64,000 bases of DNA. Origin: Halochromatium roseum. GTDB lineage: Bacteria; Pseudomonadota; Gammaproteobacteria; Chromatiales; Chromatiaceae. This document shows, piece by piece, positions 1-64,000 of this stretch (its first letter is position 1; each line of letters opens with the position of its first letter). The stretch is taken from contig NZ_NHSH01000076.1 of NCBI RefSeq assembly GCF_016653315.1, positions 1-64,000 on the forward strand. The letters run 5' to 3'. A model generated the notes under the pieces. The model ran no database searches. It was not told the origin of the DNA and saw only the letters and a program-made list of their open reading frames with translations. The position numbers and the translations under genes were made by a program.

Positions 1-213
1 CAGGCGGTTTTGGATCGGGACAAGGCTCCCGAGGGTGGCGCTTGCCTGTGGTTCGCGAGCGATGAGAATGGCTCTCATCTGAAGGGCCTCGTGGCCCTTC
101 CGCGCGCTTTGCAGGCCCCGTTCGCGCTGCTCCGCCAGCGAAAACGCTCTGGGGCTGCAGGGGCCGGGTGGCCGAAAATCGCCGCAGCGCAAATGTCTCA
201 GTTAGAAATTTTA

Positions 214-241
214 TTGACTGATCTTGCCCAAGCCGTATAAT
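214..241 (+). promoter_or_regulatory. sigma-70 promoter of tRNA-Val
   Basis: TTGACT (214-219) and a perfect TATAAT (236-241) are separated by 16 bases. Transcription would start a few bases before the tRNA at 255, as expected for a stable RNA gene. The 200 bases upstream hold no gene I can support. Confidence 0.8.
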
Positions 242-254
242 GGCCGGCTTCGAC

Positions 255-331
255 AGGCGCGTAGCTCAGCTGGTTAGAGCACCACCTTGACATGGTGGGG
301 GTCGTTGGTTCGAGTCCAATCGCGCCTACCA
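255..331 (+). tRNA. tRNA-Val (anticodon GAC)
   Basis: The 77-nt cloverleaf has acceptor arms AGGCGCG (255-261) and CGCGCCT (321-327), an anticodon stem-loop with GAC at 289-291, a T-arm containing GGTTCGAGTCC, and an encoded discriminator A plus CCA (328-331). GAC reads GUC/GUU valine codons. It is preceded by its own promoter at 214-241 and followed by the thrS operon; no T-rich terminator hairpin is visible between the tRNA and thrS. Confidence 0.97.
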
Positions 332-515
332 ATCATTCGGTCATCGGCAATAAGGATGGTGTCGGGCCACCGGAGCCGTCAGCCTTAACCGGCGCGCATC
401 TGCGCACCGCGTATCTGGGGCTGGCGGTTTTTGGTTTCTGGTGGGCACATTGCGGCTGTCTGCCCTTTTCATGTGGCCTCTCGTATCGGCCACCACTGAC
501 TCGAGAGGTTTCGAG

Positions 516-2447
516 ATGCCAACGATCACCCTTCCAGATGGCTCCCAGCGACAGTACGAGGGGCCCGTGACAGTGCAGTCGATCGCCGCTGATATCGGGG
601 CCGGTCTGGCGAAGGCGACATTGGCAGGGTGGGTCAATGGCCAGCTGGTCGATGCGGCTTATTCGGTGGCGGATGATGCTGAGGTTGCGATTGTCACCAG
701 TCGTGATGAGGCTGCGCTGGATCTGTTGCGTCACGATGCGGCACATGTGATGGCGCAGGCTGTCCAAGAACTCTATCCAGGCACGCAGGTGACCATCGGT
801 CCGGCGATCGAGAACGGCTTCTATTACGACTTCGCGCGCGATGAGCCCTTTACCCCCGATGATCTGACTGCGATCGAGCAGCGCATGCACGAAATCGTGA
901 AGCGTGATCTGCCGATCCAACGCGAGGTCTGGGAGCGTGAGCACGCAAAGGCGGTGTTTGGCGATCTCGGTGAGACCTATAAGGTCGAGATCATTGACGA
1001 CATCATCCCCGAAGGCGAAGAGGTCTCGGTCTACCGTCAGGGTGACTGGTTCGATGTCTGCCGTGGTCCGCATCTGCCTAGCACCGGCAAGCTCGGCAAT
1101 GGCTTCAAGCTGATGAAACTGGCGGGGGCTTACTGGCGCGGGGATTCGAGCAATGCCATGTTGCAGCGCATCTACGGCACCGCTTGGCGCGATAAAAAGG
1201 AGCTCAAGGCCTATCTGCGCCGGCTCGAAGAGGCCGAGAAGCGCGATCATCGCAAGCTCGGTAAGCAGCTCGATCTATTCCACTTTCAGGACGAGGCGCC
1301 GGGGATGGCGTTCTGGCACCAAAAGGGCCGGATCATCTATCGTCAGGTCGAAGCGTACATGCGCGGCAAGCTTGAGGAGTATGGCTATCAGGAGGTCGAG
1401 ACGCCGCAGGTGCTGGATCGTTCACTCTGGGAGCGCTCCGGGCACTGGGAAAAGTTCGCCGACGACATGTTTACGACGCAGCTCGATGAGCGCGATTACG
1501 CGATCAAGCCGATGAATTGTCCGGGGCATATCCAGATCTTCAATCAGGGGCTGAAGAGCTACCGCGAACTGCCGCTGAAGATCGCCGAGTTTGGCGTTGT
1601 GCATCGCAGCGAGCCTTCCGGAACCCTGCACGGGCTGATGCGCGCGCGCCGCTTCACGCAGGACGATGCCCACGTCTTTTGCACCGAGGAACAGCTGCAG
1701 CAAGAGGTTGCGACGCTGATCGAGATGGTGTTTGAGACCTATCACGACTTTGGCTTCGATCAGATCAATCTGGCGCTTTCGTTGCGTCCGCAGAAGCGAG
1801 TCGGCAGCGATGAGCTCTGGGATAAGGGCGAGGCGGCGCTTGATAAGGCGCTGCGCGACAAGGGTCTGGAGTTTCGCGTGCAGCCCGGCGAAGGCGCCTT
1901 CTATGGCCCCAAGATCGAGTTTACACTGCGCGATAGTATCGGCCGTAGCTGGCAATGTGGCACCATTCAGGTCGATTTTTCGATGCCTGGCCGGCTTGGT
2001 GCCTACTATATCGGCGAGGACAATGCGAAGCAGGTGCCGGTGATGATTCACCGTGCCATTCTTGGCTCGATGGAGCGTTTCATTGGTATCTTGATCGAGC
2101 ACTACGCAGGTGCACTGCCGCTTTGGCTGGCGCCGGTGCAGGCGGTCGTGCTGACCATTACCGATCATCAGCGTGAGTATGCCGAGCAGGTGGCTAAGGT
2201 GTTGCGAGATAAGGGGTTCCGTGTCGATTCCGACTTGAGGAACGAGAAGATCGGCTTTAAGATTCGCGAGCACACGCTGCAGAAGGTGCCCTATTTGCTC
2301 GTGGCGGGCGATCGCGAGATGGAGAGCCAGACCCTGGCCCTCCGTAATCGCCAAGGCGCGGATTTAGGGGTGGTCAGGCTCGATGCGTTAGCGCAGAGAC
2401 TCGGTGACGAGGTTGCCGAGCGTGCCAACGGGGCCATCCCGTCCTGA
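516..2447 (+). CDS. thrS: threonine--tRNA ligase ThrRS
   Basis: Class II synthetase that charges tRNA-Thr in the cytosol. The 643-residue product has the usual length. An N-terminal TGS-like domain (about 1-60) is followed by the editing domain with a zinc-binding-like HDAAH motif near residue 75 and ENGFYYDF, then the catalytic core with the motif 2-like stretch MNCPGH, whose Cys and His bind the catalytic zinc in this family, and a C-terminal anticodon-binding domain. ATG 516 was chosen because the family begins MPxITLPDGS there and GAGAGG lies just upstream; the frame stays open to 441 but those residues are not conserved. It is the first gene of the conserved thrS-infC-rpmI-rplT-pheST-ihfA block. 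No E. coli-like ThrRS operator could be established by eye. Confidence 0.97.
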
Positions 2448-2647
2448 GTCACCGCTGCTTTTGCATTTCTATTTTCGGCCTGTCCGCTTAACCGGGTTTA
2501 TGTAAGCCGTTGATGTATGTTGGGAGTCGCGCGGCCCGATAGGCGTGTTGTTATCGAGCGTCGCTTTGTGCTGGCCTCCAGGCTGGGTCCTGGCCTGTCA
2601 GGCATCGCGCTGCTATCGGTCTTTTCGTAGTTCGGAGGAAGTCTGCT

Positions 2648-3166
2648 ATCGCTGCACCAAAACGCAACCGCGTCAATGATGAGATCTCGGTTCCAAGGGT
2701 CCGTTTGATTGCCGAGGATGGCAGCCAGGTCGGTATTCTCGACCTCGCTGATGCCGTTCAGAAAGCGACTGAAGTGAGCCTGGATCTCGTCGAGATCGAT
2801 CCCAACGCTGATCCACCGGTCTGCCGGCTGATGGATTACGGGCGCTTTCGGTTCGATCAGAAAAAGAAACAGAACGAGGCGCGCAAAAAGCAAAAGCAGG
2901 TTCAGGTTAAGGAAGTCAAGTTTCGACCTGGTACTGATATCGGCGACTATCAGGTCAAGCTCAAGAACCTGACCCGGTTCCTGAATGAGGGCGATAAGGC
3001 GAAGGTCACCATGCGTTTTCGTGGCCGTGAGCACGCGCACCGTGAGTTGGGCCTCGATCTGCTTCGGCGGGTCGAAAAAGATCTATCCGACATCAGCATT
3101 GTCGAGCAACAGCCGCAGATGGAAGGGCGGCAGATGATCATGGTCCTAGGGCCTAAAAAGCACTAA
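2648..3166 (+). CDS. infC: translation initiation factor IF-3 (AUC start codon)
   Basis: IF-3 binds the 30S subunit, blocks premature 50S joining and proofreads the initiation codon. The 172-residue product shows the N-domain ([28 protein letters not shown]), a Lys-rich linker and the C-domain ([32 protein letters not shown]). Conserved N-terminal residues ([16 protein letters not shown]) lie upstream of the first standard start (TTG 2705). The frame offers ATC at 2648, nine bases after a perfect GGAGG (2634-2638). E. coli infC starts with AUU, which lets IF-3 repress its own translation, so an AUC start is fully in character. The roughly 200 bases after thrS show no clear terminator. Start by inference; gene identity certain. 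Confidence 0.93.
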
Positions 3167-3244
3167 CAACGTGACCGTGATGGAGACGCTTTATCGTCTG
3201 GAATGGCGATGCGCTCTGCTCCGTCTGCTAACTGTTGTTCGTCG

Positions 3245-3290
3245 CGCGTATCCAATACGCGGCGCTCGGGCCGGGCTTCCGATGCGCCGC
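3245..3290 (+). promoter_or_regulatory. candidate alternative hairpins in the rpmI leader
   Basis: CGCGTA (3245-3250) can pair with TACGCG (3256-3261), while GCGGCGC (3259-3265) can pair with GCGCCGC (3284-3290). The two stems share bases 3259-3261 and so exclude each other. In E. coli the rpmI-rplT region is controlled by L20 through structured mRNA in this position, so this may be an analogous switch. No pseudoknot was proven here. Confidence 0.3.
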
Positions 3291-3341
3291 ATCCAATAAG
3301 CTGCCGACTGGATCGGCGGCAAGCACACTACGGAGTAAAAA

Positions 3342-3539
3342 ATGCCCAAGATCAAGACGAATCGTGGTGCCGCGAAACGCTTTGCGCGTACGGCATCTGG
3401 ACTGTTCAAACGCAATGCCTCGCATCGCCGGCATATTCTGACCAAGAAGGCAACCAAGCGGAAACGTCAGCTGCGTAAGAATCACCTGCTGCACAAGGCC
3501 GACAACCGGGCGGCACGTCGGATGATGCCTTATTGCTGA
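3342..3539 (+). CDS. rpmI: 50S ribosomal protein L35
   Basis: A small basic protein of the large ribosomal subunit. The 65 residues match the family length and pattern: an N-terminal [14 protein letters not shown], a TxSGLFKRNxSHRRHIL centre, and a basic C-terminal half ending in [13 protein letters not shown] lies seven bases before the ATG. It sits 175 bases after infC and 88 before rplT, the universal infC-rpmI-rplT order, and is expected to be translationally coupled to rplT. Confidence 0.97.
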
Positions 3540-3627
3540 GTCCCCTTGGGTCGCTGAGTAGGGATACATTGGCTGCTGAGCCAAACCTTGCTCCACGATG
3601 ACGATTTGAACACTTCGGAGAAGAGAT

Positions 3628-3993
3628 ATGCCACGCGTTAAACGCGGCGTGACCGCGCACGCTCGCCACAAGAAGGTCCTCGACCAAGCGAAGGGTTATT
3701 ACGGCGCCCGCAGCAAGGTCTACCGGGTCGCCAAGCAGGCGGTCATCAAGGCCGGTCAGTACGCCTACCGTGATCGCCGTCAGCGTAAGCGCCAGTTCCG
3801 TGCGCTCTGGATTGCGCGGATCAATGCTGCCGCGCGCCTGCATGGGCTGTCGTACAGCCGCATGATCGACGGGCTCAACAAGGCAAACGTCGAGATCGAT
3901 CGCAAGATGCTCGCCGAGCTCGCATTCGAGAATGAGCCGGCGTTCGGTGCGCTGGCCGAGCAGGCCAAGGCGGCCCTGGCTGAAGCCTCTTAA
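3628..3993 (+). CDS. rplT: 50S ribosomal protein L20
   Basis: L20 binds 23S rRNA early in 50S assembly and, in E. coli, represses rpmI-rplT translation by binding the operon leader. The 121-residue product carries the signature [16 protein letters not shown], the basic helix with [17 protein letters not shown], and the globular C-domain containing [17 protein letters not shown]. The purine-rich GGAGAAGAG is a clear ribosome binding site. It is followed after 71 bases by pheS. Confidence 0.98.
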
Positions 3994-4001
3994 TGATGTA
4001 G

Positions 4002-5111
<1,110 letters not shown>

Positions 5112-5118
5112 CCTCGGT

Positions 5119-5148
5119 GGTCCTGACCCCAATGGTCCTGATTCCAAT
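5119..5148 (+). repeat. 15-bp tandem duplication in the pheS-pheT spacer
   Basis: GGTCCTGACCCCAAT (5119-5133) is followed directly by GGTCCTGATTCCAAT (5134-5148), two substitutions apart. The core CTGACCCCAA recurs at 24749 and 35619, so this may also be a member of a dispersed repeat. Confidence 0.75.
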
Positions 5149-5200
5149 CATCACGTGAACAACAGTAAGGCTCGAATGGCGCGTTTGCGCGGGGTGGCTT

Positions 5201-7702
5201 ATGCGCTTTAGTGAATCCTGGCTGCGCGAGTGGGTGAATCCGCCGCATGCGGTGCAGGCGCTCTGCGATCAGCTCAGCATGGCTGGCCTTGAGGTCGATG
5301 CGCTCGAGCCGGTCGCGCCGGCCTGCTCCGGGGTCGCCATCGGGGCGGTCTTGGCCGTTGAGCCGCATCCGGATGCCACCAAGCTGCGGGTCTGTCGGGT
5401 CGATGTCGGCGAGGACGAGCCGCTGCAGATCGTCTGCGGTGCAGCCAATGTCGCGGCTGGGCAGCGGGTGCCGGTGGCGCGGATCGGCGCCGTGCTGCCC
5501 GGGGACTTCAAGATCAAGAAGGCCAAGCTGCGGGGTGTCGCCTCGCAGGGCATGATCTGCTCGGCCTCTGAGCTGGGCTTGGCCGAGCGTTCGGACGGTA
5601 TCATGACCCTGCCGGGCGATGCGCCGGTGGGCGAGGATCTGCGCGCTTGGCTGGCGTTGGACGACCACGCGATTGAGCTGGATCTGACCCCCGATCGCAG
5701 CGACTGCCTAAGTGTCGCCGGTGTCGCGCGCGAAGTCGGTGTGCTCAACCGCCTGAGCGTGACTGCGCCGGCGGCAACGCCGGTGGCGCCAACGCACGAT
5801 GATGGCTACAGCGTGCAGCTCGAGGCTCCAGCTGCCTGCCCGCGCTATCTATGTCGCATCGTCCGCGATCTCGACCCGAGCGCCGAGACGCCGTTGTGGA
5901 TGACAGAGCGGCTGCGTCGCAGTGGGCTGCGGCCGATCTCGCCGATGGTTGACGTGACCAACTATGTGTTGCTTGAGCTTGGTCAGCCATTGCATGCGTT
6001 CGATCTCGAAAAGCTCGAAGGTCCGATCCAAGTGCGACTGTCACGGTCCGGCGAGCGCTTGGCGTTGCTCAATGACGAGGCGGTCGAACTCGATGACGAT
6101 ACCTTGGTGATTGCCGACAGCAACGGGCCGGTGGCGATGGCGGGTGTCATGGGGGGCGCAGCCAGCGCCGTCTCTGAGACTACCTGCGATATCCTGCTCG
6201 AGAGCGCGTTCTTCGCGCCTGAGGCGATTGCTGGACGGGCGCGCCGCTATGGGCTGCACACCGATTCATCGCACCGTTTCGAGCGCGGCGTCGATCCGAT
6301 GCTGCAGCAGCGGGCCATCGAGCGCGCAACCGCGCTGCTACTGGCGATTGCTGGCGGTCGTCCCGGGCCTGTGGTCGAAGCACGCTCTGAGGGCGATCTG
6401 CCGCGGCCGGTATCACTGTTGCTGCGGCGCACCCGTATTCGGCAGGTGCTTGGCATCGCGCCCGAGGACGCGCAGGTGATGGATATCCTAAGCCGGCTCG
6501 GGATGACGCTCGAGCCAAGCCGCAACGGGGCCTGCGAGAACCGTGCTCGCGGGAACAGTACAGACGGGAAGGATGCTGGCGAGAAGGGGGCGACAGAGAA
6601 CCGCGTGAGCGATGACCCCGGCGCCGAAGGCTGGCAGGTGACTGCGCCCTCGCAGCGCTTTGATATCCAGCGCGAGGTGGACCTGATCGCCGAGATTGGC
6701 CGCATCTACGGCTACAACGCGATCCCGGTGACCCATGCACGCTCCGCGGCCTTCACCCGCGCGCCGCAAGAGATGGCCTTTGATCTTGAGTTGGCACGGC
6801 GCACCTTAGTCGCCCGCGGCTACTTTGAGGCGATCACCTACAGCTTCGTCAGCCCGGAGCAAAATGGCTGGTTTGACCCGAGCCCATCATCGGCGCCCTT
6901 GAGCCTTGCCAATCCGCTCTCGGCTGAGCTTTCGGTGATGCGCAGCAGCCTCTGGCCGGGCCTGATTCAGGTGATGCGGCAAAATCTGGCGCGTCAGCAG
7001 CCACGGGTGCGTCTGTTCGAGACTGGGCTGCGGTTTCTCGGTGGCGCTGACAACCTGCGTCAGGCACCGAGTCTGGCGGGCGCGGTGGTGGGCACAGTGC
7101 TGGCTGAACAATGGGGTGCGACCAAATGTTTGGTCGACTTCTTCGACCTCAAGGCCGATCTCGAGGCGGTGTTGACGCAGACTGGCCGGCTCGATGCGCT
7201 CCGGTTAGCGCCGCCAGCTTCGGAGTCTGGTGCACATCCGGCGCTGCATCCGGGACAGAGCGCCGAACTCTGGCTCGGCGAACAGTCGATTGGCTGGATC
7301 GGCACACTGCATCCGCTGCTGGCACGACGGCTTGAACTGCCCAATGAGGTGCAGCTGTTCGAGATCGACCTCGCCGCGCTTGGTGTTGGCGAGCGACCGG
7401 CGTTCGAGCCGCTGTCGCGGTTTCCGTCGATCCGCCGCGATCTGGCGATTGTCGTTCCGGCTGCGCTGCCGTTCGAGCGGGTGCGGCAGGCGGTGATGGC
7501 CAGCGCTGGCGATTTGCTCAAGCAGCTGATCCTGTTCGATCAATACCAGGGTGACAAGATCGAATCAGATCACAAAAGCTTAGCTTTCGGATTGATTTTA
7601 CAAGCCTCTTCTCAGACACTTACTGATGCTGATGTGGACGCTGTGGTGCAAGCCGTGGTCGAGCGGCTTGAGCAAGAACTGGGAGCTAAGCTGCGGACCT
7701 GA
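5201..7702 (+). CDS. pheT: phenylalanine--tRNA ligase beta subunit
   Basis: Beta subunit of PheRS, carrying the tRNA-binding and editing domains. The order is: MRFSESWLREWV start, EMAP/tRNA-binding domain (about 40-150), B3/B4 editing domain (FERGVDP near 292-300), B5, catalytic-like core and the C-terminal FDX-ACB domain (FPSIRRDLAIVVP). At 833 residues it is longer than the usual 790-800. The excess is largely a hydrophilic Gly/Asn/Asp/Glu-rich insert at residues 441-477, inside the B5 region between LGMTLEP and WQVTAPSQRFD; it contains partly repeated GAGAACCG-type DNA and looks like a late in-frame insertion. Start ATG fits the family N-terminus exactly. It is followed by a possible attenuating terminator and ihfA. 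Confidence 0.97.
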   Translation: MRFSESWLREWVNPPHAVQALCDQLSMAGLEVDALEPVAPACSGVAIGAVLAVEPHPDATKLRVCRVDVGEDEPLQIVCGAANVAAGQRVPVARIGAVLPGDFKIKKAKLRGVASQGMICSASELGLAERSDGIMTLPGDAPVGEDLRAWLALDDHAIELDLTPDRSDCLSVAGVAREVGVLNRLSVTAPAATPVAPTHDDGYSVQLEAPAACPRYLCRIVRDLDPSAETPLWMTERLRRSGLRPISPMVDVTNYVLLELGQPLHAFDLEKLEGPIQVRLSRSGERLALLNDEAVELDDDTLVIADSNGPVAMAGVMGGAASAVSETTCDILLESAFFAPEAIAGRARRYGLHTDSSHRFERGVDPMLQQRAIERATALLLAIAGGRPGPVVEARSEGDLPRPVSLLLRRTRIRQVLGIAPEDAQVMDILSRLGMTLEPSRNGACENRARGNSTDGKDAGEKGATENRVSDDPGAEGWQVTAPSQRFDIQREVDLIAEIGRIYGYNAIPVTHARSAAFTRAPQEMAFDLELARRTLVARGYFEAITYSFVSPEQNGWFDPSPSSAPLSLANPLSAELSVMRSSLWPGLIQVMRQNLARQQPRVRLFETGLRFLGGADNLRQAPSLAGAVVGTVLAEQWGATKCLVDFFDLKADLEAVLTQTGRLDALRLAPPASESGAHPALHPGQSAELWLGEQSIGWIGTLHPLLARRLELPNEVQLFEIDLAALGVGERPAFEPLSRFPSIRRDLAIVVPAALPFERVRQAVMASAGDLLKQLILFDQYQGDKIESDHKSLAFGLILQASSQTLTDADVDAVVQAVVERLEQELGAKLRT

Positions 7703-7736
7703 GCCCTGGCGACGCGGAGGTCGGGCGTCTTGTGCC

Positions 7737-7770
7737 GCCTGCCGCTTTGGTCTTTGGCGCAGGCTTTTTT
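7737..7770 (+). terminator. possible terminator/attenuator between pheT and ihfA
   Basis: GCCTGC (7737-7742) pairs with GCAGGC (7759-7764) and is followed directly by six Ts (7765-7770). The stem is only six perfect pairs with a 16-base loop, so it may be partial; in relatives ihfA is often read from both pheT and its own promoter. Confidence 0.45.
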
Positions 7771-7811
7771 ACGGCCTCCCCTGATGGTTTTGAGGAGCAG
7801 AGTAGGTTTTT

Positions 7812-8111
7812 ATGGCACTCACCAAAGCGGATATGGCGGAGCATCTGTTCGAAGTGCTCGGGCTGAATAAGCGCGAGGCCAAGGACGTGGTCGAGATGTT
7901 TTTCGAGGAGATCCGCACAGCCTTAGAGCAGGGTGAGCAGGTCAAGCTCTCCGGCTTCGGCAATTTCGATCTCCGCGAGAAAAAACAGCGACCGGGGCGG
8001 AACCCGAAGACCGGTGAGGAGATACCGATCACTGCGCGGCGCGTTGTCACCTTCCGGCCCGGACAAAAATTGAAATCGCGGGTCGAAGCCTATGTTGGAA
8101 ACGAGCGTTAG
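7812..8111 (+). CDS. ihfA: integration host factor subunit alpha
   Basis: DNA-bending nucleoid protein; IHF-alpha pairs with IHF-beta to make sharp bends used in recombination, replication and sigma-54 transcription. The 99 residues cover the complete HU/IHF fold: [12 protein letters not shown] start, the dimer helices, [11 protein letters not shown]-like centre ([16 protein letters not shown]) and the DNA-binding arm with [14 protein letters not shown]. Its presence after pheT is the standard gammaproteobacterial order. The last 20 bases overlap the next gene, suggesting coupled translation. The sigma-54 activator at 46.4 kb may use IHF, but that is inference. Confidence 0.98.
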
Positions 8112-8460
8112 CCTCAAAGAACTGCCGCCGATCCCAACCAAGCGCTACTTCACCATCGGTGAGGTGAGTGAGCTTTGCGACGTCAAGCCGCACGTGCTGC
8201 GCTACTGGGAGCAAGAGTTCCCGCAGCTAAAGCCGGTAAAACGTCGTGGCAACCGCCGTTACTACCAGCATCATGATGTTGTGATGGTGCGTCGTATCCG
8301 CGGACTGCTCTATGAGCAGGGCTTTACCATCGGCGGTGCGCGCCAGCAGCTGAGCGGAGAGCCGGCGAAAAAGGACAGTACGCAGAGCCATCAGATCATC
8401 AAACAGGTGCGTTTAGAACTCGAGGAGATCCTGCACGACCTTCGCCGTCGTTCACATTGA
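8092..8460 (+). CDS. MerR family transcriptional regulator
   Basis: A 122-residue MerR-type regulator of the small family found directly downstream of ihfA in many gammaproteobacteria. Residues about 18-85 form the winged helix-turn-helix ([26 protein letters not shown], then [13 protein letters not shown]), followed by a short basic helix and a C-terminal dimerisation helix. There is no C-terminal effector domain or cysteine cluster, so no metal or drug ligand can be proposed. The ATG lies inside the ihfA 3' end, out of frame, giving a 20-base overlap. Target genes are unknown. Confidence 0.92.
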
Positions 8461-8495
8461 CCCTAGCCGCGCTTGGGGTTATGCTGGTGGACTTT

Positions 8496-8572
8496 CCGGG
8501 CGTAGCGCAGTCTGGTAGCGCACCACAATGGGGTTGTGGGGGTCGCAGGTTCGAATCCTGCCGCCCGGACCA
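8496..8572 (+). tRNA. tRNA-Pro (anticodon GGG)
   Basis: A 77-nt cloverleaf with acceptor arms CCGGGCG (8496-8502) and CGCCCGG (8562-8568), anticodon stem CCACA/TGTGG with GGG at 8530-8532, a T-arm with GGTTCGAATCC, and encoded ACCA at the end (8569-8572). It reads CCC/CCU proline codons. It lies 35 bases after the MerR gene and is followed by a strong terminator. Confidence 0.97.
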
Positions 8573-8580
8573 TCTTGAAG

Positions 8581-8615
8581 AACGCGGTAACGGTTTGGCT
8601 GTTGCCGCGTTTTTT
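8581..8615 (+). terminator. rho-independent terminator after tRNA-Pro
   Basis: AACGCGGTAAC (8581-8591) pairs with GTTGCCGCGTT (8601-8611) except for one T-G position, with a nine-base loop, and runs into six Ts (8610-8615). It closes the tRNA transcript and probably the thrS-to-merR block. Confidence 0.88.
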
Positions 8616-8678
8616 ATGTCTCGCGTTTTTTGTGCCTTCGCTGCACGCCCGACCACGATTCTCCTAAAAAACGCTGCT

Positions 8679-8717
8679 AAAAAGAGCATTTTGACCGCAG
8701 ATTTTGCAGATTAACGC
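8679..8717 (+). repeat. dispersed repeat, copy 1 (plus orientation)
   Basis: An A-rich lead AAAAAGAGCA, four variable bases, then ACCGCAGA and a GCAGATTAACGC tail. The same order (AAAAAGAGCA, four bases, ACCGCAGA, GCAGATGAACGC) recurs at 42171-42218. With 8801-8826 it forms an inverted pair around an 80-base centre just upstream of hypF. Confidence 0.65.
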
Positions 8718-8800
8718 CGCGATTTCAGTAGGCTGCTGCTCCTCAATACCTCACTCGCTAGGTGACCTTGCTCAACCTTCTAGGGCCTTGTTTTATCTTC

Positions 8801-8826
8801 TTTTAATCTGCGCGTATCTGCGGTTT
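8801..8826 (-). repeat. dispersed repeat, copy 2 (inverted)
   Basis: Read on the minus strand this segment is AAACCGCAGATA followed by CGCGCAGATTAAAA, matching the core of the plus-strand copy at 8679-8717. The pair could fold into a long imperfect stem in the hypF leader, or may simply mark two insertions. Confidence 0.55.
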
Positions 8827-8848
8827 ATAGGATTATCTGTTGCAGATC

Positions 8849-11335
8849 ATGTCTAAAGAACAGATTACATGCCAGCGATTGCGTCTGCATAACGAGACCG
8901 AAGGTGAGTCGATCCGAGTGCGCGGCCTCGTGCAAGGGGTTGGCTTCCGCCCAACGGTCTGGCGTCTTGCTACCGCTGCTGGTTTATCCGGCGATGTCTG
9001 CAACGACAGCGAGGGCGTGCTGATTCGGCTTTGGGGCAGTAGCGCTGAGATCGATGAGTTCTGTCGCTCCCTGATGGTCGAGTGTCCACCGCTTGGGCGT
9101 ATCGATGGCATCGAACGGCGGCTCTGCGAGGGGCCGGCGCCTGCGGGCTTCAGCATCGTCGAGAGTGGCGCGGGCAGGGTACAGACCGGCGTGGTTGCGG
9201 ATGCGGCGACCTGTGCCGCCTGTGCGGCTGAGATGGCCGACCCCAACGATCGCCGTTATCGCTATCCGTTCATCAACTGTACCCACTGTGGGCCGCGGCT
9301 GAGCATCATTCGTGCGATCCCCTACGATCGCGCCAACACCAGTATGGCTGCGTTTGAGATGTGCCCGGCCTGTGCGGCGGAGTATCGCGATCCGGCTGAT
9401 CGCCGCTTCCATGCCCAACCGAATGCCTGTCCTGTCTGTGGCCCCAAGGTCTGGCTGGCTGACGCCGAAGGAGGTGAGCTGGATGCAGCTGAAGCGGAGG
9501 CTGGCTTAGCGTTTTCTGATCCAGCGCCGCGCGATGCGATCGATGCCGCCAGCCGACTGCTGGCGCGGGGTGCGATCCTTGCCATCAAGGGCATTGGTGG
9601 CTTCCATCTGGCCTGTGACGCGACTCATCCAAGCGCGGTCACTAGGCTGCGCGAGCGTAAGCGGCGGGCCGCCAAGCCCTTCGCGCTGATGGCCAGGGAT
9701 CTCGAGGTCATCCGCCGCTACTGCGCGGTCAGTCCAGCCGAGGCGGAGCTGCTGAACTCGACGGTGGCGCCGATTGTGTTGCTCGATCAGGTCGCTCTCG
9801 ACGGCGATTTGGATCTGGGTTTGGGCAATCTGTCGCCACTGGCCGCTGAGGTTGCGCCAGGGCAGTCGGCGCTGGGCCTGATGCTTCCCTACAGCCCTTT
9901 GCATTGGCTACTGTTGCAGGACTGGGACCGCCCCTTGGTGATGACCAGCGGCAACCTGAGCGATGAGCCGCAATGTATCGACAACGCGGATGCGCTGCAG
10001 CGCCTGGCCGGCATCGCTGATGCCTGGCTGCTCAATGATCGCGAGATCGTCAATCGGGTCGATGATTCGGTGGCGCGGGTGATTCAAGGCCGCACCCGCT
10101 GGCTGCGGCGGGCACGCGGCGCGGCACCAACGCCGCTCAGGCTAGCGTCGGGTTTTGAGGCTGCACCCAAGGTGCTGGCGCTCGGCGGCGAATTGAAGAA
10201 TAGTCTCTGTCTGCTCAGCGATGGCCAGGCGACGTTGTCACAGCATCTCGGTGATCTTGAAGAGGCGCGCACTGCGCGTGAGTTCGAGCGCACGGTCGCG
10301 CTCTATCAAGCGCTGTTTGAGCATCAGCCCGAGATCATCGCTGTCGACAGCCATCCCGATTATCGCTCCTCTGCGCTCGGGCGGCGGCTGGCGTCGGAGA
10401 CGGGCGCACGGCTGGTCGAGGTGCAGCATCATGCCGCGCATCTCGGTGCCGTTTTGGCGGATGCGGACTGGCCGCTTGATGCTGGTCCGGTCCTTGGGGT
10501 GATCTTCGATGGCCTGGGCTATGGCTCTGATCAGACCATCTGGGGCGGCGAATTCCTGCTCGGTGACTATCGACAGTGGCAGCGCGTCGGCCATTTGCGG
10601 CCATTCAGTCTGCCCGGCGGCGAGCGCGCCATCCGTGAGCCTTGGCGCTGCCTTTATGCGCAGCTCGAAAGCGTTTTTGGCTGGCCGCAGTGTCTCGATC
10701 GCTGGGGTGGTTTGGAGCCGATTCAGAGGCTGCAGGTGCGGCCGCTGACGGTGATCGAGGAGATGATTCAGAAGGGATTGAACTCACCGCATACCACCTC
10801 GGCCGGGCGTCTGTTTGATGCCGTCGCGGTGGCGCTCGGGATCTGCGCCGACGGTATCGCTTACGAAGCGCAGGCGGCGATTGAACTCGAGACGCTAGCG
10901 CGTTGCGCGCTGGGCGAGGTCGGCTATGCGTTCGCGATCGATCATCGCGACAGCAGTGATCATAGCGGCGGCGACGACCATCGCGATAACAGTGCCAAGC
11001 GCTGGCAGCTGGACCCGACGCCGATGTGGACGGCGCTGCTCGATGATCTGACAGCGCGGGTGCCGGCCGCAGTGATCGCGGCGCGTTTCCATGCCGGCCT
11101 TGCCGATGCCGTCGCTGAGCTGGCCGCGCAGTTAGCGCAACAGCATGGTGTTGAGGCTGTCGCGCTTTCGGGCGGGGTGTTCCAGAATCGCACCCTCTTC
11201 GAGACCACGCACAAAGCGCTGCGCGAGCGCGGACTGCAGGTGCTGACTCACACGCGGGTGCCAGCCAATGATGGCGGTCTTGCGCTCGGCCAGGCGGTGA
11301 TCGCTGCGGTGGCCTGTTTCGGCTCACGCCGATGA
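8849..11335 (+). CDS. hypF: [NiFe] hydrogenase maturation carbamoyltransferase HypF
   Basis: HypF turns carbamoyl phosphate into a thiocarbamate on HypE, the source of the cyanide ligands of [NiFe] hydrogenase. The 828 residues hold an acylphosphatase domain (about 22-106, VRGLVQGVGFRP), two zinc fingers (Cys122/125 with 144/147, and 172/175 with 194/197), a YrdC-like domain and a Kae1/ASKHA-like domain containing the metal-binding VEVQHHAAHLG. A Ser/Asp/His-rich low-complexity insert of about 20 residues sits near nt 10945-11000. ATG 8849 was chosen over TTG 8840. No other hyp gene is adjacent, so hypF is detached from its usual cluster. It implies at least one [NiFe] hydrogenase elsewhere; hoxEF at 33-35 kb may relate. 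Confidence 0.96.
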   Translation: MSKEQITCQRLRLHNETEGESIRVRGLVQGVGFRPTVWRLATAAGLSGDVCNDSEGVLIRLWGSSAEIDEFCRSLMVECPPLGRIDGIERRLCEGPAPAGFSIVESGAGRVQTGVVADAATCAACAAEMADPNDRRYRYPFINCTHCGPRLSIIRAIPYDRANTSMAAFEMCPACAAEYRDPADRRFHAQPNACPVCGPKVWLADAEGGELDAAEAEAGLAFSDPAPRDAIDAASRLLARGAILAIKGIGGFHLACDATHPSAVTRLRERKRRAAKPFALMARDLEVIRRYCAVSPAEAELLNSTVAPIVLLDQVALDGDLDLGLGNLSPLAAEVAPGQSALGLMLPYSPLHWLLLQDWDRPLVMTSGNLSDEPQCIDNADALQRLAGIADAWLLNDREIVNRVDDSVARVIQGRTRWLRRARGAAPTPLRLASGFEAAPKVLALGGELKNSLCLLSDGQATLSQHLGDLEEARTAREFERTVALYQALFEHQPEIIAVDSHPDYRSSALGRRLASETGARLVEVQHHAAHLGAVLADADWPLDAGPVLGVIFDGLGYGSDQTIWGGEFLLGDYRQWQRVGHLRPFSLPGGERAIREPWRCLYAQLESVFGWPQCLDRWGGLEPIQRLQVRPLTVIEEMIQKGLNSPHTTSAGRLFDAVAVALGICADGIAYEAQAAIELETLARCALGEVGYAFAIDHRDSSDHSGGDDHRDNSAKRWQLDPTPMWTALLDDLTARVPAAVIAARFHAGLADAVAELAAQLAQQHGVEAVALSGGVFQNRTLFETTHKALRERGLQVLTHTRVPANDGGLALGQAVIAAVACFGSRR

Positions 11336-11378
11336 TGGCCTGGTGCTGCTCTAGAAGAGGAGTCGCTTGACCGTCACG

Positions 11379-11440
11379 GTGACGTCGAGTGACGTCGAGT
11401 GATTGTAGACGTTGAGTGATTGTAAGGGTGCGTCGCACCC
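11379..11440 (+). repeat. short tandem repeats and hairpin between hypF and nadB
   Basis: GTGACGTCGA is repeated twice, followed by two GTGATTGTA units separated by GACGTTGA (to about 11425). Next comes a perfect hairpin GGGTGC-GTC-GCACCC (11426-11440). The genes converge here, so the hairpin could help end transcription, but no T-run follows on either strand. Confidence 0.5.
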
Positions 11441-11496
11441 CGGACGACGAACGCTTGTTTCAGGGTAATCAGGGTAATGCTGACCCTTTATCGCCC

Positions 11497-13167
11497 TCAG
11501 GGCAGATCGTTGCAGTGGTCCGCGTTGGCGCCAGGAGCCGCGCCCCAAGCGCCGCCGCGGGGGCGGTAACGGTTCGGGATCAACACCGTTGGGCGCAGCT
11601 GACTTGGGTCTTTCTGGGGGAAGTCCAGCGTGTAATGCAGCCCACGACTCTCGCGTCGGCGCTGCGCGGATTGGACGATGAGATCGGCGACATCGACCAG
11701 ATTGCGTAGCTCGAGCAGGTCGGTTTTGACCCGGAAATGGCTGTAATGCTCGATGATCTCCTGGCGCAGCAGGTCGACCCGGCGCTTGGCGCGCTGCAGG
11801 CGCTTGTTGGTGCGCACGATGCCGACATAGTCCCACATGAAGCGCCGCAGCTCTTCCCAGTTGTGCGAGATTACGATCTCTTCATCGGCTTGAGTGACGC
11901 GGCTTGCATCCCAAGCGGGCACCTCGGGTGGGGCGGTCCAGCCGGTTGCAAGCGCGGCGATGTCCTTGGCCGCTAGCTCGGCGAACACCAGGCACTCCAG
12001 CAGCGAGTTGCTGGCCATGCGATTGGCGCCGTGCAGGCCGGTGTAAGCCGTTTCGCCGATCGCATAGAGCCCTGGCAGATCGGTGCGGGCGCGTGCATCG
12101 ACGAGCAGCCCGCCGCAGGTATAGTGGGCCGCTGGGACCACCGGGATCGGCTCGCGCGTGATGTCGATGCCCAGCTCCAGACAACGCGCATGGATGGTTG
12201 GGAAATGCTCGGTGATGAAGTCGGCCGGGCGGTGCGAGATATCGAGATAGACAAACTTGCTGCCGGTGCGCTTGATCTCGTGGTCGATGGCGCGGGCGAC
12301 GACGTCGCGCGGTGCCAACTCAGCGCGCTCGTCGAAGCGCGGCATGAAGCGGTCGCCGTCGGGCAGCTTGAGTTTCGCACCTTCGCCGCGCAGCGCCTCA
12401 GTTATTAAGAATGACTTGGCCTTGGAGTGATACAGGCAGGTTGGATGAAACTGCATGAACTCCATGTTCGCGACCCGGCAGCCGGCACGCCAGCCCATCG
12501 CGATGCCATCGCCGGTGGCGACGTCGGGGTTGCTGGTGTAGACGTAGACCTTGCTCGCGCCGCCACTGGCGATGACCACGAAGCGGGCCAGGAAGGTATT
12601 GACCTCGTCGGTCATGTTGTCGAGCAGGTAGGCGCCGAGGCAGCGGTTCTCGCTGCCGCCGAGCTTGCGGTCGGTGATCAGGTCGATCGCGGCATGATGT
12701 TCGAACAGCTCGACGTTGCTGCGCGCGCGCACCAGGTCGGTGAGGGTGGTCTCGACGGCGCGGCCGGTCGCATCAGCGGCATGGATGACGCGGCGATGCG
12801 TATGGCCACCTTCACGCGTGAGATGGTAGCCGCTGGAGCCGGTGCCGCTGTCATCGCGGGTGAATTGAACGCCAGCCTCAAGCAGCCAATGGATATTGCC
12901 GGGGCCGCGCTCGACGACGAGTCGCACGATGGATTCATCGCAAAGCCCGTCGCCGGCCTTCAGGGTATCCTGTACGTGGGCGTCGATGGTGTCGGTGGCG
13001 TTGAGCACTGCGGAAATGCCACCTTGGGCGTAGAGGGTATTGCCTTCCTGGAGCTCACGCTTGGAGACCACAGCAACCGAGAGCGCTGATGGCAGACGCA
13101 GCGCGAGGCTGAGGCCTGCGGCACCGCTGCCGATGATCAGGACGTCATGGCGGTAAAGCTTGGGCAT
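11497..13167 (-). CDS. nadB: L-aspartate oxidase
   Basis: Flavoenzyme that oxidises L-aspartate to iminoaspartate, the first step of bacterial NAD synthesis; in anaerobes fumarate is the likely electron acceptor. The 556 residues show the FAD dinucleotide fold at the N-terminus ([16 protein letters not shown]), the substrate segment [50 protein letters not shown] and the helical C-domain ending in [14 protein letters not shown] 13167 fits the family start; a GTG-type extension to 13221 adds unconserved residues. Alone on this strand, convergent with hypF. nadA and nadC are not in the window. Confidence 0.97.
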
Positions 13168-13455
13168 GGGTGTCTGGCTTCCTCGCGCGAGCAGAAACGG
13201 ATAATGACGATTGGGTTGCAATCGGGGCTTGCAACAGAGTATGCCGCAGGTGAGCGGTTGCGTCGCCTGCTAGGCGTTGGGTCAATGGCTTTGACCACAG
13301 AGCGGGGGATTCGGTGAGATCCGCTTCTTGAATCTTGTCTAAGTCTATGTGTGGACAAAGATTAGACGATGTCGATGGAAATCGGCACAAAATCGGGCAA
13401 ACACGAAGCTGAAGATTTGTGTTGCGATATATCAAGCTGCGACTTGGTCAGTAGA
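13168..13455. other. intergenic region between nadB and rpoE
   Basis: With the rpoE promoter that follows, this makes a 357-base gene-free stretch between divergent genes. It contains an inverted repeat GTCTAA (13337-13342) and TTAGAC (13362-13367) with a 19-base spacer, which may be a regulatory site. I see no gene or RNA. Confidence 0.4.
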
Positions 13456-13482
13456 GAACTTTCATCGGAGGGGTGGTGTCAA
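13456..13482 (+). promoter_or_regulatory. candidate sigma-E promoter of the rpoE operon
   Basis: GAACTT (13456-13461) and GTCAA (13478-13482) with a 16-base spacer resemble the sigma-E class (GAACTT, about 16 bases, GTC/TCTGA). Its place 43 bases before rpoE fits the autoregulated promoter known for this operon in enteric bacteria and Pseudomonas. Confidence 0.5.
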
Positions 13483-13524
13483 TGCGCCAGGTGAGCAGAA
13501 TCCGACGGGCTCGGGAGCGACCCG

Positions 13525-14103
13525 GTGTCTGAGCGCGAGGTCGATCAGGCGCTCGTCGAGCGGGCGCAGGCTGGAGATCGACGGGCCTTCGATCTGCTGG
13601 TGCTGAAGTACCAACAACGGATCGCCGCGCTTATCGGTCGCTACCTGCGCGATAGCGCCGAGGTCTTGGATGTGACCCAGGAGGCCTTCCTGAAGGCCTA
13701 CCGAGCGCTGCCCGGCTTTCGCGGCGAGTCGGCTTTCTATACCTGGATCTACCGAATTGCGATCAATACGGTAAAGAACTACATGGTCGCTCAGAGCCGG
13801 CGTCCGCCTGGCGATGATGTCGACGCTGAAGTGGCCGAGCAAATGGACATGGGCGCAGCACTGCGCGACTGCTCCACACCCGAACGCGAAGCACTGACCG
13901 ACGAGATTGCGAACACGGTGCAGGATGCCTTGAATGCACTGCCGGACGATCTTCGGGCTGCGATCATGTTCCGAGAGATCGACGGTATGAGCTATGAAGA
14001 GATTGCAACCGCGATGGAGTGTCCAATCGGAACGGTGCGCTCACGGATCTTCCGTGCCCGTGAAGCGATCGACAAACGGCTCCGGCCATTGCTCGAGGGA
14101 TGA
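13525..14103 (+). CDS. rpoE: RNA polymerase sigma factor RpoE (sigma-E/AlgU)
   Basis: ECF sigma factor for envelope stress. The 192 residues match RpoE in length and content: region 2 (AFDLLVLKYQQRIAALIGRY, DVTQEAFLKAYRALPGFRG, FYTWIYRIAINT), the linker with SRRPPGDDVDAE, and region 4 with the helix-turn-helix MSYEEIATAMECPIGTVRSRIFRAREAI. Start is GTG 13525 after GGGAG; the E. coli protein also begins MSEQ-like. It is followed by rseA, rseB, rseC and mucD, the full control module: held by RseA at the membrane and released by proteolysis. A candidate sigma-E promoter lies upstream. Confidence 0.97.
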   Translation: MSEREVDQALVERAQAGDRRAFDLLVLKYQQRIAALIGRYLRDSAEVLDVTQEAFLKAYRALPGFRGESAFYTWIYRIAINTVKNYMVAQSRRPPGDDVDAEVAEQMDMGAALRDCSTPEREALTDEIANTVQDALNALPDDLRAAIMFREIDGMSYEEIATAMECPIGTVRSRIFRAREAIDKRLRPLLEG

Positions 14104-14168
14104 GCAGAGCAGTATCTGCCCGCAGGTCGAATCCGTATCATGAACGACTGACGAGTGAAGGCGACAGC

Positions 14169-14762
14169 ATGACCACACCCACTTCGGATCAACGGTACCT
14201 GGCGGCAATGATCGATGGAGAGCCTGGTCCCGGCGGCGGATTCGAGGCTGCGATCGATGCCGTCGAGCGAGATGCAGCGCTGCGCGCCCGCTTTGAGCGC
14301 GGCATCCTCATCGGTCAGCTGTTGCGAGCAGAGCCTGCGATGCCGGCGGCACGGGCCGTGAGCGCTAGGGTTGCGGCTGCGCTTGCCTCCGAACCGGTGG
14401 TGATGCGGCCGAGCAAGCGCCAAGCATCCCGTCGATCGTCGTCGATCAACCGCTCGGCTGTTGGGCTCGCGATCGCCGCTAGCCTGGTCGCGGTAGCCAT
14501 CATGATCGGTCCGGGATTGATGACAGGCAGCGGCTTTGGGCCAAGTCTGGAGTCATCGCCCATCGCACAGTCTGACCCAGCTGCGGTTCAAGAGTATGCG
14601 GCGCTGACTGAGCCCATGGTCGAGCGCTGGGCCTTGGATGAGCCCGTCAGCTCAACCGCCTTGGATGCCTTGCTGGTCGACCATCGCGAGCGTGCGTCAG
14701 CATCGGGGCTGACCGGCTTTATCCCCTATGCTGCTGTGGTTGGTCCCAGTGGTGTTCGTTGA
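14169..14762 (+). CDS. rseA: anti-sigma-E factor RseA (MucA-like)
   Basis: Inner-membrane anti-sigma factor that holds RpoE at the membrane. The cytoplasmic N-domain (about 1-85) has the family pattern (RYLAAMIDGEPG, ARFERGILIGQLLRAE). A basic stretch, RKRQASRRSSS-like, precedes one transmembrane helix (VGLAIAASLVAVAIMIGPGL), and a periplasmic tail follows. I chose ATG 14169 after GAAGG; an alternative ATG at 14100 overlaps the rpoE stop as ATGA and would add 23 unconserved residues. Product is 197 or 220 residues. The C-terminal end falls just before rseB, so the four regulators are one transcript. Confidence 0.85.
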   Translation: MTTPTSDQRYLAAMIDGEPGPGGGFEAAIDAVERDAALRARFERGILIGQLLRAEPAMPAARAVSARVAAALASEPVVMRPSKRQASRRSSSINRSAVGLAIAASLVAVAIMIGPGLMTGSGFGPSLESSPIAQSDPAAVQEYAALTEPMVERWALDEPVSSTALDALLVDHRERASASGLTGFIPYAAVVGPSGVR

Positions 14763-14766
14763 TGCA

Positions 14767-15831
14767 ATGTCGCTGCACAGGCTGCTGCATCAGATGAAAC
14801 TCGTCGCTGCGCTCGGCAGTCGTTTGAGTGTGCTGCTTATCAGTTTGCTGCTCGGTTTTCTGCTGCCATGGGTGAGCGCGGCGAACGATGCTGAGCAGGC
14901 TCCGGAGGCCGGGCCTGCTCCGATTGCGTTGCTTGGGCAGATGTCTAAAGCCCTCTCCGAGCTCGAATACGAGGGTACCCTGGTCTATCTCAACGGCCAT
15001 GAGCTCTCGACGCTGCGGATTGCGCACCGGATCAACGGTGGCCAAGCGCATGAGAGCCTGCTAGCCCTCAGCGGGCCGGTGCGTGCGGTTGCTCGCAGCC
15101 GACAGACCGTGACCTGCGTGTTGCCCGATGCGCGCGCAATCTCGGTGCCGCGGCATTCGGCCCACGCCGCGACCTTGCACTCCGGTACGCTCGATGCGGA
15201 GCGATTGCGGCCACATTATCTGATTCATCATCTCGGCCAGTCGCGGGTTGCCGGGCGCGATACCCTGGTCGTTGGTATCATTCCGAAGGATGACCTGCGC
15301 TACGGTTATCGGTTCTTTGTTGACAAGGACACCGGGCTGCCGCTGAAGACCGACCTGATGGACAGCTCAGCAACGCCGATCGAGCAGGTCATGTTCACCG
15401 AGATCGAGTTCCTGGGCCGAGCGTCTGCTGATGCGATGGCCGCAAACGCGGCCCCACTGCAGCCGCTCGAGGCCGCGGTCTCGGTCAACTCCGGTCTCGC
15501 GCACTCGGCGCCGGCCTCAGCGCCGATCGATCTGGCGCCCTGGTCGTTTTCTGAATTGCCGGCGGGCTATGCCGTGGTGGCCGGTGACCCCCCGGCAACC
15601 GATACCAAAGGGACTAAAGGACAGCGCCGCTGGTTCATGGTAAGCGATGGCCTCTCTGTGGTTTCGGTCTATATCGAGCCTGATCAGGGATACGGACTCG
15701 CCGGACACAAGCGCATCGGTGCGATGAATGCTGCCGGGCGCTCACTCAACGGATATCAGATCACCGCAGTTGGCGAGGCGCCGCTGCAGACAGTTCAAGC
15801 CATCGCTGCTGCGGTGAGGACTCAACCATGA
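14767..15831 (+). CDS. rseB: sigma-E regulatory protein RseB (MucB)
   Basis: Periplasmic protein that shields RseA from DegS and senses envelope lipids or LPS. A hydrophobic signal sequence (SVLLISLLLGFLLPWVSA) precedes an LolA-like domain (MSKALSELEYEGTLVYLNG, then LHSGTLDAERLRPHY, GRDTLVVGIIPKDDLRYGYRFFVD, LPLKTDLMD) and a C-terminal domain around WSFSELPAGYAVV. Start is uncertain: ATG 14767 (354 residues) or ATG 14794, which places the signal peptide right at the N-terminus. Neither has a strong Shine-Dalgarno; coupling to rseA is likely. Confidence 0.9.
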   Translation: MSLHRLLHQMKLVAALGSRLSVLLISLLLGFLLPWVSAANDAEQAPEAGPAPIALLGQMSKALSELEYEGTLVYLNGHELSTLRIAHRINGGQAHESLLALSGPVRAVARSRQTVTCVLPDARAISVPRHSAHAATLHSGTLDAERLRPHYLIHHLGQSRVAGRDTLVVGIIPKDDLRYGYRFFVDKDTGLPLKTDLMDSSATPIEQVMFTEIEFLGRASADAMAANAAPLQPLEAAVSVNSGLAHSAPASAPIDLAPWSFSELPAGYAVVAGDPPATDTKGTKGQRRWFMVSDGLSVVSVYIEPDQGYGLAGHKRIGAMNAAGRSLNGYQITAVGEAPLQTVQAIAAAVRTQP

Positions 15832-15841
15832 TGGAAGAACC

Positions 15842-16318
15842 ATGATTGAAGAACAGGGTATCGTCATCGCGAGCGAGGCTGGAATTGCTGAGGTCGAGAT
15901 CGTTCGCCGTTCGACCTGTGGCGCTTGTAGCGCGCGTTCCGGTTGTGGTGTCTCACTCCTGGATCGGGTGCTTGGCCGGCGGCCGCAGCGCCTGCTGTTG
16001 GTTGACAAACTTAGGGTCCGCCCAGGCGATGAGGTGATTGTCGGCATCCCCGAGGGGGCCTTGCTGAAGGCCGCGGTGGTTGCCTACATGGTTCCGCTGT
16101 TCGGTCTCTTGGCGGGAGCAATCCTCGGCGATTTACCGCGGCTAGACGGCGCCATGGATCAGGGGCTGCCGTTATTGACCGGTGCGCTCGGATTTGGCGC
16201 CGGGCTGCTTGTGACCCATCTCTACAGTCGCCGGCTGGCGGTCGATCCACGCTGGCGGGCCGTGCTGCTGCGTCGCGCAACCCATGGCCTCAGCGTCGGC
16301 CTTCCTAGCACGCACTGA
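15842..16318 (+). CDS. rseC: SoxR-reducing/RseC family protein
   Basis: Integral membrane protein encoded after rseB in sigma-E operons, with a positive role in sigma-E activity and, in E. coli, in electron transfer towards SoxR. The 158 residues have an N-terminal cytoplasmic part with a cysteine cluster (CGACSARSGCG, near residues 26-36), likely to bind an Fe-S cluster, and two membrane helices (AAVVAYMVPLFGLLAGAIL and LPLLTGALGFGAGLLVTHL). The ATG lies ten bases after rseB. Confidence 0.92.
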   Translation: MIEEQGIVIASEAGIAEVEIVRRSTCGACSARSGCGVSLLDRVLGRRPQRLLLVDKLRVRPGDEVIVGIPEGALLKAAVVAYMVPLFGLLAGAILGDLPRLDGAMDQGLPLLTGALGFGAGLLVTHLYSRRLAVDPRWRAVLLRRATHGLSVGLPSTH

Positions 16319-16453
16319 CCGGTTCTCCCGTCGGTTGGTTCAAGATCCTGTCACAGTGCAGTCGACGCGGTCGGCTTCTGTTATCGTTACCGGTTGTCGC
16401 TGCCGGCGCCTGCCGGTTTCGGGTGCGTTGGTCACCACTAGCTCGGGATATTC

Positions 16454-17932
16454 ATGCGTCATCGGTATCAGCCTCTGCTCGTTTTCATCGCGGTCGGTCT
16501 GCTTGGGCTCGCGCAGATGGCGTCCAGCCTCGCGGCGAGTCCTGCTGCGCCGGTTCCGGCGGCTGATTCGACTGGCCCTGGCATTGTTGCCGCGCTGCCG
16601 AACTTCATTCCGCTGGTCAAGCGCTATGGTCCGTCGGTGGTCAATATCAGCAGCAAGCAGGGCTACGGCTCGGGGCCGCAGCAGTTCGAGCCGGAGGAGG
16701 GCTTGCCGGAAGATAGCCCGCTCTACGACTTTTTTCGCCGCTTCTTCGATGAGGATGGACCCTTACCGGATGATGGCGATCAAGGCCGCTCACTGGGCTC
16801 GGGTTTCATCCTCAGCCCGGACGGCTACATCCTGACCAATGCCCATGTGGTCGAGGCCGCTGACGAGATCATCGTGCGCATGAGCGATCGGCGCGAGTTT
16901 GTCGCGCAGTTGGTTGGCGCCGACGAGCGCAGCGACATCGCGCTCTTGAAGATCGATGCCACCGATCTGCCAGCAGTCGAGCTTGGCCTCTCTAAGACGG
17001 TCGAGGTGGGCGAATGGGTGCTTGCGATTGGCTCGCCGTTCGGCTTTGAGCACTCGGCGACGGCGGGCATCGTCAGCGCCAAGGGGCGCTCGCTGCCGTC
17101 CGAGAACTATGTGCCCTTTATCCAGACCGATGTGGCGATCAACCCCGGCAATTCGGGCGGCCCGCTATTCGATCTCGAGGGGCGTGTGGTTGGCGTTAAC
17201 TCTCAGATCTATAGCCGCACTGGCGGCTTCATGGGGCTCTCGTTCGCGATTCCGATCGATGTTGCGATCGATGTCGTCGACCAGCTCAAGGACAAGGGCC
17301 GGGTCAGTCGCGGCTGGCTCGGGGTCTTGATCCAAGACGTCACGCGGGATCTCGCCGAGCCCTTTGGTCTGCCGCATCCAGTCGGCGCCCTCGTCTCACA
17401 GGTGTTGCCGGACAGTCCGGCGGAGAAGGCCGGGCTACGCGCCGGGGATATCATCTTGACCTTCGATGGGCTCGACGTTCCGACCTCGAGTAGCCTACCG
17501 CCGCTGGTTGGTGTGACCAAGGTCGACGTCACGGTCCAGGTCGAGTTGTTGCGCAACGGCGAGCGTCACGAGGTGGCCGTCACATTGGCTGAACTGCCAG
17601 AGGACGAGACGGCATTGATCCCGCAGGGTCATCCGGCCGCGCCGGCGGCGAACCGCTTGGGCCTGGTGATGAAGGAAGTTCCAGAGGATCAGCGCGAGCT
17701 GCTCGGTCTTGATCACCCAGGCGTGCTGGTTGACCGCGTCGAGACTGGCCCCGCTGAGCGTGCGGGTTTGCGTGCGGGTGATCTGATCCTGAGCTTCAGC
17801 AACGAGCAGGTGCAAGGCTTGGCGCACTTTGATCGGCTGGTCGAGGCTGCCCCGGCTGGCGCGTCGGTCGCGGTGCTGGTCCAGCGTGGCGATGGACGCA
17901 TGTTCTACGCCATGCGGCTGCCACCAGAGTAG
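16454..17932 (+). CDS. mucD: periplasmic serine endoprotease MucD/DegP
   Basis: HtrA-family protease that degrades misfolded periplasmic proteins and damps the sigma-E response. A signal peptide (about 1-28) leads into the trypsin-like domain with His131 (LTNAHVV), Asp161 (SDIALLKI) and Ser234 (NPGNSGGPLF). Two PDZ domains follow, at about 290-380 (SRGWLGVLIQDV, GLRAGDIILTFDG) and 400-490 (GVLVDRVETGPAERAG). The 492-residue length is typical of MucD. It lies 135 bases after rseC, as in Pseudomonas algU-mucABCD. Confidence 0.96.
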   Translation: MRHRYQPLLVFIAVGLLGLAQMASSLAASPAAPVPAADSTGPGIVAALPNFIPLVKRYGPSVVNISSKQGYGSGPQQFEPEEGLPEDSPLYDFFRRFFDEDGPLPDDGDQGRSLGSGFILSPDGYILTNAHVVEAADEIIVRMSDRREFVAQLVGADERSDIALLKIDATDLPAVELGLSKTVEVGEWVLAIGSPFGFEHSATAGIVSAKGRSLPSENYVPFIQTDVAINPGNSGGPLFDLEGRVVGVNSQIYSRTGGFMGLSFAIPIDVAIDVVDQLKDKGRVSRGWLGVLIQDVTRDLAEPFGLPHPVGALVSQVLPDSPAEKAGLRAGDIILTFDGLDVPTSSSLPPLVGVTKVDVTVQVELLRNGERHEVAVTLAELPEDETALIPQGHPAAPAANRLGLVMKEVPEDQRELLGLDHPGVLVDRVETGPAERAGLRAGDLILSFSNEQVQGLAHFDRLVEAAPAGASVAVLVQRGDGRMFYAMRLPPE

Positions 17933-18042
17933 TTGAACCCCCTCTGAGCGTTCTCTGAACCCTATTCATAACCCTTTTCGGACTCTTTCTGGACTCTCTT
18001 CTCAACTTGACGTTCAGTTACTTTTAAGGATTTCGCTTGCCG

Positions 18043-19848
<1,806 letters not shown>

Positions 19849-19949
19849 CGGTTTTCCCGCGCCATCACATTTTTCCTACCGCCACTGATCGCCGCTCGAG
19901 TGCTCGGCGTTCGGATCGTCGTCATAGGATCAGGAGACGCACCCGCGCC

Positions 19950-20801
19950 ATGAGCTTCGATTTTCCGACCTTCCTTGTTGCTGCCACCTTCCTTACCGGG
20001 GGAATCTGGCTGCTCGATGCGCTGCTTTGGGCGCCTAAGCGTCGCCGGTTGGCGGCCGCGGCCGCGAGCGGTTCGGGCGAGAGCGCTCAGGGCGCGGCGA
20101 TGGGATACAAAGAGCCGGTACTGGTCGAGTACGCGCGTTCTTTTTTTCCAGTGATCCTGATCGTGCTGCTGTTACGTTCGTTTGTGGTCGAACCGTTCCG
20201 TATCCCGTCTGGCTCAATGATGCCGACCCTTTTGGTCGGTGATTTCATCTTGGTGAATAAGTTCTCGTATGGGCTGCGCCTGCCGGTGCTGAATTCCAAA
20301 TTTGTCGAGCTCGGAGAGCCCGAGCGTGGCGACGTGATCGTGTTTCGCTTTCCGCGCGATGAATCGGTGGATTACATCAAACGCGTCATCGCCCTGCCTG
20401 GCGACCAAGTCTACTATCGTGACAAGACGATCTACGTCAATGGGGAGCCCCTGGGGCAGATCCCACTCGGTGATTACATCGACGACAATGGCCAGCCGAC
20501 CGGTCTCATTGAGGTGGTGGAAGCGGTTGGTGATGATCTTGAACACGAGATCCTGATCAATCCACGTACAGGGGATTTTCCGCGCTCCTGCGGTGTCTTG
20601 GCACGTGGCCCGGTGACGGTGCCGGAGGACACGTACTTCGTCATGGGCGACAATCGCGACAACAGCAATGACGGCCGCTGCTGGGGGTTCGTGCCCGAGG
20701 AAAACCTGGTCGGCAAGGCGTTCGCAATCTGGATGAGCTGGGACGGCAATCGTGATGGCTTTCCGATTGCCTTCGGCCGTATCGGTAATGTCATCCATTG
20801 A
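19950..20801 (+). CDS. lepB: signal peptidase I
   Basis: Inner-membrane protease that cleaves Sec and Tat signal peptides. The 283 residues have two N-terminal membrane segments (about 7-27 and 66-80) flanking a cytoplasmic loop, then the periplasmic catalytic domain. The Ser/Lys dyad is Ser89 in PSGSMMPT and Lys144 in DYIKRVIALPGD. MGDNRDNSNDGRCWGFVP is the conserved box E. The gene follows lepA by about 100 bases, and the stop is nine bases before the ATG of the next gene. Confidence 0.97.
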   Translation: MSFDFPTFLVAATFLTGGIWLLDALLWAPKRRRLAAAAASGSGESAQGAAMGYKEPVLVEYARSFFPVILIVLLLRSFVVEPFRIPSGSMMPTLLVGDFILVNKFSYGLRLPVLNSKFVELGEPERGDVIVFRFPRDESVDYIKRVIALPGDQVYYRDKTIYVNGEPLGQIPLGDYIDDNGQPTGLIEVVEAVGDDLEHEILINPRTGDFPRSCGVLARGPVTVPEDTYFVMGDNRDNSNDGRCWGFVPEENLVGKAFAIWMSWDGNRDGFPIAFGRIGNVIH

Positions 20802-20809
20802 GCGCTTGC

Positions 20810-21271
20810 ATGAATCGACCCATGATGCCCCAGTCTCAAAGAGAACCCAAGCACGGCCGGCCCGCTCAGCGTTTGGCGAGGCTGCGCCGCGGCGAAAAGC
20901 ATGCCAGGCTGCCCGGCCCGCAGCGTGGCTTCGGGCTCGGCAAGGTGCTGGTCGTGCTGCTCTTGGTGGTGTTTTTCGTCAGCCTTGGGATCAAGATGGC
21001 GCCGTCCTACCTCACCTACTTTCAGGTGCGTAACATCATGGAGCGGGTGGTTGAGCGGCCAGAGCTGGCCGGTGCCGGATCGCGAGCGATCCTGGCCGCT
21101 GTTACCCGACAGCTCGGTATCGATGCCGTGAGTTCGGTCGACGCAAAGGACTTTCATCTCTCGCGAGAGGGTGAAGACACCCTGCTGAACTTGGATTATC
21201 AGGTGCAGCAGCATGTCGGCTTTAATGTCGACGTGCTGATGCACTTCGAGCACTCGGTCGTGCTGCCGTAG
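20810..21271 (+). CDS. DUF4845 single-span membrane protein
   Basis: A 153-residue protein of the DUF4845 family, found between lepB and rnc in many gammaproteobacteria. A long basic, Gln/Arg-rich cytoplasmic N-tail (about 1-45) is followed by one membrane helix (GKVLVVLLLVVFFVSLGIKM) and a small alpha/beta domain. Function is unknown; the position between signal peptidase and RNase III suggests only co-transcription. ATG 20810 was chosen; TTG 20798 overlaps the lepB stop. Confidence 0.88.
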   Translation: MNRPMMPQSQREPKHGRPAQRLARLRRGEKHARLPGPQRGFGLGKVLVVLLLVVFFVSLGIKMAPSYLTYFQVRNIMERVVERPELAGAGSRAILAAVTRQLGIDAVSSVDAKDFHLSREGEDTLLNLDYQVQQHVGFNVDVLMHFEHSVVLP

Positions 21272-21273
21272 CC

Positions 21274-21957
21274 ATGACGACCGACCCAATGCGCCTGGCA
21301 GCTTCGCTGATCGGGCAGCCGCCAAGATCGCTGGCCCTGATCGAGCAGGCCCTCACCCACCGCAGCGCTGGTCCGATCAACAACGAGCGGCTCGAGTTTC
21401 TGGGCGATGCGCTGCTCGGATTCGTCATCGCTGAGGTGCTGCTGCAGCGCTTTCCTGATGCCAGCGAGGGTGACCTGACGCGGCGGCGGGCGACTCTGGT
21501 CAACCGCGAGGCGTTGGCTAAGATTGCACGCTCGCTGAGTCTGGGCGACTACCTGCGGCTCGATTCAGGCGCGCTGCGCTCAGGTGGCCATGCGCGCGAC
21601 TCGGTGCTCTCCGACGCGCTCGAGGCCCTGATCGGCGCGATCTATCTGGATCAGGGCTTCACCGGCGCCAAGCAGATGATCCTCCGCGTCTTTGCCGAGG
21701 CCTTAGCCGATGTCGCCAACCAGGATGCGCGCAAGGACCCGAAGACGCGCTTGCAGGAGTGGCTCCAGGCGCGCCGTCTGGCCTTGCCCGAATACGAGGT
21801 GACCGCGGTGACCGGTGAACAGCATGCGCAGCGCTTTCAGGTACGCTGTCGGCTGCCTGCCGACGGCCGCGAATGTGTGGGTGACGGTTCCAGTCGGCGC
21901 CGTGCCGAGCAGCAGTCAGCCGAGACCATGCTCAGCCTTCTGAGCGAGAAGGATTGA
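21274..21957 (+). CDS. rnc: ribonuclease III
   Basis: Double-strand-specific endoribonuclease that processes rRNA precursors and structured mRNAs. The 227 residues have the RNase III domain with the signature NERLEFLGDALLG near 36-48 and the second acidic patch in SDALEALIGAIYLDQG, then a dsRNA-binding domain (DPKTRLQEWLQ to SRRRAEQQSAETML). It starts two bases after the DUF4845 stop and ends four bases before era, the classic rnc-era-recO operon. Confidence 0.97.
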   Translation: MTTDPMRLAASLIGQPPRSLALIEQALTHRSAGPINNERLEFLGDALLGFVIAEVLLQRFPDASEGDLTRRRATLVNREALAKIARSLSLGDYLRLDSGALRSGGHARDSVLSDALEALIGAIYLDQGFTGAKQMILRVFAEALADVANQDARKDPKTRLQEWLQARRLALPEYEVTAVTGEQHAQRFQVRCRLPADGRECVGDGSSRRRAEQQSAETMLSLLSEKD

Positions 21958-21961
21958 GCGC

Positions 21962-22966
21962 ATGAGTGATTCCAAAGACAAACACTCAGCACTCGCTGAG
22001 GCCACTGATCAGCCTGTCGATCCCTCAGCCACGAATGCAACGAGCAGTGGCTCGAGCCGTTGTGGCTATGTTGCGATCTTCGGGCGGCCGAACGTGGGCA
22101 AGTCGACGTTGCTGAACCGGTTGCTGGGGCAGAAGCTCGCGATTACCTCGCACAAGCCGCAGACCACACGCCACACCATCCTTGGCGTGTCGACCTTGGA
22201 CGCGGGTCAGATCCTGTATGTGGATACTCCTGGCCTGCATCAGCGCGGCGGTAATGCCCTGAACCGCTACCTGAACCGCGCGGCGCGATCGATCCTCACC
22301 GACGTCGATCTGGTGCTGTTCGTGATCGAGGCGCTGCAATTCGGTGATGAGGATGCGTTGGCGCTGGCCGAGATCGTCAAAGCCGGCACGCCCGCCATCG
22401 TCGCCGTGAACAAGACCGATCGCATTGCGGATAAGGCGCGTCTGCTGCCGTTTCTGCAGTCCTTGTCGGAACGGCATCCGTTCGTTTCAATCGTGCCGGT
22501 CTCGGCCACCAAGGGCGATCAGATCAAGCGCCTGGAGGCCGAGGTGCTCGCGGCACTACCTGAAGGCGAACGCCTGTTTCCGGACGATCAGCTCACCGAT
22601 CGCTCCGAGCGTTTTTTGGCGGCTGAGTTCTTGCGCGAGCAGCTAATGCAGCGCTACGGCCAGGAGCTACCGTATCGAACGACGGTTGAGATCGAGTCCT
22701 TCACCTTGGAAACCCCGAGCGGAAAGAGGCAAAGCGAGGGGCCTCGCGCGCGCATCCGTGCCTTGATCTGGGTCGAGCGTGAGAGCCAGAAGGCAATCAT
22801 CATTGGCCGCCGCGGCGAGGCGTTAAAAGCTGCGGCATCGCAGGCACGCCTCGAGATGCAGAAGCTGTTTGGTCGGCCTGTGCATCTGGAGGTCTGGGTC
22901 AAGGTCAAGGATAGCTGGAGCAGTGACGAGGCGGCGCTCGCGAGTCTCGGTTACGGCGAATACTGA
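21962..22966 (+). CDS. era: GTPase Era
   Basis: Essential GTPase for 16S rRNA maturation and 30S assembly. Residues about 35-205 form the G domain (GRPNVGKSTLLN, DTPGLHQRGGNALN, NKTD, SATKG) and the rest a KH domain with the family motif GRRGEALKAAASQAR. The 334 residues exceed the usual 300 because of a hydrophilic N-terminal tail of about 30 residues before CGYVAIFGRPNVG. Stop is 75 bases before recO. Confidence 0.97.
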   Translation: MSDSKDKHSALAEATDQPVDPSATNATSSGSSRCGYVAIFGRPNVGKSTLLNRLLGQKLAITSHKPQTTRHTILGVSTLDAGQILYVDTPGLHQRGGNALNRYLNRAARSILTDVDLVLFVIEALQFGDEDALALAEIVKAGTPAIVAVNKTDRIADKARLLPFLQSLSERHPFVSIVPVSATKGDQIKRLEAEVLAALPEGERLFPDDQLTDRSERFLAAEFLREQLMQRYGQELPYRTTVEIESFTLETPSGKRQSEGPRARIRALIWVERESQKAIIIGRRGEALKAAASQARLEMQKLFGRPVHLEVWVKVKDSWSSDEAALASLGYGEY

Positions 22967-23043
22967 TCACGGCGATTGCCCATGACCGCCAGTGATGAGC
23001 GGTTTGACCCGGTCCGGTCCCAAAGCAGCGCTTAGGCATCTTG

Positions 23044-23922
23044 ATGAGCGTGCAGACACTCAAGCGCGGCTTCGTGCTGCATCGTCGTGACTATCGCAAC
23101 ACCAGTTTGCTGATCGAACTCTTTACCGCCGACGAGGGTAGGCTTGCCTGCATCGCCAAGGGCGCGAAGTCGGCACCGCGCGGGCGCTCGGCATTGGCCG
23201 CGCTGCTGCAGCCGTTTCAGCCGCTCTGGCTGGGCTGGGTCGGACGTGGCGAGGTCAAGACCCTGACGCGGGCCGAGGCCGCCGCGCCCAGCATCGCGCT
23301 TGTGGCTGAGCGGCTCTATTGCGGCTTCTACCTGAACGAGCTGTTGATTCGCTTGATCGATCGCGAGGACCCGCACGAGGCCTTGTTCGTCTTCTATCAA
23401 CAGGCCTTGGCGGATCTGGTGAGCGAGCCGCTGGATGCAGTGTTGCGCCGCTTCGAGCTGCGCCTGCTTGAAGAGTTAGGCTACGCGCTCGATCTCCAGT
23501 CCGACCGTCAGGGCAAGCCGATTGAGCCAGTCCGCGACTATTGCTACAGGTCGGACCAAGGTCTGATCTCGGTTCCGGGGCTCAGCGTCCGCTTGAGCGA
23601 TCCGGTTGCGGCGTTGCATACCGGAGCGCGAATGCGTGAAACCCCGATGGCTGATGACGCTGTCTGCGAGCCCGTGGGCGCTGAACGTTTTACCCTGGAG
23701 ACCTCAGCTGACAAGCCATCAGCTGACGAGCCATCACCGGCGATGTCTCAGGCGGCGGCAGTGATGATCAGCGGGGTCACGCTGCAGCGCTTGGCCTCTG
23801 GTGCACCATTGCAGCGCACTGATCTTGGGCCCGCTCGCGCCCTGATGCGCGCGGCGCTTGCCCCTCATCTTGGGCCGAAGCCGTTGCGCAGTCGTGAGCT
23901 GTTTCGTCGTCCGTCGACTTGA
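23044..23922 (+). CDS. recO: DNA repair protein RecO
   Basis: Mediator that, with RecR, loads RecA onto SSB-coated gaps. The N-terminal OB fold ([34 protein letters not shown]) and helical centre ([28 protein letters not shown]) are typical. The 292 residues exceed the usual 230-245 because of a Ser/Asp/Glu-rich loop around residues 195-238 containing an in-frame 15-bp tandem duplication (23704-23733). The zinc-type cysteine cluster of some RecO proteins is absent. ATG 23044 follows an in-frame TTG at 23041. Confidence 0.95.
23704..23733 (+). repeat. 15-bp in-frame tandem duplication inside recO
   Basis: TCAGCTGACAAGCCA (23704-23718) is followed by TCAGCTGACGAGCCA (23719-23733), one base apart, encoding a doubled SADxPS-type motif in the variable loop of RecO. 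Confidence 0.85.
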
Positions 23923-23928
23923 TTCCAC

Positions 23929-23952
23929 CCTTAACTCCATCCTTAACTCCAT
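23929..23952 (+). repeat. 12-bp tandem duplication between recO and pdxJ
   Basis: CCTTAACTCCAT occurs twice in a row (23929-23940, 23941-23952), with a degraded third unit CCTCAACCC. It sits in the short spacer just before the pdxJ ribosome binding site. Confidence 0.85.
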
Positions 23953-23971
23953 CCTCAACCCTGGAGCCATC

Positions 23972-24730
23972 ATGCAAGAGCTCAGCGGGGCGCCGATCCT
24001 CCTCGGCGTCAATATCGACCATATTGCGACCATCCGTGCCGCGCGCGGTACCCGCTACCCGGAGCCGATCCAGGCTGCACTGGTCGCCGAGCAGGCCGGC
24101 GCCGATGCCATCACGCTGCACCTGCGTGAGGATCGCCGCCACATCCAGGATCGCGATGTGCACCTACTGAAAGGCATCCTCCAGACGCGCATGAATCTTG
24201 AGATGGCGGCAACGCCAGAGATGGTTCAGATAGCCTGCGAGCTGCGCCCGGCCGACTGTTGCCTGGTCCCAGAGCGGCGTGAAGAATTGACTACCGAGGG
24301 TGGTCTGGATGTCAAGGGTCAGATCGGCAAGTTGACCGAGCAGACGGCGCGTTTGGCTGAGGCTGGGGTACGCGTTTCGCTGTTCATCGATCCAGAGCCG
24401 GCCCAGTTGGATGCAGCGGTAACGGTCGGGGCGCCGGTGGTGGAGATCCACACGGGGCGCTATGCCGACGCCGTGATACCCAAGCTGCGCGCCGAAGAGC
24501 TACAGCGCATTGCGGCGGCTGTCGCGCATGGTCAGCAGCTCGGGCTACAGGTCAATGCGGGTCACGGGCTGGATTATCCGAACGTCGAGGCCGTTGCCGC
24601 CCTGCCCGGCGTGCGTGAGCTCAATATCGGGCATGCCATCGTTGCCCGCGCCCTGTTTTCGGGGCTGGCGCCTGCGGTCAGCGAGATGAAACGTCTGATG
24701 GTGCAGGCCGCGCTGTTGCGGTCTGACTGA
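23972..24730 (+). CDS. pdxJ: pyridoxine 5'-phosphate synthase
   Basis: TIM-barrel enzyme that condenses 3-amino-2-oxopropyl phosphate with 1-deoxyxylulose 5-phosphate to give pyridoxine 5'-phosphate. The 252 residues show the family blocks [70 protein letters not shown] and [15 protein letters not shown] 23972 follows CTGGAG; an in-frame upstream extension overlapping recO is not conserved. pdxJ after recO is the standard order. Confidence 0.97.
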
Positions 24731-24746
24731 GCATCGCGGACAATGG

Positions 24747-24774
24747 CTCTGACCCCAACGGTCTGGGGCCAGAG
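24747..24774 (+). repeat. palindromic CTGACCCCA element
   Basis: CTCTGACCCCA (24747-24757) faces TGGGGCCAGAG (24764-24774) with one mismatch and a six-base loop. It could fold as a strong hairpin after pdxJ, but no T-run follows; the motif recurs elsewhere in the window. Confidence 0.65.
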
Positions 24775-24867
24775 TCGAACCTTTCTCATGGTCATCAAAC
24801 CTAGGTGGAAAAGGAACGTCTCTTGCTTCATCTTTAGAGACTTTCCACAACCTAAGGATTTCCGATC

Positions 24868-26463
24868 ATGGCCACCACTGCAGAGTCGGCGACCCCGAGA
24901 CGCCCGGTCGTCCTGGTCATCCTCGATGGCTTCGGCATCAATCCGAGTAAGCTCCACAATGCCATCGCACAGGCGAAGACACCGCGGCTCGACGAGTATT
25001 TCTTTCGCTATCCCTACACCCAGCTGAACGCCTCTGGTGCCGGTGTCGGTCTGCCGACCGGGCAGATGGGCAACTCTGAGGTCGGGCACATGACGCTCGG
25101 CAGCGGCAGCCTGTTACGCCAAGATCTGGTGCTGATCGATGATGCGATCGCCGATGGCAGCTTCTTCAAGAATCCGGCATTGCTCGATGCCGTCAAGGCC
25201 GCTAAGGCCAAACAGCGACCGCTGCAGCTCTTAGGCTTGGTCTCTGAGGGCGGCGTGCACAGCCATTCGCGTCATCTGTTGGCGCTGATCGAGCTGTGCC
25301 GACTCCAAGGGGTGACGCCGCTGGTGCACATGATCACCGATGGCCGGGATACCGCGCCGAAATCGGTGCTCAACGGCCTCGGCGAGATCGAAGCGGCGTT
25401 GGAGGGCGCGAATGGACGCATCGTCACCGTCAGCGGCCGCTATTACGCGATGGACCGGGATCGCCGTTTCGACCGCACCGAGCGGGCCTGGCGCGCGATC
25501 GTGCTTGGCAAGGGACGTGGCGCGGCAACGGCGCGAGCGGCGATCGACGCGGCCTACGCTGCCGGGGAGGGCGACGAGTTCATCCATCCGAGCGTCATCG
25601 CGGATTGGAAGGGGCTCGAGCCCGATGACCCAATGGTGCTGTTCAACTTCCGCAAAGACCGGCCGCGGCAGATGGCGTCCGCGCTGGCGCTCGACGACTT
25701 CGATGGCTTCGATCGCGGCTCGGCACCGCGCGCTGATCTGACCTGCATGATGGTCTACGACAAGCGCTTCGGGCTGCCGCATGCGTTCGATCCAGAGGTC
25801 CCGCGGACGACCTTGAATCAAGTGCTCAGCGCCCAGGGCATCAAGCAGTTTCACTGCGCCGAGACCGAGAAATATGCGCATGTGACCTTCTTCTTCAACG
25901 GCGGCAGCGAGGAGCCAGCGGCCGGCGAGGTGCATCGATTGATCCCGTCGCCCAAGGTCAAGACCTACGACCTCAAGCCCGAGATGAGTGCGGCACAGGT
26001 TGCCGATGCGGTGGTCGAGGCGATCGAGACCGGCAACTACGGGTTCATCGTGGTCAATTTTGCCAATGGTGACATGGTCGGCCACACTGGCTACATGGAC
26101 GCCGTAGTGCATGCGGTCGAGGTGTTGGATCAGCAGGCCGGTCGGGTGCTGGATGCGGCCGTGGCCAACGGCTACTCGGCCCTGCTGACCGCTGATCATG
26201 GCAACTGCGACATGATGGTCGATCCGGAGACGGACGAGCCACATACTCAGCATACGACCAATCCCGTGCCCTTTATGGTCATCGATCAGGAGCGCTGGGT
26301 GCTGCGGCCGAACGGCACCCTGGCCGATGTGGCCCCAACGGTCCTCGAACTGATGGGGCTGCCAGCGGTGGCCGAGATGTCAGGGCAGTCGTTGCTGTTC
26401 GAAGCGATGGCCCCACAGCCGAATGTCTCGGTTGATCGGCTTGGGATGGCGAGGACGGGCTGA
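24868..26463 (+). CDS. gpmI: 2,3-bisphosphoglycerate-independent phosphoglycerate mutase
   Basis: Mn-dependent glycolytic/gluconeogenic enzyme that interconverts 3- and 2-phosphoglycerate through a phosphoserine. The 531 residues contain the alkaline-phosphatase-like metal site (LVILDGFG; TADHGNCDMM; THTT-like TQHTTNP), the phosphoserine loop GNSEVGHMTLGSG, and the substrate loop HMITDGRDTAPKS. The Asp/His metal ligands in NFANGDMVGHTGYMDAVVHAVE are present. It stands 137 bases after pdxJ, preceded by a palindromic element. Confidence 0.97.
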   Translation: MATTAESATPRRPVVLVILDGFGINPSKLHNAIAQAKTPRLDEYFFRYPYTQLNASGAGVGLPTGQMGNSEVGHMTLGSGSLLRQDLVLIDDAIADGSFFKNPALLDAVKAAKAKQRPLQLLGLVSEGGVHSHSRHLLALIELCRLQGVTPLVHMITDGRDTAPKSVLNGLGEIEAALEGANGRIVTVSGRYYAMDRDRRFDRTERAWRAIVLGKGRGAATARAAIDAAYAAGEGDEFIHPSVIADWKGLEPDDPMVLFNFRKDRPRQMASALALDDFDGFDRGSAPRADLTCMMVYDKRFGLPHAFDPEVPRTTLNQVLSAQGIKQFHCAETEKYAHVTFFFNGGSEEPAAGEVHRLIPSPKVKTYDLKPEMSAAQVADAVVEAIETGNYGFIVVNFANGDMVGHTGYMDAVVHAVEVLDQQAGRVLDAAVANGYSALLTADHGNCDMMVDPETDEPHTQHTTNPVPFMVIDQERWVLRPNGTLADVAPTVLELMGLPAVAEMSGQSLLFEAMAPQPNVSVDRLGMARTG

Positions 26464-26760
26464 TTCGGTGAATCAGCGACGTTGATCAGTCGACATCTCC
26501 GCACCATTGTGAGGCGCCCGATGACATATTTGCGCAGGGATGGCGCATCTCATCGGCAAGCGTGTTCGGTCGCCCCTTCCTCCATGCATGATCCTCTGAG
26601 GTGCACTTATGCCAGCGCATCGTCTCGTGTTGTTTGCAGTGCTTGGTCTTGCTGGGGCCGCCTTGGCTTACAATGCGCTCAGAATTGTCGACGGTGGGGT
26701 CGGCCCGGATTGGCCTGATCCCCCGGTGATCTGTTGCCGAGTTCAACCACAGGACTGCCA
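26464..26760. other. intergenic region upstream of the GlgC-like gene
   Basis: Nearly 300 bases without a clear gene. An ATG at 26609 after GAGGT opens a frame whose first 25 residues look like a signal peptide, but the frame then runs out of phase into the GlgC-like gene. TACAAT at 26670 is a possible -10 box without a convincing -35. Confidence 0.4.
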
Positions 26761-27984
26761 ATGTCATCGAAGACCCTTACCTTCGTTTTTGCCGCCGAGC
26801 GCGGAACCCCCGCACTCCTTACCGAGCATCGCTGCAAAGCGGCCGTGCCGGTGGCTGGCAAGTATCGTGTCATCGACTTCACGCTGGCGAACTGTCTGCA
26901 CTCCGGATTGCGCCAGGTGCTAGTGCTCAGTCAGTACAAATCGCATTCGCTGCACAAACATCTGCGCGACGGTTGGTCGCTCTTCAATGCGGAGCTTGGC
27001 GAGTTCATCACCGCAGTACCGCCGCAGATGCGCTATGACAGCGGTTGGTATCGCAATGCCATGGACGCCTTGCGCCAAAACCGCTATCTGATCGAGCGCA
27101 GCTCGGCCGATACGGTGTTGCTGCTCGACGGTGGGTTGGTCTACCGGATGGATTACGCGGAGCTGATCGAATTCCACCGCGAGCAGGGTGGTGGACTGAC
27201 CTGCGCGCTGCGCCGGGCGGGCCCCGGGTCAGCGTCCGGTGGGGTTAAGGTTGAGGTCGATGCGGCGGATCGTATTACGGCCATAAGCAATGCCCTCGAC
27301 CTAGACGCGCCTTATGAGTCGACCATGGGCGTCGTGTTGATCGACAAGGCGCTGTTGCTGGAGCAGATTGAGGCCCTGGCGGCTGCCACCGAGGCGGGAA
27401 TGGACTCAGGCGTAGACCTCGCGACCCAACTCGTATCGCCGATGCTCGACGGCCGCGCGACCTGCTCTAATCCGCCAACGGCCTATCGATTTGGCGGCGA
27501 GCGCGGGCGCGTGACCCAAGATCGTTATTGGAGTGATCTCGGTTCTACGGATGCGTATTTTCGCGCCAATATGGACCTGCTTAAGGCGGAGCCACCACTT
27601 AACCTGTATCAGGCAGACTGGAACATCCTGACCTATCAAGGGCAGTACCCTCCGGCCCGGACGGTGCCGGGGCCGACCTCGGGTAACGAGGGGGTCTTCG
27701 TCAACTCGATGCTGGCTGCTGGCACCGTGATCCGCGGTGGTGGTGTCAGTCATTCGGTGCTCTATCCGCGGGTGCAGGTCGAGGATGGCGCCATCGTGGA
27801 CGAGGCGATCCTGTTCGAGGGCGTGCGCATCGGTGCTAACGCGCGCGTTAGGCGCTGTATCTGCGACAAGGATGTGGTGATTCCAGCGGGTGCCTGCATC
27901 GGCGAGGATCGCCGCGCCGACGCTGAACGTTTCGAGGTGTCTGATGAGGGGATTGTTGTCATTCTCAAGGGGCAGGTCATCTGA
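26761..27984 (+). CDS. degenerate GlgC paralogue (ADP-glucose pyrophosphorylase-like)
   Basis: The 407 residues align over their full length with GlgC: VAGKYRVIDFTLANCLHSG, QYKSHSLHKHL, YWSDLGSTDAYFRANMDLL, then a left-handed beta-helix tail (VIRGGGVSHSVLYPRVQV). But the catalytic signatures are gone. The nucleotide loop GGxGxRL is AAERGTPALL (11-20); the position of the metal-binding Asp in AGDHIY is Gly in DGGLVY (123-128); the glucose-1-phosphate Lys segment FVEKP is TAISNA. It may be a regulatory subunit, comparable in logic to GlgD of Firmicutes, or a sugar-phosphate sensor. ATG 26761 fits the family start. Function is not proven; no glg partner gene is in the window. Confidence 0.8.
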   Translation: MSSKTLTFVFAAERGTPALLTEHRCKAAVPVAGKYRVIDFTLANCLHSGLRQVLVLSQYKSHSLHKHLRDGWSLFNAELGEFITAVPPQMRYDSGWYRNAMDALRQNRYLIERSSADTVLLLDGGLVYRMDYAELIEFHREQGGGLTCALRRAGPGSASGGVKVEVDAADRITAISNALDLDAPYESTMGVVLIDKALLLEQIEALAAATEAGMDSGVDLATQLVSPMLDGRATCSNPPTAYRFGGERGRVTQDRYWSDLGSTDAYFRANMDLLKAEPPLNLYQADWNILTYQGQYPPARTVPGPTSGNEGVFVNSMLAAGTVIRGGGVSHSVLYPRVQVEDGAIVDEAILFEGVRIGANARVRRCICDKDVVIPAGACIGEDRRADAERFEVSDEGIVVILKGQVI

Positions 27985-28045
27985 GCCAAGCACGCAAGCC
28001 CAGGACGACACCGAGCCCCGGCCTAAGCCCTCGGCCGAGGCGTTG

Positions 28046-28073
28046 CCAAACAGCGAGTCGCCAAACAGCGAGT
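28046..28073 (+). repeat. tandem duplication upstream of the endonuclease III-like gene
   Basis: CCAAACAGCGAGT occurs at 28046-28058 and again at 28061-28073, in a stretch that is open in the frame of the following gene. Confidence 0.8.
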
Positions 28074-28265
28074 AAGATCAGCCCTGATGATGGCGCTAAG
28101 CCTAGCTCGGCCGATTGTAGCCAGCTCCTGAAGTCGGAAACGCGCGGCGTCCGAGATGAGGTCGAGCGCGACATCAGCGCGGCACCGATCTCGAGTCTGT
28201 ATACCGCGCTGCTTGCCGCTTACGGGGAGCAGCAGTGGTGGCCGGCTGAAACGGCCTTCGAGGTC

Positions 28266-28841
28266 ATGCTCGGCGCCATTCTGACTCAGAATACCGCCTG
28301 GACCAATGTTGAGCGGGCCTTGAGCCAGTTGCGGGCAGAGATCCCGCTGCGGCCTGAATCGGTATTAGCACTCGCCGAGCCGGTGTTGGCGGAACTGATC
28401 CGGCCGTCCGGGTATTTCAACGTCAAGGCGCGACGGTTGCGCAGCTTCTGCGAGGCGCTGCTCGAAGCTGGCGGCGAGGTCGCGCTGGCGGCGTTGCCGA
28501 CCGACCAGTTGCGGCATTGGCTCTTGGCGATCAACGGCATTGGGCCTGAGACCGCCGACGATATCCTGCTCTATGCCTTCGAGCGGCCGGTGTTCGTGGT
28601 CGATGCCTATACTCGGCGGCTGTTTGGTCGCCTGGGGCTGATCGTCGGGGACGAAGGCTATGAAGACATTCGCCAGCAGGTCGAGGCCGCGCTGGGCCCG
28701 GATGTGGCCTGCTTCAACGAATATCACGCGCTGATCGTTCGCCACGCCAAGGAGGTCTGCCGCGCACGCAAACCGGGCTGTGAGGTCTGTCTGCTCAGCC
28801 AAGGTTGCCAGCAGCGCGAGGATGGGAGTCAGCGGCTCTGA
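28266..28841 (+). CDS. endonuclease III-like HhH-GPD DNA glycosylase
   Basis: Base-excision repair glycosylase/lyase relative with an iron-sulfur cluster. The helix-hairpin-helix (LLAINGIGPETADDILLYA), the catalytic Asp region FVVDAYTRRLFGRLG and the C-terminal four-cysteine loop (Cys at CRARKPGCEVCLLSQGC) are clear. The Lys used by bifunctional Nth is not evident at the usual place before the hairpin. ATG 28266 is the first standard start, yet the frame upstream encodes plausible family sequence from about 28197 (LYTALLAAYGEQQWWP, AETAFEV), and is open back to 27948 without ATG, GTG or TTG. A CTG at 27981, after AAGGGG and overlapping the stop of the previous gene, may be the true start. The printed start is therefore a minimum. 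Confidence 0.82.
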   Translation: MLGAILTQNTAWTNVERALSQLRAEIPLRPESVLALAEPVLAELIRPSGYFNVKARRLRSFCEALLEAGGEVALAALPTDQLRHWLLAINGIGPETADDILLYAFERPVFVVDAYTRRLFGRLGLIVGDEGYEDIRQQVEAALGPDVACFNEYHALIVRHAKEVCRARKPGCEVCLLSQGCQQREDGSQRL

Positions 28842-28897
28842 CATGCGGATGCGACGAGCGCATCAGCAGCATCGGGCCGAGTGCGGTTTAGGTGCGC

Positions 28898-29824
28898 TCA
28901 GAAACGGCAGATGGTCTCGCCGCCGTGCTCGATCCAGCCATGGATCATCTTCTTGGTGGTCATGCCGCTAGCGCATTGCCCCGCGTGATCGATGCAGATG
29001 AGACCGCCACGGCCTTGAACCTTGCGGCTGAGGTAGGCCAGCCCGTCATCGACCGCGGAGCGCGCACTGCCGCCGCACAGCTCGATCAGGTCGGCCACGG
29101 TTTTGGCGAAGACCGTGCGCATGAAATCTTCGCCGTAACCGGTCGCGGAGACGGCGCAGCTGGCGTTGTCGGCGTAGACCCCAGCGCCGATGATCGGCGA
29201 ATCACCAACCCGTCCCATGCGTTTGTTGACGATACCGCCGGTCGAGGTGGCAGCCGCTAGGTTGCCTTGTCGGTCGCGTGCGACGGCACCGATGGTGCCG
29301 TATTTCTGATCCTCGCCTTCGTCGTCATGGTCGAGCGTCATCCGCCCTCGCAAGCGTGCTTGTTCCAGCTGCTTGATCCGGTCAGGGGTAAAAAAGTAGT
29401 GGTCGGGCGTTAAGCGAACCTGGCAATGCTTGGCAAACTCCAGGGCGCCGTCGCCGATCAACATCACGTGCTCGCTGCCATCCATGATCAGTCGTGCCAG
29501 TTGCACCGGGTTGGCGATGTTGCCGATGCCAGCGACAGCGCCGGCGGCGAGATCGCGCCCGTCCATGATCCCGGCATCCATCTCGACCTTGCCGTTCTCA
29601 TTCAGCACTGAGCCGCAGCCAGCGTTGAAGAGCGGGTCGTCCTCGAGCTGTGAGGCGCAGCTCTCGACCGCCTCGACGGCGCTCGCGCCGCGCTCAAGGA
29701 TGGTGCGCCCGTGTTCTAGGGTGACGCGAATACTCTCCAAATAGCGCACCGCGATACGCTCGTCGGAGACGTTGTCGAGCGCACCGGCGCCGCCATGGAT
29801 CATTAGGGAGTAGGTGTCGATCAT
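28898..29824 (-). CDS. iaaA: isoaspartyl peptidase/L-asparaginase (plant type)
   Basis: Ntn-hydrolase that cleaves beta-aspartyl dipeptides and asparagine after self-cleavage. The 308 residues contain the N-terminal LMIHGGAGAL, the FNAGCGSVLNENGKVEMDA substrate region, and the nucleophile Thr177 at the start of TIGAVARD, just after an acidic linker (DHDDEGEDQKYG). GGIVNKRMGRVGDSPIIGAGVYAD is the family ligand site. It is the last of three minus-strand genes, nine bases after the ATP-grasp gene (a GTG at 29833 abuts that stop). The pairing of an amide-bond ligase with a beta-aspartyl hydrolase suggests a substrate containing Asp/Asn. Confidence 0.93.
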   Translation of the reverse strand: MIDTYSLMIHGGAGALDNVSDERIAVRYLESIRVTLEHGRTILERGASAVEAVESCASQLEDDPLFNAGCGSVLNENGKVEMDAGIMDGRDLAAGAVAGIGNIANPVQLARLIMDGSEHVMLIGDGALEFAKHCQVRLTPDHYFFTPDRIKQLEQARLRGRMTLDHDDEGEDQKYGTIGAVARDRQGNLAAATSTGGIVNKRMGRVGDSPIIGAGVYADNASCAVSATGYGEDFMRTVFAKTVADLIELCGGSARSAVDDGLAYLSRKVQGRGGLICIDHAGQCASGMTTKKMIHGWIEHGGETICRF

Positions 29825-29833
29825 GCCATCCAC

Positions 29834-30991
29834 TTAGAGCCGCTGGTTGAGGGCGAGCGCCAACGCCTGTTGGCGGTCGGGGTCGCCGGCGAGTAGGACC
29901 AGTAGCTTGCCCACCAGCACCGGCCCCCAATTCACCAGGATAACCCCTTCACCGGTGCCCGGGTCGTACTCGATGCCGGTGAGATCGATGTCGGCGAGCA
30001 TCCGATGCCGGGTCGGGAAGGCGCGGGCGAGCCAGTACTCGATGCCGAGTTTGCGGGCGATCATGGTCGGATAGGAGGCGCCGTTCCAGCGTGGATTGCA
30101 CTCGATCGCGAGATGCTCGCTGTCCCCGTTATTCTCGACGACCGCGACATCGAAGGCGAATACCCCGCGCATGCCTTGCTCAACCAGCCATTCGGCCATC
30201 GGTTCGACCAGGTCCCAGGGTGGTGCTGGGACTGGATGCCGGTTGCCTTGATGGACGCAGCCATCCAGGATCTGCTCGGTGGCCGCGACCCGCACCTGGC
30301 GGCCATCGACAGCTTCGTACTGGAGATTCAGGAAGCAGTCCGTGCGCACCTCGTCCTGGATCTGAACCGGTACGCTTGGCTGGAAACCTTGGATCGCGGT
30401 GCGCAAGGCCTGTGGATCATCACAGCGGTAGATGCCCACACCCGAGACCGAGATTGCGGCTTTGAGATAGCAGGGATAGGGCGCGGCGTCGATGGCGCCG
30501 TCGTCGATCAGCGCAACCTCATCGAAGCAGAGCGTCCGCGGTACCGGGACACCGAGATCATCGGCGAGCGCCATGAACCGGTTCTTCGAGTTGATGTAGT
30601 CGACGGTGCGATGCCAGCGCGGGTCGGGGCGTCGGTCTTGCTCGGCGTCGCCGAAGTAGAACACTGAGGGCTCATACTGCGGGTGTACAGCGAGCAGCCC
30701 CGTGTCGATGTCCCAAATGACCTCAGTACTGTGGCTGAGGCCGATGCGCTGATAATGACTGCAGATCGTGGTCCACTGCGGCTTTAGGTCTGGGTGCAGT
30801 TGGATCAGATCGCCGGGATCGCTGGCGCCGAGCGCGCGGCCTGAGTAGAGCTGGTTACCGAGCACACCTTCGGCAGTGCAGCCCATGATGTCGTGATTGA
30901 AGATTCTTGGGCCTCGAGCCGGTGGAAGCGTGCCAGCCAGGTTGGCATTGGCGGTTGGGTTTCGAGCCGAGTGATTGATCGTTGCGCCCAT
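29834..30991 (-). CDS. ATP-grasp ligase of unknown substrate
   Basis: A 385-residue protein with an ATP-grasp fold. The N-domain begins around RGPRIFNHDIMGC and contains YNxxR-like substrate segments; the ATP-binding part shows NSKNRFMALADDLGVPVPRT, CYLKAAISVSGVGIYRC (nucleotide Lys and Gly-rich loop), and the metal-binding end GVFAFDVAVVENNGDSEHLAIECNPRWNGASYP, with the Glu-x-Asn typical of the superfamily. ATG 30991 was chosen after GGACGGACG; 55 upstream residues in frame look unconserved. It lies between an unknown helical protein and an isoaspartyl peptidase, so it may make an amide bond that the neighbour cuts. It is not a recognised CphA, RimK or NAGGN synthetase as far as I can see. 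Confidence 0.75.
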   Translation of the reverse strand: MGATINHSARNPTANANLAGTLPPARGPRIFNHDIMGCTAEGVLGNQLYSGRALGASDPGDLIQLHPDLKPQWTTICSHYQRIGLSHSTEVIWDIDTGLLAVHPQYEPSVFYFGDAEQDRRPDPRWHRTVDYINSKNRFMALADDLGVPVPRTLCFDEVALIDDGAIDAAPYPCYLKAAISVSGVGIYRCDDPQALRTAIQGFQPSVPVQIQDEVRTDCFLNLQYEAVDGRQVRVAATEQILDGCVHQGNRHPVPAPPWDLVEPMAEWLVEQGMRGVFAFDVAVVENNGDSEHLAIECNPRWNGASYPTMIARKLGIEYWLARAFPTRHRMLADIDLTGIEYDPGTGEGVILVNWGPVLVGKLLVLLAGDPDRQQALALALNQRL

Positions 30992-31139
30992 GCTAACGTC
31001 CGTCCATCGCCTGTGGTTTCGGTTATGAGACGCGGATTGGAAAGCAAGTCGCAGGCCAGCTTCCCTGATGGCGTGCTGCGACGAAGCGATGGCTCGAGGC
31101 GAGGGCGGCTGATGCGACTGGCCTAGAGCAGGCTGCGCT

Positions 31140-32084
31140 TCAGCCCGCCGGCCCATAAGGCTGCTGAACCTTGCGCAGCCGAGGCTCGATGAAGGTGCGC
31201 CGGAACTGGTGGCATTTGTCGATCAACTCGCGGCAGCTCTTCGGCATCGGCGCGCGCGCGCGCACCATGTGACTGACGAGGGCGGAACTGGATTTCAGGA
31301 TGCGGTTGCCTTCTTGTGCCTCATGGATCTCCATCATCGAGGGCGCTGGCGGCAATGAAGGCTGGATATTTCGCAGTCGATCGCCAGCGACTACGAACGC
31401 TGGCCAGACGTGGAAGATCGCCGGATCGGTTCGCAGGATCTCGCACTTACGCTTAGCCGCTTCGCCGAGATCGTTCAACAGCGGAGCAAGCCCACGAACC
31501 TGAGTGCTGCCCTCGAAGGTGGTGGTGAGGGTGGCGGTGATGCGATCGATATCGCGCATGGTCATCGCCATCTTCACGTAGCGACTTTCGTAGAAGGCCG
31601 CGATGGGCTGGCTGAAGGCTTTGAATGGCTCGCCCCAGAGCTCGTCGATGCCTTCGTCACCGCCGCGGTGGCGCACCATGTGGCCGAGGTCGAGGGCCTC
31701 GAGCAGATAGTCGCCGCATTCGCGCATCAGCGCATCATCCGGCTCGACCTCGACACCGTCGGCCTGCAGCTCGACCAGTTTGGTGAAGATGGTGGCGGCG
31801 CGGTTGAAGAGTGCGCCCGCGAGCATCGCGCCATTCACCCGCTTGCGCTCGGGGTTGGTTTCGGCTTCGTAGGCGGCTCGCGCCTCGGCGAGGCGGATGC
31901 CGGGGATGTTGATACCATGTTCGACGTGATTGAACAGGCGGCGCGTCAGCGCTTCGATGAGCGCCTTCTTCGCGGCTAGGGTTTCCGGCGGCGGCTCGTA
32001 GTACTTGATCCAGTAACCGTCGTAGTGGATGCAGCGCCGGCCCTGCACCTCGGCGACGGTTCCGTTGGGGATCTTTTCGCTCAT
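31140..32084 (-). CDS. conserved protein of unknown function, first gene of the ATP-grasp trio
   Basis: I do not recognise this 314-residue protein. A short N-terminal beta-like stretch (GTVAEVQGRRCIHYDGYWIKYYEPP) precedes an almost entirely helical body rich in Arg, Glu and Leu, with no signal peptide or membrane segment and no cysteine cluster. Possible ligand residues include conserved-looking HNVEHG- and HMVRHRGGDEG-type His/Arg/Asp patches. ATG 32084 was chosen; the frame stays open to 32126. It leads the minus-strand set with the ATP-grasp ligase 148 bases downstream. It could be a tailoring enzyme or binding partner for the same pathway. Confidence 0.8.
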   Translation of the reverse strand: MSEKIPNGTVAEVQGRRCIHYDGYWIKYYEPPPETLAAKKALIEALTRRLFNHVEHGINIPGIRLAEARAAYEAETNPERKRVNGAMLAGALFNRAATIFTKLVELQADGVEVEPDDALMRECGDYLLEALDLGHMVRHRGGDEGIDELWGEPFKAFSQPIAAFYESRYVKMAMTMRDIDRITATLTTTFEGSTQVRGLAPLLNDLGEAAKRKCEILRTDPAIFHVWPAFVVAGDRLRNIQPSLPPAPSMMEIHEAQEGNRILKSSSALVSHMVRARAPMPKSCRELIDKCHQFRRTFIEPRLRKVQQPYGPAG

Positions 32085-32381
32085 CGTGCTTATCGTGCGC
32101 AAAATATCAGGTCTGGGCGCGGCCATGATCGCAGACTAGAGGTGTCTTGTTGGCAAGCGCTTAGGCGTGCTGTGGTGCAGGAGTCGAGCGATGCCGTTAG
32201 GGGAACGCGATTGCAGCCTGTATCATCGATCCTGGAGTATCTCAGTATCCTTCCCCTTGCTGCCAGTATTCATGCCCTTGGCTGACCATGAGTGTTATCG
32301 ATGCCTTGTATCATCAACTTCGGGTGTGCCGACATGCGATGGTTTATCTCTAATGTACTGAGCGCATCGTCACCCTGGACG
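32085..32381. other. divergent intergenic region
   Basis: About 300 bases between the unknown gene (minus) and a lytic transglycosylase (plus). It should hold promoters for both directions, but no clear -35/-10 pair stands out. An in-frame upstream start for the transglycosylase exists at 32334. Confidence 0.4.
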
Positions 32382-33176
32382 ATGAAGCGCTTGTTTCAGG
32401 GTAACCTGGTTCTACTCGTCATCCTGCTCGTCGTCGTCACCAGTCTTGTTCCGGCGCTCGCTGCGGCCGATGTCGCGCAGGCGAAGGTGGCGTCTGAACC
32501 TGTTTCAGCGGAGTTGAGGTCTCTCCCAACACCGCCGAGCGGACCTGTGCCGAGCCGCAAGGCGCTGAAGGCCTTGGTCGAGCGAACTGCAAAGCGCTAT
32601 GGGGTCGAGATCGATCTGGTTGATGCCCTGGTGGTTGCCGAGTCTGGCTATGATCCGCATGCGGTGTCTCCAGTGGGTGCGGTCGGGTTGATGCAAGTCA
32701 TGCCGGAGACCGCAGCAGATTATGGTGTCAACTCGGTTGAGGCCCTGTTCGATCCTCAGACCAACGTTCGGACGGGGGTCCGCCATCTCAAGCGCCTGCT
32801 CGGTCAATTCGGCATCGGTAAGGCGGTGATGGCCTATAACGCTGGCGAGGGTGCGCTGAGCCGCCACAATGGCTTTGTGACCTATCCTGAGACCCAACGC
32901 TATACCCATCGCGTGCTGAGCAGCTACCTAAAGAAGCGCGGGGTTGCTCCCTATTCGCTCGAGGCACGTGAACTCACTGGAATCACGCTGACACCAGCGA
33001 TGGCGAATGCGGGCGCCGGAGCCAGGGGTCGCGTGGTGCGCCGCATCGATCCCTCACGTTTGCGGTTGCGCATCCGTCCCACCCTCTCTGAGCGGTCGCT
33101 CGACCCCGGGCTCCACAGCAGTGGACCCGACAGCAAGCCGATGTTTGAGTTGCAGCGGCTGAAGCCGCGCAACTAG
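32382..33176 (+). CDS. lytic murein transglycosylase (SLT family)
   Basis: Exported enzyme that cleaves peptidoglycan glycan strands. The 264-residue product starts with MKRLFQGN and a hydrophobic signal sequence (LVLLVILLVVVTSLVPALA), then the lysozyme-like SLT domain with the catalytic Glu in VVAESGYDPHAVS, GLMQVMPETAADYGV and AYNAGEGAL. A basic C-tail follows. ATG 32382 places the signal peptide at the N-terminus; ATG 32334 would add 16 residues. Its first codons share 17 bases with an intergenic site at 11452-11468. Convergent with hoxF. Confidence 0.92.
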   Translation: MKRLFQGNLVLLVILLVVVTSLVPALAAADVAQAKVASEPVSAELRSLPTPPSGPVPSRKALKALVERTAKRYGVEIDLVDALVVAESGYDPHAVSPVGAVGLMQVMPETAADYGVNSVEALFDPQTNVRTGVRHLKRLLGQFGIGKAVMAYNAGEGALSRHNGFVTYPETQRYTHRVLSSYLKKRGVAPYSLEARELTGITLTPAMANAGAGARGRVVRRIDPSRLRLRIRPTLSERSLDPGLHSSGPDSKPMFELQRLKPRN

Positions 33177-33207
33177 GCGGTTAAGCGGTTGCCACGCCTG
33201 CCAGGGT

Positions 33208-34836
33208 TCAGCCGCCAGCAAGTTTTTCCTCATACTCATCACGGAAATAGCGCAGCGTGCTCATCACTGGATTCGGCGCCGTCTGACCAAGCCCGCAGAG
33301 ACTGGTGGCTTGCACGACCTCACAGAGCTCTTCCAGTAACGCCAAGTCGGCATGGGTCGCGTTGGACTTGGCGATCTTGTCGAGCAGTGCGTGCATCTGC
33401 TGGGTGCCGGTGCGGCAGGGCACGCACTTGCCGCAGGATTCGTCCATGCAGAACTCCATGAAGAAGCGCGCGACATCGACCATGCTCGAGGTCTCGTCCA
33501 TGACGATCATGCCGCCCGAGCCCATCATGGTCCCGAGCGTCTTCAGGCTATCGTAATCGACCGCGATGTCCAGATGCTCGGCCGGTACGCAGCCACCCGA
33601 GGGGCCGCCGGTCTGCACCGCCTTGAAGGCCTTGCCGTCTGGGATGCCACCGCCGATCACCTCGATGATGTCGCGCAGCGTGGTGCCCATCGGCACCTCG
33701 ATCAGGCCAGTGTTGACGATGGTGCCGGCGAGGGCAAAGACCTTGGTGCCCTTGGAACGCTCGGTGCCAATGCTGGCGAACCAGTCACCGCCCTCGGAGA
33801 CGATCGTGGCGATGTTGGCATAGGTCTCGACATTGTTGATCAGCGTTGGGCGCCCGAACAGCCCGGACTCAGCCGGGTAGGGTGGGCGTGGACGTGGTTG
33901 ACCGCGGCCGCCCTCGATCGAGGCCATCAGCGCGGTCTCTTCGCCGCAGACGAAGGCGCCGGCGCCGAGGCGGATCTCGACATCGAAGTTGAACTGGGTC
34001 TCGCAGACATGGTTGCCGAGAAAGCCCTGGCGTTTGGCCTTGCGGATGGCGTTCTTCAGCCGTTCGACCGCAAGCGGATACTCGGCGCGGACGTAGATAT
34101 AGCCCTTATTAGCGCCGATCGCATAGGCGGCGATGGCCATGCCTTCGAGCACGCGGTGTGGATCGGACTCGAGGATCGCGCGGTCCATGAAGGCGCCTGG
34201 GTCGCCCTCGTCGGCATTGCAGATCACGTACTTCTGCTCGCCTGGCATCTTGGCGACCGTCGACCACTTGAGGCCGGTGGGGTAGCCGCCGCCGCCGCGC
34301 CCGCGCAGGCCACTGGTGGTCACTTCAGCGACGACCTCGGCCGGGGTCATCTCGGTGAGTGCCTGCACCATCGCGCGATAGCCGCCGACCGCGACATAAC
34401 CCTTGAAGCTGTCGGGGTCGATGACGCCCGCATGTTCGAGCACCACCTTCTGCTGCCGCTGAAAAAAGGGCAGGTCGCTCGGGCAGCGTTGACTGGCCAA
34501 TGCTTCCTCGGCACTGGTGTCACCCTGTACGGCGCTGATCAGCGACTCGGCATGGTCCGGGGTCAGTTCGCGGTAGATCTTGGACTCGTTGAGGCCGGCA
34601 TCACGCTCGCTGAGCGTGACCAAGGGGCCAGCCGAGCAGAGGCCCATGCAGCCAACCCCTTTGACACGACAATGGTCGGCGCCGCTGGCGTCCTGTGCCT
34701 TGCGCAGCGCATCCAGCACCGGCTGGGCACCAGACGACTGGCAACTGGCCGCCATACAGACACGCACCTCATGCGAGAGGTTGGCGGATTCCTCGGTGAA
34801 GGTGCGGGCCAGATCGTCAAGCTCGTCGAGGTTCAT
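33208..34836 (-). CDS. hoxF: HoxF/NuoF-type NADH-binding diaphorase subunit
   Basis: Flavin/Fe-S subunit that passes electrons between NAD(H) and Fe-S partners. The 542 residues carry an N-terminal [2Fe-2S] thioredoxin-like domain (Cys27, Cys32, Cys63, Cys67), present in HoxF but absent from plain NuoF, then the FMN/NADH core (GRGGGGYPTGLKWS, CNADEGDPGAFMDR, GAGAFVCGEETALMAS) and the C-terminal [4Fe-4S] motif ESCGKCVPCRTGT. ATG 34836 overlaps the hoxE stop by four bases (ATGA). Neither hoxU nor hydrogenase hoxY/hoxH follows; the next gene is a convergent transglycosylase. Could also be a formate-dehydrogenase-like diaphorase, but no such subunit is nearby. Confidence 0.88.
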   Translation of the reverse strand: MNLDELDDLARTFTEESANLSHEVRVCMAASCQSSGAQPVLDALRKAQDASGADHCRVKGVGCMGLCSAGPLVTLSERDAGLNESKIYRELTPDHAESLISAVQGDTSAEEALASQRCPSDLPFFQRQQKVVLEHAGVIDPDSFKGYVAVGGYRAMVQALTEMTPAEVVAEVTTSGLRGRGGGGYPTGLKWSTVAKMPGEQKYVICNADEGDPGAFMDRAILESDPHRVLEGMAIAAYAIGANKGYIYVRAEYPLAVERLKNAIRKAKRQGFLGNHVCETQFNFDVEIRLGAGAFVCGEETALMASIEGGRGQPRPRPPYPAESGLFGRPTLINNVETYANIATIVSEGGDWFASIGTERSKGTKVFALAGTIVNTGLIEVPMGTTLRDIIEVIGGGIPDGKAFKAVQTGGPSGGCVPAEHLDIAVDYDSLKTLGTMMGSGGMIVMDETSSMVDVARFFMEFCMDESCGKCVPCRTGTQQMHALLDKIAKSNATHADLALLEELCEVVQATSLCGLGQTAPNPVMSTLRYFRDEYEEKLAGG

Positions 34837-35327
34837 TCGCGGATCTCCTGCTCGATGCGCTCGACCAGTTTGTCGGTGCCGAGCTTGCCGATAACGTCGC
34901 CGTCGAGGACCACGGCGGGTGCAAGACCACAAGCGCCGACGCAGCGCGCGGTCATCACTGAGAGGGCCTTGTCGTCGGTGGTCTCGCCGGGATTGACGCC
35001 AAAGCGTTGTTCAATGCCTTCGATCAAGGCTCCGGCCCCTTTGATGTAGCAGGCGGTGCCGGTGCAGACCACGCAGGTATGCCGGCCCTGCGGCTTGAGC
35101 ATGAACAGATGGTAGAAGGTCGCAACCCCGTAGACCTTGCTCAGCGGCAGATCGAGCGAGTCGGCGACGAAGGTCATGGCATCGGTGTCGAGAAACCCAA
35201 ACGCGTCCTGGACGCTGTGCAGGGCTTCAATCAAGGCGTGCTCGGCATAGCCGTTGCGCCGCATCGTGGCGTTGACCAGCTTCCAGCGTTTGTCAGCGCT
35301 GGGCAAGTCGGGTCGTTGTCTCTGCAT
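34833..35327 (-). CDS. hoxE: HoxE/NuoE-type [2Fe-2S] subunit
   Basis: A 164-residue thioredoxin-like [2Fe-2S] protein of the NuoE family. The cluster ligands are two pairs, CTGTAC (Cx4C) and ARCVGAC (Cx3C). The helical N-terminus (LIEALHSVQDAFGFLD, LPLSKVYGVATFYHLF) is standard. ATG 35327 was selected; the frame extends to 35396 without conservation. It is directly upstream of and overlaps hoxF, so the two form one complex. In purple sulfur bacteria hoxEF is normally followed by hoxUYH; here it is not. Confidence 0.9.
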   Translation of the reverse strand: MQRQRPDLPSADKRWKLVNATMRRNGYAEHALIEALHSVQDAFGFLDTDAMTFVADSLDLPLSKVYGVATFYHLFMLKPQGRHTCVVCTGTACYIKGAGALIEGIEQRFGVNPGETTDDKALSVMTARCVGACGLAPAVVLDGDVIGKLGTDKLVERIEQEIRE

Positions 35328-35627
35328 GGTATGGCCCCTTAGTTGAGTGCCTGCGGGTACGTTGCGGCCGTGGCGGATGGGATCGCCAGACATCATTAAA
35401 TCGCGACTTGCTGCTCAGCTCCAAACGAAGAATCGATGATGCTGTTCGACTGTTTGCTTCGATCTGTGTTTCGACCCGTGTTTCGATCCGTGCTGCGCAG
35501 CCTCATCGGATGGGTGGAATGCGCTTCAACAGGGCGAGCGCTGGCGTCTATACTGACCCCGAGCCCGCTGTTAACGACGGGCCTATACGCGAGTTCACAC
35601 GCATAGCCGACTCCGAGTCTGACCCCA
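35328..35627. other. divergent intergenic region hoxE-pssA
   Basis: A 300-base stretch with promoters expected for both directions. It includes a third CTGACCCCAA-type motif (35619-35628), which reaches into the first base of the pssA start codon. No RNA gene or clear operator is visible. Confidence 0.4.
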
Positions 35628-36413
35628 ATGACCGATCCTAATGATCCGCCGAGCGCGCCGCGTGCGGCCGAACGACGCCGTGGCATCTATCTGCTGCCAA
35701 ATCTGTTCACCACGGCGGCGTTGTTTGCCGGATTCTACGCTGTCCTGTCGGCGAATGCGGGCCAGTTCGAGGCCGCTGCCCTTGGCATCTTCGCCGCCAT
35801 GGTGCTGGATGGCTTCGATGGGCGCATCGCGCGCATCACCCACACCCAAAGCGACTTCGGCGCCGAGTATGACAGCCTCTCGGACATGGTGGCGTTTGGT
35901 GTTGCGCCGGCGTTGGTCGCTTACGAATGGGCCTTGTCCGGTCTCGGTAAGCTCGGCTGGCTGGCGGCCTTTATCTATACCGCGGCGGCGGCTTTGCGCT
36001 TGGCGCGATTCAACACCCAGGTCGGTATCGCCGACAAGCGTTGGTTCCAAGGGCTGCCGAGCCCATCAGCGGCGGCGATCATTGCCGGCGCGATCTGGAT
36101 CGGCACCGACAATGGCATCAGCGGCGCGAGCGTCAGTCTGTTGATGGCACTGCTCACCGCCTGCTCCGGCTTGCTGATGGTGAGCAACTTTCGCTACCAC
36201 AGCTTCAAGGTGCTTGATCTGCACGGCCGTGTGCCTTTCATGTTCATGGTGCTGCTGATGTTGGGCTTTGCGCTAGTGGTGCTCGATCCGCCGGTGCTAT
36301 TGTTTTTGATGGCGTTCAGCTATGCGGTCTCTGGGCCGGTTCTGACCCTGATCCAGCGGCGACAACGCCTGAGCGAGGGACGCCGTCGACGCAAGGGCTC
36401 AGGTTCAGGTTGA
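35628..36413 (+). CDS. pssA: CDP-diacylglycerol--serine O-phosphatidyltransferase
   Basis: Membrane enzyme that makes phosphatidylserine, the precursor of phosphatidylethanolamine. The 261 residues contain the CDP-alcohol phosphatidyltransferase motif with its four Asp residues in DGFDGRIAR, eight residues, then GAEYDSLSD, and about seven hydrophobic spans. The N-terminal tail is Arg/Pro-rich and cytoplasmic; the C-tail is basic. ATG 35628 was used; the dispersed CTGACCCCAA motif touches this start. Monocistronic as far as visible. Confidence 0.94.
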   Translation: MTDPNDPPSAPRAAERRRGIYLLPNLFTTAALFAGFYAVLSANAGQFEAAALGIFAAMVLDGFDGRIARITHTQSDFGAEYDSLSDMVAFGVAPALVAYEWALSGLGKLGWLAAFIYTAAAALRLARFNTQVGIADKRWFQGLPSPSAAAIIAGAIWIGTDNGISGASVSLLMALLTACSGLLMVSNFRYHSFKVLDLHGRVPFMFMVLLMLGFALVVLDPPVLLFLMAFSYAVSGPVLTLIQRRQRLSEGRRRRKGSGSG

Positions 36414-36500
36414 AGCAGCACTCGCGCCAAGGCCAATGGCTATAATCCTCGAATCCGGTTACAGCCGGTTGCCACCTAAAAAGAACGGAGGAGTAGAACG

Positions 36501-36968
36501 ATGAAAGTACGCGACGTGATGAGTGGGGCGGTACGGTCAGTCAAGCCCGATACCAAGATCGTCGAGGTCGCATCACTGATGTGCCTGTTTCGGTTTCATG
36601 GTGTACCCGTGGTGAACGATGAAAACCGGTTGGTCGGGATCATCGCCGAGAAAGACATGCTGCATAGCCTCTTCCCGACCGTGGAAAGCTTGATGACCGA
36701 GGGGATGCACTCAGTGGATATGGATCGCCAGATGGGTCGCTACGGGGAGATCTTGGAGAAAACGGTCGATGAATTGATGACCAAGAATCCGATCGCAGTC
36801 GATCCCGACATGCACGTGCTGCGTGCGGCGACAATCATGGTCAAGAATAAGTTTCGGCGCATTCCAGTGGCCGAGAAGGGCGGAACGCTCATCGGCATGT
36901 TGAGTTTGGGGGATGTCCATAAAGCGATTTTTCACGCCAACATGACGGGGGCGTTGAAGGCGTCCTAA
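36501..36968 (+). CDS. CBS-domain protein
   Basis: A 155-residue stand-alone pair of CBS motifs, residues about 7-60 (VRDVMSGAVRSVKPDTKI, VNDENRLVGIIAEKDML) and 95-150 (VDELMTKNPIAVDPDMHVLRAATIMVKNKFRRIPV). Such proteins usually bind adenosine nucleotides or SAM and sense energy state; the partner is unknown. The insert between the motifs (about 60-90) is longer than average and may be a dimer arm. ACGGAGGAG precedes the ATG. Confidence 0.9.
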   Translation: MKVRDVMSGAVRSVKPDTKIVEVASLMCLFRFHGVPVVNDENRLVGIIAEKDMLHSLFPTVESLMTEGMHSVDMDRQMGRYGEILEKTVDELMTKNPIAVDPDMHVLRAATIMVKNKFRRIPVAEKGGTLIGMLSLGDVHKAIFHANMTGALKAS

Positions 36969-37146
36969 GCCTGACTTGGCATGGTTCTATGCACTCTGGG
37001 CCGCCCTCCTGCGGCTCAGGATGGTTCCGCTTGTAGATGATGTTGGTTGTCGTCCTAACGTAGGATTTGCTGGCCTGTGTCCAGCTGTGCCCGAGGGTGC
37101 TCGGGCCGATGATCAGCACCGCCTGACCGCCGACCCGAACGTCTGG

Positions 37147-37329
37147 CTACTTGACCAGAATCAGCTTGTCATTACGCGTTAAAAGGAGCGTGTAGCTTGC
37201 GTCACCATGCTCGATGACGACCCGACGGTTGCCTTGCAGGAGTTGCTCGCTGTGCAGACGACGTGCTTGTGCCGACGAAACGCCGGTGGCGATCTTGTCG
37301 GATGATTGAGGATGCATGCGTGGGCTCAT
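37147..37329 (-). CDS. hemP: hemin uptake protein HemP
   Basis: A 60-residue protein of the HemP/DUF2257 family: after a hydrophilic N-tail, the conserved block GNRRVVIEHGDASYTLLLTRNDKLILVK-type (given here in part: VVIEHG, then LTRNDKLILVK). HemP is linked to heme/iron uptake and, in some bacteria, is needed for hemin receptor expression. AGAGGTG lies six bases before the ATG. A 19-bp Fur-box-like palindrome at 37439-37457 lies 110 bases upstream. No hemin receptor gene follows. The 170 bases downstream hold nothing I recognise. Confidence 0.85.
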   Translation of the reverse strand: MSPRMHPQSSDKIATGVSSAQARRLHSEQLLQGNRRVVIEHGDASYTLLLTRNDKLILVK

Positions 37330-37438
37330 GGATCACCTCTGGTGGTGGATGCGCTGGGAGTGAAGTGGCTGGCCGAGCGTTGCTTGCCCGTCTCTCACAG
37401 GGCTGATGCTAGCGAGCTTGCTACGCTTTTGCAATACA

Positions 37439-37457
37439 AATGCGAGTGACTAGCATT
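37439..37457 (-). promoter_or_regulatory. candidate Fur box between hemP and cobF
   Basis: AATGCGAGTGACTAGCATT is a 19-bp palindrome (AATGC/GCATT arms plus inner matches) that fits the Fur pattern AATGAGAATGATTCTCATT at 13 or more positions. It lies between the divergent hemP and cobF, so iron could control both. Confidence 0.5.
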
Positions 37458-37491
37458 AACAATATTTTTAACCTGGGAGTGAGGTGAGGGT

Positions 37492-38340
37492 TTGAAGACC
37501 CTGTCTTTGATCGGCATCGGTCCCGGTGGGCCTGAATACCTGACTGTGCAGGCCATCGAGGTCATGCGTCGCGTCGATGTCTTTTTCATGCTCGAGAAGG
37601 AGGGGCGCGGCAAGGAAGAGCTGTTGGAGATTCGGCGCCGCATCATGGATCGCTACCTCGAGCCTGGCCGCTATCGGGTCGTCACCGCAAGCAGCCCGCC
37701 GCGGAGTACCGCCAAGGGTTATCAGCAGGGTGTCGAGGCCTGGCATGCGCAGAAGCGTAGGCTGTTCGTCGAGCTGTTCGAGCAGGAACTCGCAGAGGGT
37801 CAATCTGGGGCCTTTTTGATCTGGGGTGATCCGGCGCTCTATGATCAGACGGTGAGCCTGATCAGCACCATTGTCACCGCGGCTCCCGATCGCTATGCGC
37901 TCGAGGTGATCCCAGGCATCAGCGCCGTGCAAGCGTTGACCGCCCAGCATCGCATCCCACTCAACCGCGTTGGCGAGACGATCAGCATCACGACGGGTCG
38001 GCAGATGGCGCAGTGCGATCCGAGCAGCGTGATCAACGCCTTCGTGATGCTCGATGGTGAGGAGGCGTTTCAACGCTTTACCGGCCAGAACATGGACATC
38101 TACTGGGGCGCTTATCTGGGCACCGATGACGAGCTACTCATCGCTGGCGCCTTGGATGAGGTGCAGGATGAACTGCTCGAGACCAGGCGTCGTGCGCGTG
38201 AGCGCAAGGGCTGGATCATGGATACCTATCTGCTGCGGCGGCGCCCTGATGACCGGGTGCGCGACAGGCCTCGCTTTCAGGGCAGGGAAGAGGGTCATGA
38301 TGAGCCGAGCACAGGGGCTGTCGCGATCGACGCGCGCTGA
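37492..38340 (+). CDS. cobF: precorrin-6A synthase (deacetylating)
   Basis: SAM-dependent methyltransferase of the aerobic-type (late cobalt) corrin route; it methylates C-1 and removes the C-20 fragment as acetate, a step without counterpart in the CbiD route. The 282 residues have GIGPGGPEYLTVQAIEVM, GDPALYD, the VIPGISAVQAL core of precorrin methylases and WGAYLGTDDELLIAG typical of CobF. Start is TTG 37492 after GAGGTGAGGG. The C-tail is basic and Arg-rich. A duplicated CGCGCGCTGA straddles its stop. It opens the first cobalamin block. Confidence 0.93.
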   Translation: MKTLSLIGIGPGGPEYLTVQAIEVMRRVDVFFMLEKEGRGKEELLEIRRRIMDRYLEPGRYRVVTASSPPRSTAKGYQQGVEAWHAQKRRLFVELFEQELAEGQSGAFLIWGDPALYDQTVSLISTIVTAAPDRYALEVIPGISAVQALTAQHRIPLNRVGETISITTGRQMAQCDPSSVINAFVMLDGEEAFQRFTGQNMDIYWGAYLGTDDELLIAGALDEVQDELLETRRRARERKGWIMDTYLLRRRPDDRVRDRPRFQGREEGHDEPSTGAVAIDAR

Positions 38341-38350
38341 CGCGCGCTGA
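38331..38350 (+). repeat. 10-bp tandem duplication across the cobF stop codon
   Basis: CGCGCGCTGA is present twice in a row (38331-38340, 38341-38350); the first copy contains the cobF TGA stop, so the duplication leaves the protein unchanged. Confidence 0.9.
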
Positions 38351-38366
38351 GTAGCTGTAAATCCTG

Positions 38367-39152
38367 TCAATCGCTGGCCGTCTGCGCAGGACGAAACCGG
38401 CGCGGAAACTGGGCGTCATAGAGCTTTGAGGTCTTGGCCCCAGTCAGCGCGCGTGCGCCTAGGGCAGGGCTGGCGAGGATCATCGCCTGACGCTCAATGC
38501 CGGCTGCCTGGCAGCGCGTGGCGATGTCGGCCAAGGTGCCGCGCAAGACCTGTTCCTCGCCCGGCCAGGTCGCCTTGTAGACGACCACGATCGGGGCCGA
38601 TTCGGCCCAGCCGGCGCCGATCAGGGTCTCGGCGACCTGCGCGATGCGATCGATCGCCAGGAAGATGCAGAGGCTGCACCGATGTGCGGCCAGCGATGCC
38701 AGGGATTCGGTCGCCGGCATCTTGGTGCGTCCCGCTAGACGGGTGAAGACGACGCTCTGAGTCACCTCGGGCAGGGTCAAGCATTCCCCGGCGGCGGCGG
38801 CCGAGGCCATCGCCGAGGAGACGCCTGGCACGATACCGATCGGGATCTGGGCGCGATCTAGGGGCCGCGCGAGCTCGGCGAGCGCGCCATAGAGGGTCGG
38901 GTCACCGGTCTGCAGGCGCACGACGGTTTGATGACGGGCTGCGCGCTCGAGCAGCCAGTCGGTAACCTGCTCGAGATCCATCGATTTGGAATCGGCGATC
39001 TCGCAGTCGGCCGAGGCCCACTGCAAGGCGGTCTCAGCGACCAGCGAGCCGGCATAGAGGATGGCGCCAGCCTCGGCCAAGAGCCGCGTGCCGCGCAGGG
39101 TGATCAGATCCGGCGCGCCTGGGCCGGCACCGACAAACCAGACCTTACCCAT
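38367..39152 (-). CDS. cobM: precorrin-4 C(11)-methyltransferase
   Basis: SAM enzyme that methylates C-11 of precorrin-4. The 261 residues show VWFVGAGPGAPDLITLRG, the SAM region LQTGDPTLYGALAEL, PGVSSAMASAAAAGECLTLP, and TEMPATESLAS-like (RTKMPATESLASLAAH). It is the CobM/CbiF family; CobM is named because the neighbours are of the cob route. It is convergent with cobF, 26 bases apart. Start ATG 39152 fits the family N-terminus. Confidence 0.94.
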   Translation of the reverse strand: MGKVWFVGAGPGAPDLITLRGTRLLAEAGAILYAGSLVAETALQWASADCEIADSKSMDLEQVTDWLLERAARHQTVVRLQTGDPTLYGALAELARPLDRAQIPIGIVPGVSSAMASAAAAGECLTLPEVTQSVVFTRLAGRTKMPATESLASLAAHRCSLCIFLAIDRIAQVAETLIGAGWAESAPIVVVYKATWPGEEQVLRGTLADIATRCQAAGIERQAMILASPALGARALTGAKTSKLYDAQFPRRFRPAQTASD

Positions 39153-39524
39153 GCGGGTGTCCCCCCTGAGCCAGGGCTGGGCACAAGAACTGGACGGCTG
39201 CGCTCAACGAGGAGCGCATCCTATGGGCGCAGTTGCTGAAGATGTAGGCACAGTTGGGGCCTGTACCGAACGCGGTGAGCAGCCTGTAACAGTGCTTGGA
39301 GCGGCTGAGCGTGATGGAGGGAGTGGACGTCATAAGGAAGGAAACCAATAGCAAGTGTGAACGAGAGATGCTTTGAGCAAAGAAAGTGTCCATCAATTTC
39401 TTCGTCTCGCAGCGCAGTGTCAGCTGATCGTCGGATCGGATCAACCGATAACCGCCGACCCCTGGGCTTCTGACTGAGCGACCCATCAGCCTGTCAACGA
39501 TGTTCATCCTGAAGACCATCAACA
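39153..39524. other. intergenic region between cobM and tcuA
   Basis: 370 bases without a gene, between divergent promoters. I looked for a cobalamin riboswitch (B12 box, GCCACTG hairpin) and did not find one. No terminator hairpin is evident. Confidence 0.45.
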
Positions 39525-40847
39525 ATGCCACAGCCTGATGTGCCACAGCCTGATGTCCTGGTCGTCGGCGGCGGTGCCGCAGCGCTCTGTGCCGCGATCA
39601 CGGCGGGTCGCGCGGGCGCCTCGGTGCAACTGCTCGAGCGCGCACCGGCAGGAGAGCGTGGTGGCAACAGCCGACATTCACGCAATTTCCGCTACGTGCA
39701 TGAGGGTCCGTCACCGTTCTCGGCCGGCCCTTATCCTGAGACCGAGTTTCGCAGCGACCTGGCGCGGGTTGCCGGCAGTGATCAAGACCCGGCGCTGTTG
39801 CGCCTGTTGATTGAGCGCTCAACTGATCTTCCCAACTGGCTGCTTGGCGCCGGCGCGCAATTACAGCCGGTGGCAGGCGGTGGCCTGCCTCGCTCGCGCA
39901 AGACTGCCTTCCTGCTCGGCGGTGGCAAGACCATGCTCAACGCCCTCTATGCGACCGCTGAACGGTTAGGCGTGGATATCCGCTATAGCGCCAGCGTCGA
40001 GTCGCTTATCCTCGACAACGGCGCTGTGCAAGCGGTGCATTTCGGAGAGCAGGGTGGGCAGCGCGTCCATCCTAAGGCCACCATCCTCTGCTCGGGCGGT
40101 GCGCAAGCGGATCGGGCCTGGCTGCGAACGCACGGTGGCGCCGGCGCCGATGGCTTCATCAACCGCGGCACGCCGCATGCGACCAGCTCGGTGCTCCGCA
40201 GCCTGCTGAGCCAGGGCGTTGCGGCGGTGGGCGACCCAACAACCGCCTATCTGGTCGCCGTCGACGCCCGCTCGCCGGCCGATGACGGCGGCATCGTGAC
40301 CCGGGTGCGCTCGATGCATGCCGGTATCGTTGTCGATCGCCATGGCCAGCGTCACTATGACGAACGCGCGGATACGGCCTCCACGCGCTACTCGGCCTGG
40401 GGCCAGCGGCTTGCCGACTTCCCGGGGCAGATCGGCTATCTGATTCTCGACCGGCAGGGGCTGCAGGTCGAGGTGCCGTCCTTCTATCCACCGATCAGCG
40501 CTCCTCGCATTGCTGACCTAGCTCAGCAATTCGGTATCCCTGCGGCTGCGCTTGAGCAGGCACTGGACAGATACAATGCCGCGGTGCGACCGTTCGAGCC
40601 ACCCTTTTTCGCTTATCCGATGCGTCCCGGGATCACCTTCACCTATCACGGCGTCGCTGTTGATGCCTCGCTAAGAGTCCGTCATCAAACGTATGGCCCG
40701 ATCGACAATCTGTTCGCGGCCGGGATGCTGATGGCGCCGAACCTACTCAGTCGCGGCTATCTCTCCGGTTTGGCCCTGATGATTGGGCTGGCGACGGGAC
40801 GTGCGGCCGGGGAGGGCGCGGTACGTAACGCCATCTGCGGTGTATAG
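39525..40847 (+). CDS. tcuA: FAD-dependent TcuA-like oxidoreductase (CobZ N-terminal half)
   Basis: Flavoprotein of the succinate dehydrogenase/fumarate reductase family, annotated as tricarballylate dehydrogenase in citrate-analogue operons. The 440 residues have the FAD fold (VLVVGGGAAALCAAITAGRAG), HSRNFRYVHEG and the C-terminal AAGMLMAPNLLSRGYLSG. In Rhodobacter capsulatus a TcuA-TcuB fusion, CobZ, replaces CobG in cobalamin ring contraction; here the pair sits among cob genes and no cobG is present, so a CobZ role is the best reading. A start at 39525 has repeated PQPDV residues; the true start could be slightly later. Stop is four bases before tcuB's ATG. Confidence 0.85.
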   Translation: MPQPDVPQPDVLVVGGGAAALCAAITAGRAGASVQLLERAPAGERGGNSRHSRNFRYVHEGPSPFSAGPYPETEFRSDLARVAGSDQDPALLRLLIERSTDLPNWLLGAGAQLQPVAGGGLPRSRKTAFLLGGGKTMLNALYATAERLGVDIRYSASVESLILDNGAVQAVHFGEQGGQRVHPKATILCSGGAQADRAWLRTHGGAGADGFINRGTPHATSSVLRSLLSQGVAAVGDPTTAYLVAVDARSPADDGGIVTRVRSMHAGIVVDRHGQRHYDERADTASTRYSAWGQRLADFPGQIGYLILDRQGLQVEVPSFYPPISAPRIADLAQQFGIPAAALEQALDRYNAAVRPFEPPFFAYPMRPGITFTYHGVAVDASLRVRHQTYGPIDNLFAAGMLMAPNLLSRGYLSGLALMIGLATGRAAGEGAVRNAICGV

Positions 40848-40851
40848 GTTG

Positions 40852-42117
40852 ATGAGAGAGACAGCAGCAGTGAGGAAAATGGCTGATCCTGCGGCGGTGA
40901 TTGAAGTGGCGGCAAGCCACTGGGTCGATTCAGCGATGACTTTGGAGAGGCTGGACTGGGCCGCTCAGCGGTCTGCCGTGGAGCAGCCGCAATCGACGGC
41001 CGAGGCCGAGGCCCGGCGCGCGCTGCATCTCTGTAACGTCTGCGGCTACTGCAACGGTCTCTGCCCGGTGTTCGACGCTGCAAAACGCCGCCCGCTGCTC
41101 GTAGCTGGGGATCTGGACCAACTCGCCAATCTTTGTCATCACTGCCGCAGCTGCCTCTACGCCTGCCAGTACGCACCACCGCATCCGTTTGCGCTCAATG
41201 TCCCGCGTGCGCTGGCGCGTACCCGCGCCGACAGCTATGCAAGGCATGCCTGGCCACAGCCCTTGGCGCGGCTGTTCGCGAATCCGCATCGGGCGGCGCT
41301 GTTGGCCTCGCTGGTCACGACCCTGCCGTTACTGATGCTGGTGCTGATCAGCGTTCCGGTTGATCAGGTTTGGGCGGTGCATCGGGGACCGGGGGCCTTT
41401 TATCAGGTGCTGCCCTGGGGCTGGATGGTGCTGCTTGCTGGACTTTCGCTAGGCTGGTCGCTGCTCGCGCTTGGGCTAGGGGTGGGTCGGTTCTGGCGGG
41501 CGAGCGCGGGAGTTCGGGCGAGCGCGGGGACTGATGAGCATGTGCTGCTGCCACAGAGACGACGACTTGCAGCGCTGAAAACCGCGTTGTCAGAGATGTT
41601 GGCACTGAGCCATCTGCAAGGCGGCGGGGCTGGCTGCGCGGATCTTGACGCCACCCCATCGCGTTGGCGACGCCGTTGGCATCATGCGCTCTTCTATGGC
41701 TTCCTGCTCAGCTTCGCGGCCACCATTGCGGCGACCCTCTACCATCATCTGCTCGGACGCCTAGCGCCGTATCCCTTTTGCAGCGCGCCGGTGCTGCTCG
41801 GCAGCGTTGGCGGGTTGCTGATGCTGATCGGGGTGATGGGTCTTGGATGGATGGGGGCACGCGCTGATCCGCAGCCCAACACGCCCGAGACCCAAAACGC
41901 CAATCAGGCGCTCTTATGGCTGCTCGGCGCCGTCGCCCTTAGTGGGCTGCTACTGTTGCTTTGGCGCGAGACGGCGGCGATGGCACTGCTGCTGATCTGG
42001 CACCTCGGACTGGTGCTGGCGCTCTTTCTGCTGCTGCCGTATAGCAAACTGGTGCATGCTCCTTATCGGCTGGCTGCGCTCTGGCGCGATGCGCTAGAAC
42101 GGCAACAGCGGGGATAG
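40852..42117 (+). CDS. tcuB: TcuB-like Fe-S/heme membrane protein (CobZ C-terminal half)
   Basis: Electron-transfer partner of the flavoprotein. The 421 residues begin with two cysteine clusters (CNVCGYCNGLCPVFD, then CHHCRSCLYACQYAPPHPF), suited to two [4Fe-4S] centres, and continue with about six membrane spans with several His, as in the heme-binding half of CobZ. ATG 40852 is used; ATG 40879 with GAGGAAA is an alternative, and the upstream frame overlaps tcuA. Being separate from tcuA, this is a split version of CobZ. It would pass electrons for ring contraction of precorrin-3A; not tested here. Confidence 0.84.
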   Translation: MRETAAVRKMADPAAVIEVAASHWVDSAMTLERLDWAAQRSAVEQPQSTAEAEARRALHLCNVCGYCNGLCPVFDAAKRRPLLVAGDLDQLANLCHHCRSCLYACQYAPPHPFALNVPRALARTRADSYARHAWPQPLARLFANPHRAALLASLVTTLPLLMLVLISVPVDQVWAVHRGPGAFYQVLPWGWMVLLAGLSLGWSLLALGLGVGRFWRASAGVRASAGTDEHVLLPQRRRLAALKTALSEMLALSHLQGGGAGCADLDATPSRWRRRWHHALFYGFLLSFAATIAATLYHHLLGRLAPYPFCSAPVLLGSVGGLLMLIGVMGLGWMGARADPQPNTPETQNANQALLWLLGAVALSGLLLLLWRETAAMALLLIWHLGLVLALFLLLPYSKLVHAPYRLAALWRDALERQQRG

Positions 42118-42122
42118 CTGCC

Positions 42123-42160
42123 GTGACAGAGTAGGAAAGAAGTGACAGAGTAGGAAAAAA
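42123..42160 (+). repeat. 19-bp tandem duplication upstream of cobK
   Basis: GTGACAGAGTAGGAAAGAA (42123-42141) is followed by GTGACAGAGTAGGAAAAAA (42142-42160), one base apart. Confidence 0.9.
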
Positions 42161-42170
42161 GGATGAACCC

Positions 42171-42218
42171 AAAAAGAGCAGTTCAACCGCAGAAGATGAC
42201 GCAGATGAACGCAGAGTG
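42171..42218 (+). repeat. dispersed repeat, copy 3
   Basis: AAAAAGAGCA, four bases, then ACCGCAGA and two GCAGA-containing units, matching the layout of 8679-8717. It ends ten bases before the cobK start and may carry part of its leader. Confidence 0.6.
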
Positions 42219-42227
42219 GTTGATAGG

Positions 42228-43064
42228 ATGAACAGCATTCTCATCCTTGGCGGCACGACGGAGGGCTACGCGCTGGCTGAGGCCTTGGCCGCGCATCGGC
42301 AAGCACGGCCGCCCGGTCAGCCCGGTCAGCCCGGTCAGCCAACGCCGCGAGCGCTCGACCCTGCTCACTGGCGCGTGATCAGCTCGCTCGCCGGTCGCAC
42401 CAGCAGCCCGCGGCTACCCGCGGGTGAGACCCGCATCGGTGGGTTTGGTGGGGTTGCTGGGCTGGTCGACTATCTGCGCGAGCAGCGAATCGCAGCGGTC
42501 GTCGATGCGACTCATCCGTTTGCCGCGACCATGGGCTGGCATGCGGCCGAGGCTTGCCAGGCGCTCCGTCTACCATTATTGCGGCTGGAGCGACCCGCCT
42601 GGCAGCCCGAGCCCGGTGATTGCTGGCACTCGGTTGCAGACTGGGACAGTGCTTGCGAAACGCTGCGGGAGATTGGGGCGCGCCGTGTGCTGCTTGCGCT
42701 TGGACGCCAGGATCTCCAGCCGTTTATCGATCTGACGGCCGTCCACTTCCTGATCCGTTGCGTCAGCCCACCGGAGCCGCTGCCTACCTTCGCGAACGCT
42801 GAACTACTGCTCGCGCGCGGCCCCTTCGACCTGGCCAGCGAGCGGGCACTGCTCGACGCACATCGCATCGATGCCATCGTCTGCAAGAACAGTGGCGGCG
42901 AGGCAACAGCAGCCAAACTCATCGCCGCGCGTGAGCGCGAGATCCCCGTCGTGATCCGGCAGCGCCCATCGCGCCCGACACTGCCAAGCTGCGCCGATGT
43001 CAGCAGCGCAGGAGACTGGCTGGCGCAGGTGTTGGAGACAGACCAGAGTGCCCTGGACCCTTGA
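42228..43064 (+). CDS. cobK: precorrin-6A reductase
   Basis: NADPH-dependent reductase that turns precorrin-6A into precorrin-6B. The 278 residues have the Rossmann start ILILGGTTEGYALAEAL, GGFGGVAGLVDYLREQ, DATHPFAATMGWHAAEAC, ALGRQDLQPF and CKNSGGEATAAKL. Residues 29-37 are GQPGQPGQP, coded by three perfect 9-bp repeats (42312-42338) in a variable loop. ATG 42228 (GGATG context) is used; GTG 42216 is in frame. It is convergent with cobJ, 44 bases apart. Confidence 0.94.
   Translation: MNSILILGGTTEGYALAEALAAHRQARPPGQPGQPGQPTPRALDPAHWRVISSLAGRTSSPRLPAGETRIGGFGGVAGLVDYLREQRIAAVVDATHPFAATMGWHAAEACQALRLPLLRLERPAWQPEPGDCWHSVADWDSACETLREIGARRVLLALGRQDLQPFIDLTAVHFLIRCVSPPEPLPTFANAELLLARGPFDLASERALLDAHRIDAIVCKNSGGEATAAKLIAAREREIPVVIRQRPSRPTLPSCADVSSAGDWLAQVLETDQSALDP
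42312..42338 (+). repeat. three perfect 9-bp repeats inside cobK
   Basis: CCCGGTCAG is repeated three times without a mismatch in the cobK frame, coding the GQPGQPGQP loop. Confidence 0.95.
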
Positions 43065-43108
43065 GGCGAGCGCTGAATTTACAGATCGATCGCGAACCAA
43101 TGATGAGT

Positions 43109-43909
43109 CTATCCCGCTTCTGGATACCAGCGCGGCGTATAGACCCAACGCTGCCCCTCGGCGGCCTCAAGGGTGCGGGTCTGCGAGGAGCCGATGATGA
43201 TGACCGTGCGCATATCGACCTGTTCAGGATCGACCTCGGCGAGCGTCGTGACAATGACCTGCTCGTCGATGCGACCGATCGACCGGCCCAGGATCACTGG
43301 GGTCTCAGGCGCGCGATGCGCACGCAATAGCGCCAGGGCCTCGCTGAACTGATGCGGCCGAGCGCGCGAACTCGGGTTGTAGAGCGCGATCACCAGATCG
43401 GCCTCGGCGGCCAGCTGCAAACGGCGCGCGATCACCGACCAAGGCTTGAGATTGTCCGACAGTGACAGGGTGCAGAAGTCGTGCCCGAGCGGTGCGCCGA
43501 TTCGGGCGGCGGCAGCCTGGGCGGCGGAGATGCCGGGGATGATCTGCAGATCGACCGCACCCCAAACCGGGTCTTTGGCCTGCTCCAGCGCCTCCATCAC
43601 CGCCGTCGCCATCGCAAAGATGCCGGGATCACCGGAGGAAACGACGACGACGCGATGCCCGGCGGCGGCGAGCTGGAAGGCATGACGTGCGCGTTCCAGC
43701 TCAACCCGGTTGTCAGAGTCGTGGACGCGCTGATCATCCCGAAATGGACCCGCGAGCTGGATATAGGTGCGATAGCCGATGATGTCTTCGGCTTCGCTCA
43801 GCGCGGCGCGCGCGGCTGGGGCGAGTAAGGCCGGGTCACCAGGACCGAGCCCGATCACACGCAGCCAGCCTTGGGGCCTGGGCGGAGTGCTGCTGGGTTG
43901 CCTGCTCAT
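43109..43909 (-). CDS. cobJ: precorrin-3B C(17)-methyltransferase
   Basis: SAM enzyme that methylates C-17 during ring contraction, acting right after the CobG/CobZ step. The 266 residues show [87 protein letters not shown] and [11 protein letters not shown]. Its start overlaps the cobI stop by four bases, forming the minus-strand cobH-cobI-cobJ operon. Confidence 0.96.
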
Positions 43910-44718
43910 GCGGCTTGCCAGCGCTCGCCTGGTACCAGGATCATCGAGAAGTAGGGCACCTGCGCGGGGTCGACCTCGGCGAGTGGGCGAATCTGCTCGT
44001 TGGTCATGGTCGCGCGCTCGACATAGAGCGCCCGATCGCCGAGCCCCAGCGTCATGATGACCCGGCGCACCTTCGCGAAGTTGCTGCCCAGCTTCATGAT
44101 GGCGGCGGCCTGGGCGTTGGCGAGCATCCGTTCCAGGTCCGCCTCGGGTAGGGTGCCAGCCAGTACCAGCAGGGTTTGATCACGGTAGACCAGCGGCGTC
44201 TGGAGCACCGAGGCGCTGGCGACGACCGAGCAGACGCCGGGTACCACCTCAGTCTCGAAGCGATCGGCAAGGCGGTCGTGCAGGTACATGAAGGAGCCGT
44301 AGAACAGCGGATCACCCTCGCAGAGCGCGGCAACATCGCGCCCGGCGCGGAGATGTTCGGCGACACGCTCGGCGGAGGCATCGTAGAAGGCGCGCATGGT
44401 GCCTTCGTAGTCGAACGGCGGCGGAGGTGGGCGGCCGGTGACCGGATAGATCAGCGGTAGGCGCTGCTGATCCTCGCGCAGCCAGGACTCGACACTGGTC
44501 AGCGCATTGCCGCGCTTGCGCGGGCCGGCGTAGTAGGCGATCACCTCGGACTCGCGCAGTCGCCGCAGGGCCTTGACGGTGATCAGCTCCGGATCACCCG
44601 GGCCGACCCCGAGCCCGAACAGTCGGCCTGGCTTCGCCGGGTCTGTGGGCTTGATCGGCGTGACTGGATCGAGGCCGGTGCCTAGATCAACGCTGGCGAT
44701 TGGATCGACGGCCGCCAT
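43906..44718 (-). CDS. cobI: precorrin-2 C(20)-methyltransferase
   Basis: SAM enzyme that methylates C-20 of precorrin-2 to give precorrin-3A. The 270 residues have an N-tail of about 30 residues, then [58 protein letters not shown] and [14 protein letters not shown]. It overlaps cobH (TGATG) at the 5' end and cobJ at the 3' end; the three are one operon. Confidence 0.96.
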
Positions 44719-45344
44719 CAGTGATCCTGCCCTAGCGCGTTGACGGCCGCTGCGGCCATGGCGCTACCACCCCGACGGCCCTGCAGCGTAACGAACGGCA
44801 CTCCACGGCTGTCTGCAGCAAGCGCCTCCTTAGATTCAGCAGCGCCGACGAAGCCGACCGGGAAGCCAAGGATCAAGGCCGGTTTGGCAGCCCCCTCATC
44901 GATCAGCTCGAGCAGCCGGAACAGCGCCGTCGGGGCATTGCCGATCACCACCAGCGCGCCTTCGAGCCGTGGGCGCCAGAGCTCGAGTGCGGCGGCGGTG
45001 CGGGTGTTGCCGATCTGCTTGGCCAGCGCTGGTACCTGCGGGTCGGAGAGCGTGCAGATCACCTCATTGTCTGCCGGCAGCCGGGCGCGGGTGATGCCCT
45101 CGGCCGACATGCGCCCATCGCAGAGGATCGGCGCGCCAACCGCGAGCGCCTCGCGTCCAGCCGTGCCGGCACCTGGTGAGAAGCGGAGGTCATCGATCAC
45201 GTCCGGCATGCCGCAGGCATGGGCGACGCGCACCGCCAGCGCCTCGAGATCAGGCGGGATGCGGCTGAGATCCGCCTCGCGGCGAATGATGGCGAAGGAG
45301 TCGCGGTAGATGGCGTGAGCGTCGCGGTTATAGTCGTACATCAT
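44718..45344 (-). CDS. cobH: precorrin-8X methylmutase
   Basis: Moves the C-11 methyl to C-12, giving hydrogenobyrinic acid. The 208 residues show [54 protein letters not shown], the [22 protein letters not shown] active-site segment and [19 protein letters not shown] 45344 is preferred over TTG 45350; ATG 45341 is next to it. First gene of the cobH-cobI-cobJ operon; its promoter must lie in 45345-45500. Confidence 0.95.
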
Positions 45345-45500
45345 GGGCAACTGGCTGCGGCACGGCGAGCAGGACCAAGCGGTACCTGCTGCAAGGCCAA
45401 ACCGTCAAGATTAACCCGAGCCTGTCGCTGGGGCTAGGTCCTGGATCAGCTGATCGGCATCAGTTGATCGGCTTGACTCCGATGATTCGCGCGGCTTGGC

Positions 45501-45529
45501 TTGACACAGCGCGATCAGCCTTCTAGGCT
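45501..45529 (+). promoter_or_regulatory. sigma-70 promoter of the ArsR gene
   Basis: TTGACA (45501-45506), 17 bases, TAGGCT (45524-45529). A second copy with the same spacing (TTGACT, 17, TAGCCT) lies at 51460-51488. Confidence 0.7.
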
Positions 45530-45533
45530 ACAT

Positions 45534-45893
45534 GTGAACAGTTATTCAACTGTTTTAGGAGTATGCGATCTGTCCACTGAGCTCAGTCCTGACCAACGCC
45601 AGGCCCTGGCCGATATGTTCGCCCTGTTGGGCGATCCCACGCGGCTGGGCATCGTTCTGCGTTGTCGTCATCAACGCCGTTCGGTCTCCGAGATCGCCGA
45701 TGCGAGCAACCTGTCGATGTCGCTAGTGAGTCATCACCTGCGTCTGCTGCGCACCGCCGCCTTGCTCAAGGTGGAGCGAGAAGGGCGCCATGCCTACTAC
45801 TCCGTTGCCGATGCCCATGTCGAGCACATGCTCGATGACATGGTCGGTCATGTCCGACACACCAATGACGCCTCGCCTGGGCACACTCATTGA
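45534..45893 (+). CDS. ArsR/SmtB family metal-sensing repressor (CzrA-like)
   Basis: The winged helix spans about residues 28-100 (ALLGDPTRLGIVLRC, VSEIADASNLSMSLVSHHLRLLRTAALLKVEREGRHAYYSV). The C-terminal helix carries the alpha-5 metal site: Asp and His of ADAHVEH, then His eleven and fourteen positions on (GHVRH), as in CzrA (D, H, H, H). That predicts a Zn(II)/Co(II) sensor. GTG 45534 lies inside the operator, close to the predicted transcription start; a CTG at 45570, nine bases after TAGGAG, may be used instead. The His-rich protein downstream is its likely target, autoregulated with it. Confidence 0.88.
   Translation: MNSYSTVLGVCDLSTELSPDQRQALADMFALLGDPTRLGIVLRCRHQRRSVSEIADASNLSMSLVSHHLRLLRTAALLKVEREGRHAYYSVADAHVEHMLDDMVGHVRHTNDASPGHTH
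45537..45554. promoter_or_regulatory. ArsR/SmtB-type operator palindrome
   Basis: AACAGTT (45537-45543), ATTC, AACTGTT (45548-45554): a perfect palindrome. Its left side, TGAACAGTTATTCA, resembles the SmtB-class 12-2-12 operator. It overlaps the start of transcription, so a bound sensor would block RNA polymerase. The same palindrome occurs at 51496-51513. Confidence 0.7.
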
Positions 45894-45983
45894 CGCCGAA
45901 GCGAGCTGTTGAATGCCTCAATGTCTTCCACAATCGCCGTATCGGCGCAATCAGCTGAAACGGCTTCAACCGGAGCGCTATCG

Positions 45984-46343
45984 ATGAGCCAACACTGCCA
46001 GTCCCATCCTCACCACGACCATCACCATGGCCCTGGCTGCGGTCATCAGGCCCTGCGCCACGACGATCACATTGACTATCTGCACGATGGCCATCTGCAT
46101 CATCCGCATGAGGTCGATGGTCTCGTCCACTACGACGAGCACGTCATCGCCATCAGCGCAACCAATCCCGACGGCTGCGAGCACCGGCTCACCGCGTGCC
46201 AGGAAGACGGCCATGTGCATGGGCTCGGCTGTGGCCATGAGGCGGTGCCGCACGGGGATCATGTCGACTACATCGTTGACGGTCGACTGCATCATCCACA
46301 CGGCGACCATTGTGATGATCATGGTCCGGTGACCTTGCTCTAG
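45984..46343 (+). CDS. His-rich metal-binding protein with two repeat units
   Basis: A 119-residue protein with about 30 His. Two repeats are visible: HGPGCGHQALRHDDHIDYLH then DGHLHHPH, and HGLGCGHEAVPHGDHVDYIV then DGRLHHPHGDH. Such proteins usually buffer zinc, nickel or cobalt. No signal peptide, so cytosolic. ATG 45984 after GGAG was chosen because the motif begins at MSQHCQSH; earlier starts at 45909 and 45921 exist. It directly follows the CzrA-like gene and shares its promoter. With a cobalamin cluster on both sides, a role in cobalt or zinc storage is plausible but unproven. Confidence 0.85.
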   Translation: MSQHCQSHPHHDHHHGPGCGHQALRHDDHIDYLHDGHLHHPHEVDGLVHYDEHVIAISATNPDGCEHRLTACQEDGHVHGLGCGHEAVPHGDHVDYIVDGRLHHPHGDHCDDHGPVTLL

Positions 46344-46399
46344 AGCGGCGAGTCGTTCTCGACGCGCTGGTGCTCGCAGGCCCAGGACAGGCTAAGGAC

Positions 46400-47368
46400 T
46401 CACCCGATGGCGTACTTCTTCAACCGATACAGCAAGGTGTCGCGGGTGAGGCCAAGCAGGTTCGCCGCATGCGAGCGATTCCCACCAGTACGCGCTAAGG
46501 CCTGGCGGATCAGGTCGACCTCAAGCTGATGCATAACAATGCCCTCCTTGGGGAGGCGCAGGCCTTGCTGTGAATCGGTCCGCTCGAGGCTTGGCATGCG
46601 CATCGGCATGCGCATCTCCAAGGGAAGATTCGCCGGCTCGATGCGCTGACCGGGGAACAAGATCGTCATGCGGATCGCGAGATTGCGCAGCTCGCGCACA
46701 TTGCCTGGCCAGTTGTGCTGGCGCAGCAGCTTCAGGCTAGGCTGACTGAATGTCGGTGGTCTGAGGCGGTGGGTTTCGGCCGCTTCATCGAGGAAGCGCT
46801 GCAAGAGCGTGTAGATCTCTTCTCGGCGCTCACGCAGCGGTGGCAGCACCAGCGGCACGATGTTCAAACGGTAGAGCAGATCCTGGCGAAAGCGCCCGGT
46901 CTCGGCATCCACTGAAAGCTCACGGTTGGTGGCTGCGATCAGACGCACATCGACCAGAATGGGCTGCACCTCGCCCAGGGGTAAGCATTCGCCGCATTCC
47001 AGGAATCGCAGCAGCTTGGCTTGCGACCCGATCGGCAGCTCGCCGATCTCGTCTAGGAACAGGGTTCCGCCCGTGGCGGCGCGGATGTAACCGCAATGGT
47101 CCCTATCGGCCCCGGTGAAGGCGCCCTTGCGATAGCCGAACAAGAGCGAGTCGGCCAACTGTTCGGTCAACGATGCGCAGTTGATGGAGAGAAAGCGGGC
47201 CTCTGAGCGCGGGCTCTGCGCATGCATCGCTCGAGCGATCAGCTCCTTGCCGGTGCCGCTCTCGCCGCAGATGAGCGCAGTGACATCGGTCGCGGCCACC
47301 ACCCGCGCGGCGTTGAGGATGTCGAGAAATGCGGCACTTGCGTTGCGCGTCAGATCGTCGAAGGTCAT
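46400..47368 (-). CDS. sigma-54-dependent Fis-family transcriptional activator
   Basis: A 322-residue activator without a receiver or sensor domain. The AAA+ domain has Walker A GESGTGKE, the sigma-54 contact loop KGAFTGADRD, Walker B GGTLFLDEIGELP and the arginine finger region LLYRLNIVPLVLPPLRERREE. A Fis-like helix-turn-helix ends the protein (GGNRSHAANLLGLTRDTLLYRL). With no input domain, its control must be by expression or a partner. ATG 47368 was chosen; the frame continues to 47548 but those residues overlap the previous gene. Target promoters are not evident: two near-matches in the window have wrong spacing. Confidence 0.9.
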   Translation of the reverse strand: MTFDDLTRNASAAFLDILNAARVVAATDVTALICGESGTGKELIARAMHAQSPRSEARFLSINCASLTEQLADSLLFGYRKGAFTGADRDHCGYIRAATGGTLFLDEIGELPIGSQAKLLRFLECGECLPLGEVQPILVDVRLIAATNRELSVDAETGRFRQDLLYRLNIVPLVLPPLRERREEIYTLLQRFLDEAAETHRLRPPTFSQPSLKLLRQHNWPGNVRELRNLAIRMTILFPGQRIEPANLPLEMRMPMRMPSLERTDSQQGLRLPKEGIVMHQLEVDLIRQALARTGGNRSHAANLLGLTRDTLLYRLKKYAIG

Positions 47369-47435
47369 GATGCACTCAGTCTTGCCGGGGACTGAGCCCC
47401 ACCGATCATGGAGCATAGCAAGCGCCTGCTCAGTC

Positions 47436-48119
47436 TCAAAACCAGTCTCCCCCGAGGAGGAGGCCGACGAGACCGATGAGCGATAGCAACAGACCCGCCG
47501 CTGCCCGCCAAGCGGGGCGTCGGGCAAGCCCGGCGATCCAGCCAACAAATGAGCCCAACCCCAGGATCGCCGGCAACGTGCCCAGTCCGAACAGGCTCAT
47601 CATCAGCGCGCCCTGCAGTGGATCATCGGCAGCCAGGGTTAACAACACCGCGTAATAGACCAGCCCGCAGGGAAGCCAGCCCCAGACCATCCCATAGAGC
47701 ACTGCCTGTCGGCGTGAGTGCACCGGCAGCAAGCGGCGCTGCAGCGGATCAAGGTGTCGCCAGATCGGTGCGCCAAGCCGATCCATCTGCTTGAGGCGCG
47801 GAAACCAGCTCGTGAGATAGAGACCGGTCAGAATCACGATCAGCGCCGCCAGCCCGCGCAGGATGTCGTGCACGGAGGGAGCGAGCGGATTCTGCGCGAT
47901 GGCCGAACCCAGCAATCCACCGAGGCCGCCGGCCAGACCGTAGCTCAGGATGCGCCCAAGGCTGAGTGCGACCAGGAATCCGGCCAGGTGCAGCGGGTTG
48001 CGGCGGCACTCCGTGGGCAGGCTCAGCGCCAGGGCGCCCGCGATCGGCCCACACATCGTTACGCAGTGTACGGACCCGAACAGGCCCATCAAAAGGAACA
48101 GACCGAGCGAGGGCTCCAC
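47436..48119 (-). CDS. TauE/SafE-like (UreH-domain) membrane protein
   Basis: A 227-residue inner-membrane protein with six or so helices. It carries the paired motif GSVHCVTMCGP near the N-terminus and WLPCGLVYYAVLL in the second half, with small basic loops, typical of the sulfite exporter TauE/SafE or UreH-like family that often sits with metal-handling and cytochrome assembly genes. The Cys/Met in SVHCVTMC suggest a metal path. Same strand as the sigma-54 gene, 67 bases upstream of it. Substrate unknown. Confidence 0.82.
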   Translation of the reverse strand: MEPSLGLFLLMGLFGSVHCVTMCGPIAGALALSLPTECRRNPLHLAGFLVALSLGRILSYGLAGGLGGLLGSAIAQNPLAPSVHDILRGLAALIVILTGLYLTSWFPRLKQMDRLGAPIWRHLDPLQRRLLPVHSRRQAVLYGMVWGWLPCGLVYYAVLLTLAADDPLQGALMMSLFGLGTLPAILGLGSFVGWIAGLARRPAWRAAAGLLLSLIGLVGLLLGGDWF

Positions 48120-48488
48120 CTTAGCTCCGGTTGGCGGCTCGAGCCGAGTGGCTGGAGTCAGGTCGGCGATACCAGGGGCGATAGCAGGGTATCTTCAGCG
48201 TCTTGCTCCGATCCGGTTGCCGTCCTGAACGCCATGATGCAGGCTCAGTTCAGCAGGAAACTGTGTGAAATGCCGGCTGTTGCTGTGTGAGCTAACCATG
48301 ATCAGCGATCGCCTCCGCTTGTCATTCTGCGTAACAATTTGTTTTAAAAAGAAATGGAAGCATGGCGCAGCAAGTGCTTAGGCATCCGCCAGTGGCGCGA
48401 CTAATCAACCTTGGCGCGCCGAATTGCCCACCCTGGCCAGCGCTGGCTGAGGGTGCCGGTGTCCGAAGAATGCTGCTCGATCGATGAC
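48120..48488. other. divergent intergenic region before the copper receptor
   Basis: About 370 bases. At 48215-48290 a stretch GGTTGCC ... CAGGAAACTG ... GTGAAATGCCGGCTG loosely recalls the 5' half of a cobalamin riboswitch, but the B12 box is not present. AT-rich sequence at 48325-48355 is a likely promoter area. No gene is seen. Confidence 0.35.
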
Positions 48489-50849
48489 ATGACAATGCAT
48501 AACCGTTTCCAGCTCGTTGCCGCAGGTCTTTGCCTTGTGGTTGCGCCTAACCTGGCTGCCCAGGTAGGTTTCAACTCGGATGCGCCCGCGCTCCTTGAGC
48601 CGATCCTAGTGACCGCCCCTGAGGAACCTCCTGTCGGCCGTTCGTTCAGTCTCGGCCCGAGTGCGATCGCGCCCCAGCGCGCGCGAACCAGCGATACCGC
48701 CAAGCTCCTGACCGGCTTGCCCGGTGTCAGTGCCTATGGCGCCGGCGGCGTCTCCAGTCTGCCCGCCATCCGTGGTCTGGCGGATGAGCGTCTGCGCACC
48801 ACCGTGGATGGGATGGATCTGCTGGCGTCCTGTCCCAACCACATGAATCCGCCCATGTCCTACATCGATCCAACAGCGGTCGGACGCATCGAGGTCTTTG
48901 CCGGCGTCACCCCGGTCAGCGTCGGCGGCGACAGCATTGGCGGCACCATCGTGGTCGAGTCTGCGCCGCCCGCCTTTGCCAAGTCGGGAGAGCGACTGGT
49001 CGAAGGAGAGATGGGCGCCTTCTACCGCAGCAATGGCGACAGCTGGGGTGGCAATCTATCCGCAACGGTCGCCAGCGAGCAGCTGAGCCTCAACTATACG
49101 GGTGCTTACACACAGGCCGACAACGATCGCGCTGGTGGCAACTTTAAGGATTACGACTTCACCGGTCGAGCGGGCCATACCCTGGATCGCGACGAGGTCG
49201 GCTCCACCGCCTACGAGGCCAGCAACCAGTCGCTCACGCTGGCCTGGACGGATGGGCGCAGGCTGCTGGATTTGAGCTACGACCACCAGGATATCCCCTA
49301 CGAGGGCTTTCCGAACCAACGGATGGAGATGACCAGCAATCAGAGCGACCAGTTCAACCTGGGTTATGCCAGTGATCTGGCCTGGGGAAAGCTCAACGCG
49401 CGCGTCTACTACCAGCAGACGCGGCACGAGATGGACTTCGGCGACGACAAGCGCTTTTGGTACGGGCCTGGTCAGCCGCCGCTGGGCTCTGGCGGCAATA
49501 CGGCGTTGAACGGCATGCCCTGCTCGCCGATATCGGGTGTCAGGATGGTCAACGGCATGATGGTCGGCTGTGCGGCGGGCATGCCGATGGAGACCGACAG
49601 CAGCAACTTCGGCTTCACCGCCAACGCTGAGATCCCGGTCGGTCAGGACGACCTGCTGCGCGTCGGCGCCGACTACCAGCGTTATCGCCTCGATGATTGG
49701 TGGTCCCCATCCGGGGCCGGAATGTGGCCCTATACCTTCGACAATATCAACGACGGTCAGCGTGATCGTTACGCGGCGTTCGGCGAATGGGAGCTCACGA
49801 AGGGACGCTGGACCCACCTCCTTGGCCTCCGCTTCGAGGCAGTCCAGATGGATGCCGGCCCCGTGAGCGGCTACAACCTGGCGGCGCCGCCGACGAGCGG
49901 GACCGGCGGCCCCGGCAACCAAACTCGCGATGCAGAGCTGTTCAACAGCCGCTCCCGTTCCAATACCGATCACAACTGGGACCTCGCTTGGCTCGCGCGT
50001 TTCGCGCCGGACGCCATGCAGCGCTACGAGATTGGACTGGGGCAGAAGACCCGCTCGCCCAATCTCTACGAGCGCTATGCCTGGTCCACCTGGCAGATGG
50101 CTGCACTGATGAACAACTTCGTCGGCGATGGCAATGGCTACATCGGTAACCTCGACTTGAAGCCGGAGGTGGCGCGCACGCTGAGCATCACCGCCAACTG
50201 GCATGATGCCGACGAGCAACGCTGGGGCCTCCAGATCACCCCCTATTTCACCTACGTGCAGGACTACATCGACGCGGTGCAGTGGGATTCGGCGACCAAT
50301 GCCCCGCGAACGGTGCCGGTGGAGGATGATTTCACCCTGCTCAAATACGCCAATCAATCGGCCCAGCTCTTTGGGATAGACCTCTCCGCGGACCTTCTGT
50401 TGGCGAGCGGCACGCCCTATGGTGCATTCAGCGCGCAGCTAGCGGCCAGCTACACGCGAGGCAAGAATGAGGACACCGGGGACAATCTCTACAACATCAT
50501 GCCGCTGAATGCGACATTGATCCTGACCCAGACCAAGGGCCGGTGGCAGAATGCCTTGGAAGGCGAGTTTGTCGCGGCCAAGGACGACGTCTCGCAGGTA
50601 CGCAACGAGATCGAGACGGCCGGTTATGCGTTGCTGCACCTCCGCAGCCGCTATCAGACCCAGCGCTGGACCCTGGAGCTGGGGGTCGAGAATCTCTTCG
50701 ATCGCTTCTACGATTTGCCGTTAGGAGGCGCCTACGTTGGCCAGGGCACGACCATGACCATCCCGCCGGCGCCGAATCAGCCACAGTGGGGCACCGCTGT
50801 GCCGGGCCCGGGTCGCTCGCTGTACGCGGCCTTAAGCTACCGCTTCTGA
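48489..50849 (+). CDS. OprC/NosA-like TonB-dependent copper receptor
   Basis: Outer-membrane receptor, 786 residues, with a signal peptide (LVAAGLCLVVAPNLAAQ), a plug domain (about 35-170) and a beta-barrel ending in Phe (LYAALSYRF). The plug has a CxxxM motif, C115PNHM119, and the barrel has HEM (313-315). Published work on Pseudomonas OprC defined CxxxM-HxM as its copper site, so copper is the likely ligand. ATG 48489 gives the signal peptide; M29 (48495) is also possible. A DsrE-family periplasmic protein follows after 27 bases and probably works with it. Confidence 0.9.
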   Translation: MTMHNRFQLVAAGLCLVVAPNLAAQVGFNSDAPALLEPILVTAPEEPPVGRSFSLGPSAIAPQRARTSDTAKLLTGLPGVSAYGAGGVSSLPAIRGLADERLRTTVDGMDLLASCPNHMNPPMSYIDPTAVGRIEVFAGVTPVSVGGDSIGGTIVVESAPPAFAKSGERLVEGEMGAFYRSNGDSWGGNLSATVASEQLSLNYTGAYTQADNDRAGGNFKDYDFTGRAGHTLDRDEVGSTAYEASNQSLTLAWTDGRRLLDLSYDHQDIPYEGFPNQRMEMTSNQSDQFNLGYASDLAWGKLNARVYYQQTRHEMDFGDDKRFWYGPGQPPLGSGGNTALNGMPCSPISGVRMVNGMMVGCAAGMPMETDSSNFGFTANAEIPVGQDDLLRVGADYQRYRLDDWWSPSGAGMWPYTFDNINDGQRDRYAAFGEWELTKGRWTHLLGLRFEAVQMDAGPVSGYNLAAPPTSGTGGPGNQTRDAELFNSRSRSNTDHNWDLAWLARFAPDAMQRYEIGLGQKTRSPNLYERYAWSTWQMAALMNNFVGDGNGYIGNLDLKPEVARTLSITANWHDADEQRWGLQITPYFTYVQDYIDAVQWDSATNAPRTVPVEDDFTLLKYANQSAQLFGIDLSADLLLASGTPYGAFSAQLAASYTRGKNEDTGDNLYNIMPLNATLILTQTKGRWQNALEGEFVAAKDDVSQVRNEIETAGYALLHLRSRYQTQRWTLELGVENLFDRFYDLPLGGAYVGQGTTMTIPPAPNQPQWGTAVPGPGRSLYAALSYRF

Positions 50850-50876
50850 CCACCTTAACCAACCGGAGATTGAGCG

Positions 50877-51329
50877 ATGAAGAATCGGTTCTTTGTGACG
50901 TTTATCTTGCTATTGTCGTTGACGGGCTTGTCCTGGAACGCCCAGGCCGAGGAGGCCAAAGGCGGGCTGTTCATCAACCTGACCACCGATGACACCTGGG
51001 CGGCGGCCAAAGCGATCCAGTTTGCGCATGAGAAGGTCTTGAAGCGCGGCTACAAGCCGGTGGCGATCTGGCTCAATGTGCACGGGATCTACCTGGCCGA
51101 CAAGAAGCGGCCATCCCATGTCCACGGTCTGATGAAAGAGCAGGGCCGGTCCATTCAAGACATGCTGCAGGCGTTTGCGAAGGACGGCGGACTGGTGATC
51201 GCTTGCGCGGTCTGCTCCAAGGCGGCGGGCCTCACCGAGGACGATTTTATCGAAGGCGTTCAGATGGGGAATCCGGACCTGGTACTGGGCATTCTGTTCG
51301 ATCCGACGGTGAAGACGCTTTCCTGGTGA
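50877..51329 (+). CDS. periplasmic DsrE-family protein
   Basis: A 150-residue protein with a signal peptide (FFVTFILLLSLTGLSWNAQA) and a DsrE-like fold: GGLFINLTTDDTWAAAKAIQFA, VHGIYLADKK and the reactive-Cys loop LVIACAVCSKAAGL. DsrE proteins carry sulfur or bind thiolate metals; two Cys three apart in the CAVC motif could bind Cu(I). It is coupled to the copper receptor (ACCGGAG ribosome site). A perfect hairpin follows. Role is inference. Confidence 0.86.
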   Translation: MKNRFFVTFILLLSLTGLSWNAQAEEAKGGLFINLTTDDTWAAAKAIQFAHEKVLKRGYKPVAIWLNVHGIYLADKKRPSHVHGLMKEQGRSIQDMLQAFAKDGGLVIACAVCSKAAGLTEDDFIEGVQMGNPDLVLGILFDPTVKTLSW

Positions 51330-51341
51330 TCGGCTCAGATG

Positions 51342-51360
51342 GCCGGCCCAGGGGGCCGGC
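51342..51360 (+). terminator. hairpin after the DsrE gene
   Basis: GCCGGCCC (51342-51349), AGG, GGGCCGGC (51353-51360): eight perfect G-C-rich pairs. It lacks a T-run, so it may protect the transcript end rather than end it. Confidence 0.45.
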
Positions 51361-51459
51361 TTAGATGAGCGGTTGAGATACTCGGCTTGGTGACGATCGG
51401 AGCGGCCGATCGCATCGTCATCGTGTTGATTCAGGACAAGCGGCCTTCGATGGGCTGGC

Positions 51460-51513
51460 TTGACTGAGGCTTGGCTGGCTTCTAGCCTATAGATGAACAG
51501 TTATTCAACTGTT
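51460..51513 (+). promoter_or_regulatory. duplicated ArsR promoter and operator
   Basis: TTGACT (51460-51465), 17 bases, TAGCCT (51483-51488), then the palindrome AACAGTT-ATTC-AACTGTT (51496-51513). Spacing and palindrome match 45501-45554, so the CzrA-like repressor should bind here too. It reads into receptor debris. Confidence 0.65.
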
Positions 51514-51892
51514 TTAGTAGTCTGCGCTGTGTCAGCCGAGCTAAACCTTTATCGAGGCGATGACCGACTACTCCGAGCGCGGCCCGATTCGCGAGCCCTA
51601 TCTAACGATCGGCATGCGCCATGCTGCGGCAAAAGACGCGGCGCCCGGCGAGCCGTTCTCGCAGTTCGACCTGATGCCCTTTGGTACGGCATCGACCGAT
51701 GCCTACACCCTGGCCGATCTCGATCTGGGCTTTGCCTTCCGCGCCTTCGGCAGCCGCCTGGCTCGGGTCGATCTCACGGTGCGCAATCTGTTCGATACCG
51801 AGTACCGGGATTTTCTCGATACCTACAAGGGCTATGCGCTGAGCCCGGGGCGTGATATCCGGGTCAGTTTGAGTGTGCCGTTTGGGGGGTAA
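51493..51892 (+). pseudogene. ArsR 5' fragment fused to a ZnuD-like receptor 3' fragment
   Basis: The first 60 bases resemble the 5' end of the ArsR gene (MNSYSTVL, then VC and an SxEL motif). From about 51575 to 51892 the DNA matches the last 320 bases of the intact receptor gene (57495-57815) at roughly 95% identity by eye. An ATG at 51560 opens the receptor frame (110 codons, to the final PFGG), but lacks plug and most of the barrel. It is the product of a partial duplication and deletion. An ArsR-regulated short barrel-end peptide could still be made. Confidence 0.8.
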
Positions 51893-52024
51893 TGGATACT
51901 CACCCACATCGGTGAGCTGCCACATCCAGCCCCGATCCCGCCCGCACGCGGACCGCTCGCCTGGAACGAGGCCCCCGAGCCGATGCCGGACTGGGACCTC
52001 CTCAAACCCTCTCTGCTCGCCCAC

Positions 52025-53599
52025 TCAGAGCCGAATCACGCGGATGCGGCGCCCACCGGGGCTGAGGTGCGCCTCTTCGGCGAGGCGCTCGGCGAGCGGT
52101 GGGGCCGCGGCGCGGCGGTCGAAGATCACCAACCAGCCGGTGTCTAGGCCAAGACCGGCCAGATAGCCGTCGAGCTGCACCATCCCATCCCCGAGCGGGT
52201 CCGGGGTCCCTTCGCGCCAGACCTTGATCTCGATGCCGAGGGTGGCGTCGGCATAGCGCACGCAGAGATCCATGCGCCCGCGGCCGATCGCATATTCGCG
52301 CTCAACCGTGCCGTTGCCGTTGACCACCCGCTGCAGGAAGGCCATCAGCACCAAATGCGGTGCAATCTCGTGGTAGGGGGCACTGCCGAGCAGCGGCTCA
52401 CCATGTTGGCGCCAAAAGGCCAGGAAGGCGGCCAGCAACTGCTCCGGGTTGAGACTACCATCGGGATTCAGCCAGGTCGGACTGATCTGCGGTAAGAAGT
52501 CCTGCGGACCGGACGCCAGCGCACGCGGCAGCACCTCGCGATAGATCGGGTTGGCCACCACCAGACCACCGCCCTCGGCGCGACGCAGCAGACCCAGATC
52601 GAGCAGATAATCCCGATCGGACTCCGGTACCACCTTGGGGGCGGTGCCCGCCAGCATCGGCTCGATGATGCGCCGCACCCGGGGCTCCAGCAGCTTGTCG
52701 GCAAGCTGGTCCAGATGCGTGACCCGACGTAAGATCAGGCGCTCCTTGGCTTCCTCGATCAGCGCCACATCGATTGGGCGGGTGCGCTCGCGCCCCTCAG
52801 CCATCTCAAAGCAGGCCTCGTAGGCCAGGGCATTCACCAGCCACGGCTGACCCAAGGTCAGGTGCCAAACGCGTGCGAGCGCCTCGGGCGTGAAGACCTG
52901 GTCAGTCTCGGCGGTGTGCTCGCCCAGCAGGGTTGTTACGTCCTCGGCGTTGAAATCCCCCAGACGCAGGGACTTGGCCTTGATGTTGAATGCACTGCCA
53001 CCGGTGATCGGTGAGGCCTCTGAGCGGGCATGGATGCGGTAGTCGCGCAGATCCCGCACCCCGCACAGCACCACCGTGGACGGAAAGGCCACCGGGCGCT
53101 GCGTGTAGCCTGCGCGCAACTGGCGCAGCAACGAGATCAGGGTGTCCCCGACCAGGGCATCGACCTCGTCAAGGAGCAGCACCAGAGGTTGCGGGTTCTC
53201 TTCGCTCCAGCGCTTCAACAGACCGTTGAGCACCCCGTCGGCGCCGTATCGAGGCCAGACCGTATCGACCCAATCGAAGAGGCGTTCGTCACCAAGGTAG
53301 AGTTCGGCCGCGGATGCGATCGCGCCACAGACCGCGCGCATGCCACGGGCGACGTCCTCGCGCGCGGTCTGGGCGGTTTCCAGATTGGCATAGACCGCCC
53401 GATACCGCCCTTCGCGGTTCAGATGCGTCATCAGTGCCAGCAGACAGGAGGTCTTGCCGGTCTGCCGCGGGGCATGCAGCAGGAAGTATTTCTTCTGCTC
53501 GATCAGCCCCAACACCTCCGCCAGATCCCAGCGGCGTAGCGGCGGCAGACAATAATGATCGTCGGGCCGCACTGGGCCTTCGGTGTTGAAAAAACGCAT
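52025..53599 (-). CDS. AAA-like ATPase with C-terminal PD-(D/E)XK nuclease-like domain
   Basis: A 524-residue protein starting MRFFNTEGPVRPDDHYCLPP, a hallmark of an ATPase family common in phototrophs. Walker A is HAPRQTGKTS, Walker B LVLLLDEVDAL. The C-terminal 120 residues look like a PD-(D/E)XK nuclease: REYAIGRGRMDLCVRY, then GIEIKVWREG with the E-x-K, and WLVIFDRR. Families of this kind are thought to be defence- or mobile-element-linked; no direct evidence here. It lies among receptor fragments, same strand as the DUF4143 ATPase. Confidence 0.85.
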   Translation of the reverse strand: MRFFNTEGPVRPDDHYCLPPLRRWDLAEVLGLIEQKKYFLLHAPRQTGKTSCLLALMTHLNREGRYRAVYANLETAQTAREDVARGMRAVCGAIASAAELYLGDERLFDWVDTVWPRYGADGVLNGLLKRWSEENPQPLVLLLDEVDALVGDTLISLLRQLRAGYTQRPVAFPSTVVLCGVRDLRDYRIHARSEASPITGGSAFNIKAKSLRLGDFNAEDVTTLLGEHTAETDQVFTPEALARVWHLTLGQPWLVNALAYEACFEMAEGRERTRPIDVALIEEAKERLILRRVTHLDQLADKLLEPRVRRIIEPMLAGTAPKVVPESDRDYLLDLGLLRRAEGGGLVVANPIYREVLPRALASGPQDFLPQISPTWLNPDGSLNPEQLLAAFLAFWRQHGEPLLGSAPYHEIAPHLVLMAFLQRVVNGNGTVEREYAIGRGRMDLCVRYADATLGIEIKVWREGTPDPLGDGMVQLDGYLAGLGLDTGWLVIFDRRAAAPPLAERLAEEAHLSPGGRRIRVIRL

Positions 53600-53731
53600 C
53601 GGCAGCGGTCGCAGGAGCGAAAAGGAGCGAAAACCGGAAAGGGGGCGGCATTATTGAATACGATCCTGCCTTGGTGCAAAGAAACTGAGAGGTGGTAGCA
53701 TACGCAGGCCGAGAATCGGGCGCATCCTCCT

Positions 53732-53757
53732 CCCAAAATCCCTAGGCTCATTTTGGG
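53732..53757. repeat. perfect hairpin between the two ATPase genes
   Basis: CCCAAAAT (53732-53739) and ATTTTGGG (53750-53757), eight pairs with a ten-base loop, inside the 283-base gap. Followed by TTT on the plus strand only; terminator role for the minus-strand gene is doubtful. Confidence 0.5.
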
Positions 53758-53882
53758 TTTAGAGGGTATGTCGGATGACCGCCTCAATCCACTCCGCCTT
53801 GCCTCGGCCGGTTCTCATGCCGAGGTCAAGTTCTGAAACGACCTCGCCAGGGTGGCCGGTCGTGATCAGGCCCTGGCCTTGC

Positions 53883-55061
53883 TCAGGGCGTCGTTATTCT
53901 CCCAACATCACGCCAAGACAACACCAAGGCGTCTGAGCGCTGCTGGGTGCTGTCGCCCCCGTACACCAAGAATGCCCTCTGGTCATCGCTTGCGGACCCA
54001 TCCACGGGTCGTTCGGGGAAACGCTTCAGGTTGCGAAAAAAGTCGCTGGCGATGGTGGCGCCCGATTTGATCTCAACGCGGTCGAGCCGAAGTCCGTTCT
54101 CGATCAGCAGGTCGAGCTCGATCCCTCGGCTCTCGCGATAATGAAACAGATTCGGCCGTTGGCCGCTGTGCACGATCCCCTTGTAAACCTCGGCGACCAC
54201 CCAGCTCTCGAAGATGGCCCCGCGTAACGGATGTGATTGCAACTGCTCGGGCTCACGCATGCCCAGCAGGTAACACAGCAGACCGCTGTCGAAGAGGTGG
54301 AGCTTGGGCGCCTTGACGATCTGCTTGCGGACATTGGCATGCCATGCTGGGAGGCGATGCAGGACAAAGCTGGTCTCCAGCACCGACAACCAGGCCCGCG
54401 CGGTGTTATGCGAGACGCCCGCATCGGCGCCCAGCGCGCTGAGGTTGATTTCTTGTCCACTGCGCCCGGCACAGAGGCGCACGAACGTCATGAAGCTCTG
54501 CAGGTCGCCAACATTGATGATCTGGCGCACATCCCGCTGAATGTAAGTCGCAAGATAGTCACCGAGCCATTGATGGGCGGGAATGGCGCGATCATAGATG
54601 CGCGGATAGCTGCCTTGCCAGAGCAGTGTCCAGAGGTCGTCTGGCGTGTTCGGGAACGCACGCAGCTCGGATAAGCTGGGTGGCAGGAGCGTCAGCAGCC
54701 CACAGCGGCCGGCGAGCGATTGGGCAATGGCCTCGCTGAGACCAAGATGTTGCGACCCGGTCAGAACGAAACGGCCGACCTCAGGTCGCTCATCGACCTC
54801 GGTTTGCAGGTAGCTCAGCAATTCCGGAACCCGCTGGATCTCGTCGAGCACCGCGCCTTGGCGGTACTGGGCGAGGAAGCCACGGGGATCATCGCGGGCA
54901 AAATCACGCGTGTCCAGGGTCTCGAGCGAGACATAGGGGTGGTCAGGGAAGACGGCGCGACACAGCGTGGTCTTGCCGGACTGACGCGGGCCGGTGACCG
55001 CGACCACAGGATAATAGGTCGCAAGTTGGCGCAGATGGGGGTCGAGGGCGCGAGGAATCAT
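53883..55061 (-). CDS. AAA ATPase with DUF4143 domain
   Basis: A 392-residue protein. The N-terminal AAA_14 domain has Walker A VTGPRQSGKTTL and Walker B AVLDEIQRVP, followed by FVLTGSQHLGL. The C-terminal DUF4143 part shows the family segment ETSFVLHRLPAWH, then KLHLFDSGLLCYLLG and a nuclease-like LDLLIENGLRLDRVEIKSG. The biological role of this widespread family is unclear; it often behaves as an accessory gene. An 8-bp inverted repeat surrounds its start codon. It is next to receptor debris. Confidence 0.87.
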   Translation of the reverse strand: MIPRALDPHLRQLATYYPVVAVTGPRQSGKTTLCRAVFPDHPYVSLETLDTRDFARDDPRGFLAQYRQGAVLDEIQRVPELLSYLQTEVDERPEVGRFVLTGSQHLGLSEAIAQSLAGRCGLLTLLPPSLSELRAFPNTPDDLWTLLWQGSYPRIYDRAIPAHQWLGDYLATYIQRDVRQIINVGDLQSFMTFVRLCAGRSGQEINLSALGADAGVSHNTARAWLSVLETSFVLHRLPAWHANVRKQIVKAPKLHLFDSGLLCYLLGMREPEQLQSHPLRGAIFESWVVAEVYKGIVHSGQRPNLFHYRESRGIELDLLIENGLRLDRVEIKSGATIASDFFRNLKRFPERPVDGSASDDQRAFLVYGGDSTQQRSDALVLSWRDVGRITTP

Positions 55062-55086
55062 GCACTCAGTTTAGACCAGAGTGCAT
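55060..55086. promoter_or_regulatory. inverted repeat around the DUF4143 ATPase start
   Basis: ATGCACTC (55060-55067) and GAGTGCAT (55079-55086) are perfect eight-base arms with an 11-base spacer; the first arm covers the minus-strand start codon. It may be an operator or an mRNA hairpin hiding the start. A second hairpin, TGTAAG/CTTACA, lies at 55091-55107. Confidence 0.45.
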
Positions 55087-55136
55087 GGATTGTAAGTTCA
55101 GCTTACAAATGCTGAAGCAGCACGGATACCGATGCG

Positions 55137-55243
55137 GGGGGCTGCGCCTCGACTGGTACCCCATGGCCGGGGATGCCGGTAAGACACGGGCTCCGGTGGG
55201 CGTTCGGCAACCGCCTGGCTCGGGTCGATCTGACGGTGCGCAA
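55137..55243 (+). pseudogene. two-piece remnant of a ZnuD-like receptor
   Basis: 55137-55193 codes LRLDWYPMAGDAGKTRA, matching LRHDWHSVTGDAGKTRA of the intact receptor (nt about 56916). 55203-55243 matches 57669-57709 almost base for base. About 700 bases between these parts are missing. It is not translatable as a receptor. Confidence 0.75.
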
Positions 55244-55253
55244 AACGTATCGC

Positions 55254-55428
55254 CAGGGTACTGGACCGAGTAGATCGGTGCGGCGCTGACCTCGATCGGG
55301 TCAAGCAGCAAGACCTCATCATCGATGCTGATTGCCACTTGTGCTTGCGCGATCATCCCATTGCAGGTCAAGGATAAACCGATGATAACGACGGCGATGC
55401 CGCGCTGCTGAAGACCACGACGGGGCAT
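55254..55428 (-). pseudogene. N-terminal remnant of another TonB receptor (minus strand)
   Basis: From ATG 55428 the minus strand codes a signal peptide (AVVIIGLSLTCNGMIAQAQ) and a plug-start segment (EVLLLDPIEVSAAPIY), as found at the N-terminus of TonB receptors. After about 58 residues it runs into the inverted receptor debris at 55137-55243 and has no plug or barrel. Confidence 0.65.
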
Positions 55429-55644
55429 GTTTGCCTCTTGCTATGAATCGTTTGATGCAGCAGGAATCTTACTTTTTTTAAAAAAGGTATGAAAACTGTC
55501 TGGGGTCAGTCATTGATGCGAGGCAGATCAACCGTTAGGCCCCGCTTGCCATCAGGCTTGATTGAACGCAGCGCGGCGTTCCGCTCGTTGGAAAGCCAGG
55601 ATCGCTAGGACGGAAAAGCAACGACTGTTGCGTCGATGCTGCTC

Positions 55645-55665
55645 GATGGTCTATGTTATACCATC
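55645..55665. promoter_or_regulatory. palindrome upstream of the ZnuD-like receptor
   Basis: GATGGT (55645-55650) and ACCATC (55660-55665) flank TATGTTATA. The TGTTATA core recalls Zur boxes. It lies 45 bases before the receptor ATG, a suitable place for a repressor. Confidence 0.4.
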
Positions 55666-55709
55666 ACGTTTCCGCCCTAAACCCCTGCTGCTCAATGAGG
55701 CCGAACCTG

Positions 55710-57815
55710 ATGCACAAGGTCCATCGCACGTTCTTAGCGGGGCTGCTCGTCGGCAGTCCTGCCACGTCACTGCTCGCGCAACCGATGAACGATGATCAGG
55801 AGTTCTCGATTGAGCTCGATGCCATCGAGGTCACCGCCGGCGTGCCGGTGCCGGGCGATCCGCTGTTGCAGGCGGCGAACATTGCGGTGCTCTCCGGCGA
55901 AGACCTGCGTCGCCGCCAACGGTTCACGCTCGGTGAGACCCTGGAGACCTTGCCTGGCGTTGCCTCGATCACCGCCGGAAACATGGTCGGCAAGCCGGTG
56001 ATTCGCGGCCTCAGCGGCAATCAGATCCAGGTGTTGTCGAACGGCATCGGTGTCGATTATCAACAGTATGGCGAGCGGCATCCACCCAACATCGATCCCT
56101 TCCTCGCCGGGCGCATCGAGGTGGTCCGGGGTGCCTCGAGTCTGCTCTACGGCTCGGGTGCGCTTGGTGGCGCCATCGATGTGCAGGCCCCCGCGTTCGT
56201 GTTCATGCCCGAGGGCGAGAGCGAAGCCCTGGCCGATACCCTGTTCGTCTATCACAGCAACAACGAACAATGGGATACCGGCGCCAAGGCGCGCGCGAGC
56301 AGCGATCGGTTCAGCCTGGATGCCGGCATCATGGGCCGATCCGCGGGCAACCTGACGACCCCCAATGCCGCGACGGCCGCCGAGTCGGGCAATCCGAGCG
56401 ATCCCAAGTTCACCGGCGAGCTTCCCTTCACCAACTTCGATCAGCTCAACGCTCAGTTTGGCGCTGGCATGCTGACCGACGTGGGCGAATTCGGTGTCCG
56501 CTACAACCAATGGAATAACGAGAACAACTTTCTGCTGCCGACCGGCCAAGGCATCGGCCTGTGGCTGAACAATGACCAGCTCCAGCTGACGGGCGCCATG
56601 CCGCTCGCCTCCGACTGGGAGCTGAAGCCGACCCTGTCCTGGCAGCACAACCTGCGCCGGGCCAATAGCCCCGGACAGCCACTGAGCGCCGGCTATGATG
56701 GGACCATCCATCTCGAATTCGATCGCTATGTCGCCCGGCTCGAGGCCATTCATGGTCCGCTCGGACCCTTCGATGGCGGCACCTTGGGCGTCGAGTACAG
56801 CAACAAGATTCAATACTCGCGCGGGACCACGGTACTGGCGCCAGGCGGCGAGGTGAGTAACCTGGCGCTGTTCGCCTTCGAGAGCAAGGACATCGGCGAC
56901 TGGACCCTGCAAGCGGGGCTGCGCCACGACTGGCACTCTGTGACTGGGGATGCCGGAAAGACCCGGGCGGCGGTGACGTTCACTGGCCGTGACTCACATG
57001 ACTATTCGGTCTTCACCGGTTCGCTCGGCGCGGTCTATCGCCTCACCGATCAGGTCGCGATCGCCTCCAATCTCGGCCGTGGCTTCCGCGCGCCGAGCCT
57101 GTTCGAACTCTATGCAGACGGGGTCCATGGTGGCGTGGCCGCGATTCAGGAGGGTAATCCCGATCTCGAGCCGGAACAGTCCATCAACGTTGATCTGGGC
57201 CTGCGTTGGAACACGCCTCGACTGCAGGGCAGTGCGACCGTCTATCGCAACGCCATCAGCGACTACATCTACCTGCAAGATACCGGCCGGTCGCGCAATG
57301 GTCTGCCGATCTTTGCCTACCAGCAGGACGATGCGCTGCTGACTGGGCTCGAGCTGGAAGCCAGCTGGCAGCTGACCGATCAGCTCGAGCTCAGCGGCAG
57401 CCTGGATCTGGTGCGGGGCACGAACGATCGCACTGACGAGGATCTGCCCTTGCTGCCTGCCGATTCGTTGCGGCTTGAGGCGACCTATTGGTTCGCCGAG
57501 CGCGGACCGATTCGCGAGCCCTATCTGACCCTCGGCATGCGCCATGCTGCGGCAAAAGACGCGGCGCCCGGCGAGCCGTTCTCGCAGTTCGACCTGATGC
57601 CTTTTGGTACGGCATCGACCGATGCCTACACCCTGGCCGATCTCGATCTGGGCTTTGCCTTCCCCGCCTTCGGCAACCGCCTGGCTCGGGTCGATCTGAC
57701 GGTGCGCAATCTGTTCGATACCGAGTACCGGGATTTTCTCGATACCTACAAGGGTTATGCGCTGAGCCCGGGGCGTGATATCCGGGTCAGTTTGAGCCTG
57801 CCTTTTGGAGGGTGA
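55710..57815 (+). CDS. ZnuD-like TonB-dependent receptor
   Basis: Outer-membrane receptor of 701 residues: signal peptide (TFLAGLLVGSPATSLLA), plug (about 35-165, with GETLETLPGVASI, GKPVIRGLSGNQIQVL, GRIEVVRGASSLLYGSGALGGAI) and barrel. The C-terminal part (FGTASTDAYTLADLDLGF, VRNLFDTEYRDFLD) and His-containing loops suit the ZnuD zinc receptor group; cobalt is possible given the cobalamin genes. ATG 55710, nine bases after GAGG, was chosen over 55653. It is the intact copy of the fragments at 51575-51892 and 55137-55243. Confidence 0.86.
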   Translation: MHKVHRTFLAGLLVGSPATSLLAQPMNDDQEFSIELDAIEVTAGVPVPGDPLLQAANIAVLSGEDLRRRQRFTLGETLETLPGVASITAGNMVGKPVIRGLSGNQIQVLSNGIGVDYQQYGERHPPNIDPFLAGRIEVVRGASSLLYGSGALGGAIDVQAPAFVFMPEGESEALADTLFVYHSNNEQWDTGAKARASSDRFSLDAGIMGRSAGNLTTPNAATAAESGNPSDPKFTGELPFTNFDQLNAQFGAGMLTDVGEFGVRYNQWNNENNFLLPTGQGIGLWLNNDQLQLTGAMPLASDWELKPTLSWQHNLRRANSPGQPLSAGYDGTIHLEFDRYVARLEAIHGPLGPFDGGTLGVEYSNKIQYSRGTTVLAPGGEVSNLALFAFESKDIGDWTLQAGLRHDWHSVTGDAGKTRAAVTFTGRDSHDYSVFTGSLGAVYRLTDQVAIASNLGRGFRAPSLFELYADGVHGGVAAIQEGNPDLEPEQSINVDLGLRWNTPRLQGSATVYRNAISDYIYLQDTGRSRNGLPIFAYQQDDALLTGLELEASWQLTDQLELSGSLDLVRGTNDRTDEDLPLLPADSLRLEATYWFAERGPIREPYLTLGMRHAAAKDAAPGEPFSQFDLMPFGTASTDAYTLADLDLGFAFPAFGNRLARVDLTVRNLFDTEYRDFLDTYKGYALSPGRDIRVSLSLPFGG

Positions 57816-57899
57816 TGCTTGATGCTGAAATACGGCGAAATCTCAAAGGCGTGATGACAGGCTGATGTCCGCGAATCTGCGCGCATGATTCTTTCGCCA

Positions 57900-59273
57900 T
57901 CACAGAACATCGCTCAGCCCCAATGCAAGCAACGCCGCAAGCGCGAACAGCAATGGCAGAATCGCCGCGCTGACCCAGAGCCCGCTGCGCAGCATGGCGC
58001 GCTGCGGCACCTGGCCGCTGCCAAAGATGATCGCATTGGGCGGCGTTGCGACGGGCAGCAGGAAGGCGCAAGAGGTTCCCAGGGCGATGAGCATGGCCAT
58101 CGCGATGCTGTCAATCTGCGGCGCTAGACCGATGAACAGCGGGATCAGCAAGGCCGCGCTGGCGGTATTGCTGGCCACCTCGGTCAGCGCCATCGCGAAC
58201 AGCACCACCAGCATCAGACTGAGCACCACGGGCATCGACCCGAAAGGCCCCGCGAGCAAGCTTGCCAGCCAGGCCCCGGCCCCGGTGGCCTCGAGGACCA
58301 AGCTTAGCGTCAGTCCGCCACCGAACAGCAAGAGCACGCCCCAGTCCGTGCGCTCGGCAATCGCGCGCCAGGGCGCGAGGCCGAAGGCATGCAGGGCGAT
58401 CAGCGCAAGCAGCGCCACGGCCGCATCATAGCCTGTACTGATCTGCAGCCAATCGGCGATCAGGCTGCCGAAAACCCAGGCGAGCACGGTGCTCGCGAAC
58501 ACCAGCAGCATGAGCCACTGTGCTCGGCCCCAGCGCAGTGGCTCGCCGACCGGCTCGACCTGGCCGGTGAGCTGCGGCCGCAGGCTCAGGCGCAAGGCGA
58601 GCTCCATCAGCGGCAGCATCAGGATCACCAGCGGTACGCCGATTATCAGCCAGGCGGCGAAACCGAGGCCGGTATTGGCGGCTGCGATCGCGTTCGGCGG
58701 GCTGCCCACCAGCGTGCCGATGCCGCCGATGTTGGCCGCGAAGGCGATCCCGAGCAGCACATAGATGCGCGTGTTGCGGGCGGTTTTGGTCTCGGGCTCG
58801 GTCTTGGGTGCAGCGGGCAAGGTCGCGAGCAGGCCGAGCGCCAACGGCAGCATCATCGCCGCGGTCGCGGTGTTGCTGATCCACATCGATAACAGCGCCG
58901 TGAGCCAGAACAGCGCCCGCGCCGCGCGGCCGAGCCCGGGACCAGCGCGGTGCACGACCCAGGTCGCGAGCCAGCGGTCCAGGCCTTGCTCGCGCAAGCC
59001 GGTGGCAAGCGCGAAGCCACCGAGGAACAGGAAGATCACCGGATTGGCAAAGGCCGCCAGGGCCTGATCCAGTGGCATGATCCCGCTGATGGTTGCGAGC
59101 AAGGGCACCAGTAGCGCGGTGACGCTCAGATGCAGAGCCTCGCTGAGCCAGAGCCAGGCGATCGCGGTCAGGATCGCGAGCCCGCTGGCGACCTCTCCGA
59201 GCAGTGGGCTGGCGCCAAATTCAAGGCCGAGGTAGAGCGCGAGGCCGATGAGGAGATTCAGTGTTTGCATCAT
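57900..59273 (-). CDS. DASS/SLC13-type sodium/anion symporter
   Basis: A 457-residue inner-membrane transporter with about 11-12 helices. The two hairpin signatures SNTATAAMMLPLALG and ASNTASAALLIPLF, and the following GSPPNAI and VATPPNAIIFGSGQ, are diagnostic for the dicarboxylate/sulfate DASS group. Substrate (C4-dicarboxylate, sulfate, citrate) cannot be told. Convergent with the receptor gene, 85 bases apart. Confidence 0.92.
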   Translation of the reverse strand: MMQTLNLLIGLALYLGLEFGASPLLGEVASGLAILTAIAWLWLSEALHLSVTALLVPLLATISGIMPLDQALAAFANPVIFLFLGGFALATGLREQGLDRWLATWVVHRAGPGLGRAARALFWLTALLSMWISNTATAAMMLPLALGLLATLPAAPKTEPETKTARNTRIYVLLGIAFAANIGGIGTLVGSPPNAIAAANTGLGFAAWLIIGVPLVILMLPLMELALRLSLRPQLTGQVEPVGEPLRWGRAQWLMLLVFASTVLAWVFGSLIADWLQISTGYDAAVALLALIALHAFGLAPWRAIAERTDWGVLLLFGGGLTLSLVLEATGAGAWLASLLAGPFGSMPVVLSLMLVVLFAMALTEVASNTASAALLIPLFIGLAPQIDSIAMAMLIALGTSCAFLLPVATPPNAIIFGSGQVPQRAMLRSGLWVSAAILPLLFALAALLALGLSDVL

Positions 59274-59389
59274 GAGTGGGTGTTGAGACCCAATTCACAT
59301 CCTTGAGCTAAGGACATGGCCGGCTTTTGCGTATTTCAGGATCTTCTGCTAGCGTTATTGGTATAGTTCACGTTAGAGAGGGGTTCGCC

Positions 59390-59611
59390 ATGGATGTTTC
59401 CGTCAACAATGCCGTCAGTGCATCGCTGTACATGAACCAAGCGCAGACCGCGCAGCAGGCTCAGATGCAGATCTTTAAGGACGCACTTGATAATCAAGCG
59501 CAGCAGGTCTCTGCTCTGATGGAGTCGGCAACGACAGGCTCTGGGGCCGATTCTGGTTCCAACCTCGCGTCTGAAGGCCATCTTGGCACCCAAATCAATA
59601 CCTACGCCTGA
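59390..59611 (+). CDS. YjfB-like putative motility protein
   Basis: A 73-residue helical protein: MDVSVNNAVSASLYMNQ, then QTAQQAQMQIFKDALDNQAQQVSALMES, a pattern of the YjfB (putative motility protein) family. No signal peptide or membrane span. GAGAGGGG precedes ATG 59390; an earlier in-frame start at 59327 is not supported. The role is unknown; no flagellar gene is adjacent. Confidence 0.75.
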   Translation: MDVSVNNAVSASLYMNQAQTAQQAQMQIFKDALDNQAQQVSALMESATTGSGADSGSNLASEGHLGTQINTYA

Positions 59612-59807
59612 CCGCCATCCGGCCTGCATCCTCGATCCCATATCCCTTGAGTTCGCTTTCTAGAGCGTCGCACTTGGATCGAGGAGCCTCCGCGCGACCC
59701 ATCAGACCGACCTGAGTAGGGGCCAGTATCGGTCGGCCGTTGTTCATTCCCTCGTCACCACTGTTGCCCCTGATCCCCGCTGTTGATGCGCCGCTTGTCT
59801 CGACCGA

Positions 59808-60956
59808 TCAGTCAGTGGCCTCGTTTGGGGCGCTGGATTTGTGCTCCCGCGTTGTCATCACGTAAATCTCGACGCGGCGATTCCGGCGTTGCCCCTCCGG
59901 CGTTGCGTTGTCGGCGATGGGCTGGATGGAGCCAACGCCCACCGCCACCACGCGCTCCGCCGCTATGTCGCGATCGATCAGTGCCTGACGCACCGCCTCG
60001 GCGCGTTGCTGGGAGAGCGGCTGGTTGATCTCGGGGCTACCGAGACTATCGGTATGCCCTTCGATTCGGACCTTGAGCTCCGGGCGGTCCTCGAGCCATT
60101 GCGCGATGCGATCGAGGGTCGGCAGGTTTGTTGTCGGCAACACCGCGCTTGCACTGTCGAACGAGAGCTCGTCAGGTTCGAACTCAACAAGAATGCCGGT
60201 TTCGGTGAGCTGTCCACCGAGCTCGTTGGCGTCTTGTTGTGAAAGACCCAGGTTGCTCACCGGCTGGTCGGCCTCGGCCTCGGCTTTGGCATTGGCTTCA
60301 GCAAGGGCAGACTTGGTGGTTTCCAGCTCCTCGCGTAGCGCCGTCAGAACCTCGCGCTCGTCCTCAAGGGCCTCGGTGAGCTCGGCGATTTGAGCCTCGG
60401 TCTGGAGCACTAACGCATCGCGCTCTTCCCGAGCGAGACTGAGTTGTCGCTCCAGTTGCTTGCGCTCTTCTGACTCTGTCTCGGCATCTGCTTCTGCCAC
60501 TGCGTCGGCTTCTGCCACGGCTGCGGCTTTAGCTTCAGCTTCAGCTTCAGCAAGGTCGGTCTTGGCCGAATCGAGCTCCTCGCGCAGCGCCGCTAGCGCC
60601 GCGCGCTCGGCTTCAAGGGCCTCGGTGAGCTCGGTGATTTGGGCCTCGGCGTCTGTCTGGAGCGATTTGGCAGCTTCCAGCTCATCGCGTTGCGCAGCCA
60701 GCGCCGCGCGCTCGTTCTCGAGCGTCTCAGTGAGTTCGTCGATTTGGCCTTGGGTCTCGAGGACCAATGCATCGCGCTCCTCGCGAGCGAGGTTGAGCTG
60801 CCGCTCTAAGCGGGCGCGCTCTTCGGCGGATAGCCCCTCAGCCTCCGATGAGGCGATGCTGTGGGCCTGGAAGGCCATGCTTGCGATCGCGATGGTCGCG
60901 GTTGCGATGATGGTGGAGATCAAATGACGGATGTTGTTGCGAGCAGTGATCATCAT
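59808..60956 (-). CDS. OmpA-family protein with long coiled coil
   Basis: A 382-residue exported protein: signal region (1-33), Glu/Ala-rich coiled coil (about 42-230), then an OmpA-like peptidoglycan-binding domain (about 255-370) with EGHTDSLGSPEINQPLSQQRA and RRNRRVEIYV. The coiled coil holds an internal duplication: residues 46-98 and 164-216 share ERQLxLAREERDALVL and TELTE/AELTEALE-type stretches, with an intermediate partial unit at 101-138. The repeat structure is visible in DNA. No lipobox, so it is probably periplasmic. Confidence 0.9.
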   Translation of the reverse strand: MMITARNNIRHLISTIIATATIAIASMAFQAHSIASSEAEGLSAEERARLERQLNLAREERDALVLETQGQIDELTETLENERAALAAQRDELEAAKSLQTDAEAQITELTEALEAERAALAALREELDSAKTDLAEAEAEAKAAAVAEADAVAEADAETESEERKQLERQLSLAREERDALVLQTEAQIAELTEALEDEREVLTALREELETTKSALAEANAKAEAEADQPVSNLGLSQQDANELGGQLTETGILVEFEPDELSFDSASAVLPTTNLPTLDRIAQWLEDRPELKVRIEGHTDSLGSPEINQPLSQQRAEAVRQALIDRDIAAERVVAVGVGSIQPIADNATPEGQRRNRRVEIYVMTTREHKSSAPNEATD

Positions 60957-61170
60957 TTCCCCCTTCAGTCTGACGATGAAGCAGTTGTTGTGTATGTTGG
61001 GCGCGAATCCTCAAACGCCCAGGATCTAGACGTCGGTCGATTGGCTCCGGGGCGATTGTAGACGCTCCGTCGTCGTTTGACCCGATGTTGGCGCTCTGGT
61101 TGGCGAATGTCCGCTTGGGTGATGGAGTTGAGGTCTCCCGGCACCGGTTCGTTGTGCATGCGGTGTCATG

Positions 61171-61187
61171 TTAACTTGTACAGTTAA
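61171..61187. promoter_or_regulatory. palindrome upstream of the GDT1-like gene
   Basis: TTAACT (61171-61176), TGTAC, AGTTAA (61182-61187), 38 bases before the start codon. It fits a dimeric repressor site, possibly a manganese or other metal regulator. Confidence 0.4.
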
Positions 61188-61224
61188 GCCTCATGCCTTT
61201 ACTCAGTCGCTTTCGTCACTGCTG

Positions 61225-61827
61225 ATGGATATCTCCGTCGCCCTCTCCACCTTCGCCTTGTTGTTTCTCGCCGAGATGGGCGACAAGTCACAGCTGTTGG
61301 TGATGACGCTGGCCCATCGCTACAGACCAGGCCCGGTGATTGCCGGCAGCTTTGCCGCTTTTGCCCTGTTGAATCTACTGGCTGTGGTTGTCGGCCAGGC
61401 CTTGTTCGATTGGTTTCCACAAGGCTGGCTCCTGCTCGTCGCCGCGGGTTTGTTTCTGTTCTTCGGCGTTCGCTCTTGGCAAGAGGCGAATCAGGTTGGA
61501 GACGACGCCGAGATTCTCGCACGCAGCAGTGGCGGTTTTCTTCAGAGCTTTTCGCTGATCTTTGTCGCCGAGCTTGGCGATAAGACGCAGCTGGCGATAC
61601 TGGCCTTGGCTGCCAGCACCGGTGACCTCTGGGCCGTGCTGCTCGGCGGCACGCTGGCGCTCTGGAGCGTCTCGCTGATCGGCATCCTGTTTGGCTGCAC
61701 TCTACTGCGACGGTTGCCAACGCAGTGGGTGCATCGAGCCGCGGCGATCCTTTTCATCGGCTTTGGCTTGCTAGCACTGGGGCAGCTGGTCTTCAACGGC
61801 ATGGTGTTGCTTTCACCGTCGAGATGA
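61225..61827 (+). CDS. TMEM165/GDT1 family cation transporter
   Basis: A 200-residue membrane protein with six helices in two homologous halves, each with the family motif: [12 protein letters not shown] near residue 16 and [12 protein letters not shown] near residue 120. Family members export Mn2+ or exchange Ca2+/Mn2+ for protons. ATG 61225 is preferred; an upstream in-frame ATG at 61168 adds 19 unconserved residues and would start inside the palindrome. Confidence 0.93.
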
Positions 61828-61882
61828 CCGCGTTGAGCACTCTGTTAACGACGAATGTTGCAGTGCGGCAGATCTTCCCGCG

Positions 61883-63139
61883 ATGAAAGATCGGACATGG
61901 CTGACGGTGGTAGGTTTTGGCGAAGACGGGCTCAGCGGCCTCGGGCGCGAGGCGCGTGCTGCGCTTGAGGCAGCGCCGCTGGTCTTCGGTGGCGAGCGGC
62001 ATCTGGCATTACTGCCGGCTCAAGCCGGGCAGCAACGCCGACCTTGGCCGCGACCGTTCGCGCTGGCTTACGATCAGGTGCTCGCGCACCGTGGCAAGCC
62101 GGTCTGCGTGCTGGCAAGCGGTGATCCGATGTTCTACGGCATCGGCTCGCAACTGGCTGAGCGCCTACCACCGGACGAACTGCGCGTGCTGCCGGCGCCG
62201 TCGTCGATGAGTCTGGCCGCGGCGCGGTTGGGCTGGCCGCTGCAGCAGGTGCGGGTGGTGCCGGCGCACGGCCGCCCGCTGGCGCGCGTCGCGCTCTATC
62301 TGGCCGAAGGTGCGCGGTTGCTGGTGCTGAGCGCCGATGGCGATACCCCGGTGACGCTGGCTCGACTCTTGGTTGCGCAGGGTTATGGCGCTAGCCAATT
62401 GAGCGTTTTTGGGCGCCTGGGTGGACCAGAGGAAACGCGTCACGACGGCACCGCGGCTTCTTGGCTCGTGAGTACGACCGATGGGGATGCTGTGGTGCCT
62501 GAGCCGGCGCTGAATCTGGTGGCGGTGCACTGCCACGCTGATCCTGGAACCCGTCCGCTGTCGCGTCGCAGTGCGCTGCCCGATTCAGCTTTCGAGCATG
62601 ATGGTCAGCTGACCAAACGTGATCTGCGTGCACTGACCTTGGCGCGCTTGGCGCCGCAGCCCGGCGAGCGGCTCTGGGATGTCGGCGCCGGCTGCGGCTC
62701 GATCGGTATCGAGTGGCTGCGGGCCGAATCCAGCTGTCGGGCGATTGCGATCGAGTCACATCCTGAGCGATGCGGCTTCATCGAGCGTAACCGCGATCGA
62801 CTTGGCGTGCCGGGACTTGAACTGGTGACGGGGCGCGCGCCGGAAGCGCTAGTAGGACTCGCGACCCCAGATGCCATCTTTATCGGCGGTGGCCTCACCA
62901 TCGAGGGTGTCGTTGAGCAATGTTGGCAAGCACTCAGACCCGGCGGGCGGCTGGTGGCGAATGCGGTCACCCTTCAGACCGAGGCGGCACTGGTAGCCTG
63001 GCGCGAGCGCATTGGCGGCGAGCTGACGCGTGTGAGTGTTGCCCAGGCCGAGCCGCTCGGGCGGTTCGATGGCTGGCGCACGGCGCGGCCGATCACGCTG
63101 CTGAGTGTTGAGAAGCCACTGGCCGACACCAACCGCTAA
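61883..63139 (+). CDS. cobL: precorrin-6B C5,15-methyltransferase (decarboxylating)
   Basis: Bifunctional SAM enzyme: the N-half (CbiE-like, [45 protein letters not shown]) methylates C-5 and the C-half (CbiT-like, [37 protein letters not shown]) methylates C-15 and decarboxylates the acetate chain. The 418 residues have the usual length for the fused form. Located 55 bases after the GDT1-like gene and convergent with cobB. It continues the cobF-type route seen at 37-45 kb. Confidence 0.96.
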
Positions 63140-63144
63140 CGGCG

Positions 63145-64000
63145 TTAAGGCAGGAACAGGGCGGCAGCGGCAGCCGGGGCCGAGGGAAAGTAGAGGTGCA
63201 GATAGCTGGCCCGGATCGGACCCTGTTGATAGAAGGGCTCGCCCGGTTGGCCATCATGCTGACGGATGCCGTACTGCATGGCGGCGATCGGCGTGCTCAT
63301 GGTTGAGTGATGAAAGCTATGGCCACGCAGCTCGCCGGCCGCATGCGCGAGCGCTTGCATGCCGAGCCCGGCCAGGCGTGGCTGCAAACGACCTGTGCCG
63401 GGCAGCAGGCCAACCATCTCTGCGCTTTGGCCCTGCTTGTCGCTCAGCTGTTCGAGCAGATAGAGCATGCCGCCACATTCGGCATAGAGCGGCCGTCCGG
63501 CGTCGACATGGGCGCGCAGCGCCGCTTTGATGGCGCTGTTGGCGGCAAGCTGCGCCAGGTGAAGCTCCGGATAGCCACCTGGTAGGTAGATGGCATCGGC
63601 CGGATCGAGTGCTTGGTCGCTGAGCGGTGAGAAAAACGCCAGCTCTGCACCCAGCTGTGCGAGCAGTCGCAGATTGGCCGCATAGAGAAACGAGAACGCA
63701 GCATCGCGGGCGATGGCAATGCGACGACCGGCGAGCGGCTTTGGGTATGGGGCCGTCTTCGACGCTGTACTCCAAGGTTCGAGTGCTGAGCCTGAGACTA
63801 TGGCGGACAACGGCCTTGAGCCGCTCGGCGCCTTCGTGTTCGCCATGACCGTTGCGGCTGCTTGAGCAGGCACTGTCGCTCCCGTTCCGGGGACTGTCCC
63901 CGCTAGCCCATCTCTTGGCGCTTGGAAACGAACGGGCTTCGGCAGTGCCGCAAGCTCGGTCGTGCTGATGTGCTCGGCTAACCGATCGAGCCGTTGCTCT
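63145..64000 (-). CDS. cobB: cobyrinic/hydrogenobyrinic acid a,c-diamide synthase, 5' end outside
   Basis: Partial gene: the reading frame stays open to the window edge. What is seen (285 codons with stop) is the end of the ATP-dependent domain (RLDRLAEHIS, then LAALPKPV), a long linker rich in Ala/Thr/Gly, and the glutamine amidotransferase domain: RIAIARDAAFSFLYAANL, YLPGGYPELHLAQLA, the nucleophile Cys in LYAECGGMLYLLEQL, and HSFHHST. It amidates the a and c side chains. The linker is coded by a GC-rich palindrome-containing stretch (GGGGACTGTCCCC near 63889) and may be an insertion. Confidence 0.9.
   Translation of the reverse strand, partial: EQRLDRLAEHISTTELAALPKPVRFQAPRDGLAGTVPGTGATVPAQAAATVMANTKAPSGSRPLSAIVSGSALEPWSTASKTAPYPKPLAGRRIAIARDAAFSFLYAANLRLLAQLGAELAFFSPLSDQALDPADAIYLPGGYPELHLAQLAANSAIKAALRAHVDAGRPLYAECGGMLYLLEQLSDKQGQSAEMVGLLPGTGRLQPRLAGLGMQALAHAAGELRGHSFHHSTMSTPIAAMQYGIRQHDGQPGEPFYQQGPIRASYLHLYFPSAPAAAAALFLP

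Follow-up and report, generated by a model that had tools for sequence, protein, structure and literature searches.

An orphan ArsR-type operator beside a receptor fragment in Halochromatium roseum, probably the stump of a second arsR left by reciprocal loss

Background

Metal sensors of the SmtB family act at operators of the 12-2-12 inverted-repeat type and the layouts described for SmtB-smt, ZiaR-zia, AztR-azt and AzuR-nmtA are collected in Table 2 of PMC8790569. Here we describe a related locus in a 64,000-nucleotide stretch of the Halochromatium roseum genome (contig NZ_NHSH01000076.1, positions 1 to 64,000; hereafter the window), in which a sensor gene (arsR) with its promoter and operator at 45.5 kb (copy 1) is accompanied by a second promoter and operator at 51.46 kb (copy 2) that runs into the 3' end of a receptor gene. 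The sensor has the ArsR fold and the D-x-H-x10-H-x2-H signature of the SmtB/CzrA-type alpha5 autorepressors, its operator occupies the same position between the -10 box and the start, and the central TGAACA-GT-TATTCA closely resembles TGAATA-GT-TGTTCA, the repeat of Anabaena aztA (PMC8790569). As in smtB-smtA the sensor gene is followed by a gene for a metal-binding protein, although the partner here is His-rich and not a Cys-rich metallothionein. The operator differs from the SmtB type in being an imperfect 12-2-12 repeat that also contains a 7-4-7 palindrome, and the second site is orphaned rather than being a second site within one operator region.

A further parallel is the reciprocal (divergent) loss of tandem duplicates, where sister lineages keep different ones of the same two ancestral copies and stumps are left at the places of the lost ones. 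What is distinctive here is only the intact operator in one stump and the receptor tail fused to it, and the Halochromatium stump is probably a further case of this known process, of low general interest. Also close are the loci of the same-genus genomes of Halochromatium glycolicum DSM 11080, Lamprobacter modestohalophilus DSM 25653 and Halochromatium sp. A10, each of which has the operator once with all 24 positions identical and an ArsR of 89-95% amino acid identity. The cassette stands left of a sigma-54 gene in H. glycolicum and right of a DsrE gene in the other two, and the gene for the His-rich protein (hisrich) follows arsR in H. glycolicum and L. modestohalophilus and has been lost in A10. 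We put at roughly 85% the probability that 51460-51549 is what remains of the 5' end of a second arsR, still at its ancestral site after an OprC-like receptor and DsrE, and that this stump was left by an old duplication with reciprocal loss and later joined to the tail of a ZnuD-like receptor.

Two copies of the promoter and operator

An earlier note on this DNA had placed a promoter of the form TTGAC(A/T)-17-TAG(G/C)CT followed by a palindrome at 45501-45554 and again at 51460-51513, and both are present. Inspection of the window sequence gives TTGACA (45501-45506)-17-TAGGCT (45524-45529) for copy 1 and TTGACT (51460-51465)-17-TAGCCT (51483-51488) for copy 2, and the 18-bp palindrome AACAGTTATTCAACTGTT (AACAGTTN4AACTGTT) is exact at 45537-45554 and 51496-51513. 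A genome-wide pattern search found the exact palindrome nowhere else in the 5.17-Mb genome, and within the window the expectation from shuffled sequence is 0 matches even with 3 mismatches. The resemblance of the two regions is wider than the palindrome, with an ungapped alignment of 110 bp at 71% identity and a best local alignment of 64 bp at 83% (E about 6e-13) that spans the -35 box to the first arsR codons; a genome search found such extended similarity at these two loci only. Matches to the palindrome with 1 or 2 mismatches were genome-wide no commoner than those of a reversed-pattern control and yielded no further operators. An operator-like sequence, AACAGTCAATCGACTGTT, was noted at C88:2269. 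The features of the locus are listed in Table 1.

Table 1 Positions of the features of the two arsR-type regions and their neighbours in the window
Feature	Position	Strand	Basis
Promoter of the intact arsR, copy 1	45501..45529	+	Positions by inspection; core 24/39 identical to copy 2
Operator copy 1, TGAACAGTTATTCAACTGTTTTAG	45535..45558	+	Exact in the genome only here and at 51494; invariant in five copies
ArsR/SmtB-family sensor	45570..45893	+	Pfam HTH_5/HTH_20, NCBIfam NF033788, alpha5 motif
His-rich 119-aa protein (hisrich), presumed ArsR operon partner	45984..46343	+	Homologues adjoin ArsR genes
OprC-like TonB-dependent receptor (copper-porin family)	48411..50849	+	phmmer to OprC 6fok, E 4e-21
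DsrE-like exported protein	50877..51329	+	Pfam DsrE; synteny
Promoter of the lost second arsR, copy 2	51460..51488	+	Core 38/39 identical to L. modestohalophilus and A10 arsR promoters
Operator copy 2, orphan, predicted second ArsR binding site	51494..51517	+	24/24 identical to every other copy
Stump of second arsR, GTG and six codons (VSAELNL)	51529..51549	+	29/31 identical to L. modestohalophilus just past the operator
ZnuD-like receptor 3' end, pseudogene fragment	51552..51894	+	308/322 identical to 57496-57817
ZnuD-like TonB receptor, intact; family from which the fragment derives	55653..57815	+	NCBIfam ZnuD and PDB ZnuD matches

The sensor, its operator and the His-rich partner

The arsR product is a winged helix-turn-helix protein of the ArsR family, with PF01022 and PF12840 above gathering and NF033788 at 80.7 bits against a cut-off of 55. 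Its best PDB matches are SmtB and CzrA, to both of which it aligns without gaps across the alpha5 motif, and the ligand motif D-x-H-x10-H-x2-H (DAHVEHMLDDMVGHVRH) is present in four of four proteins, the H. glycolicum protein having Q instead of R at one position that is not a ligand. The start of the gene is most likely CTG 45570, which follows AGGAG, or else GTG 45534.

The operator is placed between the -10 box and the arsR coding start and combines the 7+7 palindrome with a 12-2-12 layout in which 8-9 of 12 pairs (8 in copy 1) agree about TGAACA-GT-TATTCA; at least 8 pairs are reached at 0.55% of random window positions. All 24 bases are identical in five copies from four genomes while as many as 18 of the 39 positions of the flanking core promoter vary (21/39 identical between H. 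glycolicum and L. modestohalophilus), and this invariance of the operator despite divergence of the promoter argues for constraint by ArsR. Together with the 12-2-12 layout and the alpha5 motif it also makes it probable that the stump at copy 2 is still bound by ArsR, in line with the prediction of a second site in the earlier note. The palindrome was also considered as ArsR coding sequence. This is ruled out in A10, in which an insertion of 1 bp after the palindrome and before arsR disrupts that frame; in the other genomes a GTG or ATG start inside the operator is possible, yet all 24 bases are conserved, synonymous positions included.

The hisrich product has no match in Pfam or NCBIfam. Eight distant gammaproteobacterial loci were compared, and in five of them a homologue (56-68% over the aligned parts) adjoins an ArsR gene; no TGAA-N6-TTCA site lies upstream of these distant pairs. 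The recurring pairing suggests that the two genes form an operon for metal buffering that is autorepressed like smtB-smtA. The protein carries two GCGH...HGDHVDY-type repeats and is a neighbour of ArsR genes in several gammaproteobacterial families. The locus offers a well-defined and genus-conserved operator for an uncharacterised ArsR/His-rich pair beside an OprC-like receptor; a literature search found no paper on this operator or on a Halochromatium ArsR.

The stump and the receptor fragment

In copy 2 the likeness to arsR stops at 51549. The stretch of arsR-like sequence, previously estimated at about 60 bases, has to be shortened to about 36 bases past the palindrome (51514-51549), of which about 21 from GTG 51529 are coding, and the Shine-Dalgarno-like AGGAG before the stump is altered to AGTAG. 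The gene is thus broken off and the receptor tail follows in a different frame. That tail had rightly been described as the last 320 or so bases of the ZnuD-like receptor, its core 51573-51894 corresponding to 57496-57817 over 322 bp at 95.7% identity. A GAGGCGA match at 51553-51559 may extend the fragment leftward, with a 12-bp divergent block between. This junction block (51560-51571, TGACCGACTACT) is unlike every ZnuD-like relative over nearly all of its length, with flanks that match.

The intact ZnuD-like gene matches the NCBIfam ZnuD model at E 7e-47, which is below the cut-off, and PDB ZnuD at E 1e-24. The fragment is the only other sizeable copy of ZnuD-like sequence in the genome, and a second ZnuD-like gene that could have been its donor was sought there and is absent. 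The fragment is closer to the ZnuD-like gene of its own genome than that gene is to its counterparts in relatives (92.5% in L. modestohalophilus; 92-93% across L. modestohalophilus and A10), and therefore arose in this lineage after the split. When polarised with the relatives the differences between fragment and intact gene fall roughly half on each copy, and the derived changes in the fragment (two amino-acid, four silent and one stop-codon) show no clear constraint.

The transcription unit of copy 2 contains no intact receptor gene, only a 110-aa C-terminal ORF (51560-51892, out of frame with arsR) and then opposite-strand genes. Its sequence excludes a functional receptor from 51552-51894, and the question is whether a working ArsR-controlled promoter might instead express a small regulated protein or an RNA from the ORF. 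The promoter and operator of copy 2 are intact and the ORF is open with GAGG 2 nt before its ATG at 51560, but the ORF has neither signal peptide nor plug and little of the barrel, the relatives have no such ORF at this place, it belongs to a fragment that arose recently in this lineage, and its derived changes are those just described, so that we regard such a product as unlikely. We give still less credence to the idea that the orphan operator has been preserved to serve as a decoy (titration) site or ArsR-controlled promoter of a receptor-tail transcript, in which case the stump would have a new regulatory role; the operator has been retained too recently in this lineage for selection on it to be proved. 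The stump is most likely an inert orphan promoter, predicted to be ArsR-bound, and represents ordinary genome decay.

Origin of the second copy

In L. modestohalophilus and A10 the gene order is OprC-like receptor, DsrE, operator and arsR, with hisrich next in L. modestohalophilus, and in both an intact arsR stands at the place syntenic with copy 2. Window positions 51357-51549 align with 13050-13236 of L. modestohalophilus at 89%, extending the alignment of the DsrE flank, and 48466-51549 align with A10 in a single alignment at 91%. The core promoter of copy 2 agrees at 38/39 positions with each of these genomes versus 24/39 with copy 1, and the 5' end of arsR at 29/31 with L. modestohalophilus and 28/30 with A10 versus 20/31 with copy 1. 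This better match to the relatives at the same place identifies copy 2 as an orthologous stump and not as a copy of the 45.5-kb region.

The same comparison, together with an upstream flank that is colinear with both relatives, makes it very improbable that the operator region was captured ectopically, that is copied from the 45.5-kb arsR to 51.46 kb beside the receptor fragment, even though this one genome does have two copies and the receptor debris at 55138-55243 marks a recombining region. Of the capture by recombination proposed earlier one part stands, since the fusion was made by recombination, but the operator is in its ancestral place and it was the receptor tail that was joined to it. 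Least credible is the companion proposal that the operator formerly controlled receptor expression at the copy-2 locus, for although the site and the receptor genes next to it share one strand, in the relatives the site lies 3' of the OprC-like receptor and DsrE and drives arsR, and their ZnuD-like gene is 4-6.5 kb beyond it behind opposite-strand genes with no operator site in front. Reciprocal loss of duplicated cassettes can leave behind what looks like a regulatory link, such as an operator next to a piece of a receptor gene.

If copy 2 is a stump left by reciprocal loss, the common ancestor would have had two arsR-hisrich cassettes, for which the simplest origin is a tandem duplication of arsR-hisrich-sigma54 regulator-DsbD2-receptor-DsrE. 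The lineage of the window would have retained the first of them, at 45.5 kb, with the second deleted after about seven arsR codons, and L. modestohalophilus and A10 would have kept the second. L. modestohalophilus would have lost, besides the first cassette, the greater part of the second receptor unit, and A10 would have lost hisrich. In the window a deletion or recombination would have brought the stump up against a duplicate of the ZnuD-like receptor's 3' end. The ArsR from 45.5 kb would probably repress the orphan promoter in a metal-dependent manner, at most silencing a non-functional transcript.

Remnants in L. modestohalophilus bear on this route. Between cobH and the sigma-54 gene this genome is without arsR-hisrich and has kept the last 17 bp of hisrich with its flank (7953 corresponding to 46327), a remnant that is small with 17 bp of coding sequence, and a 117-bp remnant of receptor 3' and DsrE 5' sequence stands right after its hisrich. 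Together with the window stump these fit one tandem duplication that was pruned differently. H. glycolicum has the cassette on the sigma-54 side only, and no second-position remnants were seen after DsrE in H. glycolicum or in two further genomes (G005 and G006). The arsR coding bodies are about equally distant between the groups, copy 1 agreeing at 282/318 positions with L. modestohalophilus and 285/318 with H. glycolicum, which makes gene conversion or another duplication history possible.

Neighbouring genes and rearrangements

Synteny identifies the OprC-like receptor as the conserved upstream neighbour of the copy-2 site, and its plug motif CPNHM aligns with CPNRM of OprC 6fok. The receptor (CPNHM, CxxxM) is encoded in a conserved block, possibly a copper-uptake locus, which also encodes a DsbD_2-type membrane protein, a sigma-54 regulator and the exported DsrE-like protein. 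An Rfam search returned two tRNAs and nothing else.

In A10, from which hisrich is deleted, the 3' end of arsR runs into a truncated PAS/EAL-type gene, the EAL label coming from inspection of the translation; the PAS/EAL-type gene is intact after hisrich in Lamprobacter. The debris at 55138-55243 of the window is a mosaic in which 61 bp resembling 56915-56975 of the ZnuD-like gene are joined to 44 bp resembling its 57666-57709, and it sits within a short minus-strand ORF that is receptor-like. Such debris points to a region prone to rearrangement. An ATPase-like gene lies at 53883-55061 in the window, and in H. glycolicum and G005 a cobJ-end-like stretch adjoins such a gene (the corresponding window positions being 43120-43245 and 54557-55130), an adjacency that is another sign of reshuffling.
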